Positions 1 to 64,000 of a DNA stretch of 64,000 nucleotides are shown in pieces. Position numbers and translations under genes: made by a program. Each line of letters opens with the position of its first letter. Position 1 is the stretch's first letter. A model generated the notes under the pieces. That model was not told the DNA's origin and searched no databases. It saw only the letters and a list, made by a program, of their open reading frames with translations. The stretch comes from Fidelibacterota bacterium (GTDB lineage: Bacteria > Pseudomonadota > Alphaproteobacteria > Rhodospirillales > Rhodospirillaceae). The DNA is taken from the NCBI GenBank assembly GCA_947476625.1, contig CANJRA010000001.1, positions 124,001 through 188,000 of the forward strand, given 5' to 3'.

Positions 1-1
1 C

Positions 2-685
2 GAGGTTGCCGACGTTACCGGCGCCGGCGATACGGTCGTTGCGACGCTTACGCTTGCGATTGCCAGTGGCGCCGATCTGCTTTCCGCGGCGCGGCTTGCA
101 AACATTGCTGCGGGCATTGTTGTCGGACGTCATGGTACTGCCGTCGCTACGCCGGCCGATATCGCGGCAGCTCTGCGCCAAGACCAACGTGCGGATGCCG
201 ACAACAAAGTCAGCGACCGCGGCGGCATGACGGCGCGCGCCATGGAGTGGCGGCGTCAGGGATTGAAGGTCGGGTTTACGAATGGCTGTTTCGATCTGCT
301 TCACCCCGGCCATATCTCTCTGCTGCGTGAAGCGCGCGCGGCATGCGACAAGCTGGTAGTGGGCCTCAATAGCGACGCTTCTATAAAACGCCTGAAGGGC
401 CCAGACCGCCCGGTGCAAAACGAAAGCGCGCGTGCCGCCGTCATGGCATCGCTGTCTTCCGTCGACCTGGTCGTCATTTTCGGCGAAGATACACCCGGCG
501 CACTGATCGAGGTCTTGCGCCCGGATGTGCTGGTGAAGGGCGCCGACTACACACGGTCGCAGGTCGTCGGCGGGGACTTTGTCGAGAATTATGGCGGCAG
601 GGTGGTTCTGGCGGAGATCCTTCCGTCTCATTCCACCACGGCGACCATTGCCGCTGCGAAGACGGCAAAATCGGCAAAGAGCTGA
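2..685 (+). CDS. hldE: HldE C-terminal part (ADP-heptose synthesis), 5' partial
   Basis: The frame is open from base 2 and the gene begins before the window. The first ~75 residues are the end of a PfkB/ribokinase-type kinase domain, including the GAGD motif in DVTGAGDTVVATL. The rest is a cytidylyltransferase domain with the nucleotide-binding motif GCFDLLHPGHISLL and, near the end, VKGADYTRSQVVGG. HldE (RfaE) is a bifunctional cytosolic enzyme: the kinase makes heptose-1,7-bisphosphate and the second domain transfers AMP to heptose-1-phosphate, giving ADP-heptose for LPS inner core. An internal ATG at 227 could be mistaken for the start, but the kinase homology upstream is in the same frame without a stop. 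The product ends in an Ala/Lys-rich tail. Confidence 0.93.
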   Translation, partial: EVADVTGAGDTVVATLTLAIASGADLLSAARLANIAAGIVVGRHGTAVATPADIAAALRQDQRADADNKVSDRGGMTARAMEWRRQGLKVGFTNGCFDLLHPGHISLLREARAACDKLVVGLNSDASIKRLKGPDRPVQNESARAAVMASLSSVDLVVIFGEDTPGALIEVLRPDVLVKGADYTRSQVVGGDFVENYGGRVVLAEILPSHSTTATIAAAKTAKSAKS

Positions 686-708
686 GAAAGAAGGCGGGGC
701 AAAGAATT

Positions 709-1091
709 ATGAAACGCATTTTGCATACGGTCCTTGGCATAACAGCCGCCCTTGGACTGGCTGGTTGCGTCACGAACGGCAAAACCTTCCCAAACGTAGA
801 ATTCACGGGCGAAATGTTCCCCGAAGATCCGCCGGTCATCCGCCAGCCGGTATTGCCCGAGATGCTGGTGGCATGCCGAGGGCATGTTTTCGTGCCGGCG
901 CTCGGTATGACGTTCGTGGTGAAGGGTAAATATGCGCCTGCGAAAGGCCAGTATCTGCGCAAAGAGCGCTTAACCGCTCCTTACCGCGTCTCATTCCGCA
1001 CGGTGCGCGCGTGAGCGTGGAGAGCAGCCCGACGCGCTTGAGCGTCGAACTCGACAAGCTGGGGCGTATCATCGGCCTTTATTACGGCTGA
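709..1091 (+). pseudogene. Small lipoprotein resembling peptidase inhibitor I78 family, frameshifted
   Basis: The ATG at 709 opens a lipoprotein signal peptide with lipobox LAGC, so a membrane-anchored periplasmic protein is expected. The frame stops at 1014, but a second frame continues to a TGA at 1089-1091 and encodes IPHGARVSVESSPTRLSVEL then DKLGRIIGLYYG. This resembles the C-terminal half of I78-type inhibitors (arginine-valine, proline-glycine, then RLN-like and CG-like ends). Removing one TC from the TCTC at 989-992 joins the two parts as APYRV-IPHGARV. The usual final CG is YG here. The I78 assignment rests on the C-terminal pattern only; the N-terminal half I do not recognise. It could also be a simple sequencing error in an intact gene. 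Confidence 0.55.
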
Positions 1092-1099
1092 GTGTCCGC

Positions 1100-1528
1100 C
1101 TAAAGGCGCGGATCTATCACCGAAGACAAACGCTGACCCGCCGCAGCACGTAAAACGGTAGCTGTATGGGCATCGGCCACCACCACACCGCAGGTCTCGG
1201 GAAGGATCTGCCAGGGAAAATGCGGCGGTACGGCGAAGGAAAAGCCGTCGCAATAGGGCACATATTCAAGCCACTTGGCGTCGCCGCGAAAATCCTCCGG
1301 CGTGCTTTTAACCTCGACCATCAGAATCGTCCCGGAACCATTAAGACCGACCACGTCGGCGCGCCGCCCATTCCCGAGCTTGAATTCCGTCAGGCTGGAA
1401 TAGCCCATGTCCTCCAGCCAGCGTGATACGCCCCGCGTGACCGCGGCAGTGACCGCCGCCGGCACCGCTTTCACCTGGGCCTTGCGAAACCGCGGGACCT
1501 GATTGAGGTTAGAAAAAGGAATGTTCAT
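1100..1528 (-). CDS. mmcB: MmcB family DNA repair protein (putative endonuclease)
   Basis: This 142-residue protein has the compact layout of the MmcB family, a restriction-endonuclease-like fold first linked to mitomycin C damage repair in Caulobacter. The visible active-site-like pattern is ADVVGLNGSGTILMVEVKS: an acidic residue, then a beta strand ending in E-x-K, as in PD-(D/E)XK nucleases. W, Y and F residues in WLEYVPYCDGFSFAVP are also typical. It is transcribed toward the lipoprotein gene and ends in TAG, only 8 bp after that gene's restored stop. Family assignment is firm; the exact biochemical role is known only from genetics in relatives. Confidence 0.85.
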   Translation of the reverse strand: MNIPFSNLNQVPRFRKAQVKAVPAAVTAAVTRGVSRWLEDMGYSSLTEFKLGNGRRADVVGLNGSGTILMVEVKSTPEDFRGDAKWLEYVPYCDGFSFAVPPHFPWQILPETCGVVVADAHTATVLRAAAGQRLSSVIDPRL

Positions 1529-1722
1529 CTTATGTTCCCCTGGTCCAGATTACGGATGCAAGGGTCGAGGGCAAAGCGGCTTTATTTTACCGGTAGAATC
1601 AGTATGGTGCGCCCCTTCCCCGTTGCAAAAACGGCCCCTCAAAAAGGGGACCAAATAAGCGCCGCGCGCCAGAGAATTCAGAGTGAATTCAGAAGTGAAT
1701 ACAGATTACCGAAGGTGAGATC

Positions 1723-2262
1723 GTGGTCGAAGTAATCCGGGCAAAGCTTCACGGCATTCGGGTTACAGGTGCCGACTTGCACTACCACGGGTCGATCACG
1801 CTCGATCCGGACCATGCGGTAGCGGCGGGCCTTTACCCCACCGAGTTTGTCGATATCTGGAATAAGAACTCCGGAGCGCGGCTCAGCACGTATGTCATTT
1901 ACGGCGCTGCCGGATCGCGGTGCTGCATTCTCAACGGCGCTGCTTCGCGGACATGTCAGGTGGGCGACGAACTCATCATTGCGGCAAAAGCCGAAGTCGC
2001 GCCCAAAGACCTGTACGACCTGAAGCCGCGTGTGCTGACGTTCACGCCGACCAACGAAATCGATCAGGCCCTGTACTACGAAGTTTTCAAAAGCGAGGCG
2101 CGTGAGTTCGATTTTCGTATTGTCGACACCACGGCCGGCCGGCCGGCGAGCGCTCACAATTACGCCAATGTGGATGTCACGGCCATTCGCACGCACCTGA
2201 AGACAAAAGGCATGTCGGACGGCGATATCAATACATTCGTCGAAAAATTCCTGGCGCGTTGA
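1723..2262 (+). CDS. panD: Aspartate 1-decarboxylase PanD with C-terminal extension
   Basis: PanD makes beta-alanine from aspartate for pantothenate and CoA synthesis. The pyruvoyl cofactor arises by self-cleavage at Gly-Ser; here the motif is DLHYHGSITLD with the cut expected between G23 and S24. Further family marks are KLHGIRVTGADL, STYVIYG (the catalytic tyrosine region) and LNGAASRTCQVGDELIIAA. The start is GTG at 1723, preceded by a clear AAGGTGA ribosome site. The product is 179 residues, against about 115-140 for most PanD; the extra ~55 residues follow the KPRV segment and are not recognised. The gene lies alone between mmcB and a broken GNAT gene, so no pantothenate operon is present here. 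Confidence 0.93.
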   Translation: MVEVIRAKLHGIRVTGADLHYHGSITLDPDHAVAAGLYPTEFVDIWNKNSGARLSTYVIYGAAGSRCCILNGAASRTCQVGDELIIAAKAEVAPKDLYDLKPRVLTFTPTNEIDQALYYEVFKSEAREFDFRIVDTTAGRPASAHNYANVDVTAIRTHLKTKGMSDGDINTFVEKFLAR

Positions 2263-2297
2263 TCGCGCGCCGATCTCAGGCGTGGTAGATTCATTTC

Positions 2298-2849
2298 ATG
2301 TCCGCGCCCGAACTCCGTTCTCTTACACTGCCCATTCAGACGCGCCGCCTCGTGCTCCGCGACTATGTGGCGACCGATACCAGCGCTGTTTTTTCTTATG
2401 TGAAAGAGCCCAGCTTCTGGCAGTTCCAGAGGGCCGACGCGCCGACCGTGGAGCAGGTCGATACGCTCCTGCAATGAGCCGTCAACGAGCAGGCTATTGC
2501 ACCACGCCTGATGTATTTCCTGGCAGCGGCGCGCAAAGATGCCGGCGAGATTGTCGGCGAGGCCGTCCTCAAGATTATAAATCCCAGCGAGCGTCAGGGT
2601 GAAATTGGTTTTGGCGTTGCGCCAAAATACTGGAAGCAAGGCTATGCAACCGAAATCGCCGGCACTGTCATGGATTCGGCCTTCCAGCACTTCAACCTGC
2701 ACCGTGTCGCGGCGCAATGCAGCCCCGACAACAAGGGCTCGATCCGCATCATGCAAAAGCTCGGCATGGCGCGCGAGGGCTTGCTGCGAGATATTCATTT
2801 CGCGCGCGGCAAATGGTGGAGCACCGTGATCTACGGCGTGCTCGATTAA
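2298..2849 (+). pseudogene. GNAT acetyltransferase (RimJ/RimL type) with in-frame TGA
   Basis: The reading frame from ATG 2298 encodes LTLPIQTRRLVLRDYVATD, the usual start of RimJ/RimL-like N-acetyltransferases, and runs to a TGA at 2475-2477. The same frame then continues without another stop to TAA 2847-2849 and includes the acetyl-CoA loop region (FGVAPKYWKQGYATEIAG) and the family ending NKGSIRIMQKLGMAREG. The interrupted site reads TLLQ-stop-AVNEQ; relatives often have tryptophan or a similar residue there, so a single base change explains it. Overall length (183 codons) is normal. A downstream ATG at 2511 could make only a fragment lacking the first beta strands. Substrate unknown. Confidence 0.75.
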
Positions 2850-2920
2850 GAACACGCGAAGATCAAAAATCTCAAGAAAGAGTGATGTATCGCGCGTGAG
2901 AAAATCACGCGCGCGCCAGC

Positions 2921-4318
2921 TCACCAACCAGTGGCGATCCGTTCCACCAATTGCTTCACGCTCGGCACGAAGCCGTTTTTATACCAAGGGTCTTGGCTGA
3001 AGCGGTAAGCGTTGTGGCCGGCAAACATCAATTCGTTATGGATGCTGCCATCGTGGGCAATGTTCTGCAGAGTCTTTTGAATGCAGAAGCTGCGCGGATC
3101 CGCTTTGCGGCCGGTGCTGCCTTCTTCGTTTTGCGACCAGTTGGAAAAAGCGCAGGCCGAAAGGCAGCCCATGCAGGCAATCTGATCGGCACGAATATCT
3201 TCGGCTTCTTCTGGCGCCACAAAAATAAAGGTCGCGTCCGGCGTCTTCATGGTTTCAGTGAAGCCTTGTTCCATCCAGGTTTGGGCGCGGAACTTATCGG
3301 CGGCGGTGACATAAACTTCTTTTTTGCGCGCACCGATGTTGAGCGCGGTTTCGTGCGCGCCGACCGGTTCCGGTGTAAAAGGAATCTGACGCTCGCTGCG
3401 GTGTTCAAGATTTTCCAGAAATCCGTTATGCACGGCCGAAGAATAGAAACCTGTGGGGCTAAAGCGTTGCAGGCGCACGTCGCCTGGCTTCAACGTAACA
3501 AGACGCTTCTTCCATTCCGACAAAATCGGGCTTTCTTGCGTCAGCAGCGGACGCGTCCCGAATTGGAACGCGACAGGTCCGATTTCGGGATTGTCGAGCC
3601 AATATTCCCACTCGGATAACCACCACACGCCGCCGGCCATGATGATCGGCGTATTATGCAGTCCGGCTTCATTCATCACCTGACGCAAGGCGACGACGCG
3701 CGGATACGGGTCTTCGGGTTTGCGCGGATCTTCGGAATTGGATAGGCCGTTATGCCCGCCCGCAAGCCACGGATCTTCATAGACCACGCCGCCCAGAAGA
3801 TCGGAGAATTTGTGATAGGCGCGCTTCCATAAGGCGCGGAAGGCGCGGCCCGATGAAATGATCGGGTAGTAATGTATGCCGTAGTGTGCGGCGATCTCGG
3901 CAAGGCGGTAAGGCATGCCGGCACCGCAGGTCACGCCGTGAATCAGGCCGCGGCATTTATCCAAAACGCCTTCGAGAACGCGCTCGGCGCCGCCCATTTC
4001 CCAAAGGATATTGATGTGCAGGCGCCCGCGATTGCCGCGCGTCTCGTGCGCGATGCGGGCTTGTGTAATGCCGCCGTCGATGGCGTATTTTACCAGCTCT
4101 TCATGACGATCGTGACGCGTGCGTCCGCGATACACTTGCGGAATCACAAGGCCGGAAGAATCAAAAGAGTCGGCATTAACGCCGGAGAAGGTGCCGACGG
4201 CGCCCGCCGCAGCAAATGCGCCCGAGGTCATGCCGTTTGAAACGGCGACACCTTTGCCGCCCTCAATGATGGGCAGCACTTCCTGTCCGGCCATTATGAT
4301 CGAGTTAAGCGCTTTCAC
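2921..4318 (-). CDS. Nitronate monooxygenase / 2-nitropropane dioxygenase-like flavoenzyme
   Basis: The 465-residue product has the FMN-binding TIM-barrel features of the NPD family: HGVTCGAGMPYRLAEIAA, a GGHNGLSNSEDP segment (the GGHxG phosphate site) and TPIIMAGGVW, followed by VAFQFGTRPLL. NPD enzymes oxidise alkyl nitronates using flavin, but the family also includes FabK-type enoyl-ACP reductases, so the substrate is unsure. An extra C-terminal ~150 residues carry cysteines (IACMGCLSACAFSNW and FCIQKT) that could bind a metal or iron-sulfur centre; this is not seen in minimal NPD proteins. It stands alone between a GNAT remnant and a phosphodiesterase gene. Confidence 0.7.
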   Translation of the reverse strand: MKALNSIIMAGQEVLPIIEGGKGVAVSNGMTSGAFAAAGAVGTFSGVNADSFDSSGLVIPQVYRGRTRHDRHEELVKYAIDGGITQARIAHETRGNRGRLHINILWEMGGAERVLEGVLDKCRGLIHGVTCGAGMPYRLAEIAAHYGIHYYPIISSGRAFRALWKRAYHKFSDLLGGVVYEDPWLAGGHNGLSNSEDPRKPEDPYPRVVALRQVMNEAGLHNTPIIMAGGVWWLSEWEYWLDNPEIGPVAFQFGTRPLLTQESPILSEWKKRLVTLKPGDVRLQRFSPTGFYSSAVHNGFLENLEHRSERQIPFTPEPVGAHETALNIGARKKEVYVTAADKFRAQTWMEQGFTETMKTPDATFIFVAPEEAEDIRADQIACMGCLSACAFSNWSQNEEGSTGRKADPRSFCIQKTLQNIAHDGSIHNELMFAGHNAYRFSQDPWYKNGFVPSVKQLVERIATGW

Positions 4319-4444
4319 CTGCGTGCCTTCCGTCGGGGGCCTTCACGAGCCCGTCCGGGCGAATCGCATCCGCAATATAGGGTGCGCGGGCGCTGGGTCC
4401 AAGCAAACTTGGCCTTTTACGCCTACACAACTGATTTAGTTACA

Positions 4445-5182
4445 CTATTTTCCGAAAATTTTGACCATTTTGTCGGGAATATCGGTAAAAATCGCATCCA
4501 CGCCCCAGCCAAACAAGATTTCCGCGCGCGCCGGTTCATTGACCGTATAGGCCAGCACGCCGTATCCCGCGCCGCGTACTTCCATGACCTGCTCACGCGT
4601 CAGGTGCTTTTGGTTGGCGTTGAACGTCGCAAGGCCCAACGTTTTACCAAGTTCAGCCCAATCCTCCGGCAAGCGATCTATCAAAAAGCCGCGTGGCCAT
4701 TGCGGCAGAATCTCCTTTGCCGCGGCCACAGCCTGACGCGAAAAACTCGACACGAGCGGTGTCGGGCGATCTTCCGGCCAGCAGGCGGCGGCAATGGGCA
4801 ATGCAACGGCCGCCAGTTCTACCTCACGGCCGGCGTCGGTCTTGAGCTCGATGTTGCAACCGAGATCGAGTGCCGCCAAAAGTTCGAGCGTCTCTTCAAA
4901 TGTGGGAATCATTTCGCCTTTGAAGGCGGGCCCGAACCAGCTGCCCGCATCAAGAAGGGCAATCACTTCGAATTCGGCTTCGGCGAGAAGGCCAATGCCG
5001 TCGCTGGTACGCTCAAGTTCATCGTCGTGAAAAATAACGGTGCGGCGATCGACGGTAAGAGAAACATCGAACTCCACCCAACGCGCGCCATCCGCCGCCG
5101 CCTGCCGGAAAGACGCCAGAGTATTCTCTGGCGCTTTCCGGGGCGAACCGCGGTGCGCGATGATGCGTGGAAACGATCCCAC
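4445..5182 (-). CDS. ugpQ: Glycerophosphodiester phosphodiesterase
   Basis: The N-terminus IIAHRGSPRKAPENTLASF is the classic GDPD signature: catalytic HRG, then PENT. WVEFDVSLTVDRR and VIFHDDELERTSDG supply the metal-binding E-x-D and the second catalytic histidine. Family members hydrolyse deacylated phospholipids to glycerol-3-phosphate and an alcohol. At 245 residues with no signal peptide it matches the cytosolic UgpQ subtype. It lies just downstream of pnp on the same strand (13 bp), perhaps read through from it. A second, more divergent PLC-like phosphodiesterase is encoded at 59233-59865. Confidence 0.9.
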   Translation of the reverse strand: MGSFPRIIAHRGSPRKAPENTLASFRQAAADGARWVEFDVSLTVDRRTVIFHDDELERTSDGIGLLAEAEFEVIALLDAGSWFGPAFKGEMIPTFEETLELLAALDLGCNIELKTDAGREVELAAVALPIAAACWPEDRPTPLVSSFSRQAVAAAKEILPQWPRGFLIDRLPEDWAELGKTLGLATFNANQKHLTREQVMEVRGAGYGVLAYTVNEPARAEILFGWGVDAIFTDIPDKMVKIFGK

Positions 5183-5195
5183 GGCGGGCGGCTGA

Positions 5196-7322
5196 TTAGA
5201 CGGCCGCTGCGGATTCCGGTTCGACTTCTTTGCCGGTCACCTGATCGATACGCTTCATGGACAACTTGACCTTGCCGCGGTCGTCGATGCCCAAGCATTT
5301 CACTTTAACGATGTCGCCTTCTTTGACGACATCGCTGACCTGCTGCACGCGCTTCGAAGCAAGTTCCGAAATGTGCACGAGGCCGTCACGCTTGCCGAGG
5401 AAGTTCACGAAGGCGCCGAAGTCCATGATCTTGACGACGGTGCCGGTGTAAATCGCATTGAGTTCCGGTTCCGCGACGATGTCTTTGATCCGACGAACGG
5501 CTTCTTCCATCATTTCCTGATCGGCCGAAGCGACGCGCACGGTGCCGTCGTCTTCGATGTCGATTTTGGTTCCGGTGGATTCTTGCAGTTCGCGAATGAC
5601 TTTGCCGCCGGTGCCGATGATTTCGCGGATCTTATCCTTGGGAACCTGCAGCGTGGTGATACGCGGCGCATGCTCGGCAACCTGATCGCGCGCGCCGGTC
5701 ATGGCTTTCGCCATTTCGCCGAGGATGTGGAGGCGACCATCGCGCGCTTGGCGCAAGGCAATTTCCATGATCTCGGAGGTGATCGACGTGATCTTGATGT
5801 CCATCTGCAACGAGGTAACCCCGGCTTCCGTGCCGGCAACCTTGAAGTCCATGTCGCCCAGATGATCTTCGTCACCCAGAATGTCTGACAGAACGGCGAA
5901 GTCGTTGCCTTCCTTGATCAGACCCATGGCAATCCCGGCGACGGGACGGGCCAGCGGCACGCCCGCGTCCATCAATGCCAGCGAACTGCCGCAAACGGTG
6001 GCCATCGACGACGAACCGTTCGATTCGGTGATTTCAGATACCAGACGCAGGGTGTACGGGAACGCGTCCTTGCCCGGGATCAGCGGATGCAGCGCGCGCC
6101 ATGCGAGCTTGCCGTGACCGATTTCGCGGCGGCCCGGGCTGCCCATGCGGCCGGCTTCACCCACCGAATACGGAGGGAAGTTGTAATGCAGCATGAAGTT
6201 CTGGCGGTATTCGCCTTCCAGCGCGTCGATGATCTGTTCGTCCTGGCCGGTGCCGAGCGTCGTGGTCACGAGCGCCTGGGTTTCACCGCGCGTGAACAGC
6301 GCGGAGCCGTGGGTGCGCGGCAGAATGCCGACTTCGATTTCGATTTGACGCACGGTCTTGGTGTCGCGGCCATCGATACGCTTGCCGGTCTTCAAGATGT
6401 TGCCGCGAACGACATCGGCTTCCATGTGCTTGAAAACGCCACCGGCGACGGCAACTTCGGCCGCGTTGTCGCCAAGGCTGGCGATGGCTTTTTTCTTTAC
6501 GTCGCCGACAGCGGCGTAACGATCTTGCTTCACCTGGTTCTTGTAGGCTTCAGACAGTTCGCCCGCGAACGCCGCGAGCTTGGTTTTAACGGCAGTCACT
6601 TCCGGCGCTTCGGCCGGAATGTCGCGCGGATCTTTCGCGCAAGCGCGCGCCAGATCGATGATCATTTGAATGACCGGCATCATCTGTTCGTGACCATACT
6701 TAACGGCGCCGAGCATGATGTCTTCCGACAATTCCTTGGCTTCGGATTCAACCATCAGCACGCCTTCGCGTGTCGCGGCCAGAACCAGATCGAGCGAGGT
6801 CTTGTCGGTTTCGTCCATGCGCGGGTTCAGCACATAAGCGCCGTCGACGTAACCGACGCGCGCAGCGGCGATCGGACCGAGGAACGGAATGCCGGAAATC
6901 GTCAGCGCGGCCGACGCGCCGATCATGGCAATGACATCGGGATCATTTTTCAGATCGTGCGACAACACTGTGCAAACCACTTGGGTTTCGTTGCGGTAGC
7001 CTGCGTGAAACAGCGGGCGGATCGGACGGTCGATCAGGCGCGAGGTCAGCACTTCCTTTTCGGTCGGGCGACCTTCACGTTTGAAGAAGCCGCCGGGAAT
7101 TTTACCCGCGGCAAAAGTCTTTTCCTGATAGTTGACGGTCAGCGGGAAAAAATCGATGCCGGGTTTCGGCGCTTTAGCGCCAACGGCGGTGCAGAGCACG
7201 GTTGTGTCGCCGTAAGAGACCATCACTGCGCCGTCAGCTTGACGCGCGATCTTGCCGGTTTCCAGAACCAGCTTACGGCCGCCCCATTCGATTTCTTTAC
7301 GTGTAACTTTGAACATAGACAT
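5196..7322 (-). CDS. pnp: Polyribonucleotide nucleotidyltransferase (PNPase)
   Basis: PNPase degrades RNA 3' to 5' by phosphorolysis and is part of the degradosome in many bacteria. The protein shows two RNase PH domains joined by a helical domain, then a KH domain ([19 protein letters not shown]) and an S1 domain ([20 protein letters not shown]), with an acidic tail. I place the start at the ATG at 7322 ([15 protein letters not shown]), which has a GAAGGAAG ribosome site; the frame is open further upstream but that part is not conserved. This gives 708 residues, normal for the family. It follows rpsO, as in most bacteria, after a 330-bp spacer rich in hairpins. Confidence 0.97.
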
Positions 7323-7652
7323 GTTTTTCTTCCTTCTTACCCCATAGACCGGCACCAGATTGTGCGCCCGGCTCACCGTTGGATGCCCACCCTTGTGGGC
7401 GCATACGGTTAGAGGTTAGCGAGCCGGGGTTTCGATCTCGCGCATCACGGCACATGCAGTGATGCGCTCCTTATTCAAACGCGCCGCACATGCGGCTCAT
7501 TCTTCGTACACGCTTCAGCGCACCTGCGCCGTTGCGTGGCGTGCAGCGATTTAAAGCCAGCCGCTGTTGCTGCGGGTAGCACCGAAAGCGTCCGCTTGTT
7601 CAAGACAAGGGACGCTCACCGGTTTCCATCAGTGGCTGGAACTCTGCGGATG
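7323..7652 (-). other. rpsO-pnp spacer with four hairpins (possible pnp autoregulatory leader)
   Basis: No gene is seen in these 330 bp. Four inverted repeats are visible: 7385-7400 (GCCCAC, loop CCTT, GTGGGC), 7441-7466 (CGCATCA / TGATGCG), 7483-7496 (GCCGCA / TGCGGC, 2-nt loop) and 7588-7615 (GCGTCC with an inner CTTGT/ACAAG stem, then GGACGC). The last could be an rpsO transcript end, although no long T run follows it. In E. coli, pnp controls its own mRNA through a 5' hairpin cut by RNase III; a comparable role here is inference from position and structure only. Confidence 0.45.
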
Positions 7653-7922
7653 TTAGCGCCGCAGGCCGAGACGGCCGATCAGATTGTCATAACGACCGCT
7701 ATCCGTATCCTTGAGGTAATCAAGCATGCGGCGGCGCTGACCGACCATCACCAGCAGACCACGACGGGAATGGTTATCCTTGTTGTGGCCTTTAAGGTGC
7801 TCGGTGAGATTCTTGATGCGTTCGCTGAGAACGGCCACCTGTACTTCGGGCGAACCGGTATCACCGGTCTTGGTGGCGAATTCTTTTATGAGCACTTGCT
7901 TGCGCTCTGCACTAATCGACAT
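7653..7922 (-). CDS. rpsO: 30S ribosomal protein S15
   Basis: The 89-residue product has the full S15 sequence pattern: [19 protein letters not shown], then [19 protein letters not shown] and [13 protein letters not shown]15 binds the central domain of 16S rRNA early in small-subunit assembly, contacting the h20/h21/h22 junction. Length is exactly that of the family. It is the link between the truB side and pnp in the long minus-strand translation block; the gap to truB is 16 bp. In E. coli S15 represses its own translation through a pseudoknot in its leader; I cannot judge whether that applies here. Confidence 0.97.
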
Positions 7923-7938
7923 CGGGGACTCCTATAAG

Positions 7939-8880
7939 TCAGTGGTTTAAAACACGGACGGGACGGACCATGCCGTTCCCGACCTCAGCCACCGCAATCA
8001 GCTTGTCCCCGCAAATCGCCTGGACGGCAGTTCCCTGCTCCAGACCCGGCCCATTCGGACCAATAAGGGGGCTTCGCTTTACCACCGGCCAAAGCGCGAT
8101 GGCTTGGCCAAGGGTCATGCGGCGAGCTTCTTCCTCCGTCAGGGCCAAAGCCGGGATGTCGTCCAGCACGGTCCCAACCGGGAGAAGATACTCAGAATCG
8201 GCGGCTTTATGGCCTAAAGCCTCCAGGTTTTCCAGGGAAATCGCCCGATTTTCGCTAAAGGCGCCGCAGCGGGTGCGCCGCAGAGTCGCAATATGACCCA
8301 CGGTCCCCAAAACCCGCGCTAAATCCCGGACCAGGGCCCGGATATAGGTGCCTTTGCCGCATTCCACCCTAAATCGGGCGTGATCGGAATTCGCGGCTTC
8401 CAGAAACGTGAAGCTATGGACGTGTACCGACCGCGCGGCCAGCTCCAGCGGGGTCTTCTCACGCGCCATGTCGTATGCCCGCCGCCCGCCGACTTTGATG
8501 GCAGAGTAGTCGGGGGGGATTTGCTGAATGATGCCGGTGAAGCCCGGCAGCGCCGCCTCAATGGCGGCGGTATCGGGCCGTGCGTCGGAGGTCTCAATAA
8601 TCGTGCCGTCACGGTCATCCGTGTCGGTTGCAGCACCCCAAGTGACGTCGAATTCGTAGGTTTTGGCCCCATCCATAATGAAAGCGACGGTTTTGGTCGC
8701 TTCGCCGAGGGCTAAAGGCAGGATTCCGGTGGCTAAAGGGTCAAGCGTGCCCCCATGACCAGCTTTTTCGGCATCAAGTGCACGTTTAACCCGCGCGACA
8801 ACTGCGGCGGCCGTAATGCCTGCGGGTTTGTCGACTGCGATCCAGCCGTGAATCGGCCGGCCCTTCTTTTTGCGCGCCAC
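7939..8880 (-). CDS. truB: tRNA pseudouridine-55 synthase TruB
   Basis: TruB converts U55 of the tRNA T-loop to pseudouridine. The catalytic segment KAGHGGTLDPLATGILPLAL contains the essential aspartate in GTLDPLATG. Further motifs are KTYEFDVTWGAATDTDDRDG, YSAIKVGGRRAYDMAR and GTYIRALVRDLA. The C-terminal ~60 residues form a PUA-like domain for tRNA binding. At 313 residues it is a normal alphaproteobacterial length. The start is GTG at 8880, sharing one base with the rbfA stop, so the two are translationally coupled. It terminates in TGA, useful evidence that TGA is a true stop in this genome. Confidence 0.96.
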   Translation of the reverse strand: MARKKKGRPIHGWIAVDKPAGITAAAVVARVKRALDAEKAGHGGTLDPLATGILPLALGEATKTVAFIMDGAKTYEFDVTWGAATDTDDRDGTIIETSDARPDTAAIEAALPGFTGIIQQIPPDYSAIKVGGRRAYDMAREKTPLELAARSVHVHSFTFLEAANSDHARFRVECGKGTYIRALVRDLARVLGTVGHIATLRRTRCGAFSENRAISLENLEALGHKAADSEYLLPVGTVLDDIPALALTEEEARRMTLGQAIALWPVVKRSPLIGPNGPGLEQGTAVQAICGDKLIAVAEVGNGMVRPVRVLNH

Positions 8881-9311
8881 TAGTCTTCCTCGTCCGCGCC
8901 GCGCGGCAGGGCTTCGTCACTGCCGGGCCAGATATCGCGGGCGACTTCGGGTTTGTGTAATAGGCGCGAAATATGTTCGGCTTCGTCGAATGTCGTATCA
9001 GACGCGAAAATCAGATCCGGGATGAATCTCATCTGTACGCGGCTGGCAACCTCGCGGCGCAGAAACGGCTTCACACGTTTAAGGCCTTCCAGGATCGGCT
9101 TCATATCGACGGCGCCGCCGAGCGGCACAACATAAACGCGTGCGTGGCGTAAATCGGGACTCGGCCGCACTTCAGTCACGGTCAGGTGGATGTCTTGTAA
9201 TCCCGGATCGCGGAAGGTTTCGCGCTCGAAGATCGCGGCCAGCACGTGGCGCAATTCCTCGCCAACGCGTAATTGCCTCTGGCCCGGCGCTTTCGGCCGT
9301 TGTCTCGCCAT
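8880..9311 (-). CDS. rbfA: Ribosome-binding factor A
   Basis: RbfA is a small KH-like protein that binds the immature 30S subunit and helps form the 5' end of 16S rRNA. The sequence shows RQLRVGEELRHVLAAIF at the start, the conserved LTVTEVRPSPDLRHARVYV strand-turn-strand region and LRREVASRVQMRFIPDL, all family hallmarks. The 143 residues end in an acidic tail. It sits between infB (gap 38 bp) and truB (1-bp overlap) in the rimP-nusA-ylxR-infB-rbfA-truB-rpsO-pnp series, the standard bacterial order for this translation cluster. Confidence 0.95.
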   Translation of the reverse strand: MARQRPKAPGQRQLRVGEELRHVLAAIFERETFRDPGLQDIHLTVTEVRPSPDLRHARVYVVPLGGAVDMKPILEGLKRVKPFLRREVASRVQMRFIPDLIFASDTTFDEAEHISRLLHKPEVARDIWPGSDEALPRGADEED

Positions 9312-9349
9312 GAAAATGTCCTTGTGCCGCGACGACTAAACAATATCGG

Positions 9350-11887
9350 CTACAAAGTTCCAGCCATGCGCTCGATTTCGAAGCACTCGATGACGTCGCC
9401 TTTTTGGATGTCCTGGTAGTTGGCTAGCGCGATGCCGCACTCGTAACCTTCGCGCACGTCTTTCACATCGTCCTTGAAGCGTTTGAGCTGCGACAGATCG
9501 CCTTCGTGAATGACGACGTTGTCGCGCAGCAAGCGGACTTTACAGCCACGCTTAATGACGCCCTCGGTAACCATGCAGCCGGCGACCTTGCCGACCTTGG
9601 TGACGTTGAAGACTTCGCGGATGTTGGCGTAACCGATGAAGTTTTCCTTGAACGTCGGGGACAGCATGCCCGTCAGCACAAGTTTCAGATCGTCGGAGAC
9701 ATCGTAAATGATCGAGTAGTAACGAATGTCGATGTTGTCGCGCTTGGCGATTTCGCGGGCCTGCGCGTTAGCGCGCACGTTGAAGCCGATGATTACCGCA
9801 CCAGACGCCTTCGCCAACGTCACGTCGGCTTCGCTGATGGGGCCGACGGCGCCGTGAATAACCTTCACCTTCACTTCGTCGCTGCCCAACTTCGACAGCG
9901 TACCGGTGAGAGCTTCCACCGAACCTTGAACGTCGGCCTTCATAACGACGGCGAGTTCCTTCGCGGTGCCGGCTTTGATCTTGGCGAACATCTGCTCCAT
10001 GGTCGAGCCGCCGACGCTGGCGACGTGTTCCTTCTCGCGCAATTTGCGACGGCGGAACTCGGAGACTTCGCGGGCGCGGGCTTCATCGGTGACGACGACA
10101 AAATCATCGCCGGCTGCCGGTATGCCGGCAAAGCCGACAACTTCGACAGGCGCCGACGGCATCGCTGACTTCACTTGTTTGCCGTGTTCGTTGACCAACG
10201 CACGGACGCGGCCCCACTCGGCGCCGGCGACGAAGATGTCGCCGATGTGCAAGGTGCCGCGCTGCACGAGCACGGTGCCGACAGAACCGACACCCTTTTC
10301 CATCTTGGCTTCGATGATCGCGCCCTCGGCAGTGGTGTCCGGATTGGCTTTCAGATCCAGCACTTCGGCTTGCAGCAGAATGGCTTCCTCGAGTTTATCG
10401 AGGTTGGTCTTCTTCGCCGCTGAAACTTCAATGCAAAGCGTATCGCCGCCCATATCTTCCACAACAACTTCGTGTTGCAACAGATCGGTCTTGACGCGCT
10501 GCGGGTTCGAGCCGGGCTTATCGATCTTGTTGATGGCAACAATGATCGGAACGCCTGCGGCCTGCGCGTGTTTAATGGCTTCGATCGTCTGCGGCATGAT
10601 GCCGTCGTCGGCGGCGACCACGAGAATCACGATGTCTGTGACCTTGGCGCCGCGCGCACGCATCGCCGTGAACGCTTCATGGCCCGGCGTATCGATAAAC
10701 GTGATCTTCTGGCCCTTGGCCGAGCGCACCTGATAAGCGCCGATATGCTGGGTGATGCCGCCGGCTTCGCCCGCGACTACGTTGGCCGAACGTAAAGCAT
10801 CGAGTAGCGAGGTCTTGCCGTGATCAACGTGACCCATGACCGTTACGACCGGCGGACGTGTCTTCAACGTACCTTCAACGTCGCCGTCAGCCTTCAGATT
10901 TTCTTCCACCGCGGACTCTGTGACGCGCTTTACGCGGTGACCGAATTCCTGCACCACGAGATCGGCGGTGTCGGCGTCGATGACTTCATTGATTGTCGCC
11001 ATAATACCCAGCTTCATAAGCGACTTAATGACGTTGACCGCGCGCTCGGCCATACGGTTGGACAATTCCTGCACGGCGATCGTCTCGGGAATGATCACTT
11101 CGCGAACCACCTTGTCGGTGTTCATCGGCTGCTTGAGCTGGGCCTTGCGGCGTTCCTTCTCGACGGCACGGCGCATCGACGCGATTGAACGGCTGCGTTC
11201 AACGGCATCGTCGCCTTCAAGTGCTGCGCCGATGGAAAGCTTGCCGGCGCGGCGGCGCGGCTCGGTGCGCTTGACCATCGGCGGTTTGTGGCCGGTCTTG
11301 TTCTTGCGTCGTTTAGCGTCTTCGTCTTCTTCGTCCTCGACCAGTTCGCGCCGGACCACCGGCACCGCGTCGACGCGCGGTTCCGTCGTCGTCGTCGGCG
11401 TGGTTTCGGGTGCGCGTGCGATAGTTGGGGCGGCCGGTGTTTCGACCGGCGCTGCGACAACTTGCGAGGCGAGGGGTTTTTCTTCTTCTTTGCGCAGCGC
11501 TTCGTCTTCGGCGTAGCGCTTGGCACCTTCTTCCATCTGGCGACGGGTTTCTTCGTCAGCCTTAAGAGCGCCCTGCAATGCCTTGAGGCGATGCGCCTTC
11601 TCGTCGTTAGTGAGCGTGCCATGCTGAACAGCAGCAACCGCTACCGGTTCCTTCGCGAACAATTCGTCGGCTTTCGCCTTCAGTCCAACCGCCGGCCCTT
11701 TGACTTCCTGAACCTTGCCGTCGGCGCCCATCTCGAATTGGCGTTTGCGTTTGCGCTCGACCTGCACGACCTTGGAGCGGCCATGTGAGAAGCTTTGGCG
11801 AACCTGACCGGATTCAACCGTCTTCTTCAGTTCCAGTTTCCCGCCGCTGAGGGACAGGGGGCGTTTGGTCTTGGTATCGCTCGGCAT
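9350..11887 (-). CDS. infB: Translation initiation factor IF-2
   Basis: IF-2 is the GTPase that brings initiator fMet-tRNA to the 30S subunit and promotes subunit joining. The 845-residue protein has a long charged, low-complexity N-terminal region (about residues 1-240), then the GTPase core with G1 ([14 protein letters not shown]), G3 ([15 protein letters not shown]) and G4 (NKIDKPG). Domains II, III and the C-terminal fMet-tRNA-binding domain IV follow, with [18 protein letters not shown] near the end. Length and order are as expected for an alphaproteobacterium. The stop is TAG. It lies 68 bp downstream of the YlxR-like gene in the nusA operon. Confidence 0.97.
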
Positions 11888-11955
11888 GCTTCTTAACCGT
11901 ACCTTTTGCAGTATGACGCTCGGATAAAATCCAACTCGTTCTTCAATAGCTTCGC

Positions 11956-12606
11956 TCAGGGCGCGATAGGTCGCCGCACGCCGTTATAGCGCGCAGCATC
12001 TTCTAGCAGCGTGGCCGTCAAGCGGCCGGGTAGGAGTGCAACATGCACGGCTGCATCACGTCCCAGGGCCGCTCCCAACTCCGCGCCGGTGAAGCAATCC
12101 ACCATCGGCACATCAGGAACGAGTGCAACAAACTTCCGACGCTCCTGGGGCGATCCATCTTCCGCCTCAAGTAACGCCGCGGTGCGGCCAGTCGCGATCT
12201 GGGCGCGTACCTTTTCTGCTCCGGCGGCCACCAGTCCTGCGCGGCGCGCTAGACCGAGATGATTGAGGCAACGGCGTTTCAGTAAATCCGCGACTGTGTC
12301 GGCCATGTCCGCTGCAACGGTCACGTTACCCCGCGCGGCTTTGGCGAACATCCGCTTGGACGCCGCTGTTTCTATCATAGCGCGCTCGGCGCTCAACCAC
12401 AAACCCCGGCCCGGCAATCGGGCATCGATATCGGGCACCAACACGTCGCCGGGGCCAACCACGAAACGCACCAAACGCTCGACCGGCAACGACTCGCCGG
12501 TTGCGATGCAGCGCCGGTGTGGGCCTTGCTCCTCGTCCGCGTCCGGAAGGAGCGCGTCCTCCGGGGTCGTAGGCGAGATTTCGGTCTGTATCATCATTGT
12601 GGCCAC
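11956..12606 (-). CDS. YlxR-like RNA-binding protein with L7Ae-like C-terminal domain
   Basis: The first ~100 residues are a YlxR (DUF448) domain, recognised by [19 protein letters not shown], then [14 protein letters not shown]; YlxR proteins bind nucleic acid and lie between nusA and infB in most bacteria. The second half, beginning around [20 protein letters not shown], looks like a ribosomal L7Ae/L30e/YlxQ-type RNA-binding fold. The two domains occur as one chain in alphaproteobacteria, but as separate ylxR and ylxQ genes in Firmicutes. The product is 216 residues. Its exact function is not established; a role in transcription or RNA metabolism is inferred from the operon. Confidence 0.9.
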
Positions 12607-12629
12607 GGTTTGTTTGCCACCCGACCGGA

Positions 12630-14168
12630 CTAGGCCGGCTGACTTTCGCTGTTTTCACCTTCCGGGAACCAGTGCGCACGGGCCGCCATAATGATGGCGT
12701 TGGCGGCATCTTCCTTGATGACGTCCGCGCCCAGCATTTCGACCAATTCGTCTCCGGCAAGATCGGCAAGGTCGTCGAGGGTTTTCACGCCCTTTTCGGC
12801 CAATACGATGATTTTCTTAGAGTCCAGGCCATCGATTTCGGCGCCGGATAGATCTTCCGACACGCCTAGTTCCTCCAGGCGCGTCGTGACCTTCTTGTTC
12901 TCTTCCTCGATATAGGCCGTGGCGCGCGCCTTCAGTTCGCCGGCGATGTCCTCGTCGAAGCCTTCGATATCCGTCAACTCTTCGACCGGCACAAAGGCCA
13001 CTTCATCCACGGATGTGAAACCTTCCGTCACTAACAGATGGGCGAGCACGTCGTCCACGTCCAGGGCATCGATGAACATTTTCGAACGCGAGCGGAACTC
13101 TTCCTGGCGGCGTTCGGATTCTTCGCCTTCGGTCAGGATGTCGATGGTCCAGCTGGTCAGTTGCGAGGCCAGGCGCACGTTTTGGCCGCGACGTCCGATC
13201 GCCAGCGACAGCTGTTCGTCGGGTACAACCACTTCGATGCGGACGGAATCTTCGTCCAACACGACTTTGGTGACTTCCGCCGGCGCAAGCGCGTTGACGA
13301 CGAAAGTTGCCGGGTCTTGGTTCCACTGAATGATGTCGATCTTCTCACCTTGCAATTCGGCCACGACGGCCTGCACGCGGCTGCCGCGCATACCGACGCA
13401 GGCGCCGACAGGGTCAATCGAGTTGTCGTTAGAAATTACGGCGATCTTGGCACGGCTGCCGGGATCGCGCGCAACGGCTTTGATTTCGATGATGCCGTCA
13501 TAGATTTCGGGCACTTCCTGAGCAAACAGCGCACCCATGAATTCGCCGGCGGTACGCGACAGAAAGATTTGCGGGCCGCGCGCTTCTTCGCGCACGTCCA
13601 TGATGAAAGCGCGTACGCGGTCGCCGTTTTTGAAGTGTTCGCGCGGGATCAGTTCGTCGCGGCGGAGCAGGCCTTCGGCGCGCCCCAGGTCGACGATGAC
13701 GTTGCCGAACTCGACGCGTTTGACCAAGCCGTTGACGATTTCGCCGACGCGGTCTTTGTATTCGGTGAACTGACGGGCGCGCTCGGCGTCGCGCACTTTC
13801 TGCACGATGACTTGCTTCGCCGTTTGGGCGGCAATACGGCCGAAGTCGATCGGCGGCAGCGGATCGATAAGCACGCCACCCATCTCGATGCTTGCGTCCT
13901 TGCGCTGAGCCTTCGCCAGTGTGAGCTGGGTGTTTTCGTCTTCGACGGTTTCCACAACGGTCAGATATCGCGCCAGGCGGATTTCGCCGGTCTTGCGGTC
14001 GATCGCGGCGCGGATATCGTTTTCATGACCGTATTTGGATCGGCCGGCTTTTTGAATCGCCTGCTCCATGGCTTGAAAAACTTCCTCGCGGTCGATGCCT
14101 TTGTCGCGGGCAACAGTGTCCGCTACTTGCACCAACTCCGGGCGTGCCATTCCGATGCTCTGAGCCAT
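12630..14168 (-). CDS. nusA: Transcription termination/antitermination factor NusA
   Basis: NusA binds RNA polymerase and nascent RNA and modulates pausing, termination and antitermination. The 512-residue protein has the N-terminal polymerase-binding domain ([20 protein letters not shown]), an S1 domain, two KH domains ([20 protein letters not shown] and [17 protein letters not shown]), and a C-terminal pair of helix-hairpin-helix repeats, as in E. coli-type NusA. Many Gram-positive NusA proteins lack the last part. It follows rimP closely (15-bp gap). Because the operon leader contains an intrinsic terminator, NusA may affect its own synthesis, as it does in E. coli; that is inference. Confidence 0.97.
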
Positions 14169-14183
14169 CGTCTTTCTCCAGGT

Positions 14184-14690
14184 CTAAGCGTTGTTCGCAG
14201 CACCACGACCAGCGGTCGCGGCAATCAATTCGTCCGTCAGCACCAATTTGGCGGTGCTGATATTATTTACGGCAACAACGAAATCGGCATCGTCCATGCG
14301 TATCGTTACGTTTCCGCCGGTCGTTATGCCGGTGAGCAAGCCGCGAAAACGCTTGCGGCCATTTACCGGCGCCTTGGTTTCAATCTTGGCGACGAAACCG
14401 GCGTAGGTCGAAAAATCCTTTGGTCGTGTCAAAGGCCGGTCGATGCCTGCGGAGCTCACTTCCAAATCGTATGTGCCCGAGATCGGGTCCTCGACATCGA
14501 AGATCGCCGACAAGGCTTTGCTGATGTCGGAGCAGTCCTCGACCGAGATCTGACTTCCGTCACGACGGTCGGCCATCACTTGCAGTGTGCGGCGACCTTC
14601 GTTTCCGGTAATCACAATCCGCACCACTTCGAAGCCCATGGCTTCCAGGGTCGGCTCAACGCGCGCTTCAAGATCAGGTAGACGTTCCAA
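14184..14690 (-). CDS. rimP: Ribosome maturation factor RimP
   Basis: RimP is needed for maturation of the 30S subunit. The sequence has the family features ARVEPTLEAMGFEVVRIVI near the start, ISVEDCSDISKALSAIFD and the strongly conserved YDLEVSSAGIDRPLTRPKDF. There is no ATG in the right place. I choose TTG at 14690, seven bases after a GGAAAG ribosome site; this gives about 168 residues. A TTG at 14735 would add 15 residues but lies inside the terminator's trailing end and is unconvincing. First gene of the rimP-nusA-ylxR-infB series, it has its own promoter and a leader terminator upstream. Confidence 0.9.
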   Translation of the reverse strand: MERLPDLEARVEPTLEAMGFEVVRIVITGNEGRRTLQVMADRRDGSQISVEDCSDISKALSAIFDVEDPISGTYDLEVSSAGIDRPLTRPKDFSTYAGFVAKIETKAPVNGRKRFRGLLTGITTGGNVTIRMDDADFVVAVNNISTAKLVLTDELIAATAGRGAANNA

Positions 14691-14736
14691 ATGCCGTTCT
14701 TTCCAGGTCCAGTTGGACCACCGGGAAGTAGGCAAT

Positions 14737-14762
14737 AAAAAAAGTGGGCAATCGGCCCACTT
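14737..14762 (-). terminator. Intrinsic terminator in the rimP leader (candidate attenuator)
   Basis: On the minus strand the sequence is AAGTGGGC, a five-base loop, GCCCACTT, then a run of T. The stem of eight pairs followed by at least seven T is a strong Rho-independent terminator. It lies between a good promoter (14795-14823) and the rimP start (14690), so transcripts from that promoter must pass through it. It may also end trmB transcripts. Confidence 0.85.
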
Positions 14763-14794
14763 CCCAAGCTATCCAAACTGTAGAAGATGGCGCT

Positions 14795-14823
14795 GATATA
14801 TGCCCGATTTCCGCAGAATTCAA
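14795..14823 (-). promoter_or_regulatory. Sigma-70 type promoter for rimP-nusA-infB
   Basis: On the minus strand TTGAAT (14818-14823) and TATATC (14795-14800) are separated by exactly 17 bp. They match four and four or more positions of the consensus and lie 30 bp after the trmB stop. Transcription would start near 14788, leaving a leader of about 100 bases containing the terminator hairpin. No experimental support; judged from sequence alone. Confidence 0.6.
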
Positions 14824-14850
14824 GGCTTTTCGGGTGCGGCCGTCTGATCG

Positions 14851-15591
14851 TTACGCGCTGCGCGGCTTGCGCGTAAAATTCATAAAAACCGGCGTGCGAC
14901 CGGCGGCGCGGGCTTTTTCTTCGTAACGTGTGGCGACCGAGTCGGCCGGTCGGGTGCGCCAATCCTCAGGCCCCGCGGCCAGCCATTGAAAGGCCGGGTG
15001 CACGCTTGCGTGCAGCAAAGTCCACTCTTGGTAGACGGGATGGTCACTGGCGACACGGAATTCACCGCCATCCACCAGCAGCCGCGCCATGTCGTCCAAG
15101 TGCGCGGGGCTCACGAACCGCCGTTTGGCATGTCGCGGCTTTGGCCAGGGGTCGGGAAACGGCAGTGATACCCGGGCCAGACGATTGTCAGCCAGGGCGG
15201 GTATTAAGTGTCTGATATCATTGTCATAAATACAAATATTTGTAAGTTTTCCTTCCTCGACATAGCGCAGTAACGACGCGATACCGTTGATAAAAACCTC
15301 GCAGCCGATGAAGCCGACGCCAGGGTTGGCCGCAGCCTGCGCCGCAAGGTGCTCGCCGCTGCCAAACCCAATCTCAAGCCGGATTTCTTCATACGACTTA
15401 TCAAAAAATGACGCAGGATCAATAGCTTGATCCGTACCTGGTGCGGAAATACGCAAGCTTGGCAGGTGCGTTTCGAGGAGCGAGATACGACCGGCTTTAA
15501 GGGCCTTGCCCTTTCGCCGGCCGTAAAACTGAATGCGCTCGGCGGTCGCTCCGGAGCTAGGAGGGCCGTCAGACCCCGAAGGCGGATTCAA
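14851..15591 (-). CDS. trmB: tRNA (guanine-N7-)-methyltransferase
   Basis: TrmB methylates G46 in the tRNA variable loop. The SAM-binding motif is [17 protein letters not shown], and the catalytic/tRNA region is [20 protein letters not shown], which is diagnostic for the family. The N-terminus [17 protein letters not shown] is the usual alphaproteobacterial form. The frame is open far into metK, so the start is uncertain; TTG at 15591 overlaps the metK end by 23 bp and gives about 246 residues, close to family length. No strong ribosome site is visible, so coupling to metK translation is likely. The C-terminus [15 protein letters not shown] is typical. Confidence 0.92.
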
Positions 15592-16741
15592 GCTGATCCA
15601 CCAAGTCCAGGCGTTCCCAACTGAAGCCGCCCGAGCCATCGGGCTCGCGGCCAAAGTGGCCGTAAGCAGCTGTGCGGGCATAGATCGGACGATTGAGCTT
15701 CAGGTGTTCGCGGATGCCGCGCGGGGTGAGATCCATCAACTCCTGCAACACCTTCGAAAGTTTATCTTCATCGACTTCTCCGGTGCCCTGGGTGTCGACA
15801 TAAACCGACAGCGGCTTCGATACGCCGATGGCGTAGGAAAGTTGAATCAGACATTTGTGCGCGAGGCCGGCGGCCACGACGTTCTTCGCAAGATAGCGCG
15901 CAGCATAAGCGGCTGAACGGTCGACCTTCGTGGGGTCTTTGCCGGAGAATGCACCGCCGCCGTGAGGCGCCGCGCCGCCGTATGTATCGACGATGATTTT
16001 ACGGCCGGTCAGGCCGGTATCGCCATCGGGTCCGCCGATCACAAAGCGGCCGGTCGGGTTCACATAGAAGTCCGCTTCCGGGCACATCCAGCCGTCGGGC
16101 AATACGTTCTTTACATGTTTGCAAACGTATTCGCGGATCGTTTCCTGGTCGGCTGACTCGCTGTGCTGCGTCGAAACAACCACCGATGTGCAGCGCACGG
16201 GCTTGCCGCCCACGTATTGCAGGCTTAACTGGCTTTTGGCGTCCGGACCCAGGAAATCCACGTCTTTATCGTGACGGGCTTCAGCCAGGGACTGCAGGAT
16301 GGCATGCGAATAGTGGATCGGTGCCGGCATGAATTCCTTGGTCTCATTGACCGCGAAACCGAACATGATGCCCTGGTCACCGGCGCCTTCATCCTTGTTG
16401 CCCGCAGAATCAACGCCAACAGCGATGTCGGCGGATTGGGCATGGACGTGGCACTCGACCTTCGCGTTCTTCCAGTGGAAGCCGTCCTGCTCGTAGCCGA
16501 TATCTTTCACGGCCGCGCGCGCGGATTCAACCATCGCTTCAGGCGTGATCGACGCCGGTCCACGTACTTCCCCGGCCAGCACGATAAGGTTGGTGGTACA
16601 CAGGGTTTCCAAGGCGACGCGCGATTGCGGGTCAGCCTTAAGGAACAGATCGACAATGGAATCTGAAATGCGGTCGGAGACTTTATCGGGATGACCTTCC
16701 GAGACGGACTCGCTCGTGAACACATAATCGGTCTTGGCCAA
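15569..16741 (-). CDS. metK: S-adenosylmethionine synthetase
   Basis: MetK makes SAM from methionine and ATP. Visible signatures are [20 protein letters not shown] at the N-terminus, [18 protein letters not shown] (the GAGDQG motif) and [20 protein letters not shown] (the phosphate-binding GGGAFSGKD loop). The 390-residue length is normal. The start is TTG at 16741, with AGGAGA ten bases upstream; no ATG fits. It is followed directly by trmB, giving a SAM producer and SAM user in one unit. I looked for a SAM riboswitch in the leader and found no convincing one. It ends in TGA at the conserved C-terminus. Confidence 0.97.
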
Positions 16742-16843
16742 GGTCGGTCTCCTGATGAGGTAAGGGCAGGGAAAGGGCGGAAAAAGCGCTTGCCCGGCGT
16801 AAAGGAAGCGCAGCCCTTTTTCAAGAGTCCGTCGAGTCGCCGC

Positions 16844-16867
16844 CGCTTAAATCTAGCGTTTAAATCT
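16844..16867. repeat. Short direct repeat upstream of metK
   Basis: CGCTTAAATCT (16844-16854) and CGTTTAAATCT (16857-16867) are two near-identical 11-mers with a 13-bp period in the otherwise GC-rich spacer about 105 bp before metK. They could form a regulator-binding site or part of a promoter. The function is unknown. Confidence 0.35.
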
Positions 16868-16877
16868 CACGCCGCAC

Positions 16878-16912
16878 ATAAAAACGCCGCCATGGGGATG
16901 CCATGGCGGCGT
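16878..16912 (-). terminator. Rho-independent terminator after the cro-type regulator
   Basis: On the minus strand ACGCCGCCATGG (12 bp) pairs perfectly with CCATGGCGGCGT around a five-base loop and runs into TTTTTA. It lies 24 bp after the stop of the helix-turn-helix gene and ends its transcript before metK. Confidence 0.85.
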
Positions 16913-16935
16913 CAATGTCTTGCCTGCGGCGAAGA

Positions 16936-17430
16936 TTACTCCTCAAGCGGCTCGTCGGGCGAGGCCAGGCACTTGGCCAGCTCATAAATGCGCCGGCGCA
17001 CGTGATAATCCTTAATGCGATAGTAGGCGCGCACCAATTCCAGGGTTTCGCGCTTGGTCATGGGATCGTTTTCGCGCGGCTCGACGTCCGGGGTTTCGAC
17101 GTTCAGGTTGCGCGGGCTGGCGCTGGCCGTGGCTTCGTCCATCTCTTCGAAGAAGAAAGACATTGGGCAATCGAGCACACGGCTCAGATCATACAGGCGA
17201 CTTGCCCCGATCCGGTTAGCCCCGCGCTCGTATTTCTGCACCTGTTGGAAGGTCAGGCCAATCGCTTCGCCGAGTTTTTCCTGGCTCATGCCGAGCAAGG
17301 TTCGGCGCAAACGCACGCGGCTGCCGACGTGTACATCCACCGGATTCGGTTTGCCCGAGGGCATGCGGCCGCGCGTTGAACGCGCCGTCGCGGTATCATC
17401 AAGATTGTCGTCTTCTTGTGTTAAGCCCAT
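16936..17430 (-). CDS. Helix-turn-helix (XRE/Cro type) transcriptional regulator
   Basis: A central HTH_3 domain is visible as HVGSRVRLRRTLLGMSQEKL, followed by FQQVQKYERGANRIGASRLY; the recognition helix is GLTFQQVQKYE. The C-terminal half is acidic and then basic (RREIYELAK-like end). Alphaproteobacteria commonly encode this regulator between lnt and metK, but its targets are not known to me. The start is uncertain: ATG at 17430 gives 164 residues; a GTG at 17535 would add 35 poorly conserved residues, and ATG at 17364 would begin right before the conserved part. A strong terminator follows it. Confidence 0.82.
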   Translation of the reverse strand: MGLTQEDDNLDDTATARSTRGRMPSGKPNPVDVHVGSRVRLRRTLLGMSQEKLGEAIGLTFQQVQKYERGANRIGASRLYDLSRVLDCPMSFFFEEMDEATASASPRNLNVETPDVEPRENDPMTKRETLELVRAYYRIKDYHVRRRIYELAKCLASPDEPLEE

Positions 17431-17579
17431 GAGAGACCTGTTTTGACGTAACGTCGAAAGCGCCGCCTGTCGCTTTGGTGTGGCGCTATCTACCGACCGT
17501 TGAATGGCCTGAACATTCTCACCACTATTTGACACATAACCGGCAAAAAATCAATCTGGCGACGCAAAGTACGCTATAT

Positions 17580-19220
17580 TTACGTGTATGAGGATGACCC
17601 TTGGCCGCTATGTGAATAGCGGCGTTTTCGGCGAAAGTACGACCTCAACGCATAAATGCCCGCGAGCGTTGCTAAAATGATCGGTAAGGCATTTCCTCCC
17701 ATCGCAAAGACGGTTCGTGCCGCCGCGACCGGTAAAGGCGCATCCAAAACGCCGCGTTGACCCAAACCCAGCTCTGCCACAGTACGGCCGTAACCGTCGA
17801 TCACCGCGGAAATGCCGGTATTAGCCGTTCGTACCAAAGGTAAGCCCTCTTCAACGGCGCGCAAGCGCGCGGTGCCATAATGTTGATATGGGCCGGTACT
17901 CATGCCGAACCAGGCGTCGTTGGTAACATTCAGCAGCCATTGCGGCCGCTCACCGGCATCCGGCGTGACGCGGCCCGAAAAGACGGCCTCATAGCAAATA
18001 AGCGGCGTGAACGGCGGCAAGCCCGGCACCGTCAAAGTTATAAGCCCCGCTCCGGCGGCGAAATCGCCGATTCCACCGGTAATTTTGTCATAGGGGATCA
18101 GCCAGCGCATCGGCATGTACTCGCCGAAAGGGACAAGGTGGCTTTTGTCGTACTGCGCGGCAACGTCGCCGGCTGGCGTGAGTGCGTAGAGCGAATTGTA
18201 AATCGCCGACCCGCTCTCGTCGCGAACGCCGCGGTCGCCGCCCGTGATCAGGAGGCCGCGCGCAGGGGCGGCCTGCGCCACGATCTGCCGGTAACGCTCG
18301 CTGAGATTGAGGAACGTGATGGGTGGTACCGCGGCCTCACCCCAGATCACATGTGTGATGTCATCGGTGCGATCGGCCGTGCTAAGGGCCAGATAATCCT
18401 TCACCTGTCCTTCCCACAGGCTAGGGCGCGCCCGTTCGGTCTGCGGAATATTGGCCTGAACCAGACGCAGCTTTACGTCCGGTACGAAGGCGGTTGTCGC
18501 CGACATCAAACGCACAGCGCCGCCCGCGCCAATCGCCGCCAATAAAACAACCGGCGCGGCGGCGGTAAGCCACGCGCGCCTGAACCGCGGCGGCTGCGCG
18601 AGGACATAAGGCGCCAACGCTGCGAAGGCCGTCAGCAGACTGAGACCGTAGGTGCCGATCAGCGCGGTCACCTGAATCATCGCCCCGCCGATGGGTGTGG
18701 TTGTCTCGGACCATACGGCTGCCAACGGGTTCCACGGAAAGCCGGTAAATATCCAGCTGCGCAGCCATTCAACCAGCGTCCAGGCGGCGGCGAATAAAAT
18801 CACACGCAGCGCGCGACGCATGACGCGGTCGTCCGGCATGTCGTCTTCCGTCGGCGGTGGAATGAATTGCGTAACGATCGCAACAATCGAAACGAACAAC
18901 CCCACCGCGGCCGACAACGCCATTATTGCAGGCCAGGCAATGACACCGAAGGCGTCGGCATCCACCATGAATGCGCTGGTGAGCCAGTAATAACTGGTGG
19001 CGAAGTGACCGAAGCCGAAAGCCCATCCTGCGGCAATGGTACTCGCGCGCGTTTTGCAGCCATCCAACACCCACAGCAGTGGCGCAAAAGACAACCACAG
19101 CACTGGCGCGGCATAAAACGGCGCGAAGGCGAAGATCGCGACGGAGCCAAAAATGAATGCGGCGGCTAAACGTCGCCAACCCGTCAGGCGGCTCAGTCGG
19201 CGCGCTGTCGCATCAAGCAT
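17580..19220 (-). CDS. lnt: Apolipoprotein N-acyltransferase
   Basis: Lnt adds the third acyl chain to the N-terminal cysteine of lipoproteins in the inner membrane. The first ~230 residues hold about six membrane segments, followed by a periplasmic nitrilase-like domain. The catalytic triad is visible: Glu in VIWGEAAVPP, Lys in YDKSHLVPFGEYMPMR and Cys in PLICYEAVFSG. WLLNVTNDAWFG and QHYGTARLRAVEEGLPLVR are typical downstream elements. One more membrane segment ends the chain, giving 546 residues. It is close behind the corC-like gene (5-bp gap), forming lnt-corC-ybeY-phoH-miaB, a conserved order in this class. Confidence 0.96.
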   Translation of the reverse strand: MLDATARRLSRLTGWRRLAAAFIFGSVAIFAFAPFYAAPVLWLSFAPLLWVLDGCKTRASTIAAGWAFGFGHFATSYYWLTSAFMVDADAFGVIAWPAIMALSAAVGLFVSIVAIVTQFIPPPTEDDMPDDRVMRRALRVILFAAAWTLVEWLRSWIFTGFPWNPLAAVWSETTTPIGGAMIQVTALIGTYGLSLLTAFAALAPYVLAQPPRFRRAWLTAAAPVVLLAAIGAGGAVRLMSATTAFVPDVKLRLVQANIPQTERARPSLWEGQVKDYLALSTADRTDDITHVIWGEAAVPPITFLNLSERYRQIVAQAAPARGLLITGGDRGVRDESGSAIYNSLYALTPAGDVAAQYDKSHLVPFGEYMPMRWLIPYDKITGGIGDFAAGAGLITLTVPGLPPFTPLICYEAVFSGRVTPDAGERPQWLLNVTNDAWFGMSTGPYQHYGTARLRAVEEGLPLVRTANTGISAVIDGYGRTVAELGLGQRGVLDAPLPVAAARTVFAMGGNALPIILATLAGIYALRSYFRRKRRYSHSGQGSSSYT

Positions 19221-19225
19221 GGAAG

Positions 19226-20161
19226 CTATTTTCCTGTCGGCGCCGGTGGTGTCGGAAGATTGCGCACGCGCAATTGCCGCACACGGCGCGGATCGCCTTC
19301 GATGACTTCAAATTCGATTCCCGACGGATGCTTTACCAACTCGCCGCGCGCGGGCACATGCCCGGCGAGATTGATAACGAGGCCGCCTAACGTATCGGTC
19401 GCTTCGCGCTCTTCGTCGCTGAACACTGTGCCGAAGCGTTCTTCAAATTCGGCGAGGGTGACGCGCGCATCGGCGGTGACGGTGCCGTCCGGCCTGTCGA
19501 TCATCGACGATGCTTCGTCGCTGTCGTGTTCGTCTTCGATTTTGCCGACAATCTGTTCCACCACGTCTTCGATGGTGACAAGGCCGTCGATGCCGCCGTA
19601 CTCATCCACCACCAACGCCATGTGCGAGCGCTTCAAGCGCATCTCGAGCAATAGATCCAGGACGCGCACGGCCGGCGATACAAACAGCATGTTGCGCACA
19701 ATGTCCGCCAATGGCGGATGCGCGGGATCTTCCACGCCGCCGCGCTCGGCGACCATCACCGCTACATCCTTGACGTGCACCATGCCGACGACATCGTCCA
19801 AGGTTTCGCGGTACACCGGCAAGCGAGAGTGCCGCTCTTTCATCAAAAGCGTCAGCACCTCGGGCATTGGCGTTTTTACTTCCACGGCAACAATATCCGG
19901 CCGCGGCACCATGATGTCGGCGGCGCTCACCGCGCGCATCTTCAGCACGTTGGCCAGCAGAAGACGCTCGTTGGGGTCAATGGCCGGGCCGTCGTCAGGC
20001 GGAAGTTCTTCGTTGCGCTCTTCGATGAGCTCTTCGATGACGTCGCGCACGGTTTCGGTTTCGGCGTTTTCCGGCGTCAGCCAGCGGCGCAATGTTTTGA
20101 AAAAACCGAACCCGCCGTCATCGGACGCGTCGGCGGTCGTTGGGCGATTGGCTTCACTCAT
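19226..20161 (-). CDS. corC: CorC/hemolysin-C-like CBS-domain protein
   Basis: This 311-residue cytosolic protein lacks membrane segments. Residues ~75-200 are a CBS pair (MVPRPDIVAVEVKTPMPEVL and VDEYGGIDGLVTIEDVVEQI), and the end is the CorC_HlyC domain (KHPSGIEFEVIEGDPRRVR). CorC-type proteins are linked to Mg/Co efflux with CorA or act as membrane accessory proteins; the specific role in alphaproteobacteria is not settled. The start overlaps the stop of ybeY by 4 bp, so translation is coupled. The neighbourhood (ybeY, lnt) is shared with E. coli ybeX (corC), supporting orthology. Confidence 0.88.
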   Translation of the reverse strand: MSEANRPTTADASDDGGFGFFKTLRRWLTPENAETETVRDVIEELIEERNEELPPDDGPAIDPNERLLLANVLKMRAVSAADIMVPRPDIVAVEVKTPMPEVLTLLMKERHSRLPVYRETLDDVVGMVHVKDVAVMVAERGGVEDPAHPPLADIVRNMLFVSPAVRVLDLLLEMRLKRSHMALVVDEYGGIDGLVTIEDVVEQIVGKIEDEHDSDEASSMIDRPDGTVTADARVTLAEFEERFGTVFSDEEREATDTLGGLVINLAGHVPARGELVKHPSGIEFEVIEGDPRRVRQLRVRNLPTPPAPTGK

Positions 20162-20718
20162 CGCCGGACCTTTCCACGGCTGCGCGGCAGGATCGGCGCA
20201 TCCGCATAAGGATCAGAGATCCCAAGTCCGGCAAGAATTTTCGTCTCCCGTCGTTCCATGGTCGTCGCGTCGTCATCGTGCGTGTGATCATAACCCAAAA
20301 GATGCAGAACGCCATGCACCACAAGGTGAGATAAATGCTCCTTTAATGTCTTCCCTTCGGTTTTTGCCTCGCGGGCGCTCACGCCAAAGGCCACGGCAAT
20401 GTCGCCCAACATCGGCGTGCTGCCAGACGGTGCGCGGTGCCGCTCGTCCGGTTCATACGCCGGGAATGACAGAACGTTCGTCGGCTTGTCTTTCCCGCGG
20501 TAGGTAGCATTTAGTTTTTTCACGGCGCTGTCTGTGGTCAACAGAATGTTTATTTCCGCGGCTTTCAAGCGTGGCGCGGCGGCCAGCGCGGCCTCGGCCG
20601 CGCGACGACATGTGGCCTTCACCGACGGCAAGTCGCGTGTCCACATGCGTGTTGTTATGCGTATGTCGATCGTCGCAGCAGATTTCTGCGGCGCTTTACG
20701 CGCCTTGGTTTTGCTCAT
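20158..20718 (-). CDS. ybeY: Endoribonuclease YbeY
   Basis: YbeY is a zinc-dependent RNase involved in 16S rRNA 3'-end maturation and 70S quality control. The zinc site is explicit in HLVVHGVLHLLGYDH, which contains the family motif with three histidines, and NATYRGKDKPTNVLSFP is the other conserved block. The product is 186 residues, slightly long owing to an N-terminal basic stretch. It overlaps both neighbours by 4 bp (phoH upstream, corC-like downstream), so the three are one translational unit. Confidence 0.96.
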   Translation of the reverse strand: MSKTKARKAPQKSAATIDIRITTRMWTRDLPSVKATCRRAAEAALAAAPRLKAAEINILLTTDSAVKKLNATYRGKDKPTNVLSFPAYEPDERHRAPSGSTPMLGDIAVAFGVSAREAKTEGKTLKEHLSHLVVHGVLHLLGYDHTHDDDATTMERRETKILAGLGISDPYADAPILPRSRGKVRR

Positions 20719-21683
20719 TCCGACGTTGAGTTCTTTTTTCGCTGGGCGTCGCGCTTATCGTAAGCGGCAACGATGCGTGTCACCAGATCGTGGCGCACCA
20801 CGTCGCGATGCGTAAATGAGACAAGCCCCATGCCCTTGATGTCTGTCAGTGTCTCCAGCGCATCTTCCAGGCCGGATTTCGTTCCGCGCGGCAGATCTAC
20901 TTGAGTCAAATCGCCCGTTACCACCATGCGCGAGTTCTCGCCCATGCGCGTCAGGGCCATCTTCATTTGCACAGGCGTTGTGTTCTGAGCTTCGTCGAGA
21001 ATGATGAACGCGCTGGTCAGTGTACGGCCGCGCATGAACGCCAGCGGTGCAACTTCGATCTCGCCCGAGAGCAAAAGTTTTCCGACATAGTCGCCCGGCA
21101 GCATATCGTAGAGCGCGTCGTAAAGCGGGCGCAGATAAGGATCAATCTTTTCGCGCATATCACCGGGCAAAAACCCCAATCGCTCTCCGGCTTCCACGGC
21201 AGGCCGCGAAAGAATGATGCGATCGACATGGCCAGCGAGTTTCATTTCAACTGCTTTCGCCACCGCCATATACGTTTTGCCGGTACCTGCGGGGCCTAGG
21301 GCAAAAACAAGGTCGCAGGCCTGCAAAGCTTTTAGGTAGGTCGCTTGCGTTGGTGTCCGCGCGCTGATGTGGCGCTTGCGCGTGCGAATGGCCAGATCTT
21401 CCGCACCGCTTGCGGGATTTTGTGCGAGGCGGCTTGCGCCGTCGACGTCGCCTATTTCCACCGGCAAACCTTCCGCGAGACGTTTATACAAATGCTTCAA
21501 GGCGGTTTCCGCCCGCGCCGCGCGCGCCTGCGGCCCTTCGATGGTCACCGTATTGCCGCGACTATGCAAGATCACATCTAAGCGCTGCTCCAGCCGCGCG
21601 AGGTTGGTGTTGTGCGGCCCCACCAGCTGCTGCACGAGGCTATTGTCAGCGAATTCACATGTAAGATGTATGGCTTCGCTCAT
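20715..21683 (-). CDS. PhoH family ATPase (PhoL/YbeZ type)
   Basis: A P-loop ATPase with Walker [20 protein letters not shown] and Walker [21 protein letters not shown], followed by [15 protein letters not shown]. An N-terminal KH-like region precedes it ([18 protein letters not shown]). This 322-residue type always sits beside ybeY and is thought to partner with YbeY in RNA processing; in E. coli the equivalent is YbeZ. The old name PhoH refers to phosphate-regulated homologues, and regulation by phosphate is not evident here. It overlaps miaB and ybeY by 4 bp on each side. Confidence 0.93.
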
Positions 21684-23068
21684 GCGCTAATGGCGGGCGC
21701 GGTGGTCTCGGCCCACACTGCGCCGAGACTGTAAGATTCAACCGAGACAATTTTGAGCGGCACGATAGCGCCGATGTGCTGAGAATCGGCCATGATGTGC
21801 ACCGCTTGCAAATAGGGACTGCGGCCCACGAGCTGCCCGGGATAACGGCCGGTTCCGATCAGCAGCACGTCGAATGTGCGACCGACACAGGCGGTGTTGA
21901 AGTTTCTGAGTTGAATATCCAATACCTGCTGCATGAGGCCAAGGCGCGCAGCTTTTACATCTTCCGGCACCTGCGGCCTCATCAGGGCTGCGGGCGTGCC
22001 GGGACGTGGGCTGTATTTGAACGAGAACGATTGCACAAAACCAATTTCATTTATCAGTTCCATCGTGTCGTCAAAATCGCGTTCAGTTTCGCCGGGATAA
22101 CCGGCGATGAAATCCGAAGACAGCGCCATATCCGGCCGCGCTTCGCGCAGCTTGTGCACGATGCGGCGGAAGTCGTCGCGTGTGTGACCGCGATTCATGG
22201 CTTCTAGGATTTTGTCCGAGCCTGACTGAACGGGCAGGTGAAGAAAAGGCATCAGCTGCGGTACATCGCCGTGCGCTTTGATCAAGGCATCGTCCATGTC
22301 GCGGGGATGCGACGTAGTATAGCGAATGCGGTCGAGGCCATCGATCTCGGCCAACGCCCGGATCAAGCGGGCAAGATTCCAGGTCGCACCGCTTGCGCCT
22401 TCGCCATGGTAAGCGTTGACGTTTTGACCCAACAATGTGATTTCGCGCGCACCGCTGGCGATAAGCCCGCGCGCCTCGCGCACAATATCTGCCGTCGGGC
22501 GCGAGTACTCGGCGCCGCGCGTATAAGGCACGACGCAAAAAGTGCAGAACTTGTCGCAGCCTTCTTGCACCGAAAGAAAAGCGGTCGGACCGTCGGCGCG
22601 CGGTGCGGGCAGATGATCGAATTTGGGTTCGGTCGGGAACTCCGTATCCAGCACGGCTTTACCGCCGCGCGCCGCACGCGCCACCATTTCGGGCAACCGG
22701 TGATACGTCTGCGGGCCTAGAACGATGTCGACAAAGGGCGCGCGGGCCATAATCTCGGCGCCTTCGGCTTGCGCGACGCAGCCCGCAACGGCGACCAGCA
22801 TGTCGCCCTTGGCCTGCTTGAGCGGGCGAATACGGCCAAGATCGGAGAACACCTTTTCCGCGGCTTTTTCCCGGATATGACAGGTGTTCAAGATCACCAT
22901 GTCGGCGCCGTCGGGTGTATCGGTCGGGGCATATCCGAGCGGCGCCAAGACGTCAGCCATGCGCCCGGAATCGTAAACGTTCATCTGGCACCCGTAGGTC
23001 TTGATGAACAGCTTCTTACGTGCGCCGGGGGCGCCATTGGTATCGCGGGTATCGCCCATATATCTCAA
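21680..23068 (-). CDS. miaB: tRNA-2-methylthio-N6-isopentenyladenosine synthase MiaB
   Basis: MiaB is a radical-SAM methylthiotransferase acting on i6A37 in tRNAs reading UNN codons. The N-terminal domain starts [19 protein letters not shown] and binds one [4Fe-4S] cluster (Cys in [16 protein letters not shown] and [10 protein letters not shown]). The radical-SAM motif is [17 protein letters not shown] (CxxxCxxC). A TRAM domain ends the 462-residue chain. It is the first gene of the miaB-phoH-ybeY-corC-lnt run, with no gene immediately upstream on the strand, so a promoter is expected in 23069-23171; I cannot point to one. Confidence 0.96.
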
Positions 23069-23171
23069 TTAATGCTCTGCGGGGATCTAGAGTTCCCCGA
23101 TGGTTAAGCCCGGTTTCATACTCTATCGGGGGCCTTAAAAGCAAAGGGTGGGCCGGTTAAGCCGGGGTGGC

Positions 23172-23921
23172 TCAGGCGGCTCGGCCGGCAAGCAGTTGTG
23201 CCATACCGCGACGCACAACCTGGTCACAATGGGCGGCCAATGCCTTGCGGCTCGTAAATTCACTCGGCATCACGGAGGGATGGAAGGTGATTTCGACGGT
23301 TATAGTACCCAATTTGGCTATCCGCCAAAGGTGCGGCACCAGTTCCATATCGCCGTACCAGGCAACATAAGGTCTCCAGCCCACACCTAACGGCAAGCCG
23401 TTGAGCCGGGTATAGGCCATGGATACCGGTTGAACCGCCACGGCGCGCGTCTGGCCTTGCGCATCCGTGACGTGGCGTTCGGCGACAGTAAACAGCGCGC
23501 TTTTAAAGGTCTTTACATGGTTACCGTCGCCCGAGGTGGATTCGGGAAACATGATCAGCGTATCGCCGGCGTCCAGGCGTTCTTGGATTTGGTCGCGGGC
23601 ATTGCTGGTGGCGCTCCGGCGTCGGTCGATGAAAACGCTGCGTCCGGCCTTTGCCATAATCCCGAAGATCGGCCATTTGGCGATATCGGCCTTGGCGATG
23701 AAATCGCCCGCGATCACCGAACCTAAGGCGACGATATCGAAATAGGAAATGTGATTGCTCACGACCAGCTGCGGCTTCGCTATGCTTTGCACGCCGCGCG
23801 TTATGACACGCAAGCCCAGCACCCGGGTCAGGCGGCGATAATACCAGCGGCGAAAGGTTGCCGAGTTTATCTTGAGTCCGTTGAGACTTCCGGACACCGC
23901 TGTCGCGAAAAGCGAAAGCAC
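23172..23921 (-). CDS. PlsC-type acyltransferase, possible OlsA (ornithine-lipid O-acyltransferase)
   Basis: The acyltransferase motifs are clear: block I VSNHISYFDIVALG (NHxxxxD), and block III LIMFPESTSGDGNH (FPEST in place of FPEGT). One N-terminal membrane segment is present. PlsC enzymes acylate lysophosphatidate, but position directly after an OlsB-like gene suggests OlsA, which acylates lyso-ornithine lipid; inference from context. The start is unclear: GTG at 23921 gives 249 residues, while homology-like sequence (IGAIVAALRLVGFLVL) extends upstream to the olsB stop with no usual start codon, so the true start may be an unusual codon or have been lost. Confidence 0.78.
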   Translation of the reverse strand: MLSLFATAVSGSLNGLKINSATFRRWYYRRLTRVLGLRVITRGVQSIAKPQLVVSNHISYFDIVALGSVIAGDFIAKADIAKWPIFGIMAKAGRSVFIDRRRSATSNARDQIQERLDAGDTLIMFPESTSGDGNHVKTFKSALFTVAERHVTDAQGQTRAVAVQPVSMAYTRLNGLPLGVGWRPYVAWYGDMELVPHLWRIAKLGTITVEITFHPSVMPSEFTSRKALAAHCDQVVRRGMAQLLAGRAA

Positions 23922-23992
23922 AAGAAAACCGACCAGGCGCAGAGCTGCAACGATTGCACCGATGCCGCTGGTAGGAAGTGCTGGTTCGGGAG

Positions 23993-24901
23993 TTAGGACG
24001 CGCGTTTGAATGACGCGGTCTCGCTGCGGTTGGTGAGATCGTAGTGGCGCGTATAGCGTCCGGCGATCTGCTCGGTCTTGATGATGACGCAGACGTCGGT
24101 GGTGTTGAATTGATGATCGATGACCGCACCTTCACCGACAAAAGCGCCGACACGCAAATAACCCTTCAGCAATGGCGGTAGACTCGCCAGCGCTCGTTTC
24201 GGATCAATCGCATCTTTCGGCATCAAGTTCATATTTACGATGCGCTCAGGCAGCGCGCGCGCGCGCAAGTTCTCGGGCGCCAAGTGATAATGATAGAGAT
24301 ACGACAGCTGCATCGCGAGTTTTTCAGGGTCGGTACCGGGCAAACTCGCACAGCCGAACATCATTTCGATCTCATGCGTATTCAGGTATTCCGCGATGCC
24401 GCGCCACAACAGATTCAATGTCGCGCGATCGCGGTAAGCGGCATCAACGCAGCTGCGGCCCAATTCCATGATGGTACGGGAAGAATTAGTCAGCATCGAG
24501 ATGTCGTATTCGCCCGATGAGTAAAAATTACCGGCGGCACGTGCATGCTCGCGGCGCATGATGCGGTAGGTGCCCACCACTTGTGTTTCGCAGGGGCGTT
24601 CCTGATCGACCACGATCAAGTGATCGCAGGCGGTGTCATAGCGGTCGAAGTCGCGCTGTGTCGCTGCCATCTCCGGCAATGGGCGCGCACCCATCTCGTC
24701 GTAGAACACGCGGTAGCGCAAAGCCTGCGCCGCATCTAATTCGTTGGCCGAGGTGACAAGCCGGATGATCTGGCTGCCGGCAGTGACGGGTTCAAAATCA
24801 CGCGCGGCGGGATCGCGGACGAATTCGGTTCCCGCGCTGGTGAAGCCGGCGGCCTTGCTCATCGTTTTTTGATTTGCAGCCTGGGGAAATAAAAGCGTCA
24901 T
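23993..24901 (-). CDS. olsB: OlsB-like N-acyltransferase (ornithine lipid synthesis, GNAT fold)
   Basis: The family is recognised by ALRYRVFYDEMGA, DHLIVVDQERPCETQVVGTY, TIMELGRSCVDAAYRDRATL and MMFGCASLPGTDPEKLAMQL. OlsB transfers a 3-hydroxyacyl chain from acyl-ACP to ornithine, giving lyso-ornithine lipid, a phosphorus-free membrane lipid often made under phosphate limitation. The start is uncertain: ATG at 24901 gives 302 residues; ATG at 24862 is also possible; a longer frame to 25069 is not conserved and repeats GTCGA-rich sequence. No good ribosome site is visible at either. The acyltransferase gene 71 bp downstream is the likely partner. Confidence 0.85.
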   Translation of the reverse strand: MTLLFPQAANQKTMSKAAGFTSAGTEFVRDPAARDFEPVTAGSQIIRLVTSANELDAAQALRYRVFYDEMGARPLPEMAATQRDFDRYDTACDHLIVVDQERPCETQVVGTYRIMRREHARAAGNFYSSGEYDISMLTNSSRTIMELGRSCVDAAYRDRATLNLLWRGIAEYLNTHEIEMMFGCASLPGTDPEKLAMQLSYLYHYHLAPENLRARALPERIVNMNLMPKDAIDPKRALASLPPLLKGYLRVGAFVGEGAVIDHQFNTTDVCVIIKTEQIAGRYTRHYDLTNRSETASFKRAS

Positions 24902-25178
24902 ATTAAAGCCGCGTCCATGTCTATTGCGGGAATGGTGCTTGCGTCGTCCCAGAAACTGCAATGTTAACTTTATGGTCGACTTCAACGTCGATCCGGTTTT
25001 GCGGGTCAGCATCGCCGTCGACTGTAGCGTCGATCTTGTCAGGTCACGGACCGTCATCGAGACACCCAAGACGTACCGCCTCCTTAACCAACCTATTGTT
25101 ACTTATTTATGACAGAAAGCCTAGGCCCAAAGGCCTAACTATCGGACTACTGTATCCGTCCGGCCACTATATGTCGTG

Positions 25179-25616
25179 TTATCGTTCTGTTTCATTTTCA
25201 GAATCGAGGGGCACCACGAATAGCTCCATGCGGTGGCCTACAAGTTTGTAACCATGGGCCTCGGCAATTTCATGTTGCAGGCGCTCAATCACGTCATTGC
25301 GGAACTCGGTGACTTTTCCCGACCGCATGTCGATCAGGTGGTCGTGGTGGGTCGTGGGCGTTTCCTCGTAGCGCGAACGGCCATGACCAAATTCGTGGCG
25401 TTTGACGATCCCGGCTTCTTCGAACAACCTCATGGTGCGGTAAACCGTGGCGATGGAAATACGCGAATCTTCCGCCGCGGAACGGCGATGGACCTCTTCC
25501 ACGTCCGGGTGATCGTGTGCATCCGAGAGCACGCGCGCAATGATGCGGCGCTGCTCGGTCATTTTCATGCCTTTTGAGGCACAAATTTCCTCGATGTGAG
25601 AGACCGTCTGCGTCAT
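25179..25616 (-). CDS. fur: Fur family metal-responsive regulator
   Basis: The N-terminal winged helix is KMTEQRRIIARVLSDAHDHP then ISIATVYRTMRLFEEAGIVK, and the dimerisation domain contains the metal-binding HHDHLIDMRSGKV. The product from ATG 25616 is 145 residues; the frame is open upstream to 25778 but that part is not Fur-like. The DAHDHPDVEEVHRR segment with ISIATVYRT is typical of alphaproteobacterial Fur/Mur rather than Irr, whose HxH heme motif I do not see. Fur controls iron or manganese uptake and storage. Two Fur-type palindromes lie before bfd at 47488-47532, a likely target. Confidence 0.9.
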   Translation of the reverse strand: MTQTVSHIEEICASKGMKMTEQRRIIARVLSDAHDHPDVEEVHRRSAAEDSRISIATVYRTMRLFEEAGIVKRHEFGHGRSRYEETPTTHHDHLIDMRSGKVTEFRNDVIERLQHEIAEAHGYKLVGHRMELFVVPLDSENETER

Positions 25617-25884
25617 GTGATTCCAGCCATACCGTTTTCTGAGGTGGCTCCCGCGCCCGCCGACCCTCAACATCAATATATCATAATTGGTTAGCCCTGC
25701 TCCCGAAAAGGTAACGCAGGGGTCAACCGGATCCGTATGGCCTGTATATAAAGCATTGCCTCCGTGGGTCGAGGACAACTATCGGGCTATCAAGCTGGGG
25801 CCTCGGCAAGGAATAGCGGCAAGGTGCTTGTCGCCTGCAGCGCATGGGCCTATCTACGGCTTCTCGCTTCTGAGGAACGACGGC

Positions 25885-26139
25885 ATGACCACGGCGCAAT
25901 ACTTTATCGATATTACCGGCGACGTTTGCCCGCTGACGTTTGTCAAAACGAAATTGCTGATCGAGAAAATGCCCGTCGGCGCGACGGCCACTGTCCGTCT
26001 TAAAGGTGCGCAGCCTCTCGACAACGTGCCGCGTTCGGTCAGGGCCCATGGCCATGAGGTGGTATCGCTTACACCAGAAGATGTGCAGGCCGCGCCTGAT
26101 CCGCGCCAGCCTCATATTCTGATTGTGCGTAAGTGCTAG
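25885..26139 (+). CDS. TusA/SirA-like sulfur carrier protein
   Basis: The 84-residue product has the TusA fold: DITGDVCPLTFVKTKLLIEK with the CP motif of the active cysteine (Cys then Pro), and the strand-helix-strand pattern ending HILIVRKC. TusA passes sulfur for tRNA thiolation; many paralogues serve other sulfur transfers, so the partner is not known. Start ATG 25885 has a GAGGAA site eight bases upstream; an upstream frame to 25687 is not TusA-like. The second cysteine at the very C-terminus is unusual. It ends overlapping the convergent rimI stop by 4 bp. Confidence 0.85.
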   Translation: MTTAQYFIDITGDVCPLTFVKTKLLIEKMPVGATATVRLKGAQPLDNVPRSVRAHGHEVVSLTPEDVQAAPDPRQPHILIVRKC

Positions 26140-26585
26140 GGATTGGTGAGGCTGTATTTCATGACAATGGCGTCGACGCTGCCATTTGCGCGGCCGGCGC
26201 TGTAGTAGTCCGGCCGGCGTCCGCATTCGGCGAAACCATGCCGGGTATAAAGTCCGATGGCGGGCACATTGTCGGCCGCGACTTCCAAAAATAGCGCGGC
26301 CGCATTTCCACTGCGCAATATGGCAATCGCTTCGTGCATAAGTTTTGAAGCCACGCCTCTGCGACGATCTTTCGGGATGACAGCCAGCGTCAATATTTCG
26401 GCTTCGTCGGCCGCCGCGCGCACGAGAATAAATCCCTCCGGCAAGCCGTCCAGAAAAAGACAACCCACTACGCCCGGATGACTCAAAAGCGTTTCAAACT
26501 CACGTGCTTCCCACGGCGCGGCAAAACTCGTCGCATGCAAAGCAGCTAATACCGCCGCGTGTTCAGGGCCCGCACGCAGCATCAT
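26136..26585 (-). CDS. rimI: Ribosomal protein S18 alanine N-acetyltransferase RimI
   Basis: A 149-residue GNAT protein. The acetyl-CoA loop is VIPKDRRRGVASKLMHEAI (R-R-G-V/I-A), followed by FLEVAADNVPAIGLYTRHGF, both characteristic of RimI. The enzyme acetylates the N-terminal alanine of S18 and sometimes other proteins. Its start overlaps the tsaB stop by 4 bp; the tsaB-rimI pair is widely conserved. It converges on the tusA-like gene. Confidence 0.9.
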   Translation of the reverse strand: MMLRAGPEHAAVLAALHATSFAAPWEAREFETLLSHPGVVGCLFLDGLPEGFILVRAAADEAEILTLAVIPKDRRRGVASKLMHEAIAILRSGNAAALFLEVAADNVPAIGLYTRHGFAECGRRPDYYSAGRANGSVDAIVMKYSLTNP

Positions 26586-27262
26586 GGACGCAGGCGTCCG
26601 CCATGTTGCGGCATGACCGCGTCGGGCGCGCGCGCATAAACCGGCAAGGGGCCGCCTGGAACCGGTGTGCGTTCGGCCGCGATACGCGCGAGTGCGGCGG
26701 GGTCGGGAAAGCCATCAGCAAATATTGTCGTCGCCCGTGCACCCAAGGCTACTGCCGCCGTTGCCGCGCCATCACCCACGACAATCGCGTCGCCATTGCC
26801 AAACCACGCGGGCATATCGGTCGGTGCAACAACGTGTACGTCACCGCCGCTCTGATACGTACAATCGAATGCCTGTACGTATAAATCGCCGCGTTTCGTA
26901 TCGATCGCTGCTAAAAGGCGGACACTTTCGCGCCGCGCGATATCTTCCCGCGGAATCATCGCGGCCAAAACCTCCGTCGTCATGACGCCGATGACCGGCT
27001 TCAAAGCGGCAAGCCCTAACCCGCGCGCTGTCGCAAGACCGACGCGCACACCTGTGAACGAGCCCGGACCAAGCGTGACGGCTATACGGTCGAGATCGGC
27101 ATAACTGTTTCCGCCGCGGGCCATGACGTCTTCGATCATCGGCATCAAGGCTTCGGCTTGTCCTTGGTCCATAACCTCGCGTGCCGATGCCAGCACCGCG
27201 CCGTCGCGCCAGAGGGCGACAGAACAGGCGGCAACAGTTGTGTCGAAAGCTAGAATCAGCAT
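26582..27262 (-). CDS. tsaB: tRNA t6A37 synthesis factor TsaB
   Basis: TsaB is the inactive ASKHA-family partner of TsaD, needed for threonylcarbamoyladenosine at tRNA A37. The N-terminus MLILAFDTTVAACSVALW and the later LGPGSFTGVRVGLATARGL are the family hallmarks. From ATG 27262 the length is 226 residues, normal; the open frame upstream to 27454 overlaps the promoter of the dipeptidase gene and is not conserved. Coupled to rimI. tsaD itself is in this window at 32871, transcribed the other way. Confidence 0.93.
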   Translation of the reverse strand: MLILAFDTTVAACSVALWRDGAVLASAREVMDQGQAEALMPMIEDVMARGGNSYADLDRIAVTLGPGSFTGVRVGLATARGLGLAALKPVIGVMTTEVLAAMIPREDIARRESVRLLAAIDTKRGDLYVQAFDCTYQSGGDVHVVAPTDMPAWFGNGDAIVVGDGAATAAVALGARATTIFADGFPDPAALARIAAERTPVPGGPLPVYARAPDAVMPQHGGRLRP

Positions 27263-27337
27263 GAGAATTCTGAGGCCGTGTGACGTGTGGCGTATTAAGC
27301 TGTCGGCGCACAATATTCGTTCACATGATTGACCGCC

Positions 27338-27901
27338 ATGCCTCTTGTTGAAATCACCAAGCCCGCCTACGACGTCGAGTTTTTTATCGCCTACGCGACA
27401 CCGCAGAATTTCACCGGTAAGGCGGTTTACAGCCGTCCAGGGTGTTATCTGCACCCGGACGCGGCGGCGTGCCTCATGAAAGCCATCGATCTCGCGCGCG
27501 CCCTCGGCTTGCGGTTCAAGGTCTTCGATGCCTTCCGGCCGTCGGAAGCTCAGTGGGTGTTATGGAACCACACGCCCGATCCTGATTTTCTGGCCGATCC
27601 CCGGCGCGGCTCGCCGCACTCCATGGGGGCTGCGGTAGATCTCACGTTGATTGACGGCAGCGGCCGCGAACTTGATATGGGCACGGCCTTTGATGAATTC
27701 ACACCGCGCTCTCATCACGGTGTGCTCGATATCTCTGCCGAAGCCCACCGCAACCGCGCCATTCTATTGGGTCTAATGACGTCGGCGGGGTGGGACTTCT
27801 ATCGTAATGAGTGGTGGCACTATCAGCTCTTCAGTCCGCGTGGTCGTTACGACGTGCTAAGCGACAACGTCCTGCCGCAGTCGATGATGCTCACGCCTTA
27901 A
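27338..27901 (+). CDS. D-alanyl-D-alanine dipeptidase (VanX/DdpX family)
   Basis: Zinc D,D-dipeptidase motifs are explicit: SxHxxGxAxD in RGSPHSMGAAVDLTL, and the C-terminal ExxH in NEWWHYQLFSP. KVFDAFRPSEAQWVLW holds the conserved arginine near the active site. The 187-residue size matches DdpX/VanX. In Gram-negatives such enzymes recycle D-Ala-D-Ala from peptidoglycan; vancomycin resistance is not implied, since no VanH/VanA/VanR partners are near. No signal peptide is seen, so a cytosolic place is likely. Start ATG 27338; TTG at 27329 is the alternative. It ends in a 4-bp overlap with convergent hemY. Confidence 0.88.
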   Translation: MPLVEITKPAYDVEFFIAYATPQNFTGKAVYSRPGCYLHPDAAACLMKAIDLARALGLRFKVFDAFRPSEAQWVLWNHTPDPDFLADPRRGSPHSMGAAVDLTLIDGSGRELDMGTAFDEFTPRSHHGVLDISAEAHRNRAILLGLMTSAGWDFYRNEWWHYQLFSPRGRYDVLSDNVLPQSMMLTP

Positions 27902-29142
27902 GCGAGAATCTCGGCGGCGGACTTTGGCTTGGCCGCGATGCGTGCGGCGTCGCGACGGTTCTCTAAAGCCACTTGTAGCCAAGCGGCGGCTTTGTTGCTG
28001 TCGCCGCGCTCGCGACGCTCGACGTCGGCCAACATATGCGCTGCGCGGGCGCGTATCGCCGGATGGGTGTCGGCGCTGGTAAGTCCTGCCAGCCGGTTTC
28101 TGGCTTGTCCCCACAATTCGGCTTCGAGCGATGCTTCCGCTACGGCAAGACGGCTTTCCGGATGATCCGGCGCGGCTTTGGCAAGAGCATCAACCCGCAA
28201 CGCCCATTCCAGTGTGGGCTCGCCCGGCATCAGAACCCGGTACGCTGCCAGCAAATCTATACTCGGTCCGGCAGCCCAGGCGCGTTCGACCGCGCTTGCG
28301 GCTTTGCGTCCCTTACCCTGCGCGGCCATGGCTTTGGCGAACGCGATCACGGCGCCCTCATTGGTATTGTCGACATCCATGGCTTTCTTCGCGGCGCTGG
28401 CTGCGCCGGCGGCATCGCCGTGACCAAGCGTGGATTGCGCCTGCAATGTCAAAAGCCGGGACTTAAGTCGCTTCAGCTCGACAGCCGAAAAAGCTTCCCG
28501 CGCAGACTTGGTATCCAACACGGCCAGGGCGCGGCTCCAGTCTTCTGCGACGATCTCCATGTCGAGCGTGATTTGCAAGGGCCACGCCGGCGCATCTTTG
28601 TGTTCTAAAGCACGACGCGCATGGGTTAGCGCGCCTGCTGTGTCGCCATCCTTCAGCGCCTTGGTTGCAAGTGCGCGCAAACCGGCAAGTTCGGTCTCCG
28701 GGCGCGACAGCAATTCTTGCGCCACGGCTTTCATTTCAGCGCTATCGCCGGACAACGTTGCGGCATCTTTGCGCAGCATCAAGACGGCTGAATTGTTACG
28801 CAGCAATGTCGCCGCTTCCTTGGCGTACTTCCGCGCGGCGTGTTGTTGCCCGGCCTGAACGGCGGCAAAGCCGTCGCCGAGGCTCGTCAATCCGCGCGTC
28901 AGGCGGCGCTCACGCCTACGTGCGGCGAAGGCCTCTACAGTACCGCTGATAATCGCGATCAACCGCGCGATCAGAAGAATCACAATCACCGCGACAATGA
29001 TTGCGATAACCAGAACGCCGACCGATGTGTCGGCCCGCCAACCGTGCCACGTCAGGCTGACCGAACCGGGCTCATTGGCAAGCCACACCGCTCCGGCTAC
29101 AAGAGCCGCTACCGCTGCGATATAAAGAATCAAACGCGGCAT
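27898..29142 (-). CDS. hemY: HemY-type membrane TPR protein
   Basis: The 414-residue protein begins with two membrane helices (LILYIAAVAALVAGAVWLA and VLVIAIIVAVIVILLIARLI), then helical TPR-like repeats to the end (for example ALTHARRALEHKDAPAW). This is the HemY N-domain family found behind hemD/hemX; its biochemical role is not settled despite the haem name, though proteobacterial HemY has been tied to haem synthesis control. It follows the hemD fusion gene by 3 bp and should be cotranscribed. The C-terminal part carries an Ala-rich tail (RRDAARIAAKPKSAAEILA). Confidence 0.85.
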   Translation of the reverse strand: MPRLILYIAAVAALVAGAVWLANEPGSVSLTWHGWRADTSVGVLVIAIIVAVIVILLIARLIAIISGTVEAFAARRRERRLTRGLTSLGDGFAAVQAGQQHAARKYAKEAATLLRNNSAVLMLRKDAATLSGDSAEMKAVAQELLSRPETELAGLRALATKALKDGDTAGALTHARRALEHKDAPAWPLQITLDMEIVAEDWSRALAVLDTKSAREAFSAVELKRLKSRLLTLQAQSTLGHGDAAGAASAAKKAMDVDNTNEGAVIAFAKAMAAQGKGRKAASAVERAWAAGPSIDLLAAYRVLMPGEPTLEWALRVDALAKAAPDHPESRLAVAEASLEAELWGQARNRLAGLTSADTHPAIRARAAHMLADVERRERGDSNKAAAWLQVALENRRDAARIAAKPKSAAEILA

Positions 29143-29145
29143 GAA

Positions 29146-32100
29146 TTACGGATCCTTGGACGCTGGCGCCGAAGGCGCAGGGCCTCCCGGCATTTTGCTG
29201 GCAGCCGTTAAGGCTGCGACGGCTTTGGTGGTGATGTCTGTCGTGGCTTTTTCGGCCGCAACGCACATCTTCGCCGCACTTAGCCACGCGCTGGCGGCGG
29301 TAGCCGCGCCGCCTTGCAAGGCCTCCATTTCGCGCGTCGCCGCTGCCAGATTTGACTCAGTGAGGCGTTGTTCCGCGCGCGCGAGCACCGCCGACGTGCT
29401 TGTACCAGCCGCATCGCCGTCTAATCGCCGGATGGTAACGATCGATAAAATCCGATCGAGGATGCGGCGATACCAGGCGCTAGCGCTGTCGGGGATGGCG
29501 CTGGCGCGTGTTGCCGCGGCCGCTGTCGGCCCGAACTGGCGCTGCAACTCCTGCAAGGTTGGAAGACCGCGCGCCGCCATGTCCGCGAACCCGCTATCGT
29601 CGATAGGCAAGTCGTTCCGCGCGGCCAATGCTTTGACTGTTTCCAGCTCTGCTGCAAACGGACGACCCGTCAGAACGGCTTCGCGCCACTGCGCGGTCGC
29701 CATGAGCAAGGCGATGCTGCCGCTCTGTTGGACCATCGTGCGGCGGCCCGTGGTTTCCAACGCCGTGACGCGATCCGACAAAGCCAAAACGCTATGTGCC
29801 TCGGCACTGCGACCTTCCAGCATGTTCAATCTTTTACTCAGGTCTTCCAAGCGTGCTGCATTGCCGATGGCGGCTTCCAGCGTTGCGAGACGCGCGCTGA
29901 CAGCCGCAAGCTGCTTTGCCTGGCTCGACACGCTATCGCTCAAGGATGTCACGGCTTCACCGCGGGCATCTTTCGCGACGTTCAACGCGTCAGGCGTGAC
30001 GCCGCCGACTGTTTTTTGTTCCAAGACACCGACACGCGCTTTTAAAGCGCTGATATCAGCTTGGATCGATGCAGCCCCTTCGGTTGCGGCAAGGGGCGCT
30101 GTCTGCGCGGAACCGCGCATAATGCCTGTCACGCGCGGCACCCAGCGATCGGCCGTCCCGATAACCGTTGCGGCAACGGCGACGACGACGGCCAACAAAA
30201 GGACTGTTCTTCCAAGACCGCGGCGGCGCGGCAGCGCGGCGGATGCTGTTTGCGCGGCGGCGTCCGCCTCGGGCGCACCGCTGTGACCTAGGTATTTAAA
30301 GCGTTGATCTTTGGCGCGGAGATCGGCGGCATCCTCGGCTAACAGGCGCCCCGCGCGGCCGCCGCTGCGTGCGGCTGTTTTGGCGTCACCGGATGTTTCC
30401 GGCGGCGCGGTCTCTGTGGCGTGTTGCGGCGCTTGCTCTGACACAGGTATTTCCTTCGTATGCGGACTCAAGTGCTCGGGTGACGGTTCTGGTGCCGTCT
30501 CGGGTTCAGGTCGGATTATCTCTGGCTCAGGCGCCGCAACGTGTTGCGGTACCATTGTAGCCGATGGAGCGTCATTGACCATGGCGTTGGTCGTGCTGAC
30601 GGTGTCCACGCCCGTGTCGCCAGAAGGCGGGGCGCGTAACGCTTGATCGGGTAGCTCCGTTTCTGCGGCATGCGCGGCGGTATCCCAAACCGGGCCTGGC
30701 GCGACGAACGTTGCCCGACGGGTCGCCACCCAGCCGGTAACGCGCGCGCGCCAACCTTGTCTGGGCGGTGCGGCGGCTTTGGCGGCGCGCGCCAGGGCTT
30801 TTTGCTCCTGCGCAATCCGCAGTCGCTCTGCTTTCTGCTCGGCCTTTTCTTGGGCCTGCCGAACCTTCTCTCGCCGGCGTTCTTCGGTGCGCTCCTGCGC
30901 GACGCGCGCGGCCTCGGCTTTTTCCTTCTCCGCTACTTCGCGAGCAAGGCGCTCTCTTTCCGCCTTCTCCTGCGCCTGTCTTTCGCGCTCAATGCGGTCG
31001 CGTTCGGTTTTTTCAGTGGCGAGACGTTCACGCTCCGCGCGCTCCGTTTCAGCTTTTTCGCGCGCAATACGTTCTTGTTCCGCGCGTTCTGCGGCCAATC
31101 GCTCACGTTCAATGCGATCGCGTTCGGCTTTCTCAGCCGCAAGATGTTCACGTTCCACGGGTTCCGCCTCAGCTTTTTCGCGCGCGATGCGTTCCTGTTC
31201 CGTGCGTTCTGCGGCCAATCGCTCACGTTCAATGCGCGCATGTTCGGCTTTCTCAGCCGCAAGGCGTTCCTGCTCCATGCGCTCGGCCGCCGCTTTCTCG
31301 CGCGCCAGACGTTCGCGCTCGGCGCGCTCAGCTGCCTGACGTTCTTGTTCTTGTCTAAGGTGCTCGGCTTTTTCTAATTCAAGCCGTTCCCGCGCGGATC
31401 TCGCTTGCGCGATCTGTTCGGCCGCGACCCGGTCGCGCGCGACTTTTTCGGCGGCGAGCCGCTCACGGTCGATCCTGTCTTTTTCTGCTTGCGCGGCGCG
31501 TTGACGCTCGCGTTCGGCTTGCTCTTGTGCGGCCTTTTCTGCGGCGATGCGTTCGCGCGCGATCTTTTCTGCGGCAAGCCGCTCACGTTCGATTTTATCT
31601 TTTTCTGCCTGCTCGGCGTGTTGACGCTCCCGCTCAGCCGTATCTTGTGCAGTTTTTTCCGCAGCGACACGCTCTCGCTCTGCCTTTTCAGCGGCACGGC
31701 GGTCACGTTCGACACGTTCCTGTTCCGCACGCTCGGCGGCAAGTTTTTCGCGCGAAGCTTTTTCTTGTGCGGCTTTCTCAGCAGCAACCCGTTCTTGCGC
31801 CGCTTTCTCCGCCGCGCGGCGTTCACGCTCTAACCGTTCGCGATCGACCTTTTCTCGCGCCGCCCGTTCACGCGATTCGTCTTCTAAACGCTTACGTTCG
31901 GCCTTCTCGCGTGAAGTTTTTTCCGCCGCTTGTTTGCGCGCGAGGTGTTCTTGTTCGATCCGTTCTTTTTCTACTTGCTCGCGCGCTATCCGCTCGCGTT
32001 CGGCCTGCTCCGTGGCTATGCGTTCCCGCTCGCCACGCAGGCGCTCTTCGTCTTCGCGTGCACGCGCCGCGCGGCTCAGGCGCTCTTCCTCCACCTTGTC

Positions 32101-32803
32101 GACTAACGCGCCGTCCAAGCTTGCGAAGATGGCGTCTAAATCAGATGATGATGGAACACTCACGGCCCCCAACTTCAATGCCCGGAGAGGCGCCGCGACC
32201 ACTGGGTTAGCTGCCACAGCAACAAGCTTCTGCACGAGGGTTTCAGCTTCGGCGCGCTGGACAAGGGCGACAAACGCACGCGCCTCGTCCGCCGACAAGA
32301 ACAGCGCGGCGTCCACAGTTTTGCTCTGCAAGGCATCGCGAAGCGCTGACGGCAATTCATCGACGCGCTTCAAGGTGTAAAGCGGCAGCTGCCGCACGGC
32401 GAAACCCATGTTGCTGAGCATGGCCGAAAGATTGATAGGTGCCGCCGTGCTGCAAGCGTAAATCAGCGCGCCGTTAGCCGGTTTGGCGCTGCGTTCCACC
32501 AGGCGGGCCAGGTCTGCGGCATCATCCTTGGCGGCCGAGACATTCTTGAAGCCCAGTCGGCGTAGTTCGGCAGCGGTCACAACGCTGTCGGCGAAAACCG
32601 GAAACGTCCGCACCCCGACATGATCGGCCAGCGCGCGCGCCTTCGGCGCCGGTCACCAGAAAAGCCTGAGCGGAGCTGAGATTGATCTTAGGTTCGGGCA
32701 CGCGTTCGGCCACAATCAATGGCACCGACACCACCTCATGACCACGCGCCCTTAGGGCCGAGGCGGGGGCGTCTTGCGCCGACTGTGTAATCAATACCCT
32801 CAT
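29146..32803 (-). CDS. hemD: Uroporphyrinogen-III synthase fused to long charged helix and mitofilin-like domain (frameshifted near start)
   Basis: The gene starts at ATG 32803 (MRVLITQSAQDAPASALRAR), a HemD N-terminus, but shifts frame at a (GC)5 run, 32631-32640; adding one GC joins it to the frame ending at 29146 as TGAEGARALADHVGV. After the shift come ~170 more HemD residues (to VSVPSSSDLDAIFASLD), then ~430 residues of E/R/A/K-rich helix in 40-residue units, an acidic/proline linker, a membrane helix (LGRTVLLLAVVVAVAATVIG) and a ~330-residue mitofilin-like C-terminal domain. HemD closes the tetrapyrrole ring. In relatives hemD and the mitofilin gene are neighbours; here they are one frame. 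If the shift is real, HemD would be lost and no second hemD is in view. hemC, usually beside it, is absent. Confidence 0.75.
30931..31290 (-). repeat. 120-bp tandem coding repeats within the charged helix
   Basis: Three diverged copies begin at about 30931, 31051 and 31171; for example AGCTTTTTCGCGCGC recurs at 31051 and 31171, and AATGCGRTCGCGTTCGG at 30991 and 31111, exactly 120 bp apart. They encode 40-residue units rich in ER, EK and AAE. Weaker copies continue to about 32090. They look like internal duplication of a helical module, not mobile DNA. Confidence 0.7.
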
Positions 32804-32837
32804 GCCATTCCCTGGCTTCCTACGCCCAAGTGTTGTA

Positions 32838-32867
32838 GAGGCTCAATAATTACGTGGAAAGAGCCTC
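32838..32867. promoter_or_regulatory. Inverted repeat in hemD-tsaD divergent spacer
   Basis: GAGGCTC (32838-32844) and GAGCCTC (32861-32867) form a perfect 7-bp inverted repeat 16 bp apart in the 67-bp divergent intergenic region. The right arm is three bases before the tsaD ATG, so in RNA it could hide the tsaD ribosome site; as DNA it could be an operator. Neither role is shown. Confidence 0.35.
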
Positions 32868-32870
32868 CTT

Positions 32871-33929
32871 ATGATCGTTCTGGGCATTGAAACCAGTTGC
32901 GACGAAACCGCTGCCGCTGTGGTCGACGGCAACGGCAAGATTTTGTCGCAGGCCATTCTCAGCCAGATCGCAGAACATACGCCTTACGGCGGCATCGTTC
33001 CCGAAATTGCCGCGCGCGCCCATCTCGCCCATCTCGATCGCCTGATTACGAAGGCTATGGACGACGCGAAGGTCTCCTACGGCGATCTCGACGGTATTGC
33101 CGCGACTGCAGGGCCCGGCCTTATCGGTGGCGTGCTAGTGGGCGTGATGACGGCAAAAGCCATATCCGCAGTCCACAAAATCCCCTTTCTTGCCGTGAAC
33201 CATCTCGAAGGTCACGCGCTTACTGCGCGTTTTACCGACAACGTCGCATTTCCGTATCTGCTGTTGCTGGTCTCCGGCGGTCACTGTCAATTGCTGGCGG
33301 TGGAGAATGTCGACCGCTATCGCCGCCTCGGCACGACGATCGATGACGCGGCTGGCGAGGCCTTCGATAAAGTCGCGAAGATGTTGGGTCTCGGCTATCC
33401 CGGCGGTCCTGCCATCGAACGCGCTGCACGCACCGGCAATGCTAAGCGCTTTGCGTTTCCGCGGCCGCTCAAAGGAAAGCCCGGCTGCGATTTTTCCTTT
33501 TCCGGATTGAAGACCGCCGTGCGTCAGGCGGCGGAAGCCATGCCGCCCGGTCCGCTTGCCGAACAGGACGTCGCCGACCTTGCGGCCTCTTTTCAAACGG
33601 CTTTGGTGGATGCTATCGCCGAACGCGTCACACGCGCGGTAAATATTTTCCGCAGCGATTATCCAGAAGGTAAAACTTTGGTTGTCGCTGGCGGTGTTGC
33701 CGCCAACACCGCCTTGCGCGACGTGCTGGTAAAAACGGCGACCACCGCAGGTCTTGCTTTCGCCGCGCCGCCGCCGGCACTTTGTACCGACAACGCGGTG
33801 ATGATCGCCTGGGCAGGCATTGAGCGTTTAAAGCTGGGTTTGATTGACGATCTGACATTCAAAGCCCGGCCGCGCTGGCCGCTCGATCCCACCGCGCCCA
33901 AAGCCGTTGGCGCGGGCATCAAAGCCTAG
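32871..33929 (+). CDS. tsaD: tRNA N6-adenosine threonylcarbamoyltransferase TsaD
   Basis: TsaD transfers the threonylcarbamoyl group from TC-AMP to A37 of ANN-decoding tRNAs. The ASKHA fold motifs are [19 protein letters not shown], the metal-binding [12 protein letters not shown] (HxxxH), [14 protein letters not shown] and [17 protein letters not shown]. The 352-residue length is standard. It ends TAG and overlaps the convergent epimerase gene by 4 bp. Together with tsaB (27262) two of the four t6A genes are in the window. It is divergent from hemD, the usual alphaproteobacterial place. Confidence 0.97.
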
Positions 33930-34936
33930 ACTTTGTAATAGTCGCGAAACCACGCGACGGTTTTCGCAATGCCTTCGTCCAGCGACACGCTGGGTTGATA
34001 ACCCACGGCGCGTTTTAGCGATGTGATGTCGCACCATGTGCCTTCAACGTCGCCCGGCTGTATCGGCATGAAATTCAACACAGCTTTTTTGCCGGCATGT
34101 TTTTCCAGTGTGCTGATGAAGTCCATCAAGTCCACTGGCTCACCGCGCCCGATATTGAAGATGCGATAAGGCGCCACGCCGCTGGCATCGGGTGCGGGCG
34201 CAAGCGCATCCCAGCTTTCATCGACCGTCGCGATATGATCGGTTGCGCGTACGATACCTTCGACGACGTCGTCAATGAATGTGAAGTCGCGCATCATCTT
34301 GCCGTCGTTGTAGACGTCGATGGGATCGCCCGCGAGAATTCGCGCACAGAATTTCTGCGGCGCCATGTCCGGGCGCCCCCATGGTCCGTACACTGTGAAG
34401 AAGCGCAAGCCTGTTACGGGAATATTGAAGATATGCGCGTAAGAATGCGCCAGCAGTTCGTTGGCGCGTTTGGTCGCGGCGTAAAGGCTGACGGGATGCG
34501 CCGCGCCGTGATGTTCGGCGAAGGGCATATTTTTGTTGGCGCCGTAAACCGAGCTTGTCGAGGCAAAAACTAAATGCGGGATTTGCACGGCACGGGCGGC
34601 TTCCAACACATTCATAAAAGCGGTGAGGTTGGAGTCCACATAAGCTTGCGGATTATCGATGCCGTAACGCACGCCGGGCTGCGCCGCGAGATGGATAATG
34701 CGTGTCGGCGCGGTCCGGTTTACTAGTTCCAGCAGCGCCGCCTTGTCCGTCAGGTCTAAGCGCACACCGGTAAATCCGTCGCGGGTCTCCAGGCGTGCCC
34801 AGCGCGCCTCTTTCAGCTTTACGTCGTAATAAGGTGTGAAGTTATCAACGGCGACGACGCGCCGGCCCAAGTCCAGCAGCCGCGTTGCTACATGCAAGCC
34901 AATAAACCCAGTCGCGCCGGTCAGAAAAATTGTCAT
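33926..34936 (-). CDS. NAD-dependent nucleotide-sugar epimerase (UDP-glucuronate 4-epimerase type)
   Basis: An extended short-chain dehydrogenase: Rossmann GxxGxxG in [18 protein letters not shown], Ser/Thr of the active site in [16 protein letters not shown], and the YxxxK pair in [33 protein letters not shown] and GMPF-like downstream parts fit the UDP-glucuronate epimerase (CapI/GAE) subgroup rather than GalE. Such enzymes supply galacturonate for capsule, LPS or EPS. 336 residues, complete. It converges on tsaD and diverges from gpsA. Confidence 0.87.
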
Positions 34937-35023
34937 GTCATTTGTCTAGGCCGATCAGCACGGGCATTGCAACAGTTTCGCCGCCGGTTTAGTTCTCGGG
35001 GTCATAGTTCGCGGGGAGCCTGC

Positions 35024-36031
35024 ATGCAGCGCGTAGGTATTATTGGCGGCGGCGCTTGGGGAACGGCTTTAGCCGTCGTGGCCCGGCGGAGTGGGCGCGA
35101 TGTGACGCTGTGGGCGCTGGAACCCGAGGTGGTTGAAGCCGTCAACAGCCAGCACCGCAACACACTTTATTTGCCGGATGTGCCGCTCGATCCGTCCATC
35201 ACTGCGACCGCCGACTTGGCCAAAGTCGCCGCTGCCGACATTATATTGCTGGTAGCGCCTGCCCAGCATCTGCGCGGCCTGTGCGCCACACTGTCCCCCC
35301 ATATCAAACCCGCCACCCCTGTGGTGATCTGTGCCAAGGGCATCGAGCGCGGCACCTCGGCCCTCATGACCGATGTGGTTGCCGAAACGCTGCCAAAAGC
35401 CGCCATGATGGTGCTCTCAGGCCCGACCTTTGCCCGTGAGGTAGCACTGGGCTTGCCGACCGCCATCACACTAGGCGCCGCCGATCAAACTTTGGGCCGC
35501 GCGGTGGCTGCTGCCATCAGTTCTCCCACGTTCCGCCCCTACCTGTCCGAAGATGTCGTCGGCGCCGAAGTCGGCGGCGCGGTCAAGAACGTGCTGGCCA
35601 TTGGCTGTGGCATGGCCGACGGCAAGGGCTTGGGCGCGAACGCCCGTGCCGCATTGCTCACGCGCGGCCTCGCCGAAATTGTCCGGCTGGCGCTCGCGCG
35701 CGGCGGCAAGCCGGAAACCCTCATGGGCCTTTCGGGCCTCGGTGATCTGGTGCTGACGGCAACATCCCTGCAGTCGCGCAATTATTCTCTCGGTGTTGCT
35801 TTAGGTAAGGGGCAGACGCTCGAGGAAGTTCTCGGCGCCAGGCGGTCCGTGACCGAAGGTGTGACCACGGCGGAAGCGGTGGTGACGCTGGCGGCAAAGC
35901 TTAAGGTCGATATGCCGATCTGCGCGGCCATCGACCAAGTACTCAATCACGGCGCGGCCATCGACGACATGCTGCGCGGCCTCCTGGAGCGTCCTTTGCG
36001 GGATGAGGTCGATGCTGCCGTTAAACGCTAG
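35024..36031 (+). CDS. gpsA: Glycerol-3-phosphate dehydrogenase [NAD(P)+]
   Basis: GpsA reduces dihydroxyacetone phosphate to sn-glycerol-3-phosphate, the phospholipid backbone. NAD-binding GIIGGGAWGTALAVVARRSG is at the N-terminus, and the substrate domain shows AEVGGAVKNVLAIGCGMADG with the catalytic lysine in VKN. GKGLGANARAALLTRGLAEI and LMGLSGLGDLVLTATS are conserved. The start is ATG 35024, with GGGGAG upstream; 335 residues. The gene is divergent from the epimerase; a promoter is expected in 34937-35023. It ends TAG. Confidence 0.95.
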   Translation: MQRVGIIGGGAWGTALAVVARRSGRDVTLWALEPEVVEAVNSQHRNTLYLPDVPLDPSITATADLAKVAAADIILLVAPAQHLRGLCATLSPHIKPATPVVICAKGIERGTSALMTDVVAETLPKAAMMVLSGPTFAREVALGLPTAITLGAADQTLGRAVAAAISSPTFRPYLSEDVVGAEVGGAVKNVLAIGCGMADGKGLGANARAALLTRGLAEIVRLALARGGKPETLMGLSGLGDLVLTATSLQSRNYSLGVALGKGQTLEEVLGARRSVTEGVTTAEAVVTLAAKLKVDMPICAAIDQVLNHGAAIDDMLRGLLERPLRDEVDAAVKR

Positions 36032-36121
36032 TAACTGGGGTGTCCTTCTGCCCCTGGCAGGAATCTGATCGGTGCGGTATCACCTAAGCCACTGAAAATG
36101 CGATCGCGTAAGGAGCCCGAC

Positions 36122-37795
36122 GTGAGTAAACCCCCGCGCCTCTATCCGGTGATTCTGTCCGGCGGCAGCGGAACACGTTTGTGGCCCCTGTCGCGCGAGG
36201 AATTTCCTAAGCAGCTGCAGCCGCTCACGGGTGAACACAGCCTGTTGCAGGAAACTGCGCAGCGGCTCGGCACCGCGTCGAACGCTACCTATCACGTCCA
36301 GCCGCCGATCATCGTTTGCAATGACGCGCACCGTTTTGTCGTCGCTGAACAATTGCGTGCCGTCGGCATCGAACCCAAGGCCATTGTCATCGAACCGCAA
36401 GGGCGCAACACCGCGCCTGCGGCTTGCGTTGCTGCACTGCTCGTCGAGAAAGAGCCCGATGCGTTGATGCTGGTGATGCCGTCCGATCATCTTGTCGGCG
36501 ACCCCGATGCTTTCCTCCGCGCTGTCGATATCGCCGCCGGTATCGCATGCAGCGGCCATCTCGTGACGTTCGGTATTCAACCCTCTGCGCCTGCGACGGC
36601 GTATGGATACATCAAACAGGGCGACCCTCTTGGCGAAGGCGCGCATAGCGTCGCGCGCTTCGTTGAAAAACCCGATGCCGCTACGGCGGCAGGCTTCCTC
36701 AAAGAGGGCGGTTATTACTGGAACGGCGGTATTTTTCTCTGGCCGGTCGGGCTTTATTTGCAGGAACTCGCGCGCAACGAGCCGGCCATTGAACCTGGCT
36801 GCCGCGCGGCGCTCAGCGAAGGGCAAAACGATTTGTTCTTCTTCCGGCTTGATGCGGCTGCTTTTAGTCAGGTGCCTTCGCAGTCCATCGACTACGGCGT
36901 GATGGAGCGCACGGATAAAGCGGCAGTCGTGCCTGTCGATATGGGCTGGTCCGATATCGGTTCGTGGAGCGCGCTACATGATGAAGCTACGCAAGACGAA
37001 TCCGGCAACACGGCCGTCGGCGACGTTCTCGCGATTGATACACACAACACTTACATCCGTACCGACAAACAACTTACCGCTGTCATTGGCATTAAGAATG
37101 CGATTGTCGTCGTCACCGCCGACGCTGTGTTGGTGGCCGACAAGGCGCACGACCAGCAAGTCAAACAAATCGTTGAGCGTCTTAAGGCTTCGGGTCGCAG
37201 CGAGGCCACCGCGCACGCGTGCACGCATCGTCCTTGGGGTTGGTTCCAAACCATGGACGAGGGCCACCGCTTCAAGGTCAAACGTTTGTGCGTGAAGCCC
37301 GGCGCAAAACTCTCGTTGCAGAAACATTGGCACCGCAACGAGCATTGGGTTGTGGTCACCGGCACGGCGCTTGTCACGTGCGGCGAGAAAGAGTTCACGC
37401 TGCGCGAAAATGAATCCACATATATTCCCGCCGGCATACAGCACCGTCTCGCCAATCCCGGCCACGTAGAGCTTCACATGGTTGAAGTGCAGTCGGGCGA
37501 ATATGTCGGCGAGGACGATATCGTGCGTATTGCCGACGACTACGGCCGCGAAGGTGCGGCGAAGCCCGCACCGCGGCCTGTGCCCAAGCATAAAGCCAAA
37601 CGCGCGGCGCAGAAAAACCCCGCACTCAAGAAATCCGTGCGCAAAATTCGACGTAAGGCCAATCCCGCCGCCGCCACGCGCCGCCGCGCGATACGCCGTG
37701 TCGCGCGTCCGTCTACCAAAATTGCAACGAAGCGCGTTTCTAAAAAGACGCCACCGAAAAAGACCCCGCCAAAGCCGCCGCGCAAGAAGCGCTAA
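36122..37795 (+). CDS. manC: Mannose-1-phosphate guanylyltransferase / mannose-6-phosphate isomerase with basic tail
   Basis: The N-terminal nucleotidyltransferase starts PVILSGGSGTRLWPLSREEF with FPKQ; VMPSDHLV and RFVEKPDAATA follow. The second part is a type-II PMI cupin: THRPWGWFQTMDEGHRFKVK and QKHWHRNEHWVVVTGTALVT. It makes GDP-mannose for LPS or exopolysaccharide. The start is GTG 36122, seven bases after AAGGAG; an ATG at 36098 precedes that site and is unlikely. After the cupin come about 75 extra residues almost wholly Lys, Arg, Pro and Ala, like a histone H1 tail, absent from known ManC. 557 residues in all. Confidence 0.92.
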   Translation: MSKPPRLYPVILSGGSGTRLWPLSREEFPKQLQPLTGEHSLLQETAQRLGTASNATYHVQPPIIVCNDAHRFVVAEQLRAVGIEPKAIVIEPQGRNTAPAACVAALLVEKEPDALMLVMPSDHLVGDPDAFLRAVDIAAGIACSGHLVTFGIQPSAPATAYGYIKQGDPLGEGAHSVARFVEKPDAATAAGFLKEGGYYWNGGIFLWPVGLYLQELARNEPAIEPGCRAALSEGQNDLFFFRLDAAAFSQVPSQSIDYGVMERTDKAAVVPVDMGWSDIGSWSALHDEATQDESGNTAVGDVLAIDTHNTYIRTDKQLTAVIGIKNAIVVVTADAVLVADKAHDQQVKQIVERLKASGRSEATAHACTHRPWGWFQTMDEGHRFKVKRLCVKPGAKLSLQKHWHRNEHWVVVTGTALVTCGEKEFTLRENESTYIPAGIQHRLANPGHVELHMVEVQSGEYVGEDDIVRIADDYGREGAAKPAPRPVPKHKAKRAAQKNPALKKSVRKIRRKANPAAATRRRAIRRVARPSTKIATKRVSKKTPPKKTPPKPPRKKR

Positions 37796-37820
37796 TACAA
37801 ACGCCTAGGGAAAGACAGCA

Positions 37821-38105
37821 ATGCTCATTGCGATGATCTGCACGGATAAACCCAATCACCAGGACGTGCGTCAAACCATGCGCCCAGCGCATCTGGAGTG
37901 GCTCGAGAAAAGCGGTGTGACCCTTGTCCATGCCGGGCCGATCTTGGCCGACGACGCTCAAACTCCTATCGGCTCGCTGATCTTGGCTGAGTTTGAAACG
38001 CTCGCGGCCGCCCGGGGGGCGCAGAAGAACGATCCTTACGAAAAAGCAGGTCTGTTCGCGAGCGTCACGATCCAGCCGATCCGCAAGGTTCTTCCGGCGG
38101 CATAA
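37821..38105 (+). CDS. YciI family protein
   Basis: The 94-residue product has the small ferredoxin-like YciI fold: HLEWLEKSGVTLVHAGPILA with the conserved His-x-x-x-Leu and the aspartate region, then FETLAAARGAQKNDPYEKAG containing NDPY, the family signature. Function unknown in general; some homologues catalyse dehydrochlorination or muconolactone-like steps. It heads an operon of three short genes: its stop shares a base with the Rieske start. Confidence 0.85.
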   Translation: MLIAMICTDKPNHQDVRQTMRPAHLEWLEKSGVTLVHAGPILADDAQTPIGSLILAEFETLAAARGAQKNDPYEKAGLFASVTIQPIRKVLPAA

Positions 38106-38458
38106 TGGCGCGGGTTCTTTGCCAGCTTGCAGATCTCGATGCGACCGGCGCCAAGGAAATTGTTCTTGATAACAATGGCGCGCGTTTTCCGGTCTTCGTC
38201 GTCAAGGCTGGAGACGGCATTATTGGCTACGTCAATTCCTGTCCTCACGTTCGTCTGCCGTTGAACTGGAAAGAAGACGGTTTTCTCGACATCAGCGGCA
38301 CGTTCATTTTTTGCGCAAACCACGGCGCACATTTTGATGTCAGAACCGGCCTGTGCTTGCGCGGACCTTGTAAGGGGCAGAGTCTGGTTCCCTACCCCGT
38401 TCGCATTGAAGGCGAAGCCATCGTTGAGGCAGCTGTCGTTGAGGAAGCCGGGCCATGA
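38105..38458 (+). CDS. Rieske [2Fe-2S] ferredoxin-like protein
   Basis: The 117-residue chain has a Rieske cluster site: CPHVRLPLNWK (C-x-H) and FIFCANHGAHFDVRTGLCL (C-x-x-H). No membrane anchor or oxygenase domain is attached, so it resembles free ferredoxin components or NirD-like proteins. It overlaps YciI by one base and VOC by four, an arrangement that suggests one operon and related roles, perhaps in aromatic or small-molecule metabolism; the substrate cannot be named. Confidence 0.87.
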   Translation: MARVLCQLADLDATGAKEIVLDNNGARFPVFVVKAGDGIIGYVNSCPHVRLPLNWKEDGFLDISGTFIFCANHGAHFDVRTGLCLRGPCKGQSLVPYPVRIEGEAIVEAAVVEEAGP

Positions 38459-38844
38459 GCGTAAATTTCGACCGCGTCATCCCGATCTTGCGGATTTTTT
38501 CGGTCGATAAGGCCAAGGAATTCTATGTCGACTTTCTGGGCTTCACCTGCGATTGGCGCCATAGCTTCGACAGCAATTTTCCCGAATATCTTCAGATTTC
38601 CCGCGAGGGTGTGATCCTGCATCTCAGTGAACATCACGGCGATAGCGTGCCCGGCGCCGCCGTGATTGTGAACATGACCGGCATCGATGCCCTGCACGCC
38701 GAGCTAACCGCTAAAAACTACCGCTTTGCGAAACCGGGCATAGAAGACATGCCCTGGAACGCACGCGCCATGCGGGTCACAGATCCTTTTGGCAATCGCT
38801 TGACGTTCAGCGAATCAAACGAAGGCAAGGCCGCAGCGCCTTAG
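38455..38844 (+). CDS. VOC-superfamily (glyoxalase/bleomycin-resistance-like) protein
   Basis: The chain of 129 residues has one VOC repeat pair: IPILRIFSVDKAKEFYVDFL with DWRHSFDSNFPEYLQISREG, and a C-terminal AMRVTDPFGNRLTFSES, typical of the family. It likely binds a metal or a small ligand. The four-base overlap with the Rieske gene shows co-translation. Unlike glyoxalase I it is not recognisably a specific enzyme; other options include an antibiotic-binding protein. Confidence 0.83.
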   Translation: MSVNFDRVIPILRIFSVDKAKEFYVDFLGFTCDWRHSFDSNFPEYLQISREGVILHLSEHHGDSVPGAAVIVNMTGIDALHAELTAKNYRFAKPGIEDMPWNARAMRVTDPFGNRLTFSESNEGKAAAP

Positions 38845-38904
38845 TCACGTGACTTCACCTGGGCTGCCTGGGTATCATCACCGTCTGACGCGCGGGAGAG
38901 AACC

Positions 38905-40832
<1,928 letters not shown>

Positions 40833-40845
<13 letters not shown>

Positions 40846-40864
40846 TGCCGCTGGGGCTTAATGC
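40833..40864. repeat. 16-bp tandem duplication across convergent stops
   Basis: CGCTGGGGCTTAATGC occurs twice without gap (40833-40848, 40849-40864). The first copy carries the acs stop and, on the other strand, the LysR-gene stop; the second copy would supply an alternative stop context. It is a recent-looking duplication with identical units. Confidence 0.9.
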
Positions 40865-41762
40865 TTGTGACGCTGCCGAGCCGGTGACGTAAGTCATCTA
40901 CCAGCCAACGCCCGGCGCGCCCCGGCGGTCGGGCGCGGGCGTGCAGCACGTGAATCGGCAGCGACCAGCTGTCGTTCTCTTGAAGCCGCAAGCGCTTCAA
41001 CCGCTTCGCGGCGATGTGCTCCTCGACCATGTGCATCGGCATGTTGCACCAGCCGAAGCCCGCCAGCAGGTAGTCAAGCCGTGTCCCAAGATCAGCAAAG
41101 CGCCAGACGTGGCGGCTGATGACGCCGCCTGTAAAGCCCGCCGTGATTTGTGTGCGGTCGGTCAGAACCAACTGAACGTGTTCTTCGAGAACGGCGCGCG
41201 TCAATGGCGGCTTGGTCTTCGCCAAGGGATGCGCCGTCGCCACCACCGGCACCATGTCGACCGACGCCAGAAACGTGCTGTCAAAATCTGATGATTGCTG
41301 CGGGCGCGGCACATAAAACCCCAAACGCGCTGCGCCGTCGCGCAATCTTTGCTCGGCGCCGCCCAGGCCTTCGGTGAAAACGGTCACCGAAAGGTGCGGG
41401 AATGTTTTCGCCAGCGCCTTCAGGCTCACCATAAGAAACTCGTTGGGAAACATGGCGTCGACCGCCAAAGTCAGTTCCGGCTCGACGTCGCCGGCGATGG
41501 TCTCGGCGCGGGCACGTAAGCGCTGCGCGCTATCGAGCAAGTGGCGCGCATCGGCCAAAATCACGCGTCCGGCGTCCGTCAGCTTCGGCGTCTTTGCGTC
41601 GCGGTCGAACAGCGCGACGCCGAGTGTGTCTTCCAGCCCCTGCATGGCCTGACTGACGCCGGACTGCACACGTTGCAAGCGCCGCCCGGCGGCTGAAAAG
41701 CTGCCGGTTTCGGCGACGGCAACCAGGGTTCTGAGCTGGTCGAGGGTAAGGCGGTCGAGCAA
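40842..41762 (-). CDS. LysR family transcriptional regulator
   Basis: The N-terminal winged helix is [20 protein letters not shown], then [20 protein letters not shown], followed by a LysR substrate-binding domain ([20 protein letters not shown]). 306 residues, complete. It is divergent from azoR with a 109-bp spacer, the standard arrangement for a LysR regulator controlling a target and itself; AT-rich palindromic sequence (TGATGAGTATGATCA near 41778) may be a binding site. The inducer is unknown. Its last codons lie in the tandem duplication. Confidence 0.9.
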
Positions 41763-41871
41763 TTTTAATCACTAAAAATGATGAGTATGATCACAATTTA
41801 GCCGATTTTAATGATGGTTAAAAGGCGCAAGACTCCGCCCATCGCAATCATCTGCCTTAAGGACATTCGCC

Positions 41872-42504
41872 ATGAGCAACATCCTCTTCGTTTCTTCCAG
41901 CCTGATGGAACAGAACTCCAAGTCGCGCCAACTCGCAGCGGAGTTCATCGATGGCCTACGCAAAGCCGACGCCCATACAACCGTGGTCGAGCGCCACCTC
42001 ACGCCCGCCAACATGCCGCACTTGGATATGGCGACCCTTGGTGCATTAATGACAGCAGAAGACCAGCGTTCGCAGGTTCAACAGCAGGCGACCGTCTTGG
42101 CCGACGCGATCGTCACCGAAGTCGAGGCGGCGGACACCATTGTCGTTGCCGCGCCGATGTATAATTTCTCGATCCCCTCGACGCTGAAGGCGTGGCTTGA
42201 TCACCTCGCGCGCAGGGGGCGCACGTTCCGCTACAACGAGAAGGGTCAGCCCGAGGGACTCTTGAAAAATAAAAAGGTCTATGTCGTCGCCAGCCGCGGC
42301 GGCCAGTACACGGGCGACAGTCCCGCTGCACCGATGAACTTCCAGGACCCGTACTTGCGTACGATCTTTGGCTTCGTCGGCATGACCGACGTGACGTTTA
42401 TACCGGTTGAGGGTCAGTCCGCGGGCGCCGACGTGGCTGCGCGCGGTGTGGTTCGGGCGCGGGATGCGCTGGCCGGTTTTATTACGCTCGCAACGGCGGC
42501 GTAA
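41872..42504 (+). CDS. azoR: FMN-dependent NADH-azoreductase
   Basis: A flavodoxin-like fold of 210 residues: SSSLMEQNSKSRQLAAEFID (phosphate loop), AAPMYNFSIPSTLKAWLDHL (the PMYNF motif) and YVVASRGGQYTGDSPAAPMN. AzoR reduces quinones and azo dyes by two-electron transfer. It is divergent from a LysR gene, which is its probable regulator, presumably responding to quinone or electrophile stress; that is inference. It is complete with ATG and an AAGGA-like site 12 bases upstream. Confidence 0.93.
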   Translation: MSNILFVSSSLMEQNSKSRQLAAEFIDGLRKADAHTTVVERHLTPANMPHLDMATLGALMTAEDQRSQVQQQATVLADAIVTEVEAADTIVVAAPMYNFSIPSTLKAWLDHLARRGRTFRYNEKGQPEGLLKNKKVYVVASRGGQYTGDSPAAPMNFQDPYLRTIFGFVGMTDVTFIPVEGQSAGADVAARGVVRARDALAGFITLATAA

Positions 42505-43898
42505 CTAGCGCGCGGCCTGTGCCGTCAGCATCAGCAGAACATGATCGCGCTGGCTTTCCATGGCCTTCACGTTGCTCTCAATGTTGAGCTCCGTGAAAAC
42601 CTGACCGGCCTGGCCGAAAGCCTCTGCGGCTTGTTGCAGGCATTCCAGGTTGCGCGCCGCGACGCCCTTTTCCTTAAGCGCCGCACCGATGTTAGCTAGC
42701 GCCGTCGCCCATACCAACGGCGCGTTGCTGCGCGTCCGGGCTTCAGCAATTTTCACAAACACCGAAACCGCTTTATCGAACAGGTTCGGCTGCTGCGTGA
42801 GTCGGCCCATGGTAATCAAAAGACTGCCCAGGGAATTCTGAATATCCGCCCAGCGTTCAGGCGCATCTGTGATGGTCCAGATTGCGGTAGCGGCAGAAAA
42901 AGAATCCGCCGCTTCTTTCAAATGCGCCGGTTCCGATGACGCTTGGGCCAGATTATGCAGCGCTAAGCCCAGGCGCGTTTTCAGCGCGGCATAATCATCG
43001 GCGAAGACTTCCTTGCGTACCATTGTCAACGCGGCGCGATAGTACTGAACGGTTTTATCGGCCAGCTTCGGCCGTTCGCTCTGCGCGCTGATCAGTGACA
43101 TTGCATCGGCAATATGCGCGCCGATCATGGCGCGCTCGTGCATGGGGAAGGCGTCCTCGCCCAGAATCAAAGCGCCTTGGTAAACCGATATCGCGCGCTC
43201 CAGCGTCTTGATGTCGCCGGTGCGTGAACCTTCCAGCAGGATCAAAGCGGCATAACATGCCTGGGCCGTGGCGCATTCGGCCACCGTGCCGACGGAATCG
43301 CCCTCGGCGAAATGCGTGGCGGCGCGCCGCACGGGTCGGAACAGATGCGCGCGCGAATGCCGTCGGCGGATTCCACGTTCACGGCGGCCAGCGCCGTACC
43401 AAAAGCAAGGTCGCCGGTGGCATCATCGAACAGCGCAGGTACTTCCAAGCGCTCCAGCGCCGATATGGTTGCGCTGTGCGGATGCAGGGCTGTCGTGCGA
43501 CCCAGGAAGCGCATGCGCCATGACTGGCCGCGCTGCGTGGCGATGCTCTCGCCCCAAATCAAAAGGTCGGCGTTCTCGCGCCGCAGCCAACGACGGCCGA
43601 GATCAATCGCCATGGAAACAAACAACGGATTGCTGTGATCTGCGCCCGGCGCGGTCAGCGCGCGGTCGGCGACCATGATCGACATGCCCGTGCGACCCGA
43701 CAAGCGATCATGAATGTGGCGCGCGGCAAGCCCTTGCGTATCTTCGGCCAGAGGGCTGATCAGGATGCGCAGCGGCTCGACGCCGTACAGCACGTCCTCG
43801 GGTTCATCCATGGCAAAGGGGTCGGAGTCGAAGGACTCTGGCGCCACAACGTCGGTGGCGGGCCGTAACAACCTATCCATAAATCGGCCGAAGACCAC
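42505..43898 (-). pseudogene. TPR-repeat protein, frameshifted into two frames
   Basis: The upstream frame (from 43898) encodes MVFGRFMDRLLRP and a domain with LRILISPLAEDTQGLAARHI, LGRRWLRRENADLLIWGESI, then breaks near 43350. A second frame, ending at 42505, continues with RAHLFRPVRRAATHFAEGDS and then tetratricopeptide-like helices (YYRAALTMVRKEVFADDYAA, ATALANIGAALKEKG). Deleting one GC from the GCGCGCGCG run at 43347-43355 joins SADGIR to AHLFRP. The joined protein would be about 460 residues, cytosolic, of unknown function; the first domain somewhat resembles sequences placed before TPR arrays in signalling proteins. It converges on azoR with no gap. Confidence 0.65.
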
Positions 43899-44022
43899 GG
43901 TGCTTCCCCTTGTCCCTGCGCGTAATAATAGTAACCCCCGGCAAAGGAACAGCCGGAATCAACTGGTTAGCAGGGCGGTCTTAAAAAACTCTTGAGTCTC
44001 GGGGACACGCGGGACGGGTAGC

Positions 44023-44220
44023 CTAAAAATCCGAGCAACGGCCCTTACGCTCCCAATCGCCGAAGCGCGTTGGTTCCGGACCTTTGGGGCCGCCGATTTC
44101 ATCAACATTTCCAGCGGGGGCCGGAGTGCCGGGTTTCGCCGGCGATTTGGGTTTCAAGGCCGCGGCCTCGGGCGAAAGCCCTAAGGGTGCGGGCGTGGCG
44201 GGGTGGTTTTCTTCGGTCAT
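44023..44220 (-). CDS. DUF1674 protein, SDHAF4-like succinate dehydrogenase assembly factor
   Basis: A 65-residue protein with a proline/alanine-rich start and the conserved end EIGGPKGPEPTRFGDWERKG followed by RCSDF, which is the DUF1674/Sdh8 (SDHAF4) signature. Eukaryotic SDHAF4 binds the flavinated SdhA before assembly; the bacterial form is inferred to act alike. The start is ATG 44220; an upstream start at 44256 adds residues of non-homologous sequence. Alphaproteobacteria often place this gene next to htpX and rsmB, as here. No sdh genes are in the window. Confidence 0.88.
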   Translation of the reverse strand: MTEENHPATPAPLGLSPEAAALKPKSPAKPGTPAPAGNVDEIGGPKGPEPTRFGDWERKGRCSDF

Positions 44221-44324
44221 AAAAAGAATGTTAGCGCAACGGGTGCGCGGCGGCACCCCTTGAGATTGTTGCGCCGAGGCATATTTGACAGGACAGCGCT
44301 CTCGCGAAAGGGACGGGCATTATT

Positions 44325-45263
44325 ATGAGCACCATGCGGGCCGGATTGTTACTCGCGGCCATGACGGGTTTGTTTTTGGCCGTGGGTTATCTCATCGGCG
44401 CCCAGCAAGGCATGGTCATCGCCTTCTTTGTGGCGTTGGCGATGAATGCCTTTGCTTACTGGAATTCCGACAAGGTGGTGCTGTCCATGTACGGCGCGAA
44501 GCCGGTGGACCGCAATTCCGCACCGCGTTTTTATGGCATCGTCGAGCATCTTGCGCAGCGCGCCGGTCTGCCGATGCCGCGCGTCTACATCATCGATAAT
44601 CCGCAACCCAACGCGTTCGCTACCGGCCGTGATCCCGAACACGCTGCCGTCGCCGCGACAACGGGGTTGCTTAATCTTTTAAACGAACGCGAAGTCGCCG
44701 GCGTCATGCCCCACGAACTCGCGCATGTGAAAAACCGCGACACGTTGGTGATGACCATCACCGCCACGCTCGCCGGGGCCATAGGGATGCTCGCAAACTT
44801 CGCGATGTTTTTTGGGCGCAGTGGGCGCAACAATCCGCTTGGTGCGGTCGGCGGCATGCTTGTCATGATCCTCGCGCCGATTGCTGCCATGCTGGTGCAG
44901 TTTGCGATCTAGCGGTCCCGTGAGTACGGCGCCGATCACGGCGGAGCCGCCATCAGCGGCGATCCGCAGGCGCTTGCTTCGGCTTTGGCCAAACTCGAGC
45001 AAGGCGCGCGCCAGGTGCCCAATTATGATGCCGAAGCCAACCCAGCAACGGCACATATGTTCATCGTGAATCCCTTAAGCGGTCACGGCGCCGACAATCT
45101 GTTTTCAACCCACCCGTCCACCGCCAACCGCATCGCGAAGCTCCGCGAGATGCCAAGCGTCGCTGCGCACCTTTCCGCACACAATGAGGGTTCGTGGGGT
45201 TCTGCGGTACAGGTTGAACGCGCACCCGCCGCGCCCAAGCGCCGGCGCGGTCCGTGGGGCTAA
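44325..45263 (+). pseudogene. htpX: HtpX zinc metalloprotease with in-frame TAG
   Basis: HtpX is a membrane protease acting with FtsH on damaged membrane proteins. From ATG 44325: membrane helices at the N-terminus, [20 protein letters not shown], and the zinc motif [19 protein letters not shown] (HExxH). After a third membrane segment the frame meets TAG at 44910-44912, then continues with [20 protein letters not shown] (containing the third zinc ligand, glutamate in the EYGAD motif) to 45263. Relatives have serine (SRSREYGAD) at the site: TCG to TAG is one base. Without the C-terminal part the protease would lack a ligand and be inactive. The ending [18 protein letters not shown] is intact. 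Confidence 0.88.
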
Positions 45264-46042
45264 GGCCCAAAGGGTAATTTCGGTTGGGGGAATCCTTCCC
45301 TGATTCCGCGCGCAAACCCACGGCATTCCGGCACGCGTGTCGGCGTGTCCGTCAGCCGCCACACATCGACATGTTTGAAGCCCGCTGTGCGGACTATATG
45401 TCCCAGGCACACCCCCGTTGGCATTCACCAGTTTGTCGGATTGTTGCCTAACTGAGCGTCGGGATAAAACTCCATAACCATATGCCCGCCGGAATAACCC
45501 TGACCGATTCCGCGGTAAGGACTGTAGTCATCAAGAAGGGCGGTTTCGATATGGATCGACTGTTTACACACCGCGGCTAACTTGTCCAAAGCCAGAAGCG
45601 GATACCGCAGATGATAAAGCGTACCGAAGAAGAATACGGCGTCGAACATTCCCAGCCGCTCGGACGAAACATCATAGACGCTCATTTCAAGCCGCTTAAC
45701 CCGATCCTCGCTGTAGCCCAAGGCATCACGGCAAAGATCAAAGGCTTCCCATTTCGGACGCGGCACGTTCATTTCCGCACCGAGGCGATCTGAAAAGTCG
45801 TCGATGGCGATCACTTCTTTGGCGCCGCGCCGAAGCGCTTCGAATGTCCAATATCCGTCCCATGCACCGACATCAAGCACGCGCAGCCCCGCCATGCTTT
45901 CTGGAATTGCGTAGCGCGCGGCGATTTTTGGCGCCCAGCCGGGGGTTACGATGCCGCCTGGCAGTTCTATGCGGTGATACCAATAAGGGACTGCCGCCAC
46001 ACGGGCGCGTAAATCCGCGGTCATGTATTTCTCCCTTTTCAT
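45260..46042 (-). pseudogene. CmoB-like SAM methyltransferase with in-frame TGA
   Basis: The SAM motif is LRVLDVGAWDGYWTFEALRR, with VIAIDDFSDR and FDAVFFFGTLYHLRYPLLAL; the N-terminus begins RVAAVPYWYHRIELPGGIVT, as in the DUF1698/CmoB-like group. The first frame stops at TGA (45425-45427) after NNPTNW, then continues MPTGVCLGHIVRTAGFKHVD to a TAG at 45260-45262. Relatives have NPTNWW: TGG to TGA. The restored protein is about 260 residues. CmoB carboxymethylates tRNA U34, but this shorter family acts on other substrates, probably glycans or small molecules. Its end overlaps the htpX end by 4 bp (convergent). Confidence 0.82.
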
Positions 46043-46129
46043 GGGTCTATGGCCGACACTAAATCAAACGGTTTCATTGGCCTAATGTCAGGTGATTGAC
46101 TTTGCCGTCCCAGTGGATCATGTGACGGC

Positions 46130-47440
46130 ATGGCCGACACGACCCCCGCCAAACCCGATGATATCGCCGCGCGCGCGGCAGCGCTTTCCATTATGGAAGG
46201 CGTGTTCGCGCGCAGCATGTCGGCCGAGGATAAATTCGATGCGGCGACAGTTAAGCTCGCGCCGCGCGACCGGGCTTTTGTACGGCTGCTCGTCGCCACC
46301 ACGTTGCGACGTCTAGGTCAGATCGATCTTGTCCTCGGCAACTTTGTCGAGCGCCGCCCGCCCGATAGAGTCATAAATGTTCTGCGGTTGGGCGTTGCGC
46401 AGCTTCTGTTCATTGCGACGCCGCCGCATGCCGCCGTCGCTACGTCCGTCGCATTGGTGAAGCAAGGCCATGAACGTCACGCCGGCCTCGTGAACGCCGT
46501 GCTGCGCCGCGTATCGGAAAAAGGCGCCGAGATGATCGCCAAGCACGATGCTGCCGTGGTCAACACGCCGATGTGGCTTTGGAAATCATGGGTCGCGGCT
46601 TACGGCGAGCCAGCGGCGCGCGCCACCGCAGAAGCACATCTCGCCGAACCGCTGCTCGATATTACTGTTAAAGATCCGTCGACGCTTGCCGAATGGGCCG
46701 CGCGCTTGGAAGCCTGTGTATTACCCACCGGCGGCCTGCGCCGTACCGCCGGCGGCCGCATTCAGGAGATGGCGGGATTTGCTGACGGCGCTTGGTGGGT
46801 ACAGGACGCTGCAGCGGCGCTCACTGCAAAAATCCTTCTGCATATGATCGGCACGCCCAGCGGCAAACATGTGATCGACCTCTGTGCCGCACCCGGCGGT
46901 AAAACCGCGCAGCTGGCCGCCGCCGGATGCAAGGTGACGGCGGTAGATGTTTCGACCGACCGCCTGACGCTGCTGCATGACAATCTGAAGCGTCTCAATC
47001 TCGCAGCGGACGTGATTGTCGCCGATGCCGTGAGCTGGCGTCCCCAAGAATTGGCCGATGCTGTTTTGCTGGATGCGCCGTGTTCAGCCACGGGCACAAT
47101 CCGCCGCCATCCCGATTTGCCCTATTTGAAACGCGCCGAAGATATCACCGGCTTCGTCGCGCTGCAGACTAAACTTCTGACGGCGACGATCGATATGGTG
47201 AAGCCGGGCGGGTTGATCCTCTACAGCGTTTGCTCCCTGCAGCCGGAAGAACGCCGTCCCGTGGTCGAGGCGGTTTTGGCGGCGAACCCTGTGCTGGTGC
47301 GTGCAAAAATTCCCCCAGCCGCTGTCGGTGGCGAATCGCAGCTTTTAGACCATCGCGGCGAACTGCGGACATTGCCCAGTCAATGGCCCGAACGTGCCGG
47401 TCTTGACGGCTTTTATGCCGCGGCCCTGACAAAACAATAA
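46130..47440 (+). CDS. rsmB: 16S rRNA (cytosine-967-C5)-methyltransferase RsmB
   Basis: The N-terminal ~130 residues are a NusB-like domain (FVRLLVATTLRRLGQIDLVL), the rest a SAM methyltransferase of the Nol1/Nop2/Sun type. Motif I is VIDLCAAPGGKTAQLAAAG; the two catalytic cysteines are in LLDAPCSATGTIRRHPDL (PCSATG) and LILYSVCSLQPEERRPVVE. Length 436 is normal. It acts on C967 of 16S rRNA. Position beside DUF1674-htpX is common in this class. Confidence 0.94.
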   Translation: MADTTPAKPDDIAARAAALSIMEGVFARSMSAEDKFDAATVKLAPRDRAFVRLLVATTLRRLGQIDLVLGNFVERRPPDRVINVLRLGVAQLLFIATPPHAAVATSVALVKQGHERHAGLVNAVLRRVSEKGAEMIAKHDAAVVNTPMWLWKSWVAAYGEPAARATAEAHLAEPLLDITVKDPSTLAEWAARLEACVLPTGGLRRTAGGRIQEMAGFADGAWWVQDAAAALTAKILLHMIGTPSGKHVIDLCAAPGGKTAQLAAAGCKVTAVDVSTDRLTLLHDNLKRLNLAADVIVADAVSWRPQELADAVLLDAPCSATGTIRRHPDLPYLKRAEDITGFVALQTKLLTATIDMVKPGGLILYSVCSLQPEERRPVVEAVLAANPVLVRAKIPPAAVGGESQLLDHRGELRTLPSQWPERAGLDGFYAAALTKQ

Positions 47441-47487
47441 TATTATCAGTAACTTAGGGCAGAGCTAAATACGCCCCTAAGCGCCCT

Positions 47488-47532
47488 TGCAAGTCATTCG
47501 CAAATACCGTACACCATTGCGACTCAGTCGCA
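47488..47532. promoter_or_regulatory. Two Fur/Mur-type boxes upstream of bfd
   Basis: Two 15-bp 7-1-7 palindromic sites: TGCAAGTCATTCGCA (47488-47502) and TGCGACTCAGTCGCA (47518-47532). The second is a perfect palindrome apart from the central base. Both have the TGC ... GCA ends of alphaproteobacterial Fur-family boxes. Centres are 30 bp apart, near three helical turns. A possible promoter TTGCAA-17-TACACC (47487-47515) overlaps the first. Fur or Mur binding is inferred. Confidence 0.6.
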
Positions 47533-47572
47533 GTGTCTGCCTGCGGATGCGTTCAAGGGAGAGGCCGCCAGC

Positions 47573-47761
47573 GTGTACGTCTGTATTTGCAACGCCCTGA
47601 CCGACAGCGAAATCGCCGAAGCCACCCGCCAGGGTGCGCGCACGGTGAAAGAGGCCTATGCCGTTCTCGGCGTCGAGATCAACTGCGGCCAATGCAAATG
47701 CATGGCGCAGGACATCATCAACCAAGCTGAACCAGCCTATGCGATGCAGGCGGCCGAGTAG
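47573..47761 (+). CDS. bfd: Bacterioferritin-associated ferredoxin Bfd
   Basis: The 62-residue protein has the Bfd cysteine pattern: VCICNALTDSEI (C-x-C) and INCGQCKCMAQDII (CxxC). It binds [2Fe-2S] and reduces the ferric core of bacterioferritin so iron is released. The start is GTG 47573 (VYVCICNALT...), after an AAGGGAGAGG site nine bases upstream. A terminator stem includes its last codons. The partner bfr is convergent directly downstream, so the two are adjacent but not cotranscribed. Two Fur-type boxes lie 40-85 bp upstream, consistent with induction under iron limitation. Confidence 0.95.
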   Translation: MYVCICNALTDSEIAEATRQGARTVKEAYAVLGVEINCGQCKCMAQDIINQAEPAYAMQAAE

Positions 47762-47771
47762 CCGCCTTTTT
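47749..47771 (+). terminator. Rho-independent terminator overlapping bfd stop codon
   Basis: GGCGGC (47749-47754), a six-base loop CGAGTA, GCCGCC (47761-47766) and TTTTT (47767-47771). The stem begins in the last codons of bfd and the loop holds most of the stop codon TAG. It lies between two convergent genes; the bfr stop is 9 bp beyond. Confidence 0.8.
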
Positions 47772-47779
47772 ATGCCCGC

Positions 47780-48259
47780 TTATTCTTCCGCCGGTTTGCT
47801 TTGGAGCTGCACGTAGTTCTGCAGTCCCATGCGCGCGACCATATCCAGCTGGGTTTCCAGGAAGTCGATGTGCTCTTCCTCGGACTCCAGGATGTCTTCG
47901 AACAGTTCGCGCGAGATGAAGTCGCTAACTTTCTCGCAATGAGCAATCGCTTCTTTCAGCGCGGGTAACGCATCCACTTCCAGCTTCAGGTCGCATTGCA
48001 GAAGCTCCTGCACGCCTTCGCCGATCATGAGCTTACCGAGATCTTGCAAGTTCGGCAGGCCGTCAAGAAACAGCACGCGCTCGATCAGTTTGTCGGCGTG
48101 CTTCATCTCGTCGATGGATTCTTTGTATTCATAAGCACTCAGGCGCGCCATGCCCCACTGCTTCAACATGCGTGAATGCAGGAAGTATTGATTGATGGCG
48201 GTCAATTCATTCCTGAGCACTTGGTTCAGAAACTTGATGACCTCTTTATCGCCCTTCAT
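47780..48259 (-). CDS. bfr: Bacterioferritin
   Basis: Iron-storage shell protein of 159 residues. The ferroxidase glutamates and histidines are visible in [20 protein letters not shown] and [20 protein letters not shown] (E..H), then [18 protein letters not shown]. The haem-ligand methionine is expected in [13 protein letters not shown]-type sequence; the usual Met is not at the exact classical place in my reading, so haem binding is uncertain. Length is normal. It is convergent with bfd. A 150-bp spacer lies upstream before the glycosyltransferase gene. Confidence 0.95.
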
Positions 48260-48430
48260 GACACATCCTCATTTTTGCTGGAGGCTCACATCGCCTCTCG
48301 TGTTCGTGGCGGCAATGGTGCCGGGATGTGTTCGCGCGGTCAATCCGTGGCGCGCATAAACGTATGAAAATCAGCGTATTAAGAATGACTTTCCGTTGCG
48401 CGCTGAAATCGCGACTGCGTTGCATGTCCG

Positions 48431-49606
48431 TTATGCACGTTTGCGCGACGCGATGATGCGTTCAACAACATCTACCCATTTTTCCGCGACCGACGTCCAA
48501 CTGTAATAGGACTCCACACGCGCCCGGCCCGCGCGACCAAAAGATTCCCAACGCGATGGATCGGCGATCACCTTGGTTAGCGCCTCTGCTAAAGCATCGG
48601 CGTTCTCCGGTGGAACCAGGAGGCCGGTCTTGCCTTCAAGCACGGCTTCGCCCATGCCCGCGAAACGCGTGCCGACCACCGGCAAGCCTGATGCCATGGC
48701 CTCGAGCAGTGCCGTCGGCATGCCTTCGTCATAGGAAGGCTGAACAAAAATATCGGCGGTGCGATAGATTTCCGGCAAATGCGCCCAGCCCTGCCAGCCG
48801 CGCAAATCGATATGGTCGATCAACGTCAGGCGTGCGGCCTGTGCCGCAATGGCCGGCCACTCCGGACCTTCACCTACCAGCGTCAATTTCCACTTCAGCG
48901 CAGGCGGCACTTTGGCCAGCGCCGAAAGCAGAACATGCAGGCCTTTGCGCTTGGCTAAGCGCCCAACATACAAAAGGCTCACATCGCCGATGGGTTCGTA
49001 GTTTTCCTTAGGAATGATGCCTTCGACATCGGCGCCGCCGGGAATAATCTCCACGGTGACTTTAGAATCGTGACCGCGCACCAGGTCCGCGAGGCCGTCC
49101 GAGTTGGCGATCACCGCGCCTGCATCACGCCATACATGGATGAGTGTCAGATCGATCAGGCGGCGCAGAAAGGTTCTGTGGGGCGATACCACGCCTGGCG
49201 TATATACGGGCACGTCGCCGGGCTGCAATGCCAGCGCATAGGGCAGGCGGCTGATACGGTTCAACAGCCAGCCAATCGGTCCGCCCGAACCGGCAAAGAA
49301 TGCGACCACAGCGTCGATCTTCCAGCGTTGCACCAAAGCCGGCGCTTTCACCGCCGCCATCACCATGAAAGCCGCGATTTCTAGAGCAGTTGCCCGCTCC
49401 AGCCGCTTTCGCATGGACGGAATCCGCTGGACGGTCACGCCTTCGCTTTCCTCGGTCGAAGGCATATCGTCCCATGCCGCCGTCAGCACAAAAGGCTTAT
49501 GGCCCAGGCGTGCGAGGCCGCGCGCGATATGCCGCATGGCAATGCCGCCCCCGCCACCCAAGGGCGGGTACTCATGCGTGATCAATAATATTCGCCGCGA
49601 TGTCAT
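48431..49606 (-). CDS. Family-4 glycosyltransferase
   Basis: GT-B fold in two Rossmann domains. The start is ILLITHEYPPLGGGGGIAMR (glycine-rich acceptor loop), and the donor-binding domain holds LLYVGRLAKRKGLHVLLSAL and VQPSYDEGMPTALLEAMASG (the E-x7-E motif). Length from ATG 49606 is 391 residues; a TTG at 49624 is possible. It probably adds sugars to LPS or exopolysaccharide, but donor and acceptor are unknown. It is not clustered with other glycan genes. Confidence 0.9.
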   Translation of the reverse strand: MTSRRILLITHEYPPLGGGGGIAMRHIARGLARLGHKPFVLTAAWDDMPSTEESEGVTVQRIPSMRKRLERATALEIAAFMVMAAVKAPALVQRWKIDAVVAFFAGSGGPIGWLLNRISRLPYALALQPGDVPVYTPGVVSPHRTFLRRLIDLTLIHVWRDAGAVIANSDGLADLVRGHDSKVTVEIIPGGADVEGIIPKENYEPIGDVSLLYVGRLAKRKGLHVLLSALAKVPPALKWKLTLVGEGPEWPAIAAQAARLTLIDHIDLRGWQGWAHLPEIYRTADIFVQPSYDEGMPTALLEAMASGLPVVGTRFAGMGEAVLEGKTGLLVPPENADALAEALTKVIADPSRWESFGRAGRARVESYYSWTSVAEKWVDVVERIIASRKRA

Positions 49607-49670
49607 GTCGGCGTAGGCCCCCAAAAATGTTAGGAAGGATACTCCCGGACGCAGGGCTTTTATTCAAGGA

Positions 49671-50444
49671 ATGAACGACCGAATGACGACGAATGCACAC
49701 GAAGCCCACGTTTCAGCACAGTTCGGCCCGCAGGCGGCGGCATATGTTGCCAGCGCCGTGCATGCCAGCGGCGAGGACTTAGGGCAGATTGCCGCTCTTG
49801 CGCAGGCGCTTCGTCCGGCCCGGGCATTGGATTTGGGGTGCGGCGGCGGGCATGCGGGTTTTCAGGTCGCGCCTCACGCCGGCGAACTCGTGGCTTATGA
49901 TCTGTCGGCCGATATGCTGCACGCGGTCGCCGCCGAAGCCGGGCGTCGTGGCCTTTCCAATGTTGTCACGCAACAAGGCAGCGTTTCGGCCCTGCCCTTT
50001 ACGTCCGCGAGCTTCGATTTTGTCGTCACGCGTTTCAGTGCCCATCATTGGCACGACCTCGATGCGGGTTTGTGCGAGGCGCGGCGGGTGTTGCGTTCGG
50101 GTGGCACCGCGATCTTCGCCGACGCGGTTTCACCGGCATCGCCGCTGTTGAATACGCAGCTACAGTCGATCGAGCTTTTGCGCGATCCCTCTCATGTGCG
50201 TAATTACACCGCCGCCGAATGGACCGCTGCTTTGAAGAACGCGGGTTTCGAACCGCGCACACCAACCCTTCGCCGCCTGCGGCTAGAGTTTGCGAGTTGG
50301 GTCGCGCGGATGGCGACGCTCGAATTGCATATCCAGGCGATTCGTTCGTTACAAAGCGCCATGCCGCGCGATGTGGCGGATTATTTCGCGCTGGAAGCCG
50401 ACGGTTCCTTTACCTTCGATACCATGACCATCGAAGCGCAATAG
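49671..50444 (+). CDS. UbiE/Coq5-like SAM methyltransferase
   Basis: A class I methyltransferase of 257 residues: ALDLGCGGGHAGFQVAPHAG (motif I), VTRFSAHHWHDLDAGLCEAR and RRVLRSGGTAIFADAVSPAS (motif post-I). Many such proteins methylate small molecules; AlfF and ArsM-like roles cannot be distinguished here. Not UbiE itself because the conserved ubiquinone motifs are absent. It is divergent from the GT4 gene, and the ABC importer begins 34 bp downstream in the same direction. Confidence 0.88.
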   Translation: MNDRMTTNAHEAHVSAQFGPQAAAYVASAVHASGEDLGQIAALAQALRPARALDLGCGGGHAGFQVAPHAGELVAYDLSADMLHAVAAEAGRRGLSNVVTQQGSVSALPFTSASFDFVVTRFSAHHWHDLDAGLCEARRVLRSGGTAIFADAVSPASPLLNTQLQSIELLRDPSHVRNYTAAEWTAALKNAGFEPRTPTLRRLRLEFASWVARMATLELHIQAIRSLQSAMPRDVADYFALEADGSFTFDTMTIEAQ

Positions 50445-50478
50445 GATACTCTGACACGGCCCCTTTGACTGTTCCGGA

Positions 50479-52053
50479 ATGATCATGAGCCTGCACCGCG
50501 CTCTCGCCGTCCTCGCCGCTGTGACTTTTTTCGCTGGCCCCGCCCACGCCGGAAACGTCCTCCGCTGGGCAAGTCAGGGCGATGCCATGACGATGGATTC
50601 TCACGCGCAGAACGAGGGCCAGACACGCACCTTCGCCCAGCAGGTCGAGGAGGCGCTGGTGTCGCGCAAACCCGACCTCACGAAAATCCCGGGTCTCGCG
50701 GTATCCTGGCAGCTTGTGAAGCCGACGACGTGGGAATTCAAACTGCGGCCGAACGTGAAGTTCCATGACGGCCGCCCGTTCTCATCCGATGACGTGGTGT
50801 TTTCGTTCAAACGTGCGCTGATGCCGACATCCGATCTCAAGGATCTCATCGCGACCGTCGCTGATGTGAAAGCGGTGGATTCCCTCACGGTGCGCATCAC
50901 GACCAAAGGCCCCGATCCCATTCTGCTCGATGAAATCACCAACATCTTCATCATGTCGCGCGGCTGGGCTGACGAACACAAAGTCACGACGCCGCAGGAT
51001 TATAACGCCAAGCAGGAAACCTACGCCGTGCGCCATAAAAACGGCACTGGTCCGTTTAAATTGGAATTGCGCGAACCTGATGTGCGCACCGTCATGGTCA
51101 AAAACCCCGACTGGTGGGGTTTGAAAGATAACCCGCACAACATCGACCGCATCATCTATACGCCCATACAAAACAAAGCCACGCGTGTAGCGGCGTTGCT
51201 GTCCGGTGAGTTGGACTTTCTTTTAGATCCCCCTGTGCAGGACGTCGCACGCATCGAGTCCTCGGGCATGTTCCAGGTACAGCGCGCGACGTCGCCTTGG
51301 ACTATCTTCCTCGGCATGAATGCGGGCCGCAAAGAATTGCTGTCTTCATCTGTAAAAGGCAAAAATCCATTCGCGGACGTCCGTGTCCGCAAAGCCATGA
51401 ACATGGCGGTGGATGTGAATGCCATCACGCAGCGCATTATGCGCGGGTTTGCGCAGCCTGCCGGTAACGTGGTTCCGCCCGGCGTCTATGGTTACGATCC
51501 GGCGATCGATGTTCACTTGTCCTTTGATGTCGACGGCGCGAAAAAACTACTGACCGAAGCCGGTTACCCTCAAGGTTTCGATGTGCGGCTCGATTGCCCC
51601 AATGATCGGTATCTCAACGACGAACAAGTCTGTCAGGCCGTTGTGGGTATGTTGGCGCGCATCGGCGTTAAAGTGACCCTCGATCTCAAACCGCGCACAC
51701 TGCACTTTCCTAAAGTGCAAACCAAGCAGACCGATTTTTACATGTATGGCTGGGGCACCGATACGACCGATGCTCACAATCATCTCAGCTTTCTCGCGCT
51801 GCCCACATCGGTGTCCAACGCGACGCAGTATGTCGATCAACCGTTGTTTGATTTGATTAACGCTATGGCAACAGAGATCGATAAGGCCAAGCGCGACGCC
51901 ATGATTAAAGAAGCGTCCATCAAGTTGCGCGATGCGTACAGCTATATCCCCTTGGACCATCCGATCATTGCCTGGGCCACCCGCAAGGGCGTGAACGTAC
52001 CGATCGCCACCGACAATCTTCCACACTTTGAGTACGCGCGTTTCGCGCCGTAG
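50479..52053 (+). CDS. ABC importer substrate-binding protein (peptide/nickel type)
   Basis: The protein begins with a signal peptide ending ...ALAVLAAVTFFAGPAHA before GNVLRWASQGDAMTMDSH, so it is periplasmic. SBP family 5 marks: LAVSWQLVKPTTWEFKLRPN, VKFHDGRPFSSDDVVFSFKR, KAMNMAVDVNAITQRIM and YGYDPAIDVH. Such proteins bind di/oligopeptides, opines, glutathione or other small molecules; ligand cannot be chosen. 524 residues; ATG 50479 or the ATG six bases later. Followed by two permeases (gap 9 bp), no ATPase. Confidence 0.93.
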   Translation: MIMSLHRALAVLAAVTFFAGPAHAGNVLRWASQGDAMTMDSHAQNEGQTRTFAQQVEEALVSRKPDLTKIPGLAVSWQLVKPTTWEFKLRPNVKFHDGRPFSSDDVVFSFKRALMPTSDLKDLIATVADVKAVDSLTVRITTKGPDPILLDEITNIFIMSRGWADEHKVTTPQDYNAKQETYAVRHKNGTGPFKLELREPDVRTVMVKNPDWWGLKDNPHNIDRIIYTPIQNKATRVAALLSGELDFLLDPPVQDVARIESSGMFQVQRATSPWTIFLGMNAGRKELLSSSVKGKNPFADVRVRKAMNMAVDVNAITQRIMRGFAQPAGNVVPPGVYGYDPAIDVHLSFDVDGAKKLLTEAGYPQGFDVRLDCPNDRYLNDEQVCQAVVGMLARIGVKVTLDLKPRTLHFPKVQTKQTDFYMYGWGTDTTDAHNHLSFLALPTSVSNATQYVDQPLFDLINAMATEIDKAKRDAMIKEASIKLRDAYSYIPLDHPIIAWATRKGVNVPIATDNLPHFEYARFAP

Positions 52054-52062
52054 AATCGCCTG

Positions 52063-53040
52063 ATGGCCCGTCACCTTCTTCGCCGATTGATCCAAGCCGT
52101 CAGCGTTATGGCGCTGGCGGCTTTTGTGTCGTTCCTTCTGTTCAATTATATCGGCGATCCCGTCAATAACATGGTGGGCCAGGAGACCAGCGGCGCCGAC
52201 CGCGCTGCGCTGCGCGAGAAACTTGGCCTCAATGATTCTTTTATTGTGCAATTCGCACGTTTCGCGGGCAACGCGGTGCAGGGCGATTTCGGCACGTCTT
52301 ATCGCCTGCAGCGGCCCGTGGCCGAACTCATTGCCGAACGCTTACCTGCCACCATCGAACTGGTCTTCGTGTCGGCGTTGTTGGCGATCACCATCGGCGT
52401 AGGCCTCGGCATTTTCACTGCCATCCGCCGAGACTCTTGGATGAGCCGCGTCATCCTTGCTGTCTCCTTGGTCGGCGTCTCCCTGCCGACCTTTGTCATC
52501 GGTATGGGTCTTATCTACCTCTTCGCCGTGACGCTCGGGTGGTTGCCGTCCTTTGGTCGCGGCGATGTCGTCTCGCTCGGCTGGTGGAGTACGGGCTTTC
52601 TCACGGTCTCGGGTCTCAAGGCTGTTATTCTTCCGGCCATCACGCTCGGTCTGTTTCAGATGACGTTCATCCTGCGCCTCGTGCGTGCGGAAATGCTCGA
52701 AGTGCTGGGAACCGATTACATTCGCACCGCGCGCGCCATGGGTCTCGCGCCGGCCACGATCAACGGAAAATATGCGCTCAAGAATGCTGCCATTCCTGTC
52801 ATCACCGTCATTGGCCTTAAACTCGGCGAGCTGATTGCGTTTTCGATCATCACCGAGACTGTCTTCCAATGGCCGGGTATGGGACTGCTGTTCATTCAGG
52901 CCGTCTCCTTCGCCGATGTCCCCATCATGTCGGCCTACCTATTCATGGTCGCGTTCGTGTTTGTCGCGATCAACGTGGCTGTGGACCTGCTGTATGTCGC
53001 GCTAGACCCGCGTTTGCGTACTGGCGAGGGCGCGGCATGA
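52063..53040 (+). CDS. ABC importer permease, DppB type
   Basis: Six membrane segments are predicted from the hydrophobic pattern, and the cytoplasmic loop EMLEVLGTDYIRTARAMGLAP is the EAA motif that contacts the ATPase (EVL...DYIRTARAMG). The N-terminus ARHLLRRLIQAVSVMALAAF is typical for DppB. Length 325 is normal. The stop overlaps the next permease start by 4 bp. Neither dppD nor dppF is present in the window, so ATPases must be elsewhere. Confidence 0.93.
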   Translation: MARHLLRRLIQAVSVMALAAFVSFLLFNYIGDPVNNMVGQETSGADRAALREKLGLNDSFIVQFARFAGNAVQGDFGTSYRLQRPVAELIAERLPATIELVFVSALLAITIGVGLGIFTAIRRDSWMSRVILAVSLVGVSLPTFVIGMGLIYLFAVTLGWLPSFGRGDVVSLGWWSTGFLTVSGLKAVILPAITLGLFQMTFILRLVRAEMLEVLGTDYIRTARAMGLAPATINGKYALKNAAIPVITVIGLKLGELIAFSIITETVFQWPGMGLLFIQAVSFADVPIMSAYLFMVAFVFVAINVAVDLLYVALDPRLRTGEGAA

Positions 53041-53957
53041 GCGATCTTCCCGTCACGCTTCAGGTTCGCCCGGGATATCTCTGGTCGCGCTTTAGCCGTT
53101 CACCGGTTGCGATCATCGCAGCGGCCATTACGCTTCTGATGACACTCGCCGCCCTTGCGGCGCCGCTGCTTGCACCACAGAATCCATTCGATCCGGCCGT
53201 GTTGGAGCTCACCAATGGTTTGCTGCCGCCGGCGTGGGTTGATGGAAGCGATACACGCTTTCTCCTCGGCTCCGATGATCAGGGCCGCGATATGCTTTCG
53301 GCGCTGCTCTATGGCAGCCGCGTTTCGCTCTTTGTCGGTCTTGCCTCCGTGCTTTTTGCCGCCGGGCTCGGCGTCCTTGTCGGGTTGATTGCGGGCTATG
53401 CCGGTGGGTGGATCGATACGCTGGCCATGCGCTTGGCCGATGTCCAGCTCACTATTCCGGCCATTCTGATTGCTTTGATGATCGATGGACTTGCGCGTGC
53501 GGCATTGCCGCCCGGTGTCCATGATGCGGTTGCGATTTACGTGCTGATCTTCAGCATTGGTATCGCCGATTGGCCCCAATATGCGCGCGTGGTGCGCGCC
53601 GCGACCGCCGTCCAAAAAACATTGGGCTACGTTTCCGCCGCGCGCGTCATGGGCGTACCGGGGCCGGTGATCGTGCTGAGGCATATCCTCCCCAACGTCC
53701 TCACATCGGTCCTCGTGCTGGGCACGCTCGGTCTTGCGCTCGCGATTATTTCCGAAGCGACGCTGTCGTTTCTGGGTGTCGGCATGCCACCGACATCGCC
53801 GTCGCTCGGTACACTTATTCGCATCGGCAACAACTTTCTGTTTTCCGGCGAATGGTGGATTACTTTATTTCCGTCTCTGACGTTGGTTGTTCTGGCGCTC
53901 GCCGTCAATCTGTTGGGCGACTGGCTGCGCGATGCGCTCAATCCAAAACTGAAATAA
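53037..53957 (+). CDS. ABC importer permease, DppC type
   Basis: The start is ATG 53037 (MSDLPVTLQVRPGYLWSRFS); an open frame upstream to 52869 belongs to the previous gene in another frame. The DppC N-terminal segment RSPVAIIAAAITLLMTLAAL precedes the periplasmic loop, and AATAVQKTLGYVSAARVMGV is the EAA loop. The product is 306 residues. It completes a substrate-binding/permease/permease operon. The convergent glycosyltransferase remnant begins 10 bp beyond. Confidence 0.93.
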   Translation: MSDLPVTLQVRPGYLWSRFSRSPVAIIAAAITLLMTLAALAAPLLAPQNPFDPAVLELTNGLLPPAWVDGSDTRFLLGSDDQGRDMLSALLYGSRVSLFVGLASVLFAAGLGVLVGLIAGYAGGWIDTLAMRLADVQLTIPAILIALMIDGLARAALPPGVHDAVAIYVLIFSIGIADWPQYARVVRAATAVQKTLGYVSAARVMGVPGPVIVLRHILPNVLTSVLVLGTLGLALAIISEATLSFLGVGMPPTSPSLGTLIRIGNNFLFSGEWWITLFPSLTLVVLALAVNLLGDWLRDALNPKLK

Positions 53958-53967
53958 ATAATGCTGA

Positions 53968-54675
53968 TTAGGCCGAACGACGTGTCGGCTGCGCCAACTG
54001 ACCGACGGTAGTCATAATCGCCAATCCAGCGCTGCGGAAGCCCGCGGCACTATAGGCATCATTCACGAAGTCGCGCCCGGCGGATCCCATGTCGGCGGCC
54101 AGCGCGCGGTTGGAAACAAGTGTACGAATCGCCGCCGCTAAATCCGAAACGTTCGCTGGTTCCACGACAAAGCCGGCGCCTGCGCGCTGCACCGAGCGCG
54201 GCATTTCGCCGGTCTCCGAGACGATCATCGGCAAGCCGGCCTGCATGGCCTCGTGGGCGGCGATGCAAAGACCCTCGACACGCGACGGCTGCACGTAACC
54301 ATGCAATCCGGCCAAAAATGGTTTGGTGTCTGTCTGGTAGTCCGCGAAGGTAAGGTTGGTGACGCCGAGTGCTTGCGCGGCCAGCTCGAAGTCCTGACGG
54401 TCTGGACCATCACCGCCGATGGTCACATGAAAAGTTTCGCACAAAGCCGGTGCCTCGTGCTTTAATTTTGCCAATGCACGGATCAGCACATCATAGCCTT
54501 TGTGCGCGTGAAGACGCCCCAAGCTGCCGATCTGGAAAACATCACCTGCCGCCGGACGCTGTGACTTCGGCGCGTGGGGGTCGGCCGAAAACAACGGCCA
54601 CACCGCAAGATTCTCCCGCGACAGTTTCAGCCTGTCCCTGGTGGCCGGGGCACCCCGCGTCGTAACAGGGCGCAT
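53968..54675 (-). pseudogene. Glycosyltransferase fragment lacking the N-terminal domain
   Basis: Only the donor-binding half of a GT4-type protein is present: FQIGSLGRLHAHKGYDVLIR, HVTIGGDGPDRQDFELAAQA and PSRVEGLCIAAHEAMQAGLP (the E-x7-E motif). The ~170-residue acceptor-binding N-terminal domain expected in front is missing; upstream lies the histidine kinase promoter in the other direction. The first ~10 residues before KLSRENLAVWPLF are not family-like, suggesting a junction near 54640-54675. It may be a deletion remnant or, less likely, a half-size enzyme. Confidence 0.72.
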
Positions 54676-54754
54676 CCTTTGATTTAAGGCGGCGCGAGCC
54701 TATACACTGGGTCAACCAGGCGCACCGCGCCATCCCATCACAACGTGCTGTGCG

Positions 54755-56101
54755 ATGACACTTCGTATCCGCTTAATGCTGATGATCACCGCCGCTCTTA
54801 TTTTGAGCCTTGCCGGCGCGAGTACCTTGGCATGGTGGAATGCGTCCAATTCCATCGAAACCGAGCTGCGGGCCGCATTGGAAACGAGTGAGAGCGTGGT
54901 GCGCGCCGCGGTGCGCACTCTTCCGAACGACAGCGATCCGTCGCTTTACCTCGGTCAGCTTGTTGCGACCTTCGACGGCAACCGGCATGTCCAAGCGGAA
55001 CTAACCAACATCGAAGAGCGCACGCTTGTTATGTCTGCCATCGCGCACCCCCAACACCCCGCACCTGCCTGGTTTTTTGGTTTCATAGACGCCGCCGCGG
55101 AAACGATTCGTTTTCCCGTGGCCGCGCCGCCATATACGGCGGTCGTTCTCACAAGCGATCCTCACAGCGAAGTTGCCGAGGTTTGGGACAGGTTGAGCGA
55201 CGATCTCGCGATTATGGTCGGCCTTTGCGGCATGTCGTTGATATTTGTTTATTTTGTTTTAGGCAGAGGGCTTAAGCCGCTGCAGATGTTGTCGCAGGGC
55301 TTTCTCACCATTTCGAAGGGTGAATATACCGCGCGCATGCCGCTGGACGGTTCGCCCGAACTACATTCACTCGCGAATTCGTTTAATCGCATGGCGGCCG
55401 ATTTAGCGGAGCTTCAGGAAAAGAACACGCGCCTGCAATCGCAAATTACCACGATACAGGAAGAAGAGCGCGCCGATTTAGCACGTGATCTGCATGACGA
55501 GGTCGGTCCGTTTTTATTCGCCGTGAATGTCGAGGCGACGGCGATTTCGAGGTTGGCCGGAGGCGGCAATGAAGCAGCAATTTCCGAGCGCGTTACGTCC
55601 ATCCAAGGCTCTATTGTGCATATGCAGCGGCAAGTACGCGACATCCTTGTCCGGCTGCAACCTGCGGAGTTGCTCGAGGTCGGCCTGCGTCAAGCATTGG
55701 CTAACTTGGCGTCTTTTTGGCAACGCCATCACGCCGGGACAACCGTTCGCGTCGACATGGATGCAAAAGCCGAGGCTATGATTGAAACCTATGAAGCCGT
55801 GATTTATCGGCTTGTTCAGGAATGCCTGACCAATGCGGTGCGTCATGGGCGCGCGTCTGTTATCGAGGTTAATGTCGCCATGACGGACGCCGGTGAAATT
55901 ATTGTGGAAGTCGCAGATGACGGCATCGGCTTGGCGGAGCCCGCGCCAACAACGGGCTTCGGATTGGCGGGCATGCGCTAGCGTGTGGATGCGCTGTCGG
56001 GCGAGCTGATAATTTCCAACCGCAAAGCCGGGCGCGGCACCGTCGTGTCTGCACGCTTTCCGCACACGGCCGCCGATATACGTGCCACCGAGGTCAAATA
56101 A
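54755..56101 (+). pseudogene. NarL-type sensor histidine kinase with TAG near the end
   Basis: Two membrane segments (MLMITAALILSLAGAST; IMVGLCGMSLIFVYFVLG) flank a periplasmic sensor region; a HAMP-like segment follows, then HisKA_3 with ADLARDLHDEVGPFLFAVNV (phosphorylated His in LHDEVGP) and the ATPase N box VQECLTNAVRHGRASVIEV and G boxes ADDGIGLAEPA, GFGLAGM. A TAG at 55979-55981 interrupts GFGLAGMR-stop-RVDALSG; relatives have GMRERV, so GAG to TAG. The frame continues RVDALSGELIISNRKAGRGT to TAA 56099-56101, right before the response regulator. Truncation removes the last ATP-lid strand; activity is uncertain. Confidence 0.85.
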
Positions 56102-56722
56102 ATGAAAATTCTTATCGTGGATGATCATGCCATTGTCCGCACAGGATTGAGACGCCTGCTCGGCATGCTGCCCAATATCGAATTAGAAGAAGCCGAGGAC
56201 GGACGCGCGGCATTGGCGATGTACCGGGCCGCACGGCCGGACATCGTGATTCTGGATATGAATCTGCCGGGCATAGGCGGCTTTGAATTGCTGCGGCGCT
56301 TTATCGTCATGGATGCAACGGCGCGTGTGCTTGTGTTCAGCATGCATGCCGAAGCGGTTTACGCGAGCCGCGCACTGGAGAACGGCGCCCTAGGATACGT
56401 CAGCAAAAATGCGCCGCCGGAAGAGGTGCTAACCGCCGTCCAGGAGATCAGCAAAGGCGCGCGCTATATCGAGAGTGAAATTGCCCGCGGATTGGTCCTG
56501 AAGACGTCTTCCGCCCCACATTCTCTGGCGCAACTGACTGAGCGGGACTTAGAAATTATGCGATTGCTTGGCGAGGGTCAAAGCTTAGGCGAAATCGCCG
56601 AAGCTCTGGGCGTCGGTTATAAAACCATCGCCAATACAAGCAGCCAGATCAAGAGCAAGCTGGGCGTGGGACGCACGGCGGATTTGATTCGCCTCTCGAT
56701 TGAGATGGGGCTGACGCGATAA
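56102..56722 (+). CDS. NarL/FixJ-type response regulator
   Basis: The receiver domain has VDDHAIVRTGLRRLLGMLP, the phosphorylated aspartate in DIVILDMNLPGIGG, and the lysine in GYVSKNAPPEEVL. A LuxR-type HTH follows (LTERDLEIMRLLGEGQSLGE, then ALGVGYKTIANTSSQIKSKL). It is adjacent to its kinase (start immediately after the kinase stop) and the pair resembles NarXL/UhpAB-class systems. Target and signal unknown. 206 residues. Confidence 0.93.
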   Translation: MKILIVDDHAIVRTGLRRLLGMLPNIELEEAEDGRAALAMYRAARPDIVILDMNLPGIGGFELLRRFIVMDATARVLVFSMHAEAVYASRALENGALGYVSKNAPPEEVLTAVQEISKGARYIESEIARGLVLKTSSAPHSLAQLTERDLEIMRLLGEGQSLGEIAEALGVGYKTIANTSSQIKSKLGVGRTADLIRLSIEMGLTR

Positions 56723-56729
56723 TGCGCTG

Positions 56730-57482
56730 CTAGAGGTTGCGCGAAATCTGGTTGGCGAGAAACGCGGTGAGGTCGTCGGGAGTGCCGAGGCCGTGCATGC
56801 CGTCTTCGACGGTGCCGATACTGAAGCAGCCGAGGCGCGCACCGGTCGCGATCATCTCGTTATAAACCGGCGCGACGTAGAATTCGTTGTTTACGCGAAT
56901 GTTCTTTTTGATCATGGCGTGCGCGGCGGCAACGAAATCGCGCCCGCGCCGATACATATAGATGCCGACTGTGGCTTGATCGGAAATCGGCTTTTTTTCC
57001 TGCACATCTGTCACGAGGCCGCCCGCATCCATGTGCACGAAGGACCACTTCAAGTCCGTGGCGGTCATGGTCATGATGAGGCCATCGAGACCGCGGCTGG
57101 CTTGTTCGGCGACAAAGCTGTCCATGTCGCAGACCACCCATTGATCGCAATTGGCGATCAGGAGTGGCGCGTCGGAATCGATTTCCTTCTCGGCCAATAA
57201 CACCGTACAGGCCGCGCCTTCGGTCACCGATGTCACCGGCACAATGGCGCAACCGGGCGACCACGCCGCAAGCTTCGCGGCAAGGTCGTGAGAGCGCAGA
57301 TGCTCGGCCAGCGCGATGAAAATAAAGCGGTGCGGTGTGCGCGGCGTGATGTTCTTGATAACGCGGGCAATCATCGGCTGCCCATGCACGGGAATGAGCG
57401 GCTTCGGCAGGTCATAACCCGCATCGACAAAGCGCTGGCCACGCCCGGCCATGGGAACGACGATATTGAGCACAGGAGACAT
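56730..57482 (-). CDS. Sugar nucleotidyltransferase-like protein (paralogue 1)
   Basis: The 250-residue protein has the nucleotidyltransferase fold: IVVPMAGRGQRFVDAGYDLP followed by KPLIPVHGQPMI, and LIANCDQWVVCDMDSFVAEQ. Similar to glucose-1-phosphate/mannose-1-phosphate nucleotidyltransferases, but the first-loop motif is AGRGQRF. It belongs to a compact five-gene minus-strand run (59865-56730) with another nucleotidyltransferase, a cupin, a HAD phosphatase and a phosphodiesterase-like protein. It is the last gene of the run; the response regulator ends 7 bp away, convergent. Substrate unknown. Confidence 0.85.
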   Translation of the reverse strand: MSPVLNIVVPMAGRGQRFVDAGYDLPKPLIPVHGQPMIARVIKNITPRTPHRFIFIALAEHLRSHDLAAKLAAWSPGCAIVPVTSVTEGAACTVLLAEKEIDSDAPLLIANCDQWVVCDMDSFVAEQASRGLDGLIMTMTATDLKWSFVHMDAGGLVTDVQEKKPISDQATVGIYMYRRGRDFVAAAHAMIKKNIRVNNEFYVAPVYNEMIATGARLGCFSIGTVEDGMHGLGTPDDLTAFLANQISRNL

Positions 57483-57483
57483 A

Positions 57484-57804
57484 TTAGGCCGGATATTTGT
57501 CGTTGGTGGCGCCGGGGATTTTGACCACCGTCGTGGTGACGTCCGTCAGCGTTTCGAAAACGCAGGACTCGCCGGGTTTGACGATGGCGATATCACCGGC
57601 ATTGAGTGTGCGGCCGTTCATGCGCGCCGAACCCGAGACGATGACGGTGATTTCGGTCGCGATCTTGTGAACATGCGCCTCCTCGACCATACCCGCAGGG
57701 TAAGTCTTCACGGCAACTTCGACGTCCTGGGTTTTGACGAGCGTCGGGTTGAAATCGCCGACGAACCAGCCCTTGAACATATCCGAGAGTTTATGGACTT
57801 CCAT
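57484..57804 (-). CDS. Small cupin-domain protein
   Basis: From ATG 57804 it has 106 residues (MEVHKLSDMFKGWFVGDFNP). The cupin metal-site pattern is YPAGMVEEAHVHKIATEITV (H-x-H with the following E) and GDIAIVKPGESCVFETL. The frame is open further upstream but overlaps the preceding nucleotidyltransferase gene. It is between two nucleotidyltransferases (stop-to-start spacing 1 bp on each side), so the product probably acts on the same nucleotide-sugar or polyol-phosphate pathway, perhaps as isomerase/epimerase or a regulatory binding protein. Confidence 0.82.
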   Translation of the reverse strand: MEVHKLSDMFKGWFVGDFNPTLVKTQDVEVAVKTYPAGMVEEAHVHKIATEITVIVSGSARMNGRTLNAGDIAIVKPGESCVFETLTDVTTTVVKIPGATNDKYPA

Positions 57805-57805
57805 G

Positions 57806-58564
57806 TCATGCCCCACTTTGTGGGCCACGCGCGCGCGGATAGCGTAGGGCTTCGTAGCTTTCGACCATGGCCGGCGTCGCCAACGAGTGGTACTCGGACG
57901 CATCGATCTCGACGACGCCGATGCGGGCACCCTTCAAGATCATCTGATTGAACGCGGGGCATACATAATAGAGGCCGTCGGTGCTGGCTTCCTTACGCAG
58001 CATGGCGCAGGCCGCATCAACGAAATCGCGGCCACGCGCAAAATAATAGAAGCCGGCCGTGGCGTGGCGGCTGATGGGGCGTTTCTCCGCCGCTTCCTCG
58101 ACGAGACCTTCATCGTTTAAGCGCACGAAGGACCAGCGCGGGTGAATGCCGCGGAAGGTGATGGTGCCGCCGTCCAGATTACGTTTTTTGAAATCGGCAA
58201 CGGCAGCGCCGAGGTCGATATCAAAAACCTGATCGCCATTGGTGATGATCAGCGGCTCATCATTGTTAATGTGCTCGATGGCAACGAGCGCCGTGCACGC
58301 AGCGCCGCCGGTATCGCTTTCAATTTCTACGAGGCGCGTGCCCGGGACAACGAGCTTAATGACATCGCCCAGATGGAAAGCGCGGTTTTCATCGCGCCGA
58401 ACGGCAGCGATGAGATTACCGCCCTGACGCAGCAGCGGATCAAGGCTGCGCAGAACTTTATCGATCATCGCCTCGCCGGCCACTTCGACCAGGCTTTTCG
58501 GATAAACGTGGCCAGCCTTAGTGAAGGCACTGCTGGAACCGGCCAGGAGCAAGAGGATGTTCAT
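57806..58564 (-). CDS. Sugar nucleotidyltransferase-like protein (paralogue 2)
   Basis: 252 residues; NILLLLAGSSSAFTKAGHVY then PKSLVEVAGEAMID, with LIITNGDQVFDIDLGAAVAD. The normal GxGxR loop is replaced by AGSSSAF, as in a subset of glycan-cluster NTases. It is related to the neighbour at 56730 (both have ARGRDFV, SFV and C-terminal Y/F-V-x-P segments: FYYFARGRDFVDAACAM versus MYRRGRDFVAAAHAM), so the pair arose by duplication. It is coupled to the HAD gene upstream by a 4-bp overlap. Confidence 0.83.
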   Translation of the reverse strand: MNILLLLAGSSSAFTKAGHVYPKSLVEVAGEAMIDKVLRSLDPLLRQGGNLIAAVRRDENRAFHLGDVIKLVVPGTRLVEIESDTGGAACTALVAIEHINNDEPLIITNGDQVFDIDLGAAVADFKKRNLDGGTITFRGIHPRWSFVRLNDEGLVEEAAEKRPISRHATAGFYYFARGRDFVDAACAMLRKEASTDGLYYVCPAFNQMILKGARIGVVEIDASEYHSLATPAMVESYEALRYPRARGPQSGA

Positions 58565-59217
58565 AGCGCTGTCTCCAGCAGGAGGCCTTTTTTGCCTTCA
58601 CATGCGGCAATCGCGCGTTGCAAGCGGGTGAGCGTCACGTCGGTTGGGTCGCGCACAGGCAGAACATGCGCACCCGACGCGCAGGCCGCTTTAATGCCGT
58701 TCTGATTGTCTTCGACGATCAAGCACTCTTCCGGCTTTATCTTTAGGCGTTCCATGGCAGTGAGATAAATTTCGGGGTCCGGCTTCGATTTCTTCACGTC
58801 TTCATTGGACAGAATCAGACTGAAGTAATCGTACAAGCTGGTAAGGCGCATCATGGAATGCACGCTCTCGCGGACGGCGTTGGAAGCGAGGCCGAGTTTG
58901 TAGCCGTCATTCGCCAAGCGCGACAATGCCAGTTCGTGGCTAAAAGTCGGACGGCAATGCGCATTGACGATCTGCATGGTGTAGAGCTGCTTAAGCTCGG
59001 AAATGATGTTGTGCAGGCCGCGCGGAAGGGTGTGCTCTTTACTTAGCATCTCCAACTTCGCGCGCGTCGGCAGTCCGTCATAGGCCGAGAGATGGTCGGC
59101 GCGGCTGATGCGCACGCCGAACAGCGCGAGCGCTTTATTGAGCGCTTCGTAGTGCCATTCGCGTGCGTCGACCAGCACACCGTCCATGTCGAAAATAACT
59201 GTCGTGATCTTGGACAT
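58561..59217 (-). CDS. HAD-superfamily phosphatase (beta-phosphoglucomutase-like)
   Basis: HAD motif I is VIFDMDGVLVDAREWHYEAL (DMDG), motif II GLASNAVRES, motif III region SKPDPEIYLTAMERL, and motif IV LIVEDNQNGIKAACASG. This is subfamily IA, with enzymes such as beta-phosphoglucomutase, phosphoglycolate phosphatase and sugar phosphatases. Here it probably removes phosphate from a sugar or polyol phosphate made or used by the neighbouring nucleotidyltransferases; inference from context. 218 residues. Gap of 15 bp to the phosphodiesterase gene. Confidence 0.87.
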   Translation of the reverse strand: MSKITTVIFDMDGVLVDAREWHYEALNKALALFGVRISRADHLSAYDGLPTRAKLEMLSKEHTLPRGLHNIISELKQLYTMQIVNAHCRPTFSHELALSRLANDGYKLGLASNAVRESVHSMMRLTSLYDYFSLILSNEDVKKSKPDPEIYLTAMERLKIKPEECLIVEDNQNGIKAACASGAHVLPVRDPTDVTLTRLQRAIAACEGKKGLLLETAL

Positions 59218-59232
59218 CTAAACTTTCTCCGC

Positions 59233-59865
59233 TCACGTCTCGCCCAGCAGGGCGCGCGCTTCAACCGGGCGATCCGTGCAGAGCATCAGGTTTTGGCTCC
59301 GCCTGCAATCGGACGCGGCAAGATGCGCCCAAAAGGCATCGGGAACGCGACGGTGAAGCTCCGGCGAGACCACGCATACTCTCTTTCCGGCATCCAAATG
59401 CGCAAGGATATCTTTCGCGGTGATCCAATCTTTCTCGAAGGCATCCAGCCAAATGCCGGCCGCCGCGTCATAAAAACACGGATCGCGCTCGAGATCGCTA
59501 TGGCGGACAAAGACCGGGAACCCGGCCTGCAGCCAGCCGCGAGTGTCGGGGATCGACATGTCGAAGACAAACCAATCCGCCGGCCGGTTGCGCTCCAGCG
59601 CGGCCGCGACGAGGCCCTGCAAACCGTCGGCTTTTACGTTGATAGCCATAGGCAGGTTCGCATTGTGGCGGTGGTGAAGCGCCAGGAAGTCGTCGAAGGT
59701 CATTTCCCGGCCGCGCGGGGGATCATGGGAAATGACGAGCCGGCCCGTGGCATCGCGAATATCGGTCTCGGTGCCGAAGCCCTGCTGGAAAGAGCGCTCA
59801 AAAGCCGCCGGTGTATTTTTCTCTTCCGGTGCGAGCCAGTAGCCGCGGTGACTGAGGACAATCAT
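59233..59865 (-). CDS. PLC/GDPD-like phosphodiesterase
   Basis: A shortened TIM-barrel phosphodiesterase of 210 residues: VLSHRGYWLAPEEKNTPAAF (HRG, then NT), GTETDIRDATGRLVISHDPP (E-T-D metal site plus the second catalytic His). These are the GDPD/PI-PLC catalytic elements, but the remainder is divergent from UgpQ. As the first gene of the five-gene run, it may hydrolyse a glycerophospho- or polyol-phospho-substituent, or act in reverse like a polymer-modifying enzyme. A typical GDPD is encoded separately at 4445-5182. Confidence 0.8.
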   Translation of the reverse strand: MIVLSHRGYWLAPEEKNTPAAFERSFQQGFGTETDIRDATGRLVISHDPPRGREMTFDDFLALHHRHNANLPMAINVKADGLQGLVAAALERNRPADWFVFDMSIPDTRGWLQAGFPVFVRHSDLERDPCFYDAAAGIWLDAFEKDWITAKDILAHLDAGKRVCVVSPELHRRVPDAFWAHLAASDCRRSQNLMLCTDRPVEARALLGET

Positions 59866-59948
59866 GCGTTCTGATAGCTTAATGGGGCAGGACGGTCAAA
59901 TCAGCGAGGGGCTGGAGCATCACAAAAACCAGTCTCGGCGCCCACATG

Positions 59949-60758
59949 CTAACCACTCGCGGCAGGCGTATTTTCCAGGCCTTTTTGGATGCGCCCGTTT
60001 CTTTCGTCGAAGCCCGGTTCGGTCATGAGGACATTGTTGTTTGAGAAGCCGCGATATTGATATCCCAGTCCATGCAGAAAGCTGATGGTTGGGAAGGCGA
60101 GTGGATTAAGGGGCTCGAAACCGGTGCCGCACTCAATAAAAACCACGCGCGGCCTATAAGCGGACCAATCATTCGAACGTAGCGCCGGCAACTCGGAATC
60201 CTCGATGTCGATCGTCATGAAATCAATGACGGTTCCTTGCGGCACATGCTGGCGCAAAATCTCGGCCAAGGTCATGGCCGGAACCTCAACCGGGGCGGTA
60301 AAGTTCGGCGGGAAATCGTTGGGGTCCATTGCCACCCTGGAGACTTTGTGACCCGCCGGCGCATTGAGAGCGGCAAAATAGAGCGATTGGCCCAGGTCGC
60401 TGACGGCGGCATTGACGAATGTATCGCGCGGACGAATGGACTTGAACTCAGTCTCAAATTGCAAGTTGGCGTCGACACAGACGCCGTGCCATCCCATGAC
60501 ATAAAAAAGATACGTGTTGGACGTGCTGATGGGATGATTGCACCCGACATCGAGGTAAAAGCCCGGCCGCCCGCTGCGGAATCTGGCTTTCATATATTGG
60601 CGCAACCAAAGGTCTTCGCCTGAACTCGAAAACGCAAGGTTCATGAACGGCCACGCACGGCCGTCGATTTTGGCGGGAACCAAGAGGTGATGTAGTCCTA
60701 CTGTCTTCATAACCGACATCAATTCGTTGTAACGCTGCAGCCACTGCTCTTCCGACAT
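59949..60758 (-). CDS. FkbM family methyltransferase
   Basis: SAM-binding motif YLDVGCNHPISTSNTYLFYV (DVGCN) and GVCVDANLQF; DFMTIDIEDSELPALRSNDW and PRVVFIECGTGFE are typical of the FkbM group. These enzymes methylate hydroxyls, often sugars in surface glycans or antibiotics. 269 residues. It lies 83 bp upstream of the five-gene nucleotidyltransferase cluster on the same strand, so it may be part of it. Its own promoter must lie in the long spacer 60759-61127. Confidence 0.87.
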   Translation of the reverse strand: MSEEQWLQRYNELMSVMKTVGLHHLLVPAKIDGRAWPFMNLAFSSSGEDLWLRQYMKARFRSGRPGFYLDVGCNHPISTSNTYLFYVMGWHGVCVDANLQFETEFKSIRPRDTFVNAAVSDLGQSLYFAALNAPAGHKVSRVAMDPNDFPPNFTAPVEVPAMTLAEILRQHVPQGTVIDFMTIDIEDSELPALRSNDWSAYRPRVVFIECGTGFEPLNPLAFPTISFLHGLGYQYRGFSNNNVLMTEPGFDERNGRIQKGLENTPAASG

Positions 60759-61127
60759 CGGTCTTCTCTAAATTGTGTTGTAAGTAATCCGGCGTCCAGT
60801 TTGCGATAGGACCGTTAGCATTACCACATTTAAAACCTCAACGAGAACGACCACGCGTGATCGCGCCGGCAAATGCGAAATGTCTTTTTATGAAAAGGCC
60901 GCACGCTTGTAAAAAGTCCGGCCGAAATAAGAGGGGCAGCGTGACGCTATAAAACAACAGCCCGGGAAATGAGCGCGCGCACCGCAGCGCAGCACGCTTA
61001 AATTGCGGTCATCTTGCGCAAGGTTCATAGATCGGCGAGCCGGACAGGCGTATATTAGATGCTTACGTGTTAGTTCGTTTGTCTTGTTGTGATCGCGAGT
61101 CCCCTGAACATTCTGGGAGGTTCGAAC
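60759..61127. other. 369-bp intergenic region between FkbM and DUF2189 genes
   Basis: This divergent spacer has no open frame with homology and I see no strong terminator or tRNA. It is slightly AT-richer than its neighbours, with CTTTTTATGAAAAGG (an A/T palindrome) near 60885. Promoters for both genes must be here. GGGAGG at 61118-61123 is the ribosome site of the DUF2189 gene. Confidence 0.4.
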
Positions 61128-61940
61128 ATGGCACTCATTACTGGCTTAGCTAACGAACACGCCACTCACCTTAACGTCCGCAAACTTTCGCTGGTTGATC
61201 TCGAAGATGCCTTGTTGAAAGGAATCGAAGACTTCAAAGCGAAGCCGACTTTCGGCGTTTTCGTTATTTTGATTTACCCCCTCGTGACACTGGCCGCCTT
61301 TATGGTGGTCTCCAATTACGACTTGTTGCCTGTCGTATTTCCCGCCGTTGCAGGGTTTCTGATGGTTGGGCCGTTCTTCACGATCAGCATGTGCGAGATG
61401 AGCCGCAGACGCGAAGCCGGTGAGGATATCTCGGGCCTTGGCGTATTCGACTTTCATCGATCGCCGGCCGTTCAGGATATTGTGCTGCTCGGCCTCATGC
61501 TGGTGGCGCTGTTTTTCCTGTGGATTGCGACGGCCATGACGCTTTATGGGCTGACGATGGGCGATCCCTGGCAAAGCGCGCCGGCTGCGCTGGGTAGCGG
61601 ATTTGTGGAGCGGCTCTTCACGACCGGCGCGGGGTGGACACTGATCATCGTTGGCAATGCCATGGGATTTTTGTTCGCTGTCGCTGCGTTTTGCATCGGC
61701 GCGTTGTCGTTCCCGATGCTGCTCGATCAACGGCATAGTCACGTGAGCATTGGTACGGCGGTGCAGACGTCGATTCAGGTGGTCTTGGCCAATCCCGTCA
61801 TGATGGCGCTATGGGGATTGATCATTGTTGGATCGATGATCATCGGCGCCGTGCCGCTGCTGGTAGGATTGTCGGTAGTGATACCGATTTTGTGTCACGC
61901 CACGTGGCACTTTTACCGCAAGGCCGTCACGCTGAACTAG
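61128..61940 (+). CDS. DUF2189 membrane protein
   Basis: From ATG 61128, which follows a GGGAGG site, the product has 270 residues and about six membrane segments (for example FVILIYPLVTLAAFMVVSNY and DIVLLGLMLVALFFLWIATA). The N-terminal WL-like segment NVRKLSLVDLEDALLKGIED and the late LLVGLSVVIPILCHATWHFY are DUF2189 marks. Members occur widely in alphaproteobacteria; function is unknown. The gene ends in a TAG that overlaps the stop of the convergent OGFr-like gene. Confidence 0.87.
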   Translation: MALITGLANEHATHLNVRKLSLVDLEDALLKGIEDFKAKPTFGVFVILIYPLVTLAAFMVVSNYDLLPVVFPAVAGFLMVGPFFTISMCEMSRRREAGEDISGLGVFDFHRSPAVQDIVLLGLMLVALFFLWIATAMTLYGLTMGDPWQSAPAALGSGFVERLFTTGAGWTLIIVGNAMGFLFAVAAFCIGALSFPMLLDQRHSHVSIGTAVQTSIQVVLANPVMMALWGLIIVGSMIIGAVPLLVGLSVVIPILCHATWHFYRKAVTLN

Positions 61941-62415
61941 CTTGCGTTACGCCAGAACGCGAGGGTGCGCGGCGAGATAACGCCCGCACCTTCGTGAGCG
62001 GCGATATCCTCGAGACACGCGCGCAGGCCAGCCGCTTCGGCCTCTAATCCTGCGTATTTCAGAAAAAGTAAAATGCGCGTTAGGCGTAGATGGTTATGGT
62101 TAGCGGGTTCGAGCCAATGGGCCCGCGCGCGATGGTATTCCCTCTGCGAACGAGTCCAAGAAACTCCATCATAAGATCAAGCGAGCGGCGCACGCGCGCC
62201 CGAAGATCGGCGTCAGCGCGAAACGCCGCCTGATCAGCTGTCGATAATATCGGGGCGTCGGGATTGAAGCGGCTGGGGTCCGGCAGCGGAAAGAGCCATT
62301 GAATAAAATCGTGAACCATTTCGAGCCGGCGGCGATCCCAGGCCCAGATTTCGTCGATCGTGCGCCCAGCGGAATCTAAACCGGCGCCGCGATAAAACGC
62401 GAGAAGTGCGGACAT
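61937..62415 (-). pseudogene. OGFr-domain-like protein, frameshifted
   Basis: From 62415 the frame begins LLAFYRGAGLDSAGRTIDEI then WDRRRLEMVHDFIQWLFPLP, matching the bacterial opioid-growth-factor-receptor-like domain (a motif W..xLE..HDxIQWLFP). It shifts at a CGCGCGCG run, 62124-62131; removing one CG gives AHWLEPANHNHLRLTRILLF and RACLEDIAAHEGAGVISPRT to TAG 61937-61939. Those residues fit the usual C-terminal part of the family. Restored length is about 159 residues. Function is unknown in bacteria. Confidence 0.75.
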
Positions 62416-62573
62416 CCGGGTAGTTTAACGCAAAAGAGAAAGCCGCGCTGCGCCGGAGATGGGTGGGGATCCGTCATTCGAGGGGGAGGGGAAGAGGACG
62501 GGACCATCATAGGGCGCAGCGCGCGGACGATACGGATTTTTCTGTGCCGTCCTTTAGCTTTTAGGCCGCAGTA

Positions 62574-63035
62574 TTAAGCGACGTTCGCGAGAACCGGGGC
62601 TTCAGCCGGCGCCGCGCTCGCAATCGTTACGCGGCGAGGCTTCAAGGCTTCGGGCACAACGCGCTTCAACTCGATATGGAGAAGGCCGTTCTCAAAGCGC
62701 GCGCCGGAGACTTGGATATGGTTCGCGAGCTCGAATTTGCGCTCGAACGAACGCCCGGCGATGCCGCGGTAGAGATAGGCCGCCTTATCGGGGTCTTGCG
62801 GGGCTTTGCCGCGCACCGTGAGGGTATTGTTCTCGACTTGGACATCGAGATCATTCTCGCCAAACCCAGCCACGGCAAAAGTGATGCGGTAATTGTCTTC
62901 GTCGGCTTTGACAATGTTATAGGGCGGGTACGCAAAATGGGTGTCGTCGAGACGGGTCGCGGCGTCGAATACACGCGCCAGATTGTCGAAGCCAACGGAT
63001 GCACGGAAAAGTGGGGAAAGGTCGAATGTACGCAT
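62574..63035 (-). CDS. Small heat shock protein (Hsp20/IbpA type)
   Basis: From ATG 63035, preceded by GGAGGA, 153 residues: N-terminal FDLSPLFRASVGFDNLARVF, alpha-crystallin core YNIVKADEDNYRITFAVAGF with ENTLTVRGK-like strand and KFELANHIQVSGARFENGLL, then the C-terminal basic stretch. This is the alphaproteobacterial class A/IbpA-like family, a holdase chaperone for unfolded proteins. Its leader contains a ROSE-like thermometer and an RpoH-type promoter lies before it, both fitting heat induction. Confidence 0.95.
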   Translation of the reverse strand: MRTFDLSPLFRASVGFDNLARVFDAATRLDDTHFAYPPYNIVKADEDNYRITFAVAGFGENDLDVQVENNTLTVRGKAPQDPDKAAYLYRGIAGRSFERKFELANHIQVSGARFENGLLHIELKRVVPEALKPRRVTIASAAPAEAPVLANVA

Positions 63036-63157
63036 AGTGATATCCTCCAATGAGCAATACCGAAGGCGCGTTTAACGGGCCATCACCGTGATGGACCATA
63101 GGGCCGCGCCGTTATGCCGCGAACGCAACAGACCCCGTTCGGGCATCCGTTGCCCGA
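63036..63157 (-). ncRNA. ROSE-like RNA thermometer in hsp20 5' leader
   Basis: On the minus strand the leader has a first hairpin TCGGGCA/TGCCCGA (63139-63157), a middle nested hairpin with outer GGCGCG/CGCGCC (63065-63110) and inner CCATCA/TGATGG, and a last hairpin ATTGCT loop CATTGG AGGAT (63042-63058) that buries the AGGA of the ribosome site. UUGCU facing AGGA with a bulged G is the ROSE hallmark, known from rhizobial hsp20 leaders. Melting on heating would open translation. Confidence 0.78.
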
Positions 63158-63160
63158 TCC

Positions 63161-63188
63161 ATCTAAGAAATGCCGCAGGGCTTTCAAG
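63161..63188 (-). promoter_or_regulatory. RpoH (sigma-32)-type promoter for hsp20
   Basis: On the minus strand CTTG (63185-63188) and CTTAGAT (63161-63167) are 17 bp apart. This matches the alphaproteobacterial heat-shock consensus CTTG-N17/18-CYTATNT except one base. Transcription would begin near 63155, at the top of the ROSE-like leader. Confidence 0.65.
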
Positions 63189-63206
63189 CCCCGGAAAAGA
63201 ATTTTT

Positions 63207-64000
63207 TTAACCGGGGCGCCCGGAGCGGCGGGTTACCACCCACGCCAGAACAGCGGCGGTAGCTACCAGCGTGGAGGCCAATAAAAAGGGCGCGCCCGCC
63301 ATTTGCACATCTTTCCCGGCGATGGCGCGCGAGAAGGTGAGCGTGAACAGCGACGGACCAATCATGCCGGTAATACCTAGAATACTACTGAGCGCCCCCT
63401 GAAGCTCGCCTTGCTCGGTAGGGGCGACATGACGGGTCATGAGCGCTTGAGACGCGGGGCCGTATAACCCCCACAGCGCAGCCACGGGGATACCAAGACA
63501 GAAGATGAGACCGGTGGGTGCGAGGCCGTAGATCGCAAATCCCACAACCGCGCAGGACAGGCCGATCAGCAGCGTGGGACGTTCGCCGAGGCGTTTGACC
63601 GTCGGCTTCACAAAGACGCCCTGCACGGCGACGATCGCGACGCCGAACCCGGCCATGGCGAGGCCGACAGTGGTTTCGCTCCAGCCGTAGCGGTAGGCGG
63701 TATAGAGCACAAACACGCTGGGCAACGCGTTGTGAGACAGCGTGTAGAGAAAGTGCACCATCGCAAGGCCGGCAAGTTCGGTATGCGAGCGCAACAACTT
63801 CAGCGCACCAATCGGGTTGGCGCGCCGCCAGGAAAACGGCTTACGCCTTTCCGGCGGCAGGGATTCCGGCAGAACAAACAGGCCGTAGAGCGCGTTGGTC
63901 AGGCTTAAGCCGCCAGCCACCCAAAACGGCAAATGCAGATCGATGCCGCCGAGTACACCGCCCAGCGCCGGCCCCAGAATAAAGCCCAGCCCAAAGGCGA
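63207..64000 (-). CDS. MFS transporter (TCR/Tet-like), 5' partial
   Basis: The gene runs off the window's right edge; the visible part covers the last ~260 residues of a 12-helix MFS protein. FAFGLGFILGPALGGVLGG is motif C of the drug-antiporter group, and FGVAIVAVQGVFVKPTVKRL then ERPTLLIGLSCAVVGFAIYG lies at the central loop. Related to Tet(A)-type proton/drug antiporters; substrate is not known. It is on the same strand as hsp20, with the RpoH promoter 20 bp beyond its stop. Confidence 0.87.
   Translation of the reverse strand, partial: AFGLGFILGPALGGVLGGIDLHLPFWVAGGLSLTNALYGLFVLPESLPPERRKPFSWRRANPIGALKLLRSHTELAGLAMVHFLYTLSHNALPSVFVLYTAYRYGWSETTVGLAMAGFGVAIVAVQGVFVKPTVKRLGERPTLLIGLSCAVVGFAIYGLAPTGLIFCLGIPVAALWGLYGPASQALMTRHVAPTEQGELQGALSSILGITGMIGPSLFTLTFSRAIAGKDVQMAGAPFLLASTLVATAAVLAWVVTRRSGRPG

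What the first reader, a model, noticed from the sequence alone, without database searches (positions are those of the whole stretch)
63036..63188. Candidate ROSE RNA thermometer plus RpoH promoter controlling hsp20
The hsp20 leader (about 120 bases) has three stacked hairpins; the last one, ATTGCT-CATTGG-AGGAT, pairs the ribosome site with a UUGCU segment and a bulged G, the same core as rhizobial ROSE elements (established knowledge). A CTTG-17-CTTAGAT promoter fits the alphaproteobacterial RpoH form. Together they give transcriptional and translational heat control in 150 bp. ROSE is known in Rhizobiales; whether this lineage belongs there is not clear, so it may extend the range.
Basis: partly seen in the sequence, partly recalled or inferred. 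Interest (0 to 1): 0.72.

Follow-up and report, generated by a model that had tools for sequence, protein, structure and literature searches.

The report
Heat-sensing RNA on hsp20 and rpoH
The start of this small heat-shock gene's message folds like a known type of RNA heat sensor, and tracing its relatives shows the same kind of element in front of the heat-shock master switch gene rpoH in this genome and in dozens of related ones, which we did not find reported.

Summary
The hsp20 leader forms three helices; the last pairs the ribosome site GGAGG with UUGCUC and bulges one G, the ROSE core. An alpha-RpoH-like CTTG-N17-CTTAGAT promoter lies upstream. Rfam ROSE (RF00435) matches at 29.1 bits, E 0.007, below its gathering score of 45. 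Pairs covary in 17 relatives, and a model of these leaders finds 31 of 63 held-out hsp20 loci. It works like ROSE. The lineage looks Rhodospirillales-like, but ROSE there is already in print (Gluconobacter), so "extends the range" is weak.

The surprise lies outside the window. The same element precedes rpoH (sigma-32) in this genome. A model of such leaders has 77 places in 199 genomes of the order: 63 before rpoH (21 families), 11 before hsp20; 129 genomes have none. In 11 of the 63 it covers rpoH's own start; in 52 it lies 99-237 nt upstream, mostly before a short leader ORF. Across the order that ORF pairs with its own rpoH ribosome site better than with others'; in the window's genus it does not. 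Azospirillum brasilense Sp7 seems to carry a direct version. Nothing was measured; heat function is inferred.

The parts
63185..63188 (-). -35-like CTTG of an alpha-RpoH-type promoter
   Evidence: sequence; CTTG with spacing 17 picked (from spacings 16-19) in 18 of 18 leaders; consensus recalled
63161..63167 (-). -10-like CTTAGAT
   Evidence: 7-mer with A at position 4 and T at position 7 in 18 of 18, first base C in 17 of 18
63127..63151 (-). P1 hairpin ACGGAUGCC...GGGGUCUGU, bulged G at 63144
   Evidence: 9 pairs, 5 with two-sided changes, 98.1% of cells paired
63105..63110 (-). P2 long-range helix, 5' arm GGCGCG
   Evidence: 96.1% of cells paired; innermost pair GU:7, GC:5, AU:4, other 2; no pair scored with a two-sided change
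63065..63070 (-). P2 long-range helix, 3' arm CGCGCC (encloses a variable hairpin)
63039..63061 (-). P3 Shine-Dalgarno hairpin with ROSE core: UUGCU 63057-63053, bulged G 63055, SD GGAGG 63048-63044
   Evidence: 98.1% of cells paired; one pair with types GU, AU, GC, UA
62574..63035 (-). hsp20 (153 aa), start ATG 63035-63033
   Evidence: Pfam PF00011 HSP20, E 1.2e-19

Best explanation
The hsp20 leader is a ROSE-type RNA thermometer behind an RpoH-type promoter. At growth temperature P3 holds the Shine-Dalgarno sequence in a weak stem with a bulged G and U-G/U-A pairs; heat loosens P3 and ribosomes load, while RpoH raises transcription. P1 and P2 are stable folding supports. Shown: sequence, conserved pairing, promoter-like boxes and their conservation. 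Inferred: melting, translation control, RpoH dependence. The same kind of element precedes rpoH in this genome (outside the window) and in 63 of 199 genomes of the order, so thermometers appear to act at two levels of one cascade: on the sigma factor and on its target. In 11 of the 63 rpoH loci the element covers rpoH's own start; in 52 it lies further upstream, mostly over the start of a short leader ORF whose translation presumably frees rpoH (inferred).
For: RF00435 end-to-end match, 29.1 bits, E 0.007. Pair conservation and covariation in 18 hsp20 leaders, 0 of 500 shuffles. Held-out test: R1 has a match at E<=0.11 upstream of hsp20 in 31 of 63 loci, 22 at E<=0.01. R1 in 41 relatives: 26 places in 22 genomes, 21 hsp20 and 5 rpoH. 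The own rpoH leader folds into P1-P2-P3 with bulged G in P1 and P3 (z -1.5, 15 of 200 shuffles as good) and stands before rpoH at G000:C16. R2, built only from rpoH leaders: 77 places in 199 genomes of the order: 63 rpoH, 1 contig end with an RpoH-like N-terminus, 11 hsp20, 2 others; core UUGCU in 59 and UCGCU in 4 of the 63. Class sample of 385 genomes: 65 places; of 29 loci classified 24 hsp20, 4 rpoH (one, G057, also in the order set), 1 unassigned. So the two leaders look like one RNA class.
Against: Below Rfam's gathering score; no ROSE at gathering in 40 of 80 hsp20 loci or in 20 rpoH-type loci. 129 of 199 genomes of the order and 324 of 385 of the class have no R2 match at E<=0.01, among them 16 listed genomes of the window's own family (strict filters lose weak matches). 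Five of the 31 R1 matches stop short of the SD hairpin (L024, L032, L039, L059, L068). Folding energy not unusual. Nearest-neighbour folding does not predict opening between 30 and 42 C (SD region unpaired 0.05 to 0.10 in the window). P3 is nearly invariant, so its pairing rests on conservation more than covariation (1 of 9 pairs in hsp20, 0 of 10 in the rpoH alignment). No expression or probing data.
Confidence: 0.86

Rival explanations
1. The leader is a structured mRNA stabiliser or ribosome-standby element with no thermal switch; the SD hairpin merely sets a low basal rate.
For: Folding models predict little opening with temperature; P1 and P2 are conserved.
Against: The U(U/C)GCU:SD core with the bulged G, whose deletion lowers heat induction in a tested oppF element (PMC11342760, passages), is kept at hsp20 and rpoH, both heat-shock genes, in many families.
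Confidence: 0.1
2. The conserved P3 stem is a protein or small-RNA binding site and its near invariance reflects that ligand.
For: The P3 stem is nearly invariant while the loop varies.
Against: The stem buries the SD, and the hsp20 SD change GGAGG to GGAGA keeps a standard pair with the invariant U (UG in 9, UA in 9).
Confidence: 0.05
3. For the rpoH copies with a leader ORF: the ORF relays the heat signal by Rho-dependent attenuation, mRNA stability or reinitiation, not by an anti-SD.
For: In the window's genus the leader ORF does not pair preferentially with its own rpoH SD (17 leaders, duplex 4126 of 5000, helix score 4587 of 5000); melting the ORF in silico raises SD accessibility only slightly (0.37 to 0.45 over 66 leaders); the ORF overlaps rpoH in L127.
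Against: Across the order it does pair preferentially (33 deduplicated leaders, duplex 9 of 5000, helix score 47 of 5000; spacer control, duplex only, 2436 of 5000).
Confidence: 0.4

Closest known systems
ROSE elements (Rfam RF00435), first known from rhizobial small heat-shock genes
   Same: SD hairpin with UUGCUC and bulged G, first hairpin with a bulged G, 5'UTR of a small heat-shock gene (model alignment)
   Different: Scores 29.1 against gathering 45; P2 is a long-range helix around a variable hairpin; lineage outside Rhizobiales by its nearest relatives (inference)
ROSE predicted before hsp20 of Gluconobacter oxydans 621H (PMC5756330, passages)
   Same: Rfam ROSE before hsp20 outside Rhizobiales
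   Different: A prediction from Rfam, without a detected start site there; that table row names only hsp20
Short ROSE-like elements of Pseudomonas ibpA (PMC3669281, passages)
   Same: ROSE core and a stable first hairpin before a small heat-shock gene
   Different: Two hairpins only
ROSE-like and ROSE-G thermometers before ABC transporter genes (PMC11342760, PMC12857270, passages)
   Same: U(U/C)GCU or CUGCU core against the SD
   Different: Other targets; the term rpoH does not occur in PMC12857270 and was not searched for in PMC11342760
E. coli rpoH mRNA thermosensor (recalled)
   Same: RNA control of sigma-32 translation
   Different: Structure lies largely within the coding region; no ROSE core, no leader ORF (recalled)
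[quoted passage not shown]
   Same: Thermometer on a sigma factor gene
   Different: fourU type, another sigma factor

Membership tests
Rfam RF00435 ROSE | score at or above the curated gathering score (45 bits) | tested here: not met
   29.1 bits, E 0.007
ROSE-type thermometer (working class) | U(U/C)GCU pairs with the Shine-Dalgarno sequence with a bulged G | tested here: met
ROSE-type thermometer (working class) | two to four hairpins, stable first hairpin | tested here: met
   P1, P2, P3; RNAalifold itself placed P1 and P3, P2 was set by hand
ROSE-type thermometer (working class) | 5'UTR of a small heat-shock gene | tested here: met
   PF00011 E 1.2e-19
ROSE-type thermometer (working class) | helices kept by compensatory change | tested here: met
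   6 pairs, 12 cells, 0 of 500 shuffles; five of the pairs in P1, one in P3
ROSE-type thermometer (working class) | melts and lets ribosomes bind at heat-shock temperature | not testable with these tools
   needs probing or reporter fusions; folding models show little change
Rfam RF01832 ROSE_2 | score at or above gathering (65 bits) | tested here: not met
   18.2 bits, E 0.13
Alphaproteobacterial RpoH promoter | CTTG-17/18-CYTATNT-like boxes (consensus recalled) | tested here: met
   CTTG-17-CTTAGAT, one mismatch (position 5) to the recalled consensus; boxes recur in 18 of 18 leaders
Alphaproteobacterial RpoH promoter | transcription depends on RpoH | not testable with these tools
   no expression data

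The most novel reading that the evidence does not exclude
In the window's order the heat-shock master regulator is itself under a ROSE-type thermometer, usually through a relay: heat opens the start site of a short leader ORF, and ribosomes on that ORF displace an anti-Shine-Dalgarno segment from the rpoH ribosome site about 100-240 nt downstream. With the hsp20 element this makes a cascade with RNA thermometers at two levels.
Probability: 0.35. Interest if true: 0.85.

Novelty: new variant of a known kind. Interest (0 to 1): 0.62.

Why it matters
The hsp20 element alone is one more ROSE-type thermometer. The rpoH copies would mean that in a good part of one alphaproteobacterial order temperature is read directly on the sigma-32 message by the same RNA motif that reads it on its target, with two architectures (direct, and gated through a leader ORF). 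How heat induces sigma-32 synthesis in alphaproteobacteria is, as far as I recall, much less studied than in E. coli, and Azospirillum brasilense Sp7 would be a cultured strain in which to test it.

Tried and rejected
Rfam at gathering score: nothing in the window, in 40 of the 80 hsp20 loci (one tRNA only) or in 20 rpoH-type loci; at E<=2 in five rpoH-type loci, ROSE at 30.6 bits in L101 and ROSE_3 at 22.1 bits in L106, both below gathering. RF00435 over the own genome at E<=0.001: no match, and no control genome rang either, so uninformative. Plain folding energy: not informative (z -1.0, z -1.5). Predicted opening from 30 to 42 C: small. RNAalifold pairing of the start-codon region with the P2 3' arm competes with P2; not pursued. 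P3 of 25 rpoH leaders: 98.8% paired, but only two two-sided changes, both in L106. Melting the leader ORF in silico: mean unpaired probability of the rpoH SD 0.37 to 0.45 over 66 leaders, rise above 0.2 in 14, fall above 0.2 in 0; weak, because removing partners tends to raise it anyway. Left out there: L129 (stop inside the match), L120, L144, L228, L240 and L241 (no start codon found by the script), and L139-L142 and L165 as repeats; one search left out L237 as well. Own-versus-cross duplex test: positive for the order set (42 leaders, 0 of 5000; 33 after removing near-duplicates, 9 of 5000), negative for the window's genus (17 of its 18 leaders, 4126 of 5000), mixed for six others (duplex 99, helix score 623 of 5000). 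Leader-ORF peptide: HLHPTA-like by eye in 13 of 18 genus leaders, same DNA out of frame in the own genome and L112, different in L121, L125, L126, so a peptide function was not adopted. A chance control for start codons behind the element was not run. Named plasmid-borne rpoH (36 records): of six regions read, R2 finds the element before rpoH in two and not in four; two weak minus-strand matches in the latter (E 0.018 and 0.15) were set aside.

Full report
OBSERVATION. On the minus strand the window reads CTTG (63188-63185), 17 bases, CTTAGAT (63167-63161), a leader of about 120 nt and the ATG of a 153-residue protein (63035), which Pfam names HSP20 at E 1.2e-19. Rfam at gathering finds nothing in the window. 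On 63020-63210 alone the best match is RF00435 ROSE on the right strand from model end to model end, 29.1 bits (gathering 45), E 0.007 in a search of 4227 families; ROSE_2 follows with 18.2 bits, E 0.13. Plain folding gives the SD hairpin, but the energy is not unusual (z -1.0).

RELATIVES OF THE HSP20 LEADER. A protein search in named genome contigs kept the best 80 of 157 loci. L001-L018 are close (67-86% identity). Their labels: Rhodospirillaceae 6, Alphaproteobacteria 2, Caenispirillum 1, uncultured bacterium 2, and Candidatus Marinimicrobia 7, which I take for mislabelled bins. Of L019-L080, 50 of 62 bear names that I place in Acetobacteraceae or Rhodospirillales; the rest are labelled Proteobacteria (8), Alphaproteobacteria, Aureimonas, Solirubrobacterales and Acidobacteria. 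The lineage is therefore Rhodospirillales-like rather than Rhizobiales (inference from labels and best hits; no species tree was made). In W and L001-L017 the promoter-like boxes recur: CTTG, spacing 17, a 7-mer with A at position 4 and T at position 7 in 18 of 18, C first in 17 of 18; the script chose the best of spacings 16-19. The RpoH consensus is recalled.

STRUCTURE AND COVARIATION. The 18 leaders were aligned without coding sequence. For P1, P2 and P3 together 97.6% of cells pair (shuffles 93.9), 6 pairs and 12 cells have changes on both sides (shuffles 2.0 and 2.6), covariation score 0.188 against 0.116; none of 500 shuffles reaches any of these, and the slid versions fall far below. 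P1 carries most of it (5 of 9 pairs); P2 has no pair with a two-sided change; in P3 one pair covaries (GU, AU, GC, UA), and the pair of the SD with the second U of UUGCU is UG in nine and UA in nine. The sequences are related, so the shuffles overstate significance, as the tool says. The structure given to the tool was set by hand from the folds; RNAalifold by itself placed P1 and P3. A covariance model of the leaders (R1) searched 63 loci that it was not trained on (L018 holds no leader): 31 have a match at E<=0.11, all within about 160 nt upstream of hsp20, 22 of them at E<=0.01; five of the 31 (L024, L032, L039, L059, L068) stop short of the SD hairpin. In the own genome R1 reports one match, the window's; 150 of 1767 candidates were scored, and the own rpoH leader was missed.

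HOW IT WORKS (hsp20). Two layers: RpoH-type transcription, and translation gated by P3. Works like ROSE: yes, on anatomy. Member of Rfam's ROSE family: not at its curated score; that score also misses the 40 related hsp20 loci tested, so the failed test may say more about the model's reach than about the element. ROSE in print outside Rhizobiales: Gluconobacter oxydans hsp20 carries an RF00435 prediction (PMC5756330, passages; no start site was detected there); more than 40 candidates in alpha- and gammaproteobacteria (PMC3669281, PMC4166951, passages); Nautella of the Roseobacter clade (PMC3230580, passages). So the hsp20 element is ordinary in kind.

THE RPOH COPY. R1 in 41 relatives gave 26 places in 22 genomes. 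Fifteen are upstream of hsp20 by translation, six more are the window itself or lie on contigs already found by hsp20, and five (L101, L103-L106) lie upstream of rpoH (positions confirmed). The own genome has its rpoH at G000:C16 (90% identical to the L104 protein), and its leader carries the element; it folds into P1, P2 and P3 with the bulged G in P1 and P3 (15 of 200 shuffles fold as well). The L104 protein has sigma-70 regions 1.2, 2, 3 and 4 in Pfam and is called RpoH because tblastn with it finds genes annotated rpoH. In the window's genus a match to rpoH at E<=1e-80 was found in 18 of 19 genomes, and 18 of 18 leaders carry the element. A sigma-70-like TTTACG/TAATAT pair stands just upstream of P1 in the own leader (by eye).

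SPREAD. R2, built from 18 rpoH leaders, was run on 199 genomes of the order. On its alignment 17 cells change on both sides (0 of 500 shuffles), but the number of such pairs, 6, is reached by 20 of 500 and the number of pair types by 125 of 500; P3 is invariant in 9 of 10 pairs. At E<=0.01 R2 has 77 places in 70 genomes; 129 have none, among them 16 listed genomes of the window's own family (the listing of empty genomes is capped and strict filters lose weak matches). The 77 were all classified: 63 upstream of RpoH, 1 (L163) at a contig end with an RpoH-like N-terminus, 11 upstream of Hsp20 (one, L244, covers only the 5' part of its element), 2 (L168, L226) upstream of a small ORF that I recall as DUF1150-like but whose tested part gave no Pfam match. 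About two false places would be expected at that threshold, if the rough E-values hold. The 63 lie in 63 genomes of 21 families (family labels copied). In 385 genomes of the class there are 65 places in 61 genomes. Thirty of these have loci: the own rpoH leader and 29 others, which are 24 Hsp20, 4 RpoH (one, G057, is also in the order set) and 1 unassigned; 35 were not classified. A model trained on rpoH leaders thus finds hsp20 leaders elsewhere: one RNA class, two targets.

TWO ARCHITECTURES. Among the 63 rpoH loci of the order the rpoH start estimated by script lies directly behind the element in 11 and 99-237 nt away in 52, none between (starts, where G057 appears twice, as L196 and L204, and a few direct starts fall inside the element). 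In the distal type the element's SD would serve a short ORF. Over all 63 a start codon lies 8-22 nt behind the SD in 61, ATG in 58; of the two exceptions L233 has an ATG slightly closer and L228 has none (no chance control was run). In the genus-and-family set the start is ATG in 23 of 24 and TTG in one, L125. Most of these ORFs have 8 to 57 codons; L125 runs on into rpoH and in L237 the script finds one codon only. They differ between families. In the window's genus 13 of 18 read HLHPTA-like by eye, but the own genome and L112 have that stretch out of frame.

THE RELAY. The 45 nt behind the start codon of the leader ORF were paired with the rpoH SD region. Order set (42 of the 52 distal leaders; 5 repeats and 5 without a usable ORF left out): own -11.86 against cross -10.51 kcal/mol, 0 of 5000 permutations; after removing near-duplicates (33) -11.46 against -10.21, 9 of 5000; by helix score 47 of 5000. 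The spacer just upstream of the SD, as control by duplex energy, shows nothing (-9.66 against -9.65, 2436 of 5000). Six other leaders: 99 of 5000 by duplex, 623 of 5000 by helix score. The window's genus (17 of 18 leaders): no preference, 4126 of 5000, which speaks against the anti-SD step there. Relatedness within families is only partly handled. So the anti-SD relay is supported for the order and not for the window's genus, where Rho, stability or reinitiation remain open.

NAMED STRAINS. In plasmid records R2 finds the element directly at the start of an rpoH paralogue of Azospirillum brasilense Sp7 (NZ_CP012915.1, L250:494-558, 19.1 bits, E 0.00066 in 12 kb; the record has no gene annotation, RpoH by tblastn) and A. 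thermophilum (NZ_CP029358.1, L247:501-585, 18.9 bits, E 0.0007), in both with UCGCU. The scores are low. Four other plasmid rpoH regions read lack it.

IN PRINT. Ten searches of the held open-access library (several listings capped) and passages of eleven papers showed no ROSE-type element before rpoH. PMC4166951 (2014) calls ROSE always associated with small heat shock genes; later passages add ABC transporters (PMC11342760, PMC12857270). PMC11182007 reports a fourU element before a sigma-70 gene and asks whether other sigma genes are so controlled. PMC4843759 examined rpoH1 and rpoH2 upstream regions of Rhizobiales for promoters; the terms thermometer, thermosens- and untranslated do not occur in it. 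PMC3989490 discusses ROSE for small heat-shock genes and rpoH apart. Subscription papers, among them Waldminghaus 2005, were not seen.

VERDICT. hsp20: ROSE-type element confirmed on anatomy, ordinary kind, confidence 0.86 that it is a thermometer. rpoH companion: the conserved element is well supported; its thermal function is inferred; the relay is a hypothesis with mixed evidence.

Noticed in passing
G000:C16:21276-21369 (-), loci L139/L107 (outside the window): The own genome's rpoH leader carries the same three-helix ROSE-type element followed by a 29-codon leader ORF.
   Followed up: yes
L250:494-558 and L247:501-585: Plasmid-borne rpoH genes of Azospirillum brasilense Sp7 and A. thermophilum have a ROSE-like hairpin directly at the start codon (low-scoring model matches).
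   Followed up: partly
window 62080-62415 (-): The ORF after hsp20 matches OGFr_N (opioid growth factor receptor region, E 3.6e-11); similar ORFs follow hsp20 in L092, L093 and L097, where they are 168-200 aa against 111 aa here.
   Followed up: no
leader ORFs of L107, L110-L126: In 13 of 18 members of the window's genus the rpoH leader ORF reads HLHPTA or close (by eye), yet in the own genome and L112 the same DNA stretch is out of frame.
   Followed up: partly
L106 and L123 (G012): One relative has two rpoH genes, each with a ROSE-type element; the L106 copy seems to have two hairpins only.
   Followed up: no
L168, L226: ROSE-type element directly before a small ORF of unknown family (DUF1150-like by memory; the part of L168 tested gave no Pfam match).
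   Followed up: no
window 63065-63070 and 63030-63034 (-): On the hsp20 leader alignment RNAalifold pairs the 3' arm of P2 with the start-codon region, which would compete with P2; a possible second switch.
   Followed up: no
L153, L155, L164, L201: Very short rpoH leader ORFs ending in DLSPI or NLSPN resemble the Hsp20 N-terminus MRTFDLSPLFR (by eye), as if the element had been copied together with the first hsp20 codons.
   Followed up: no
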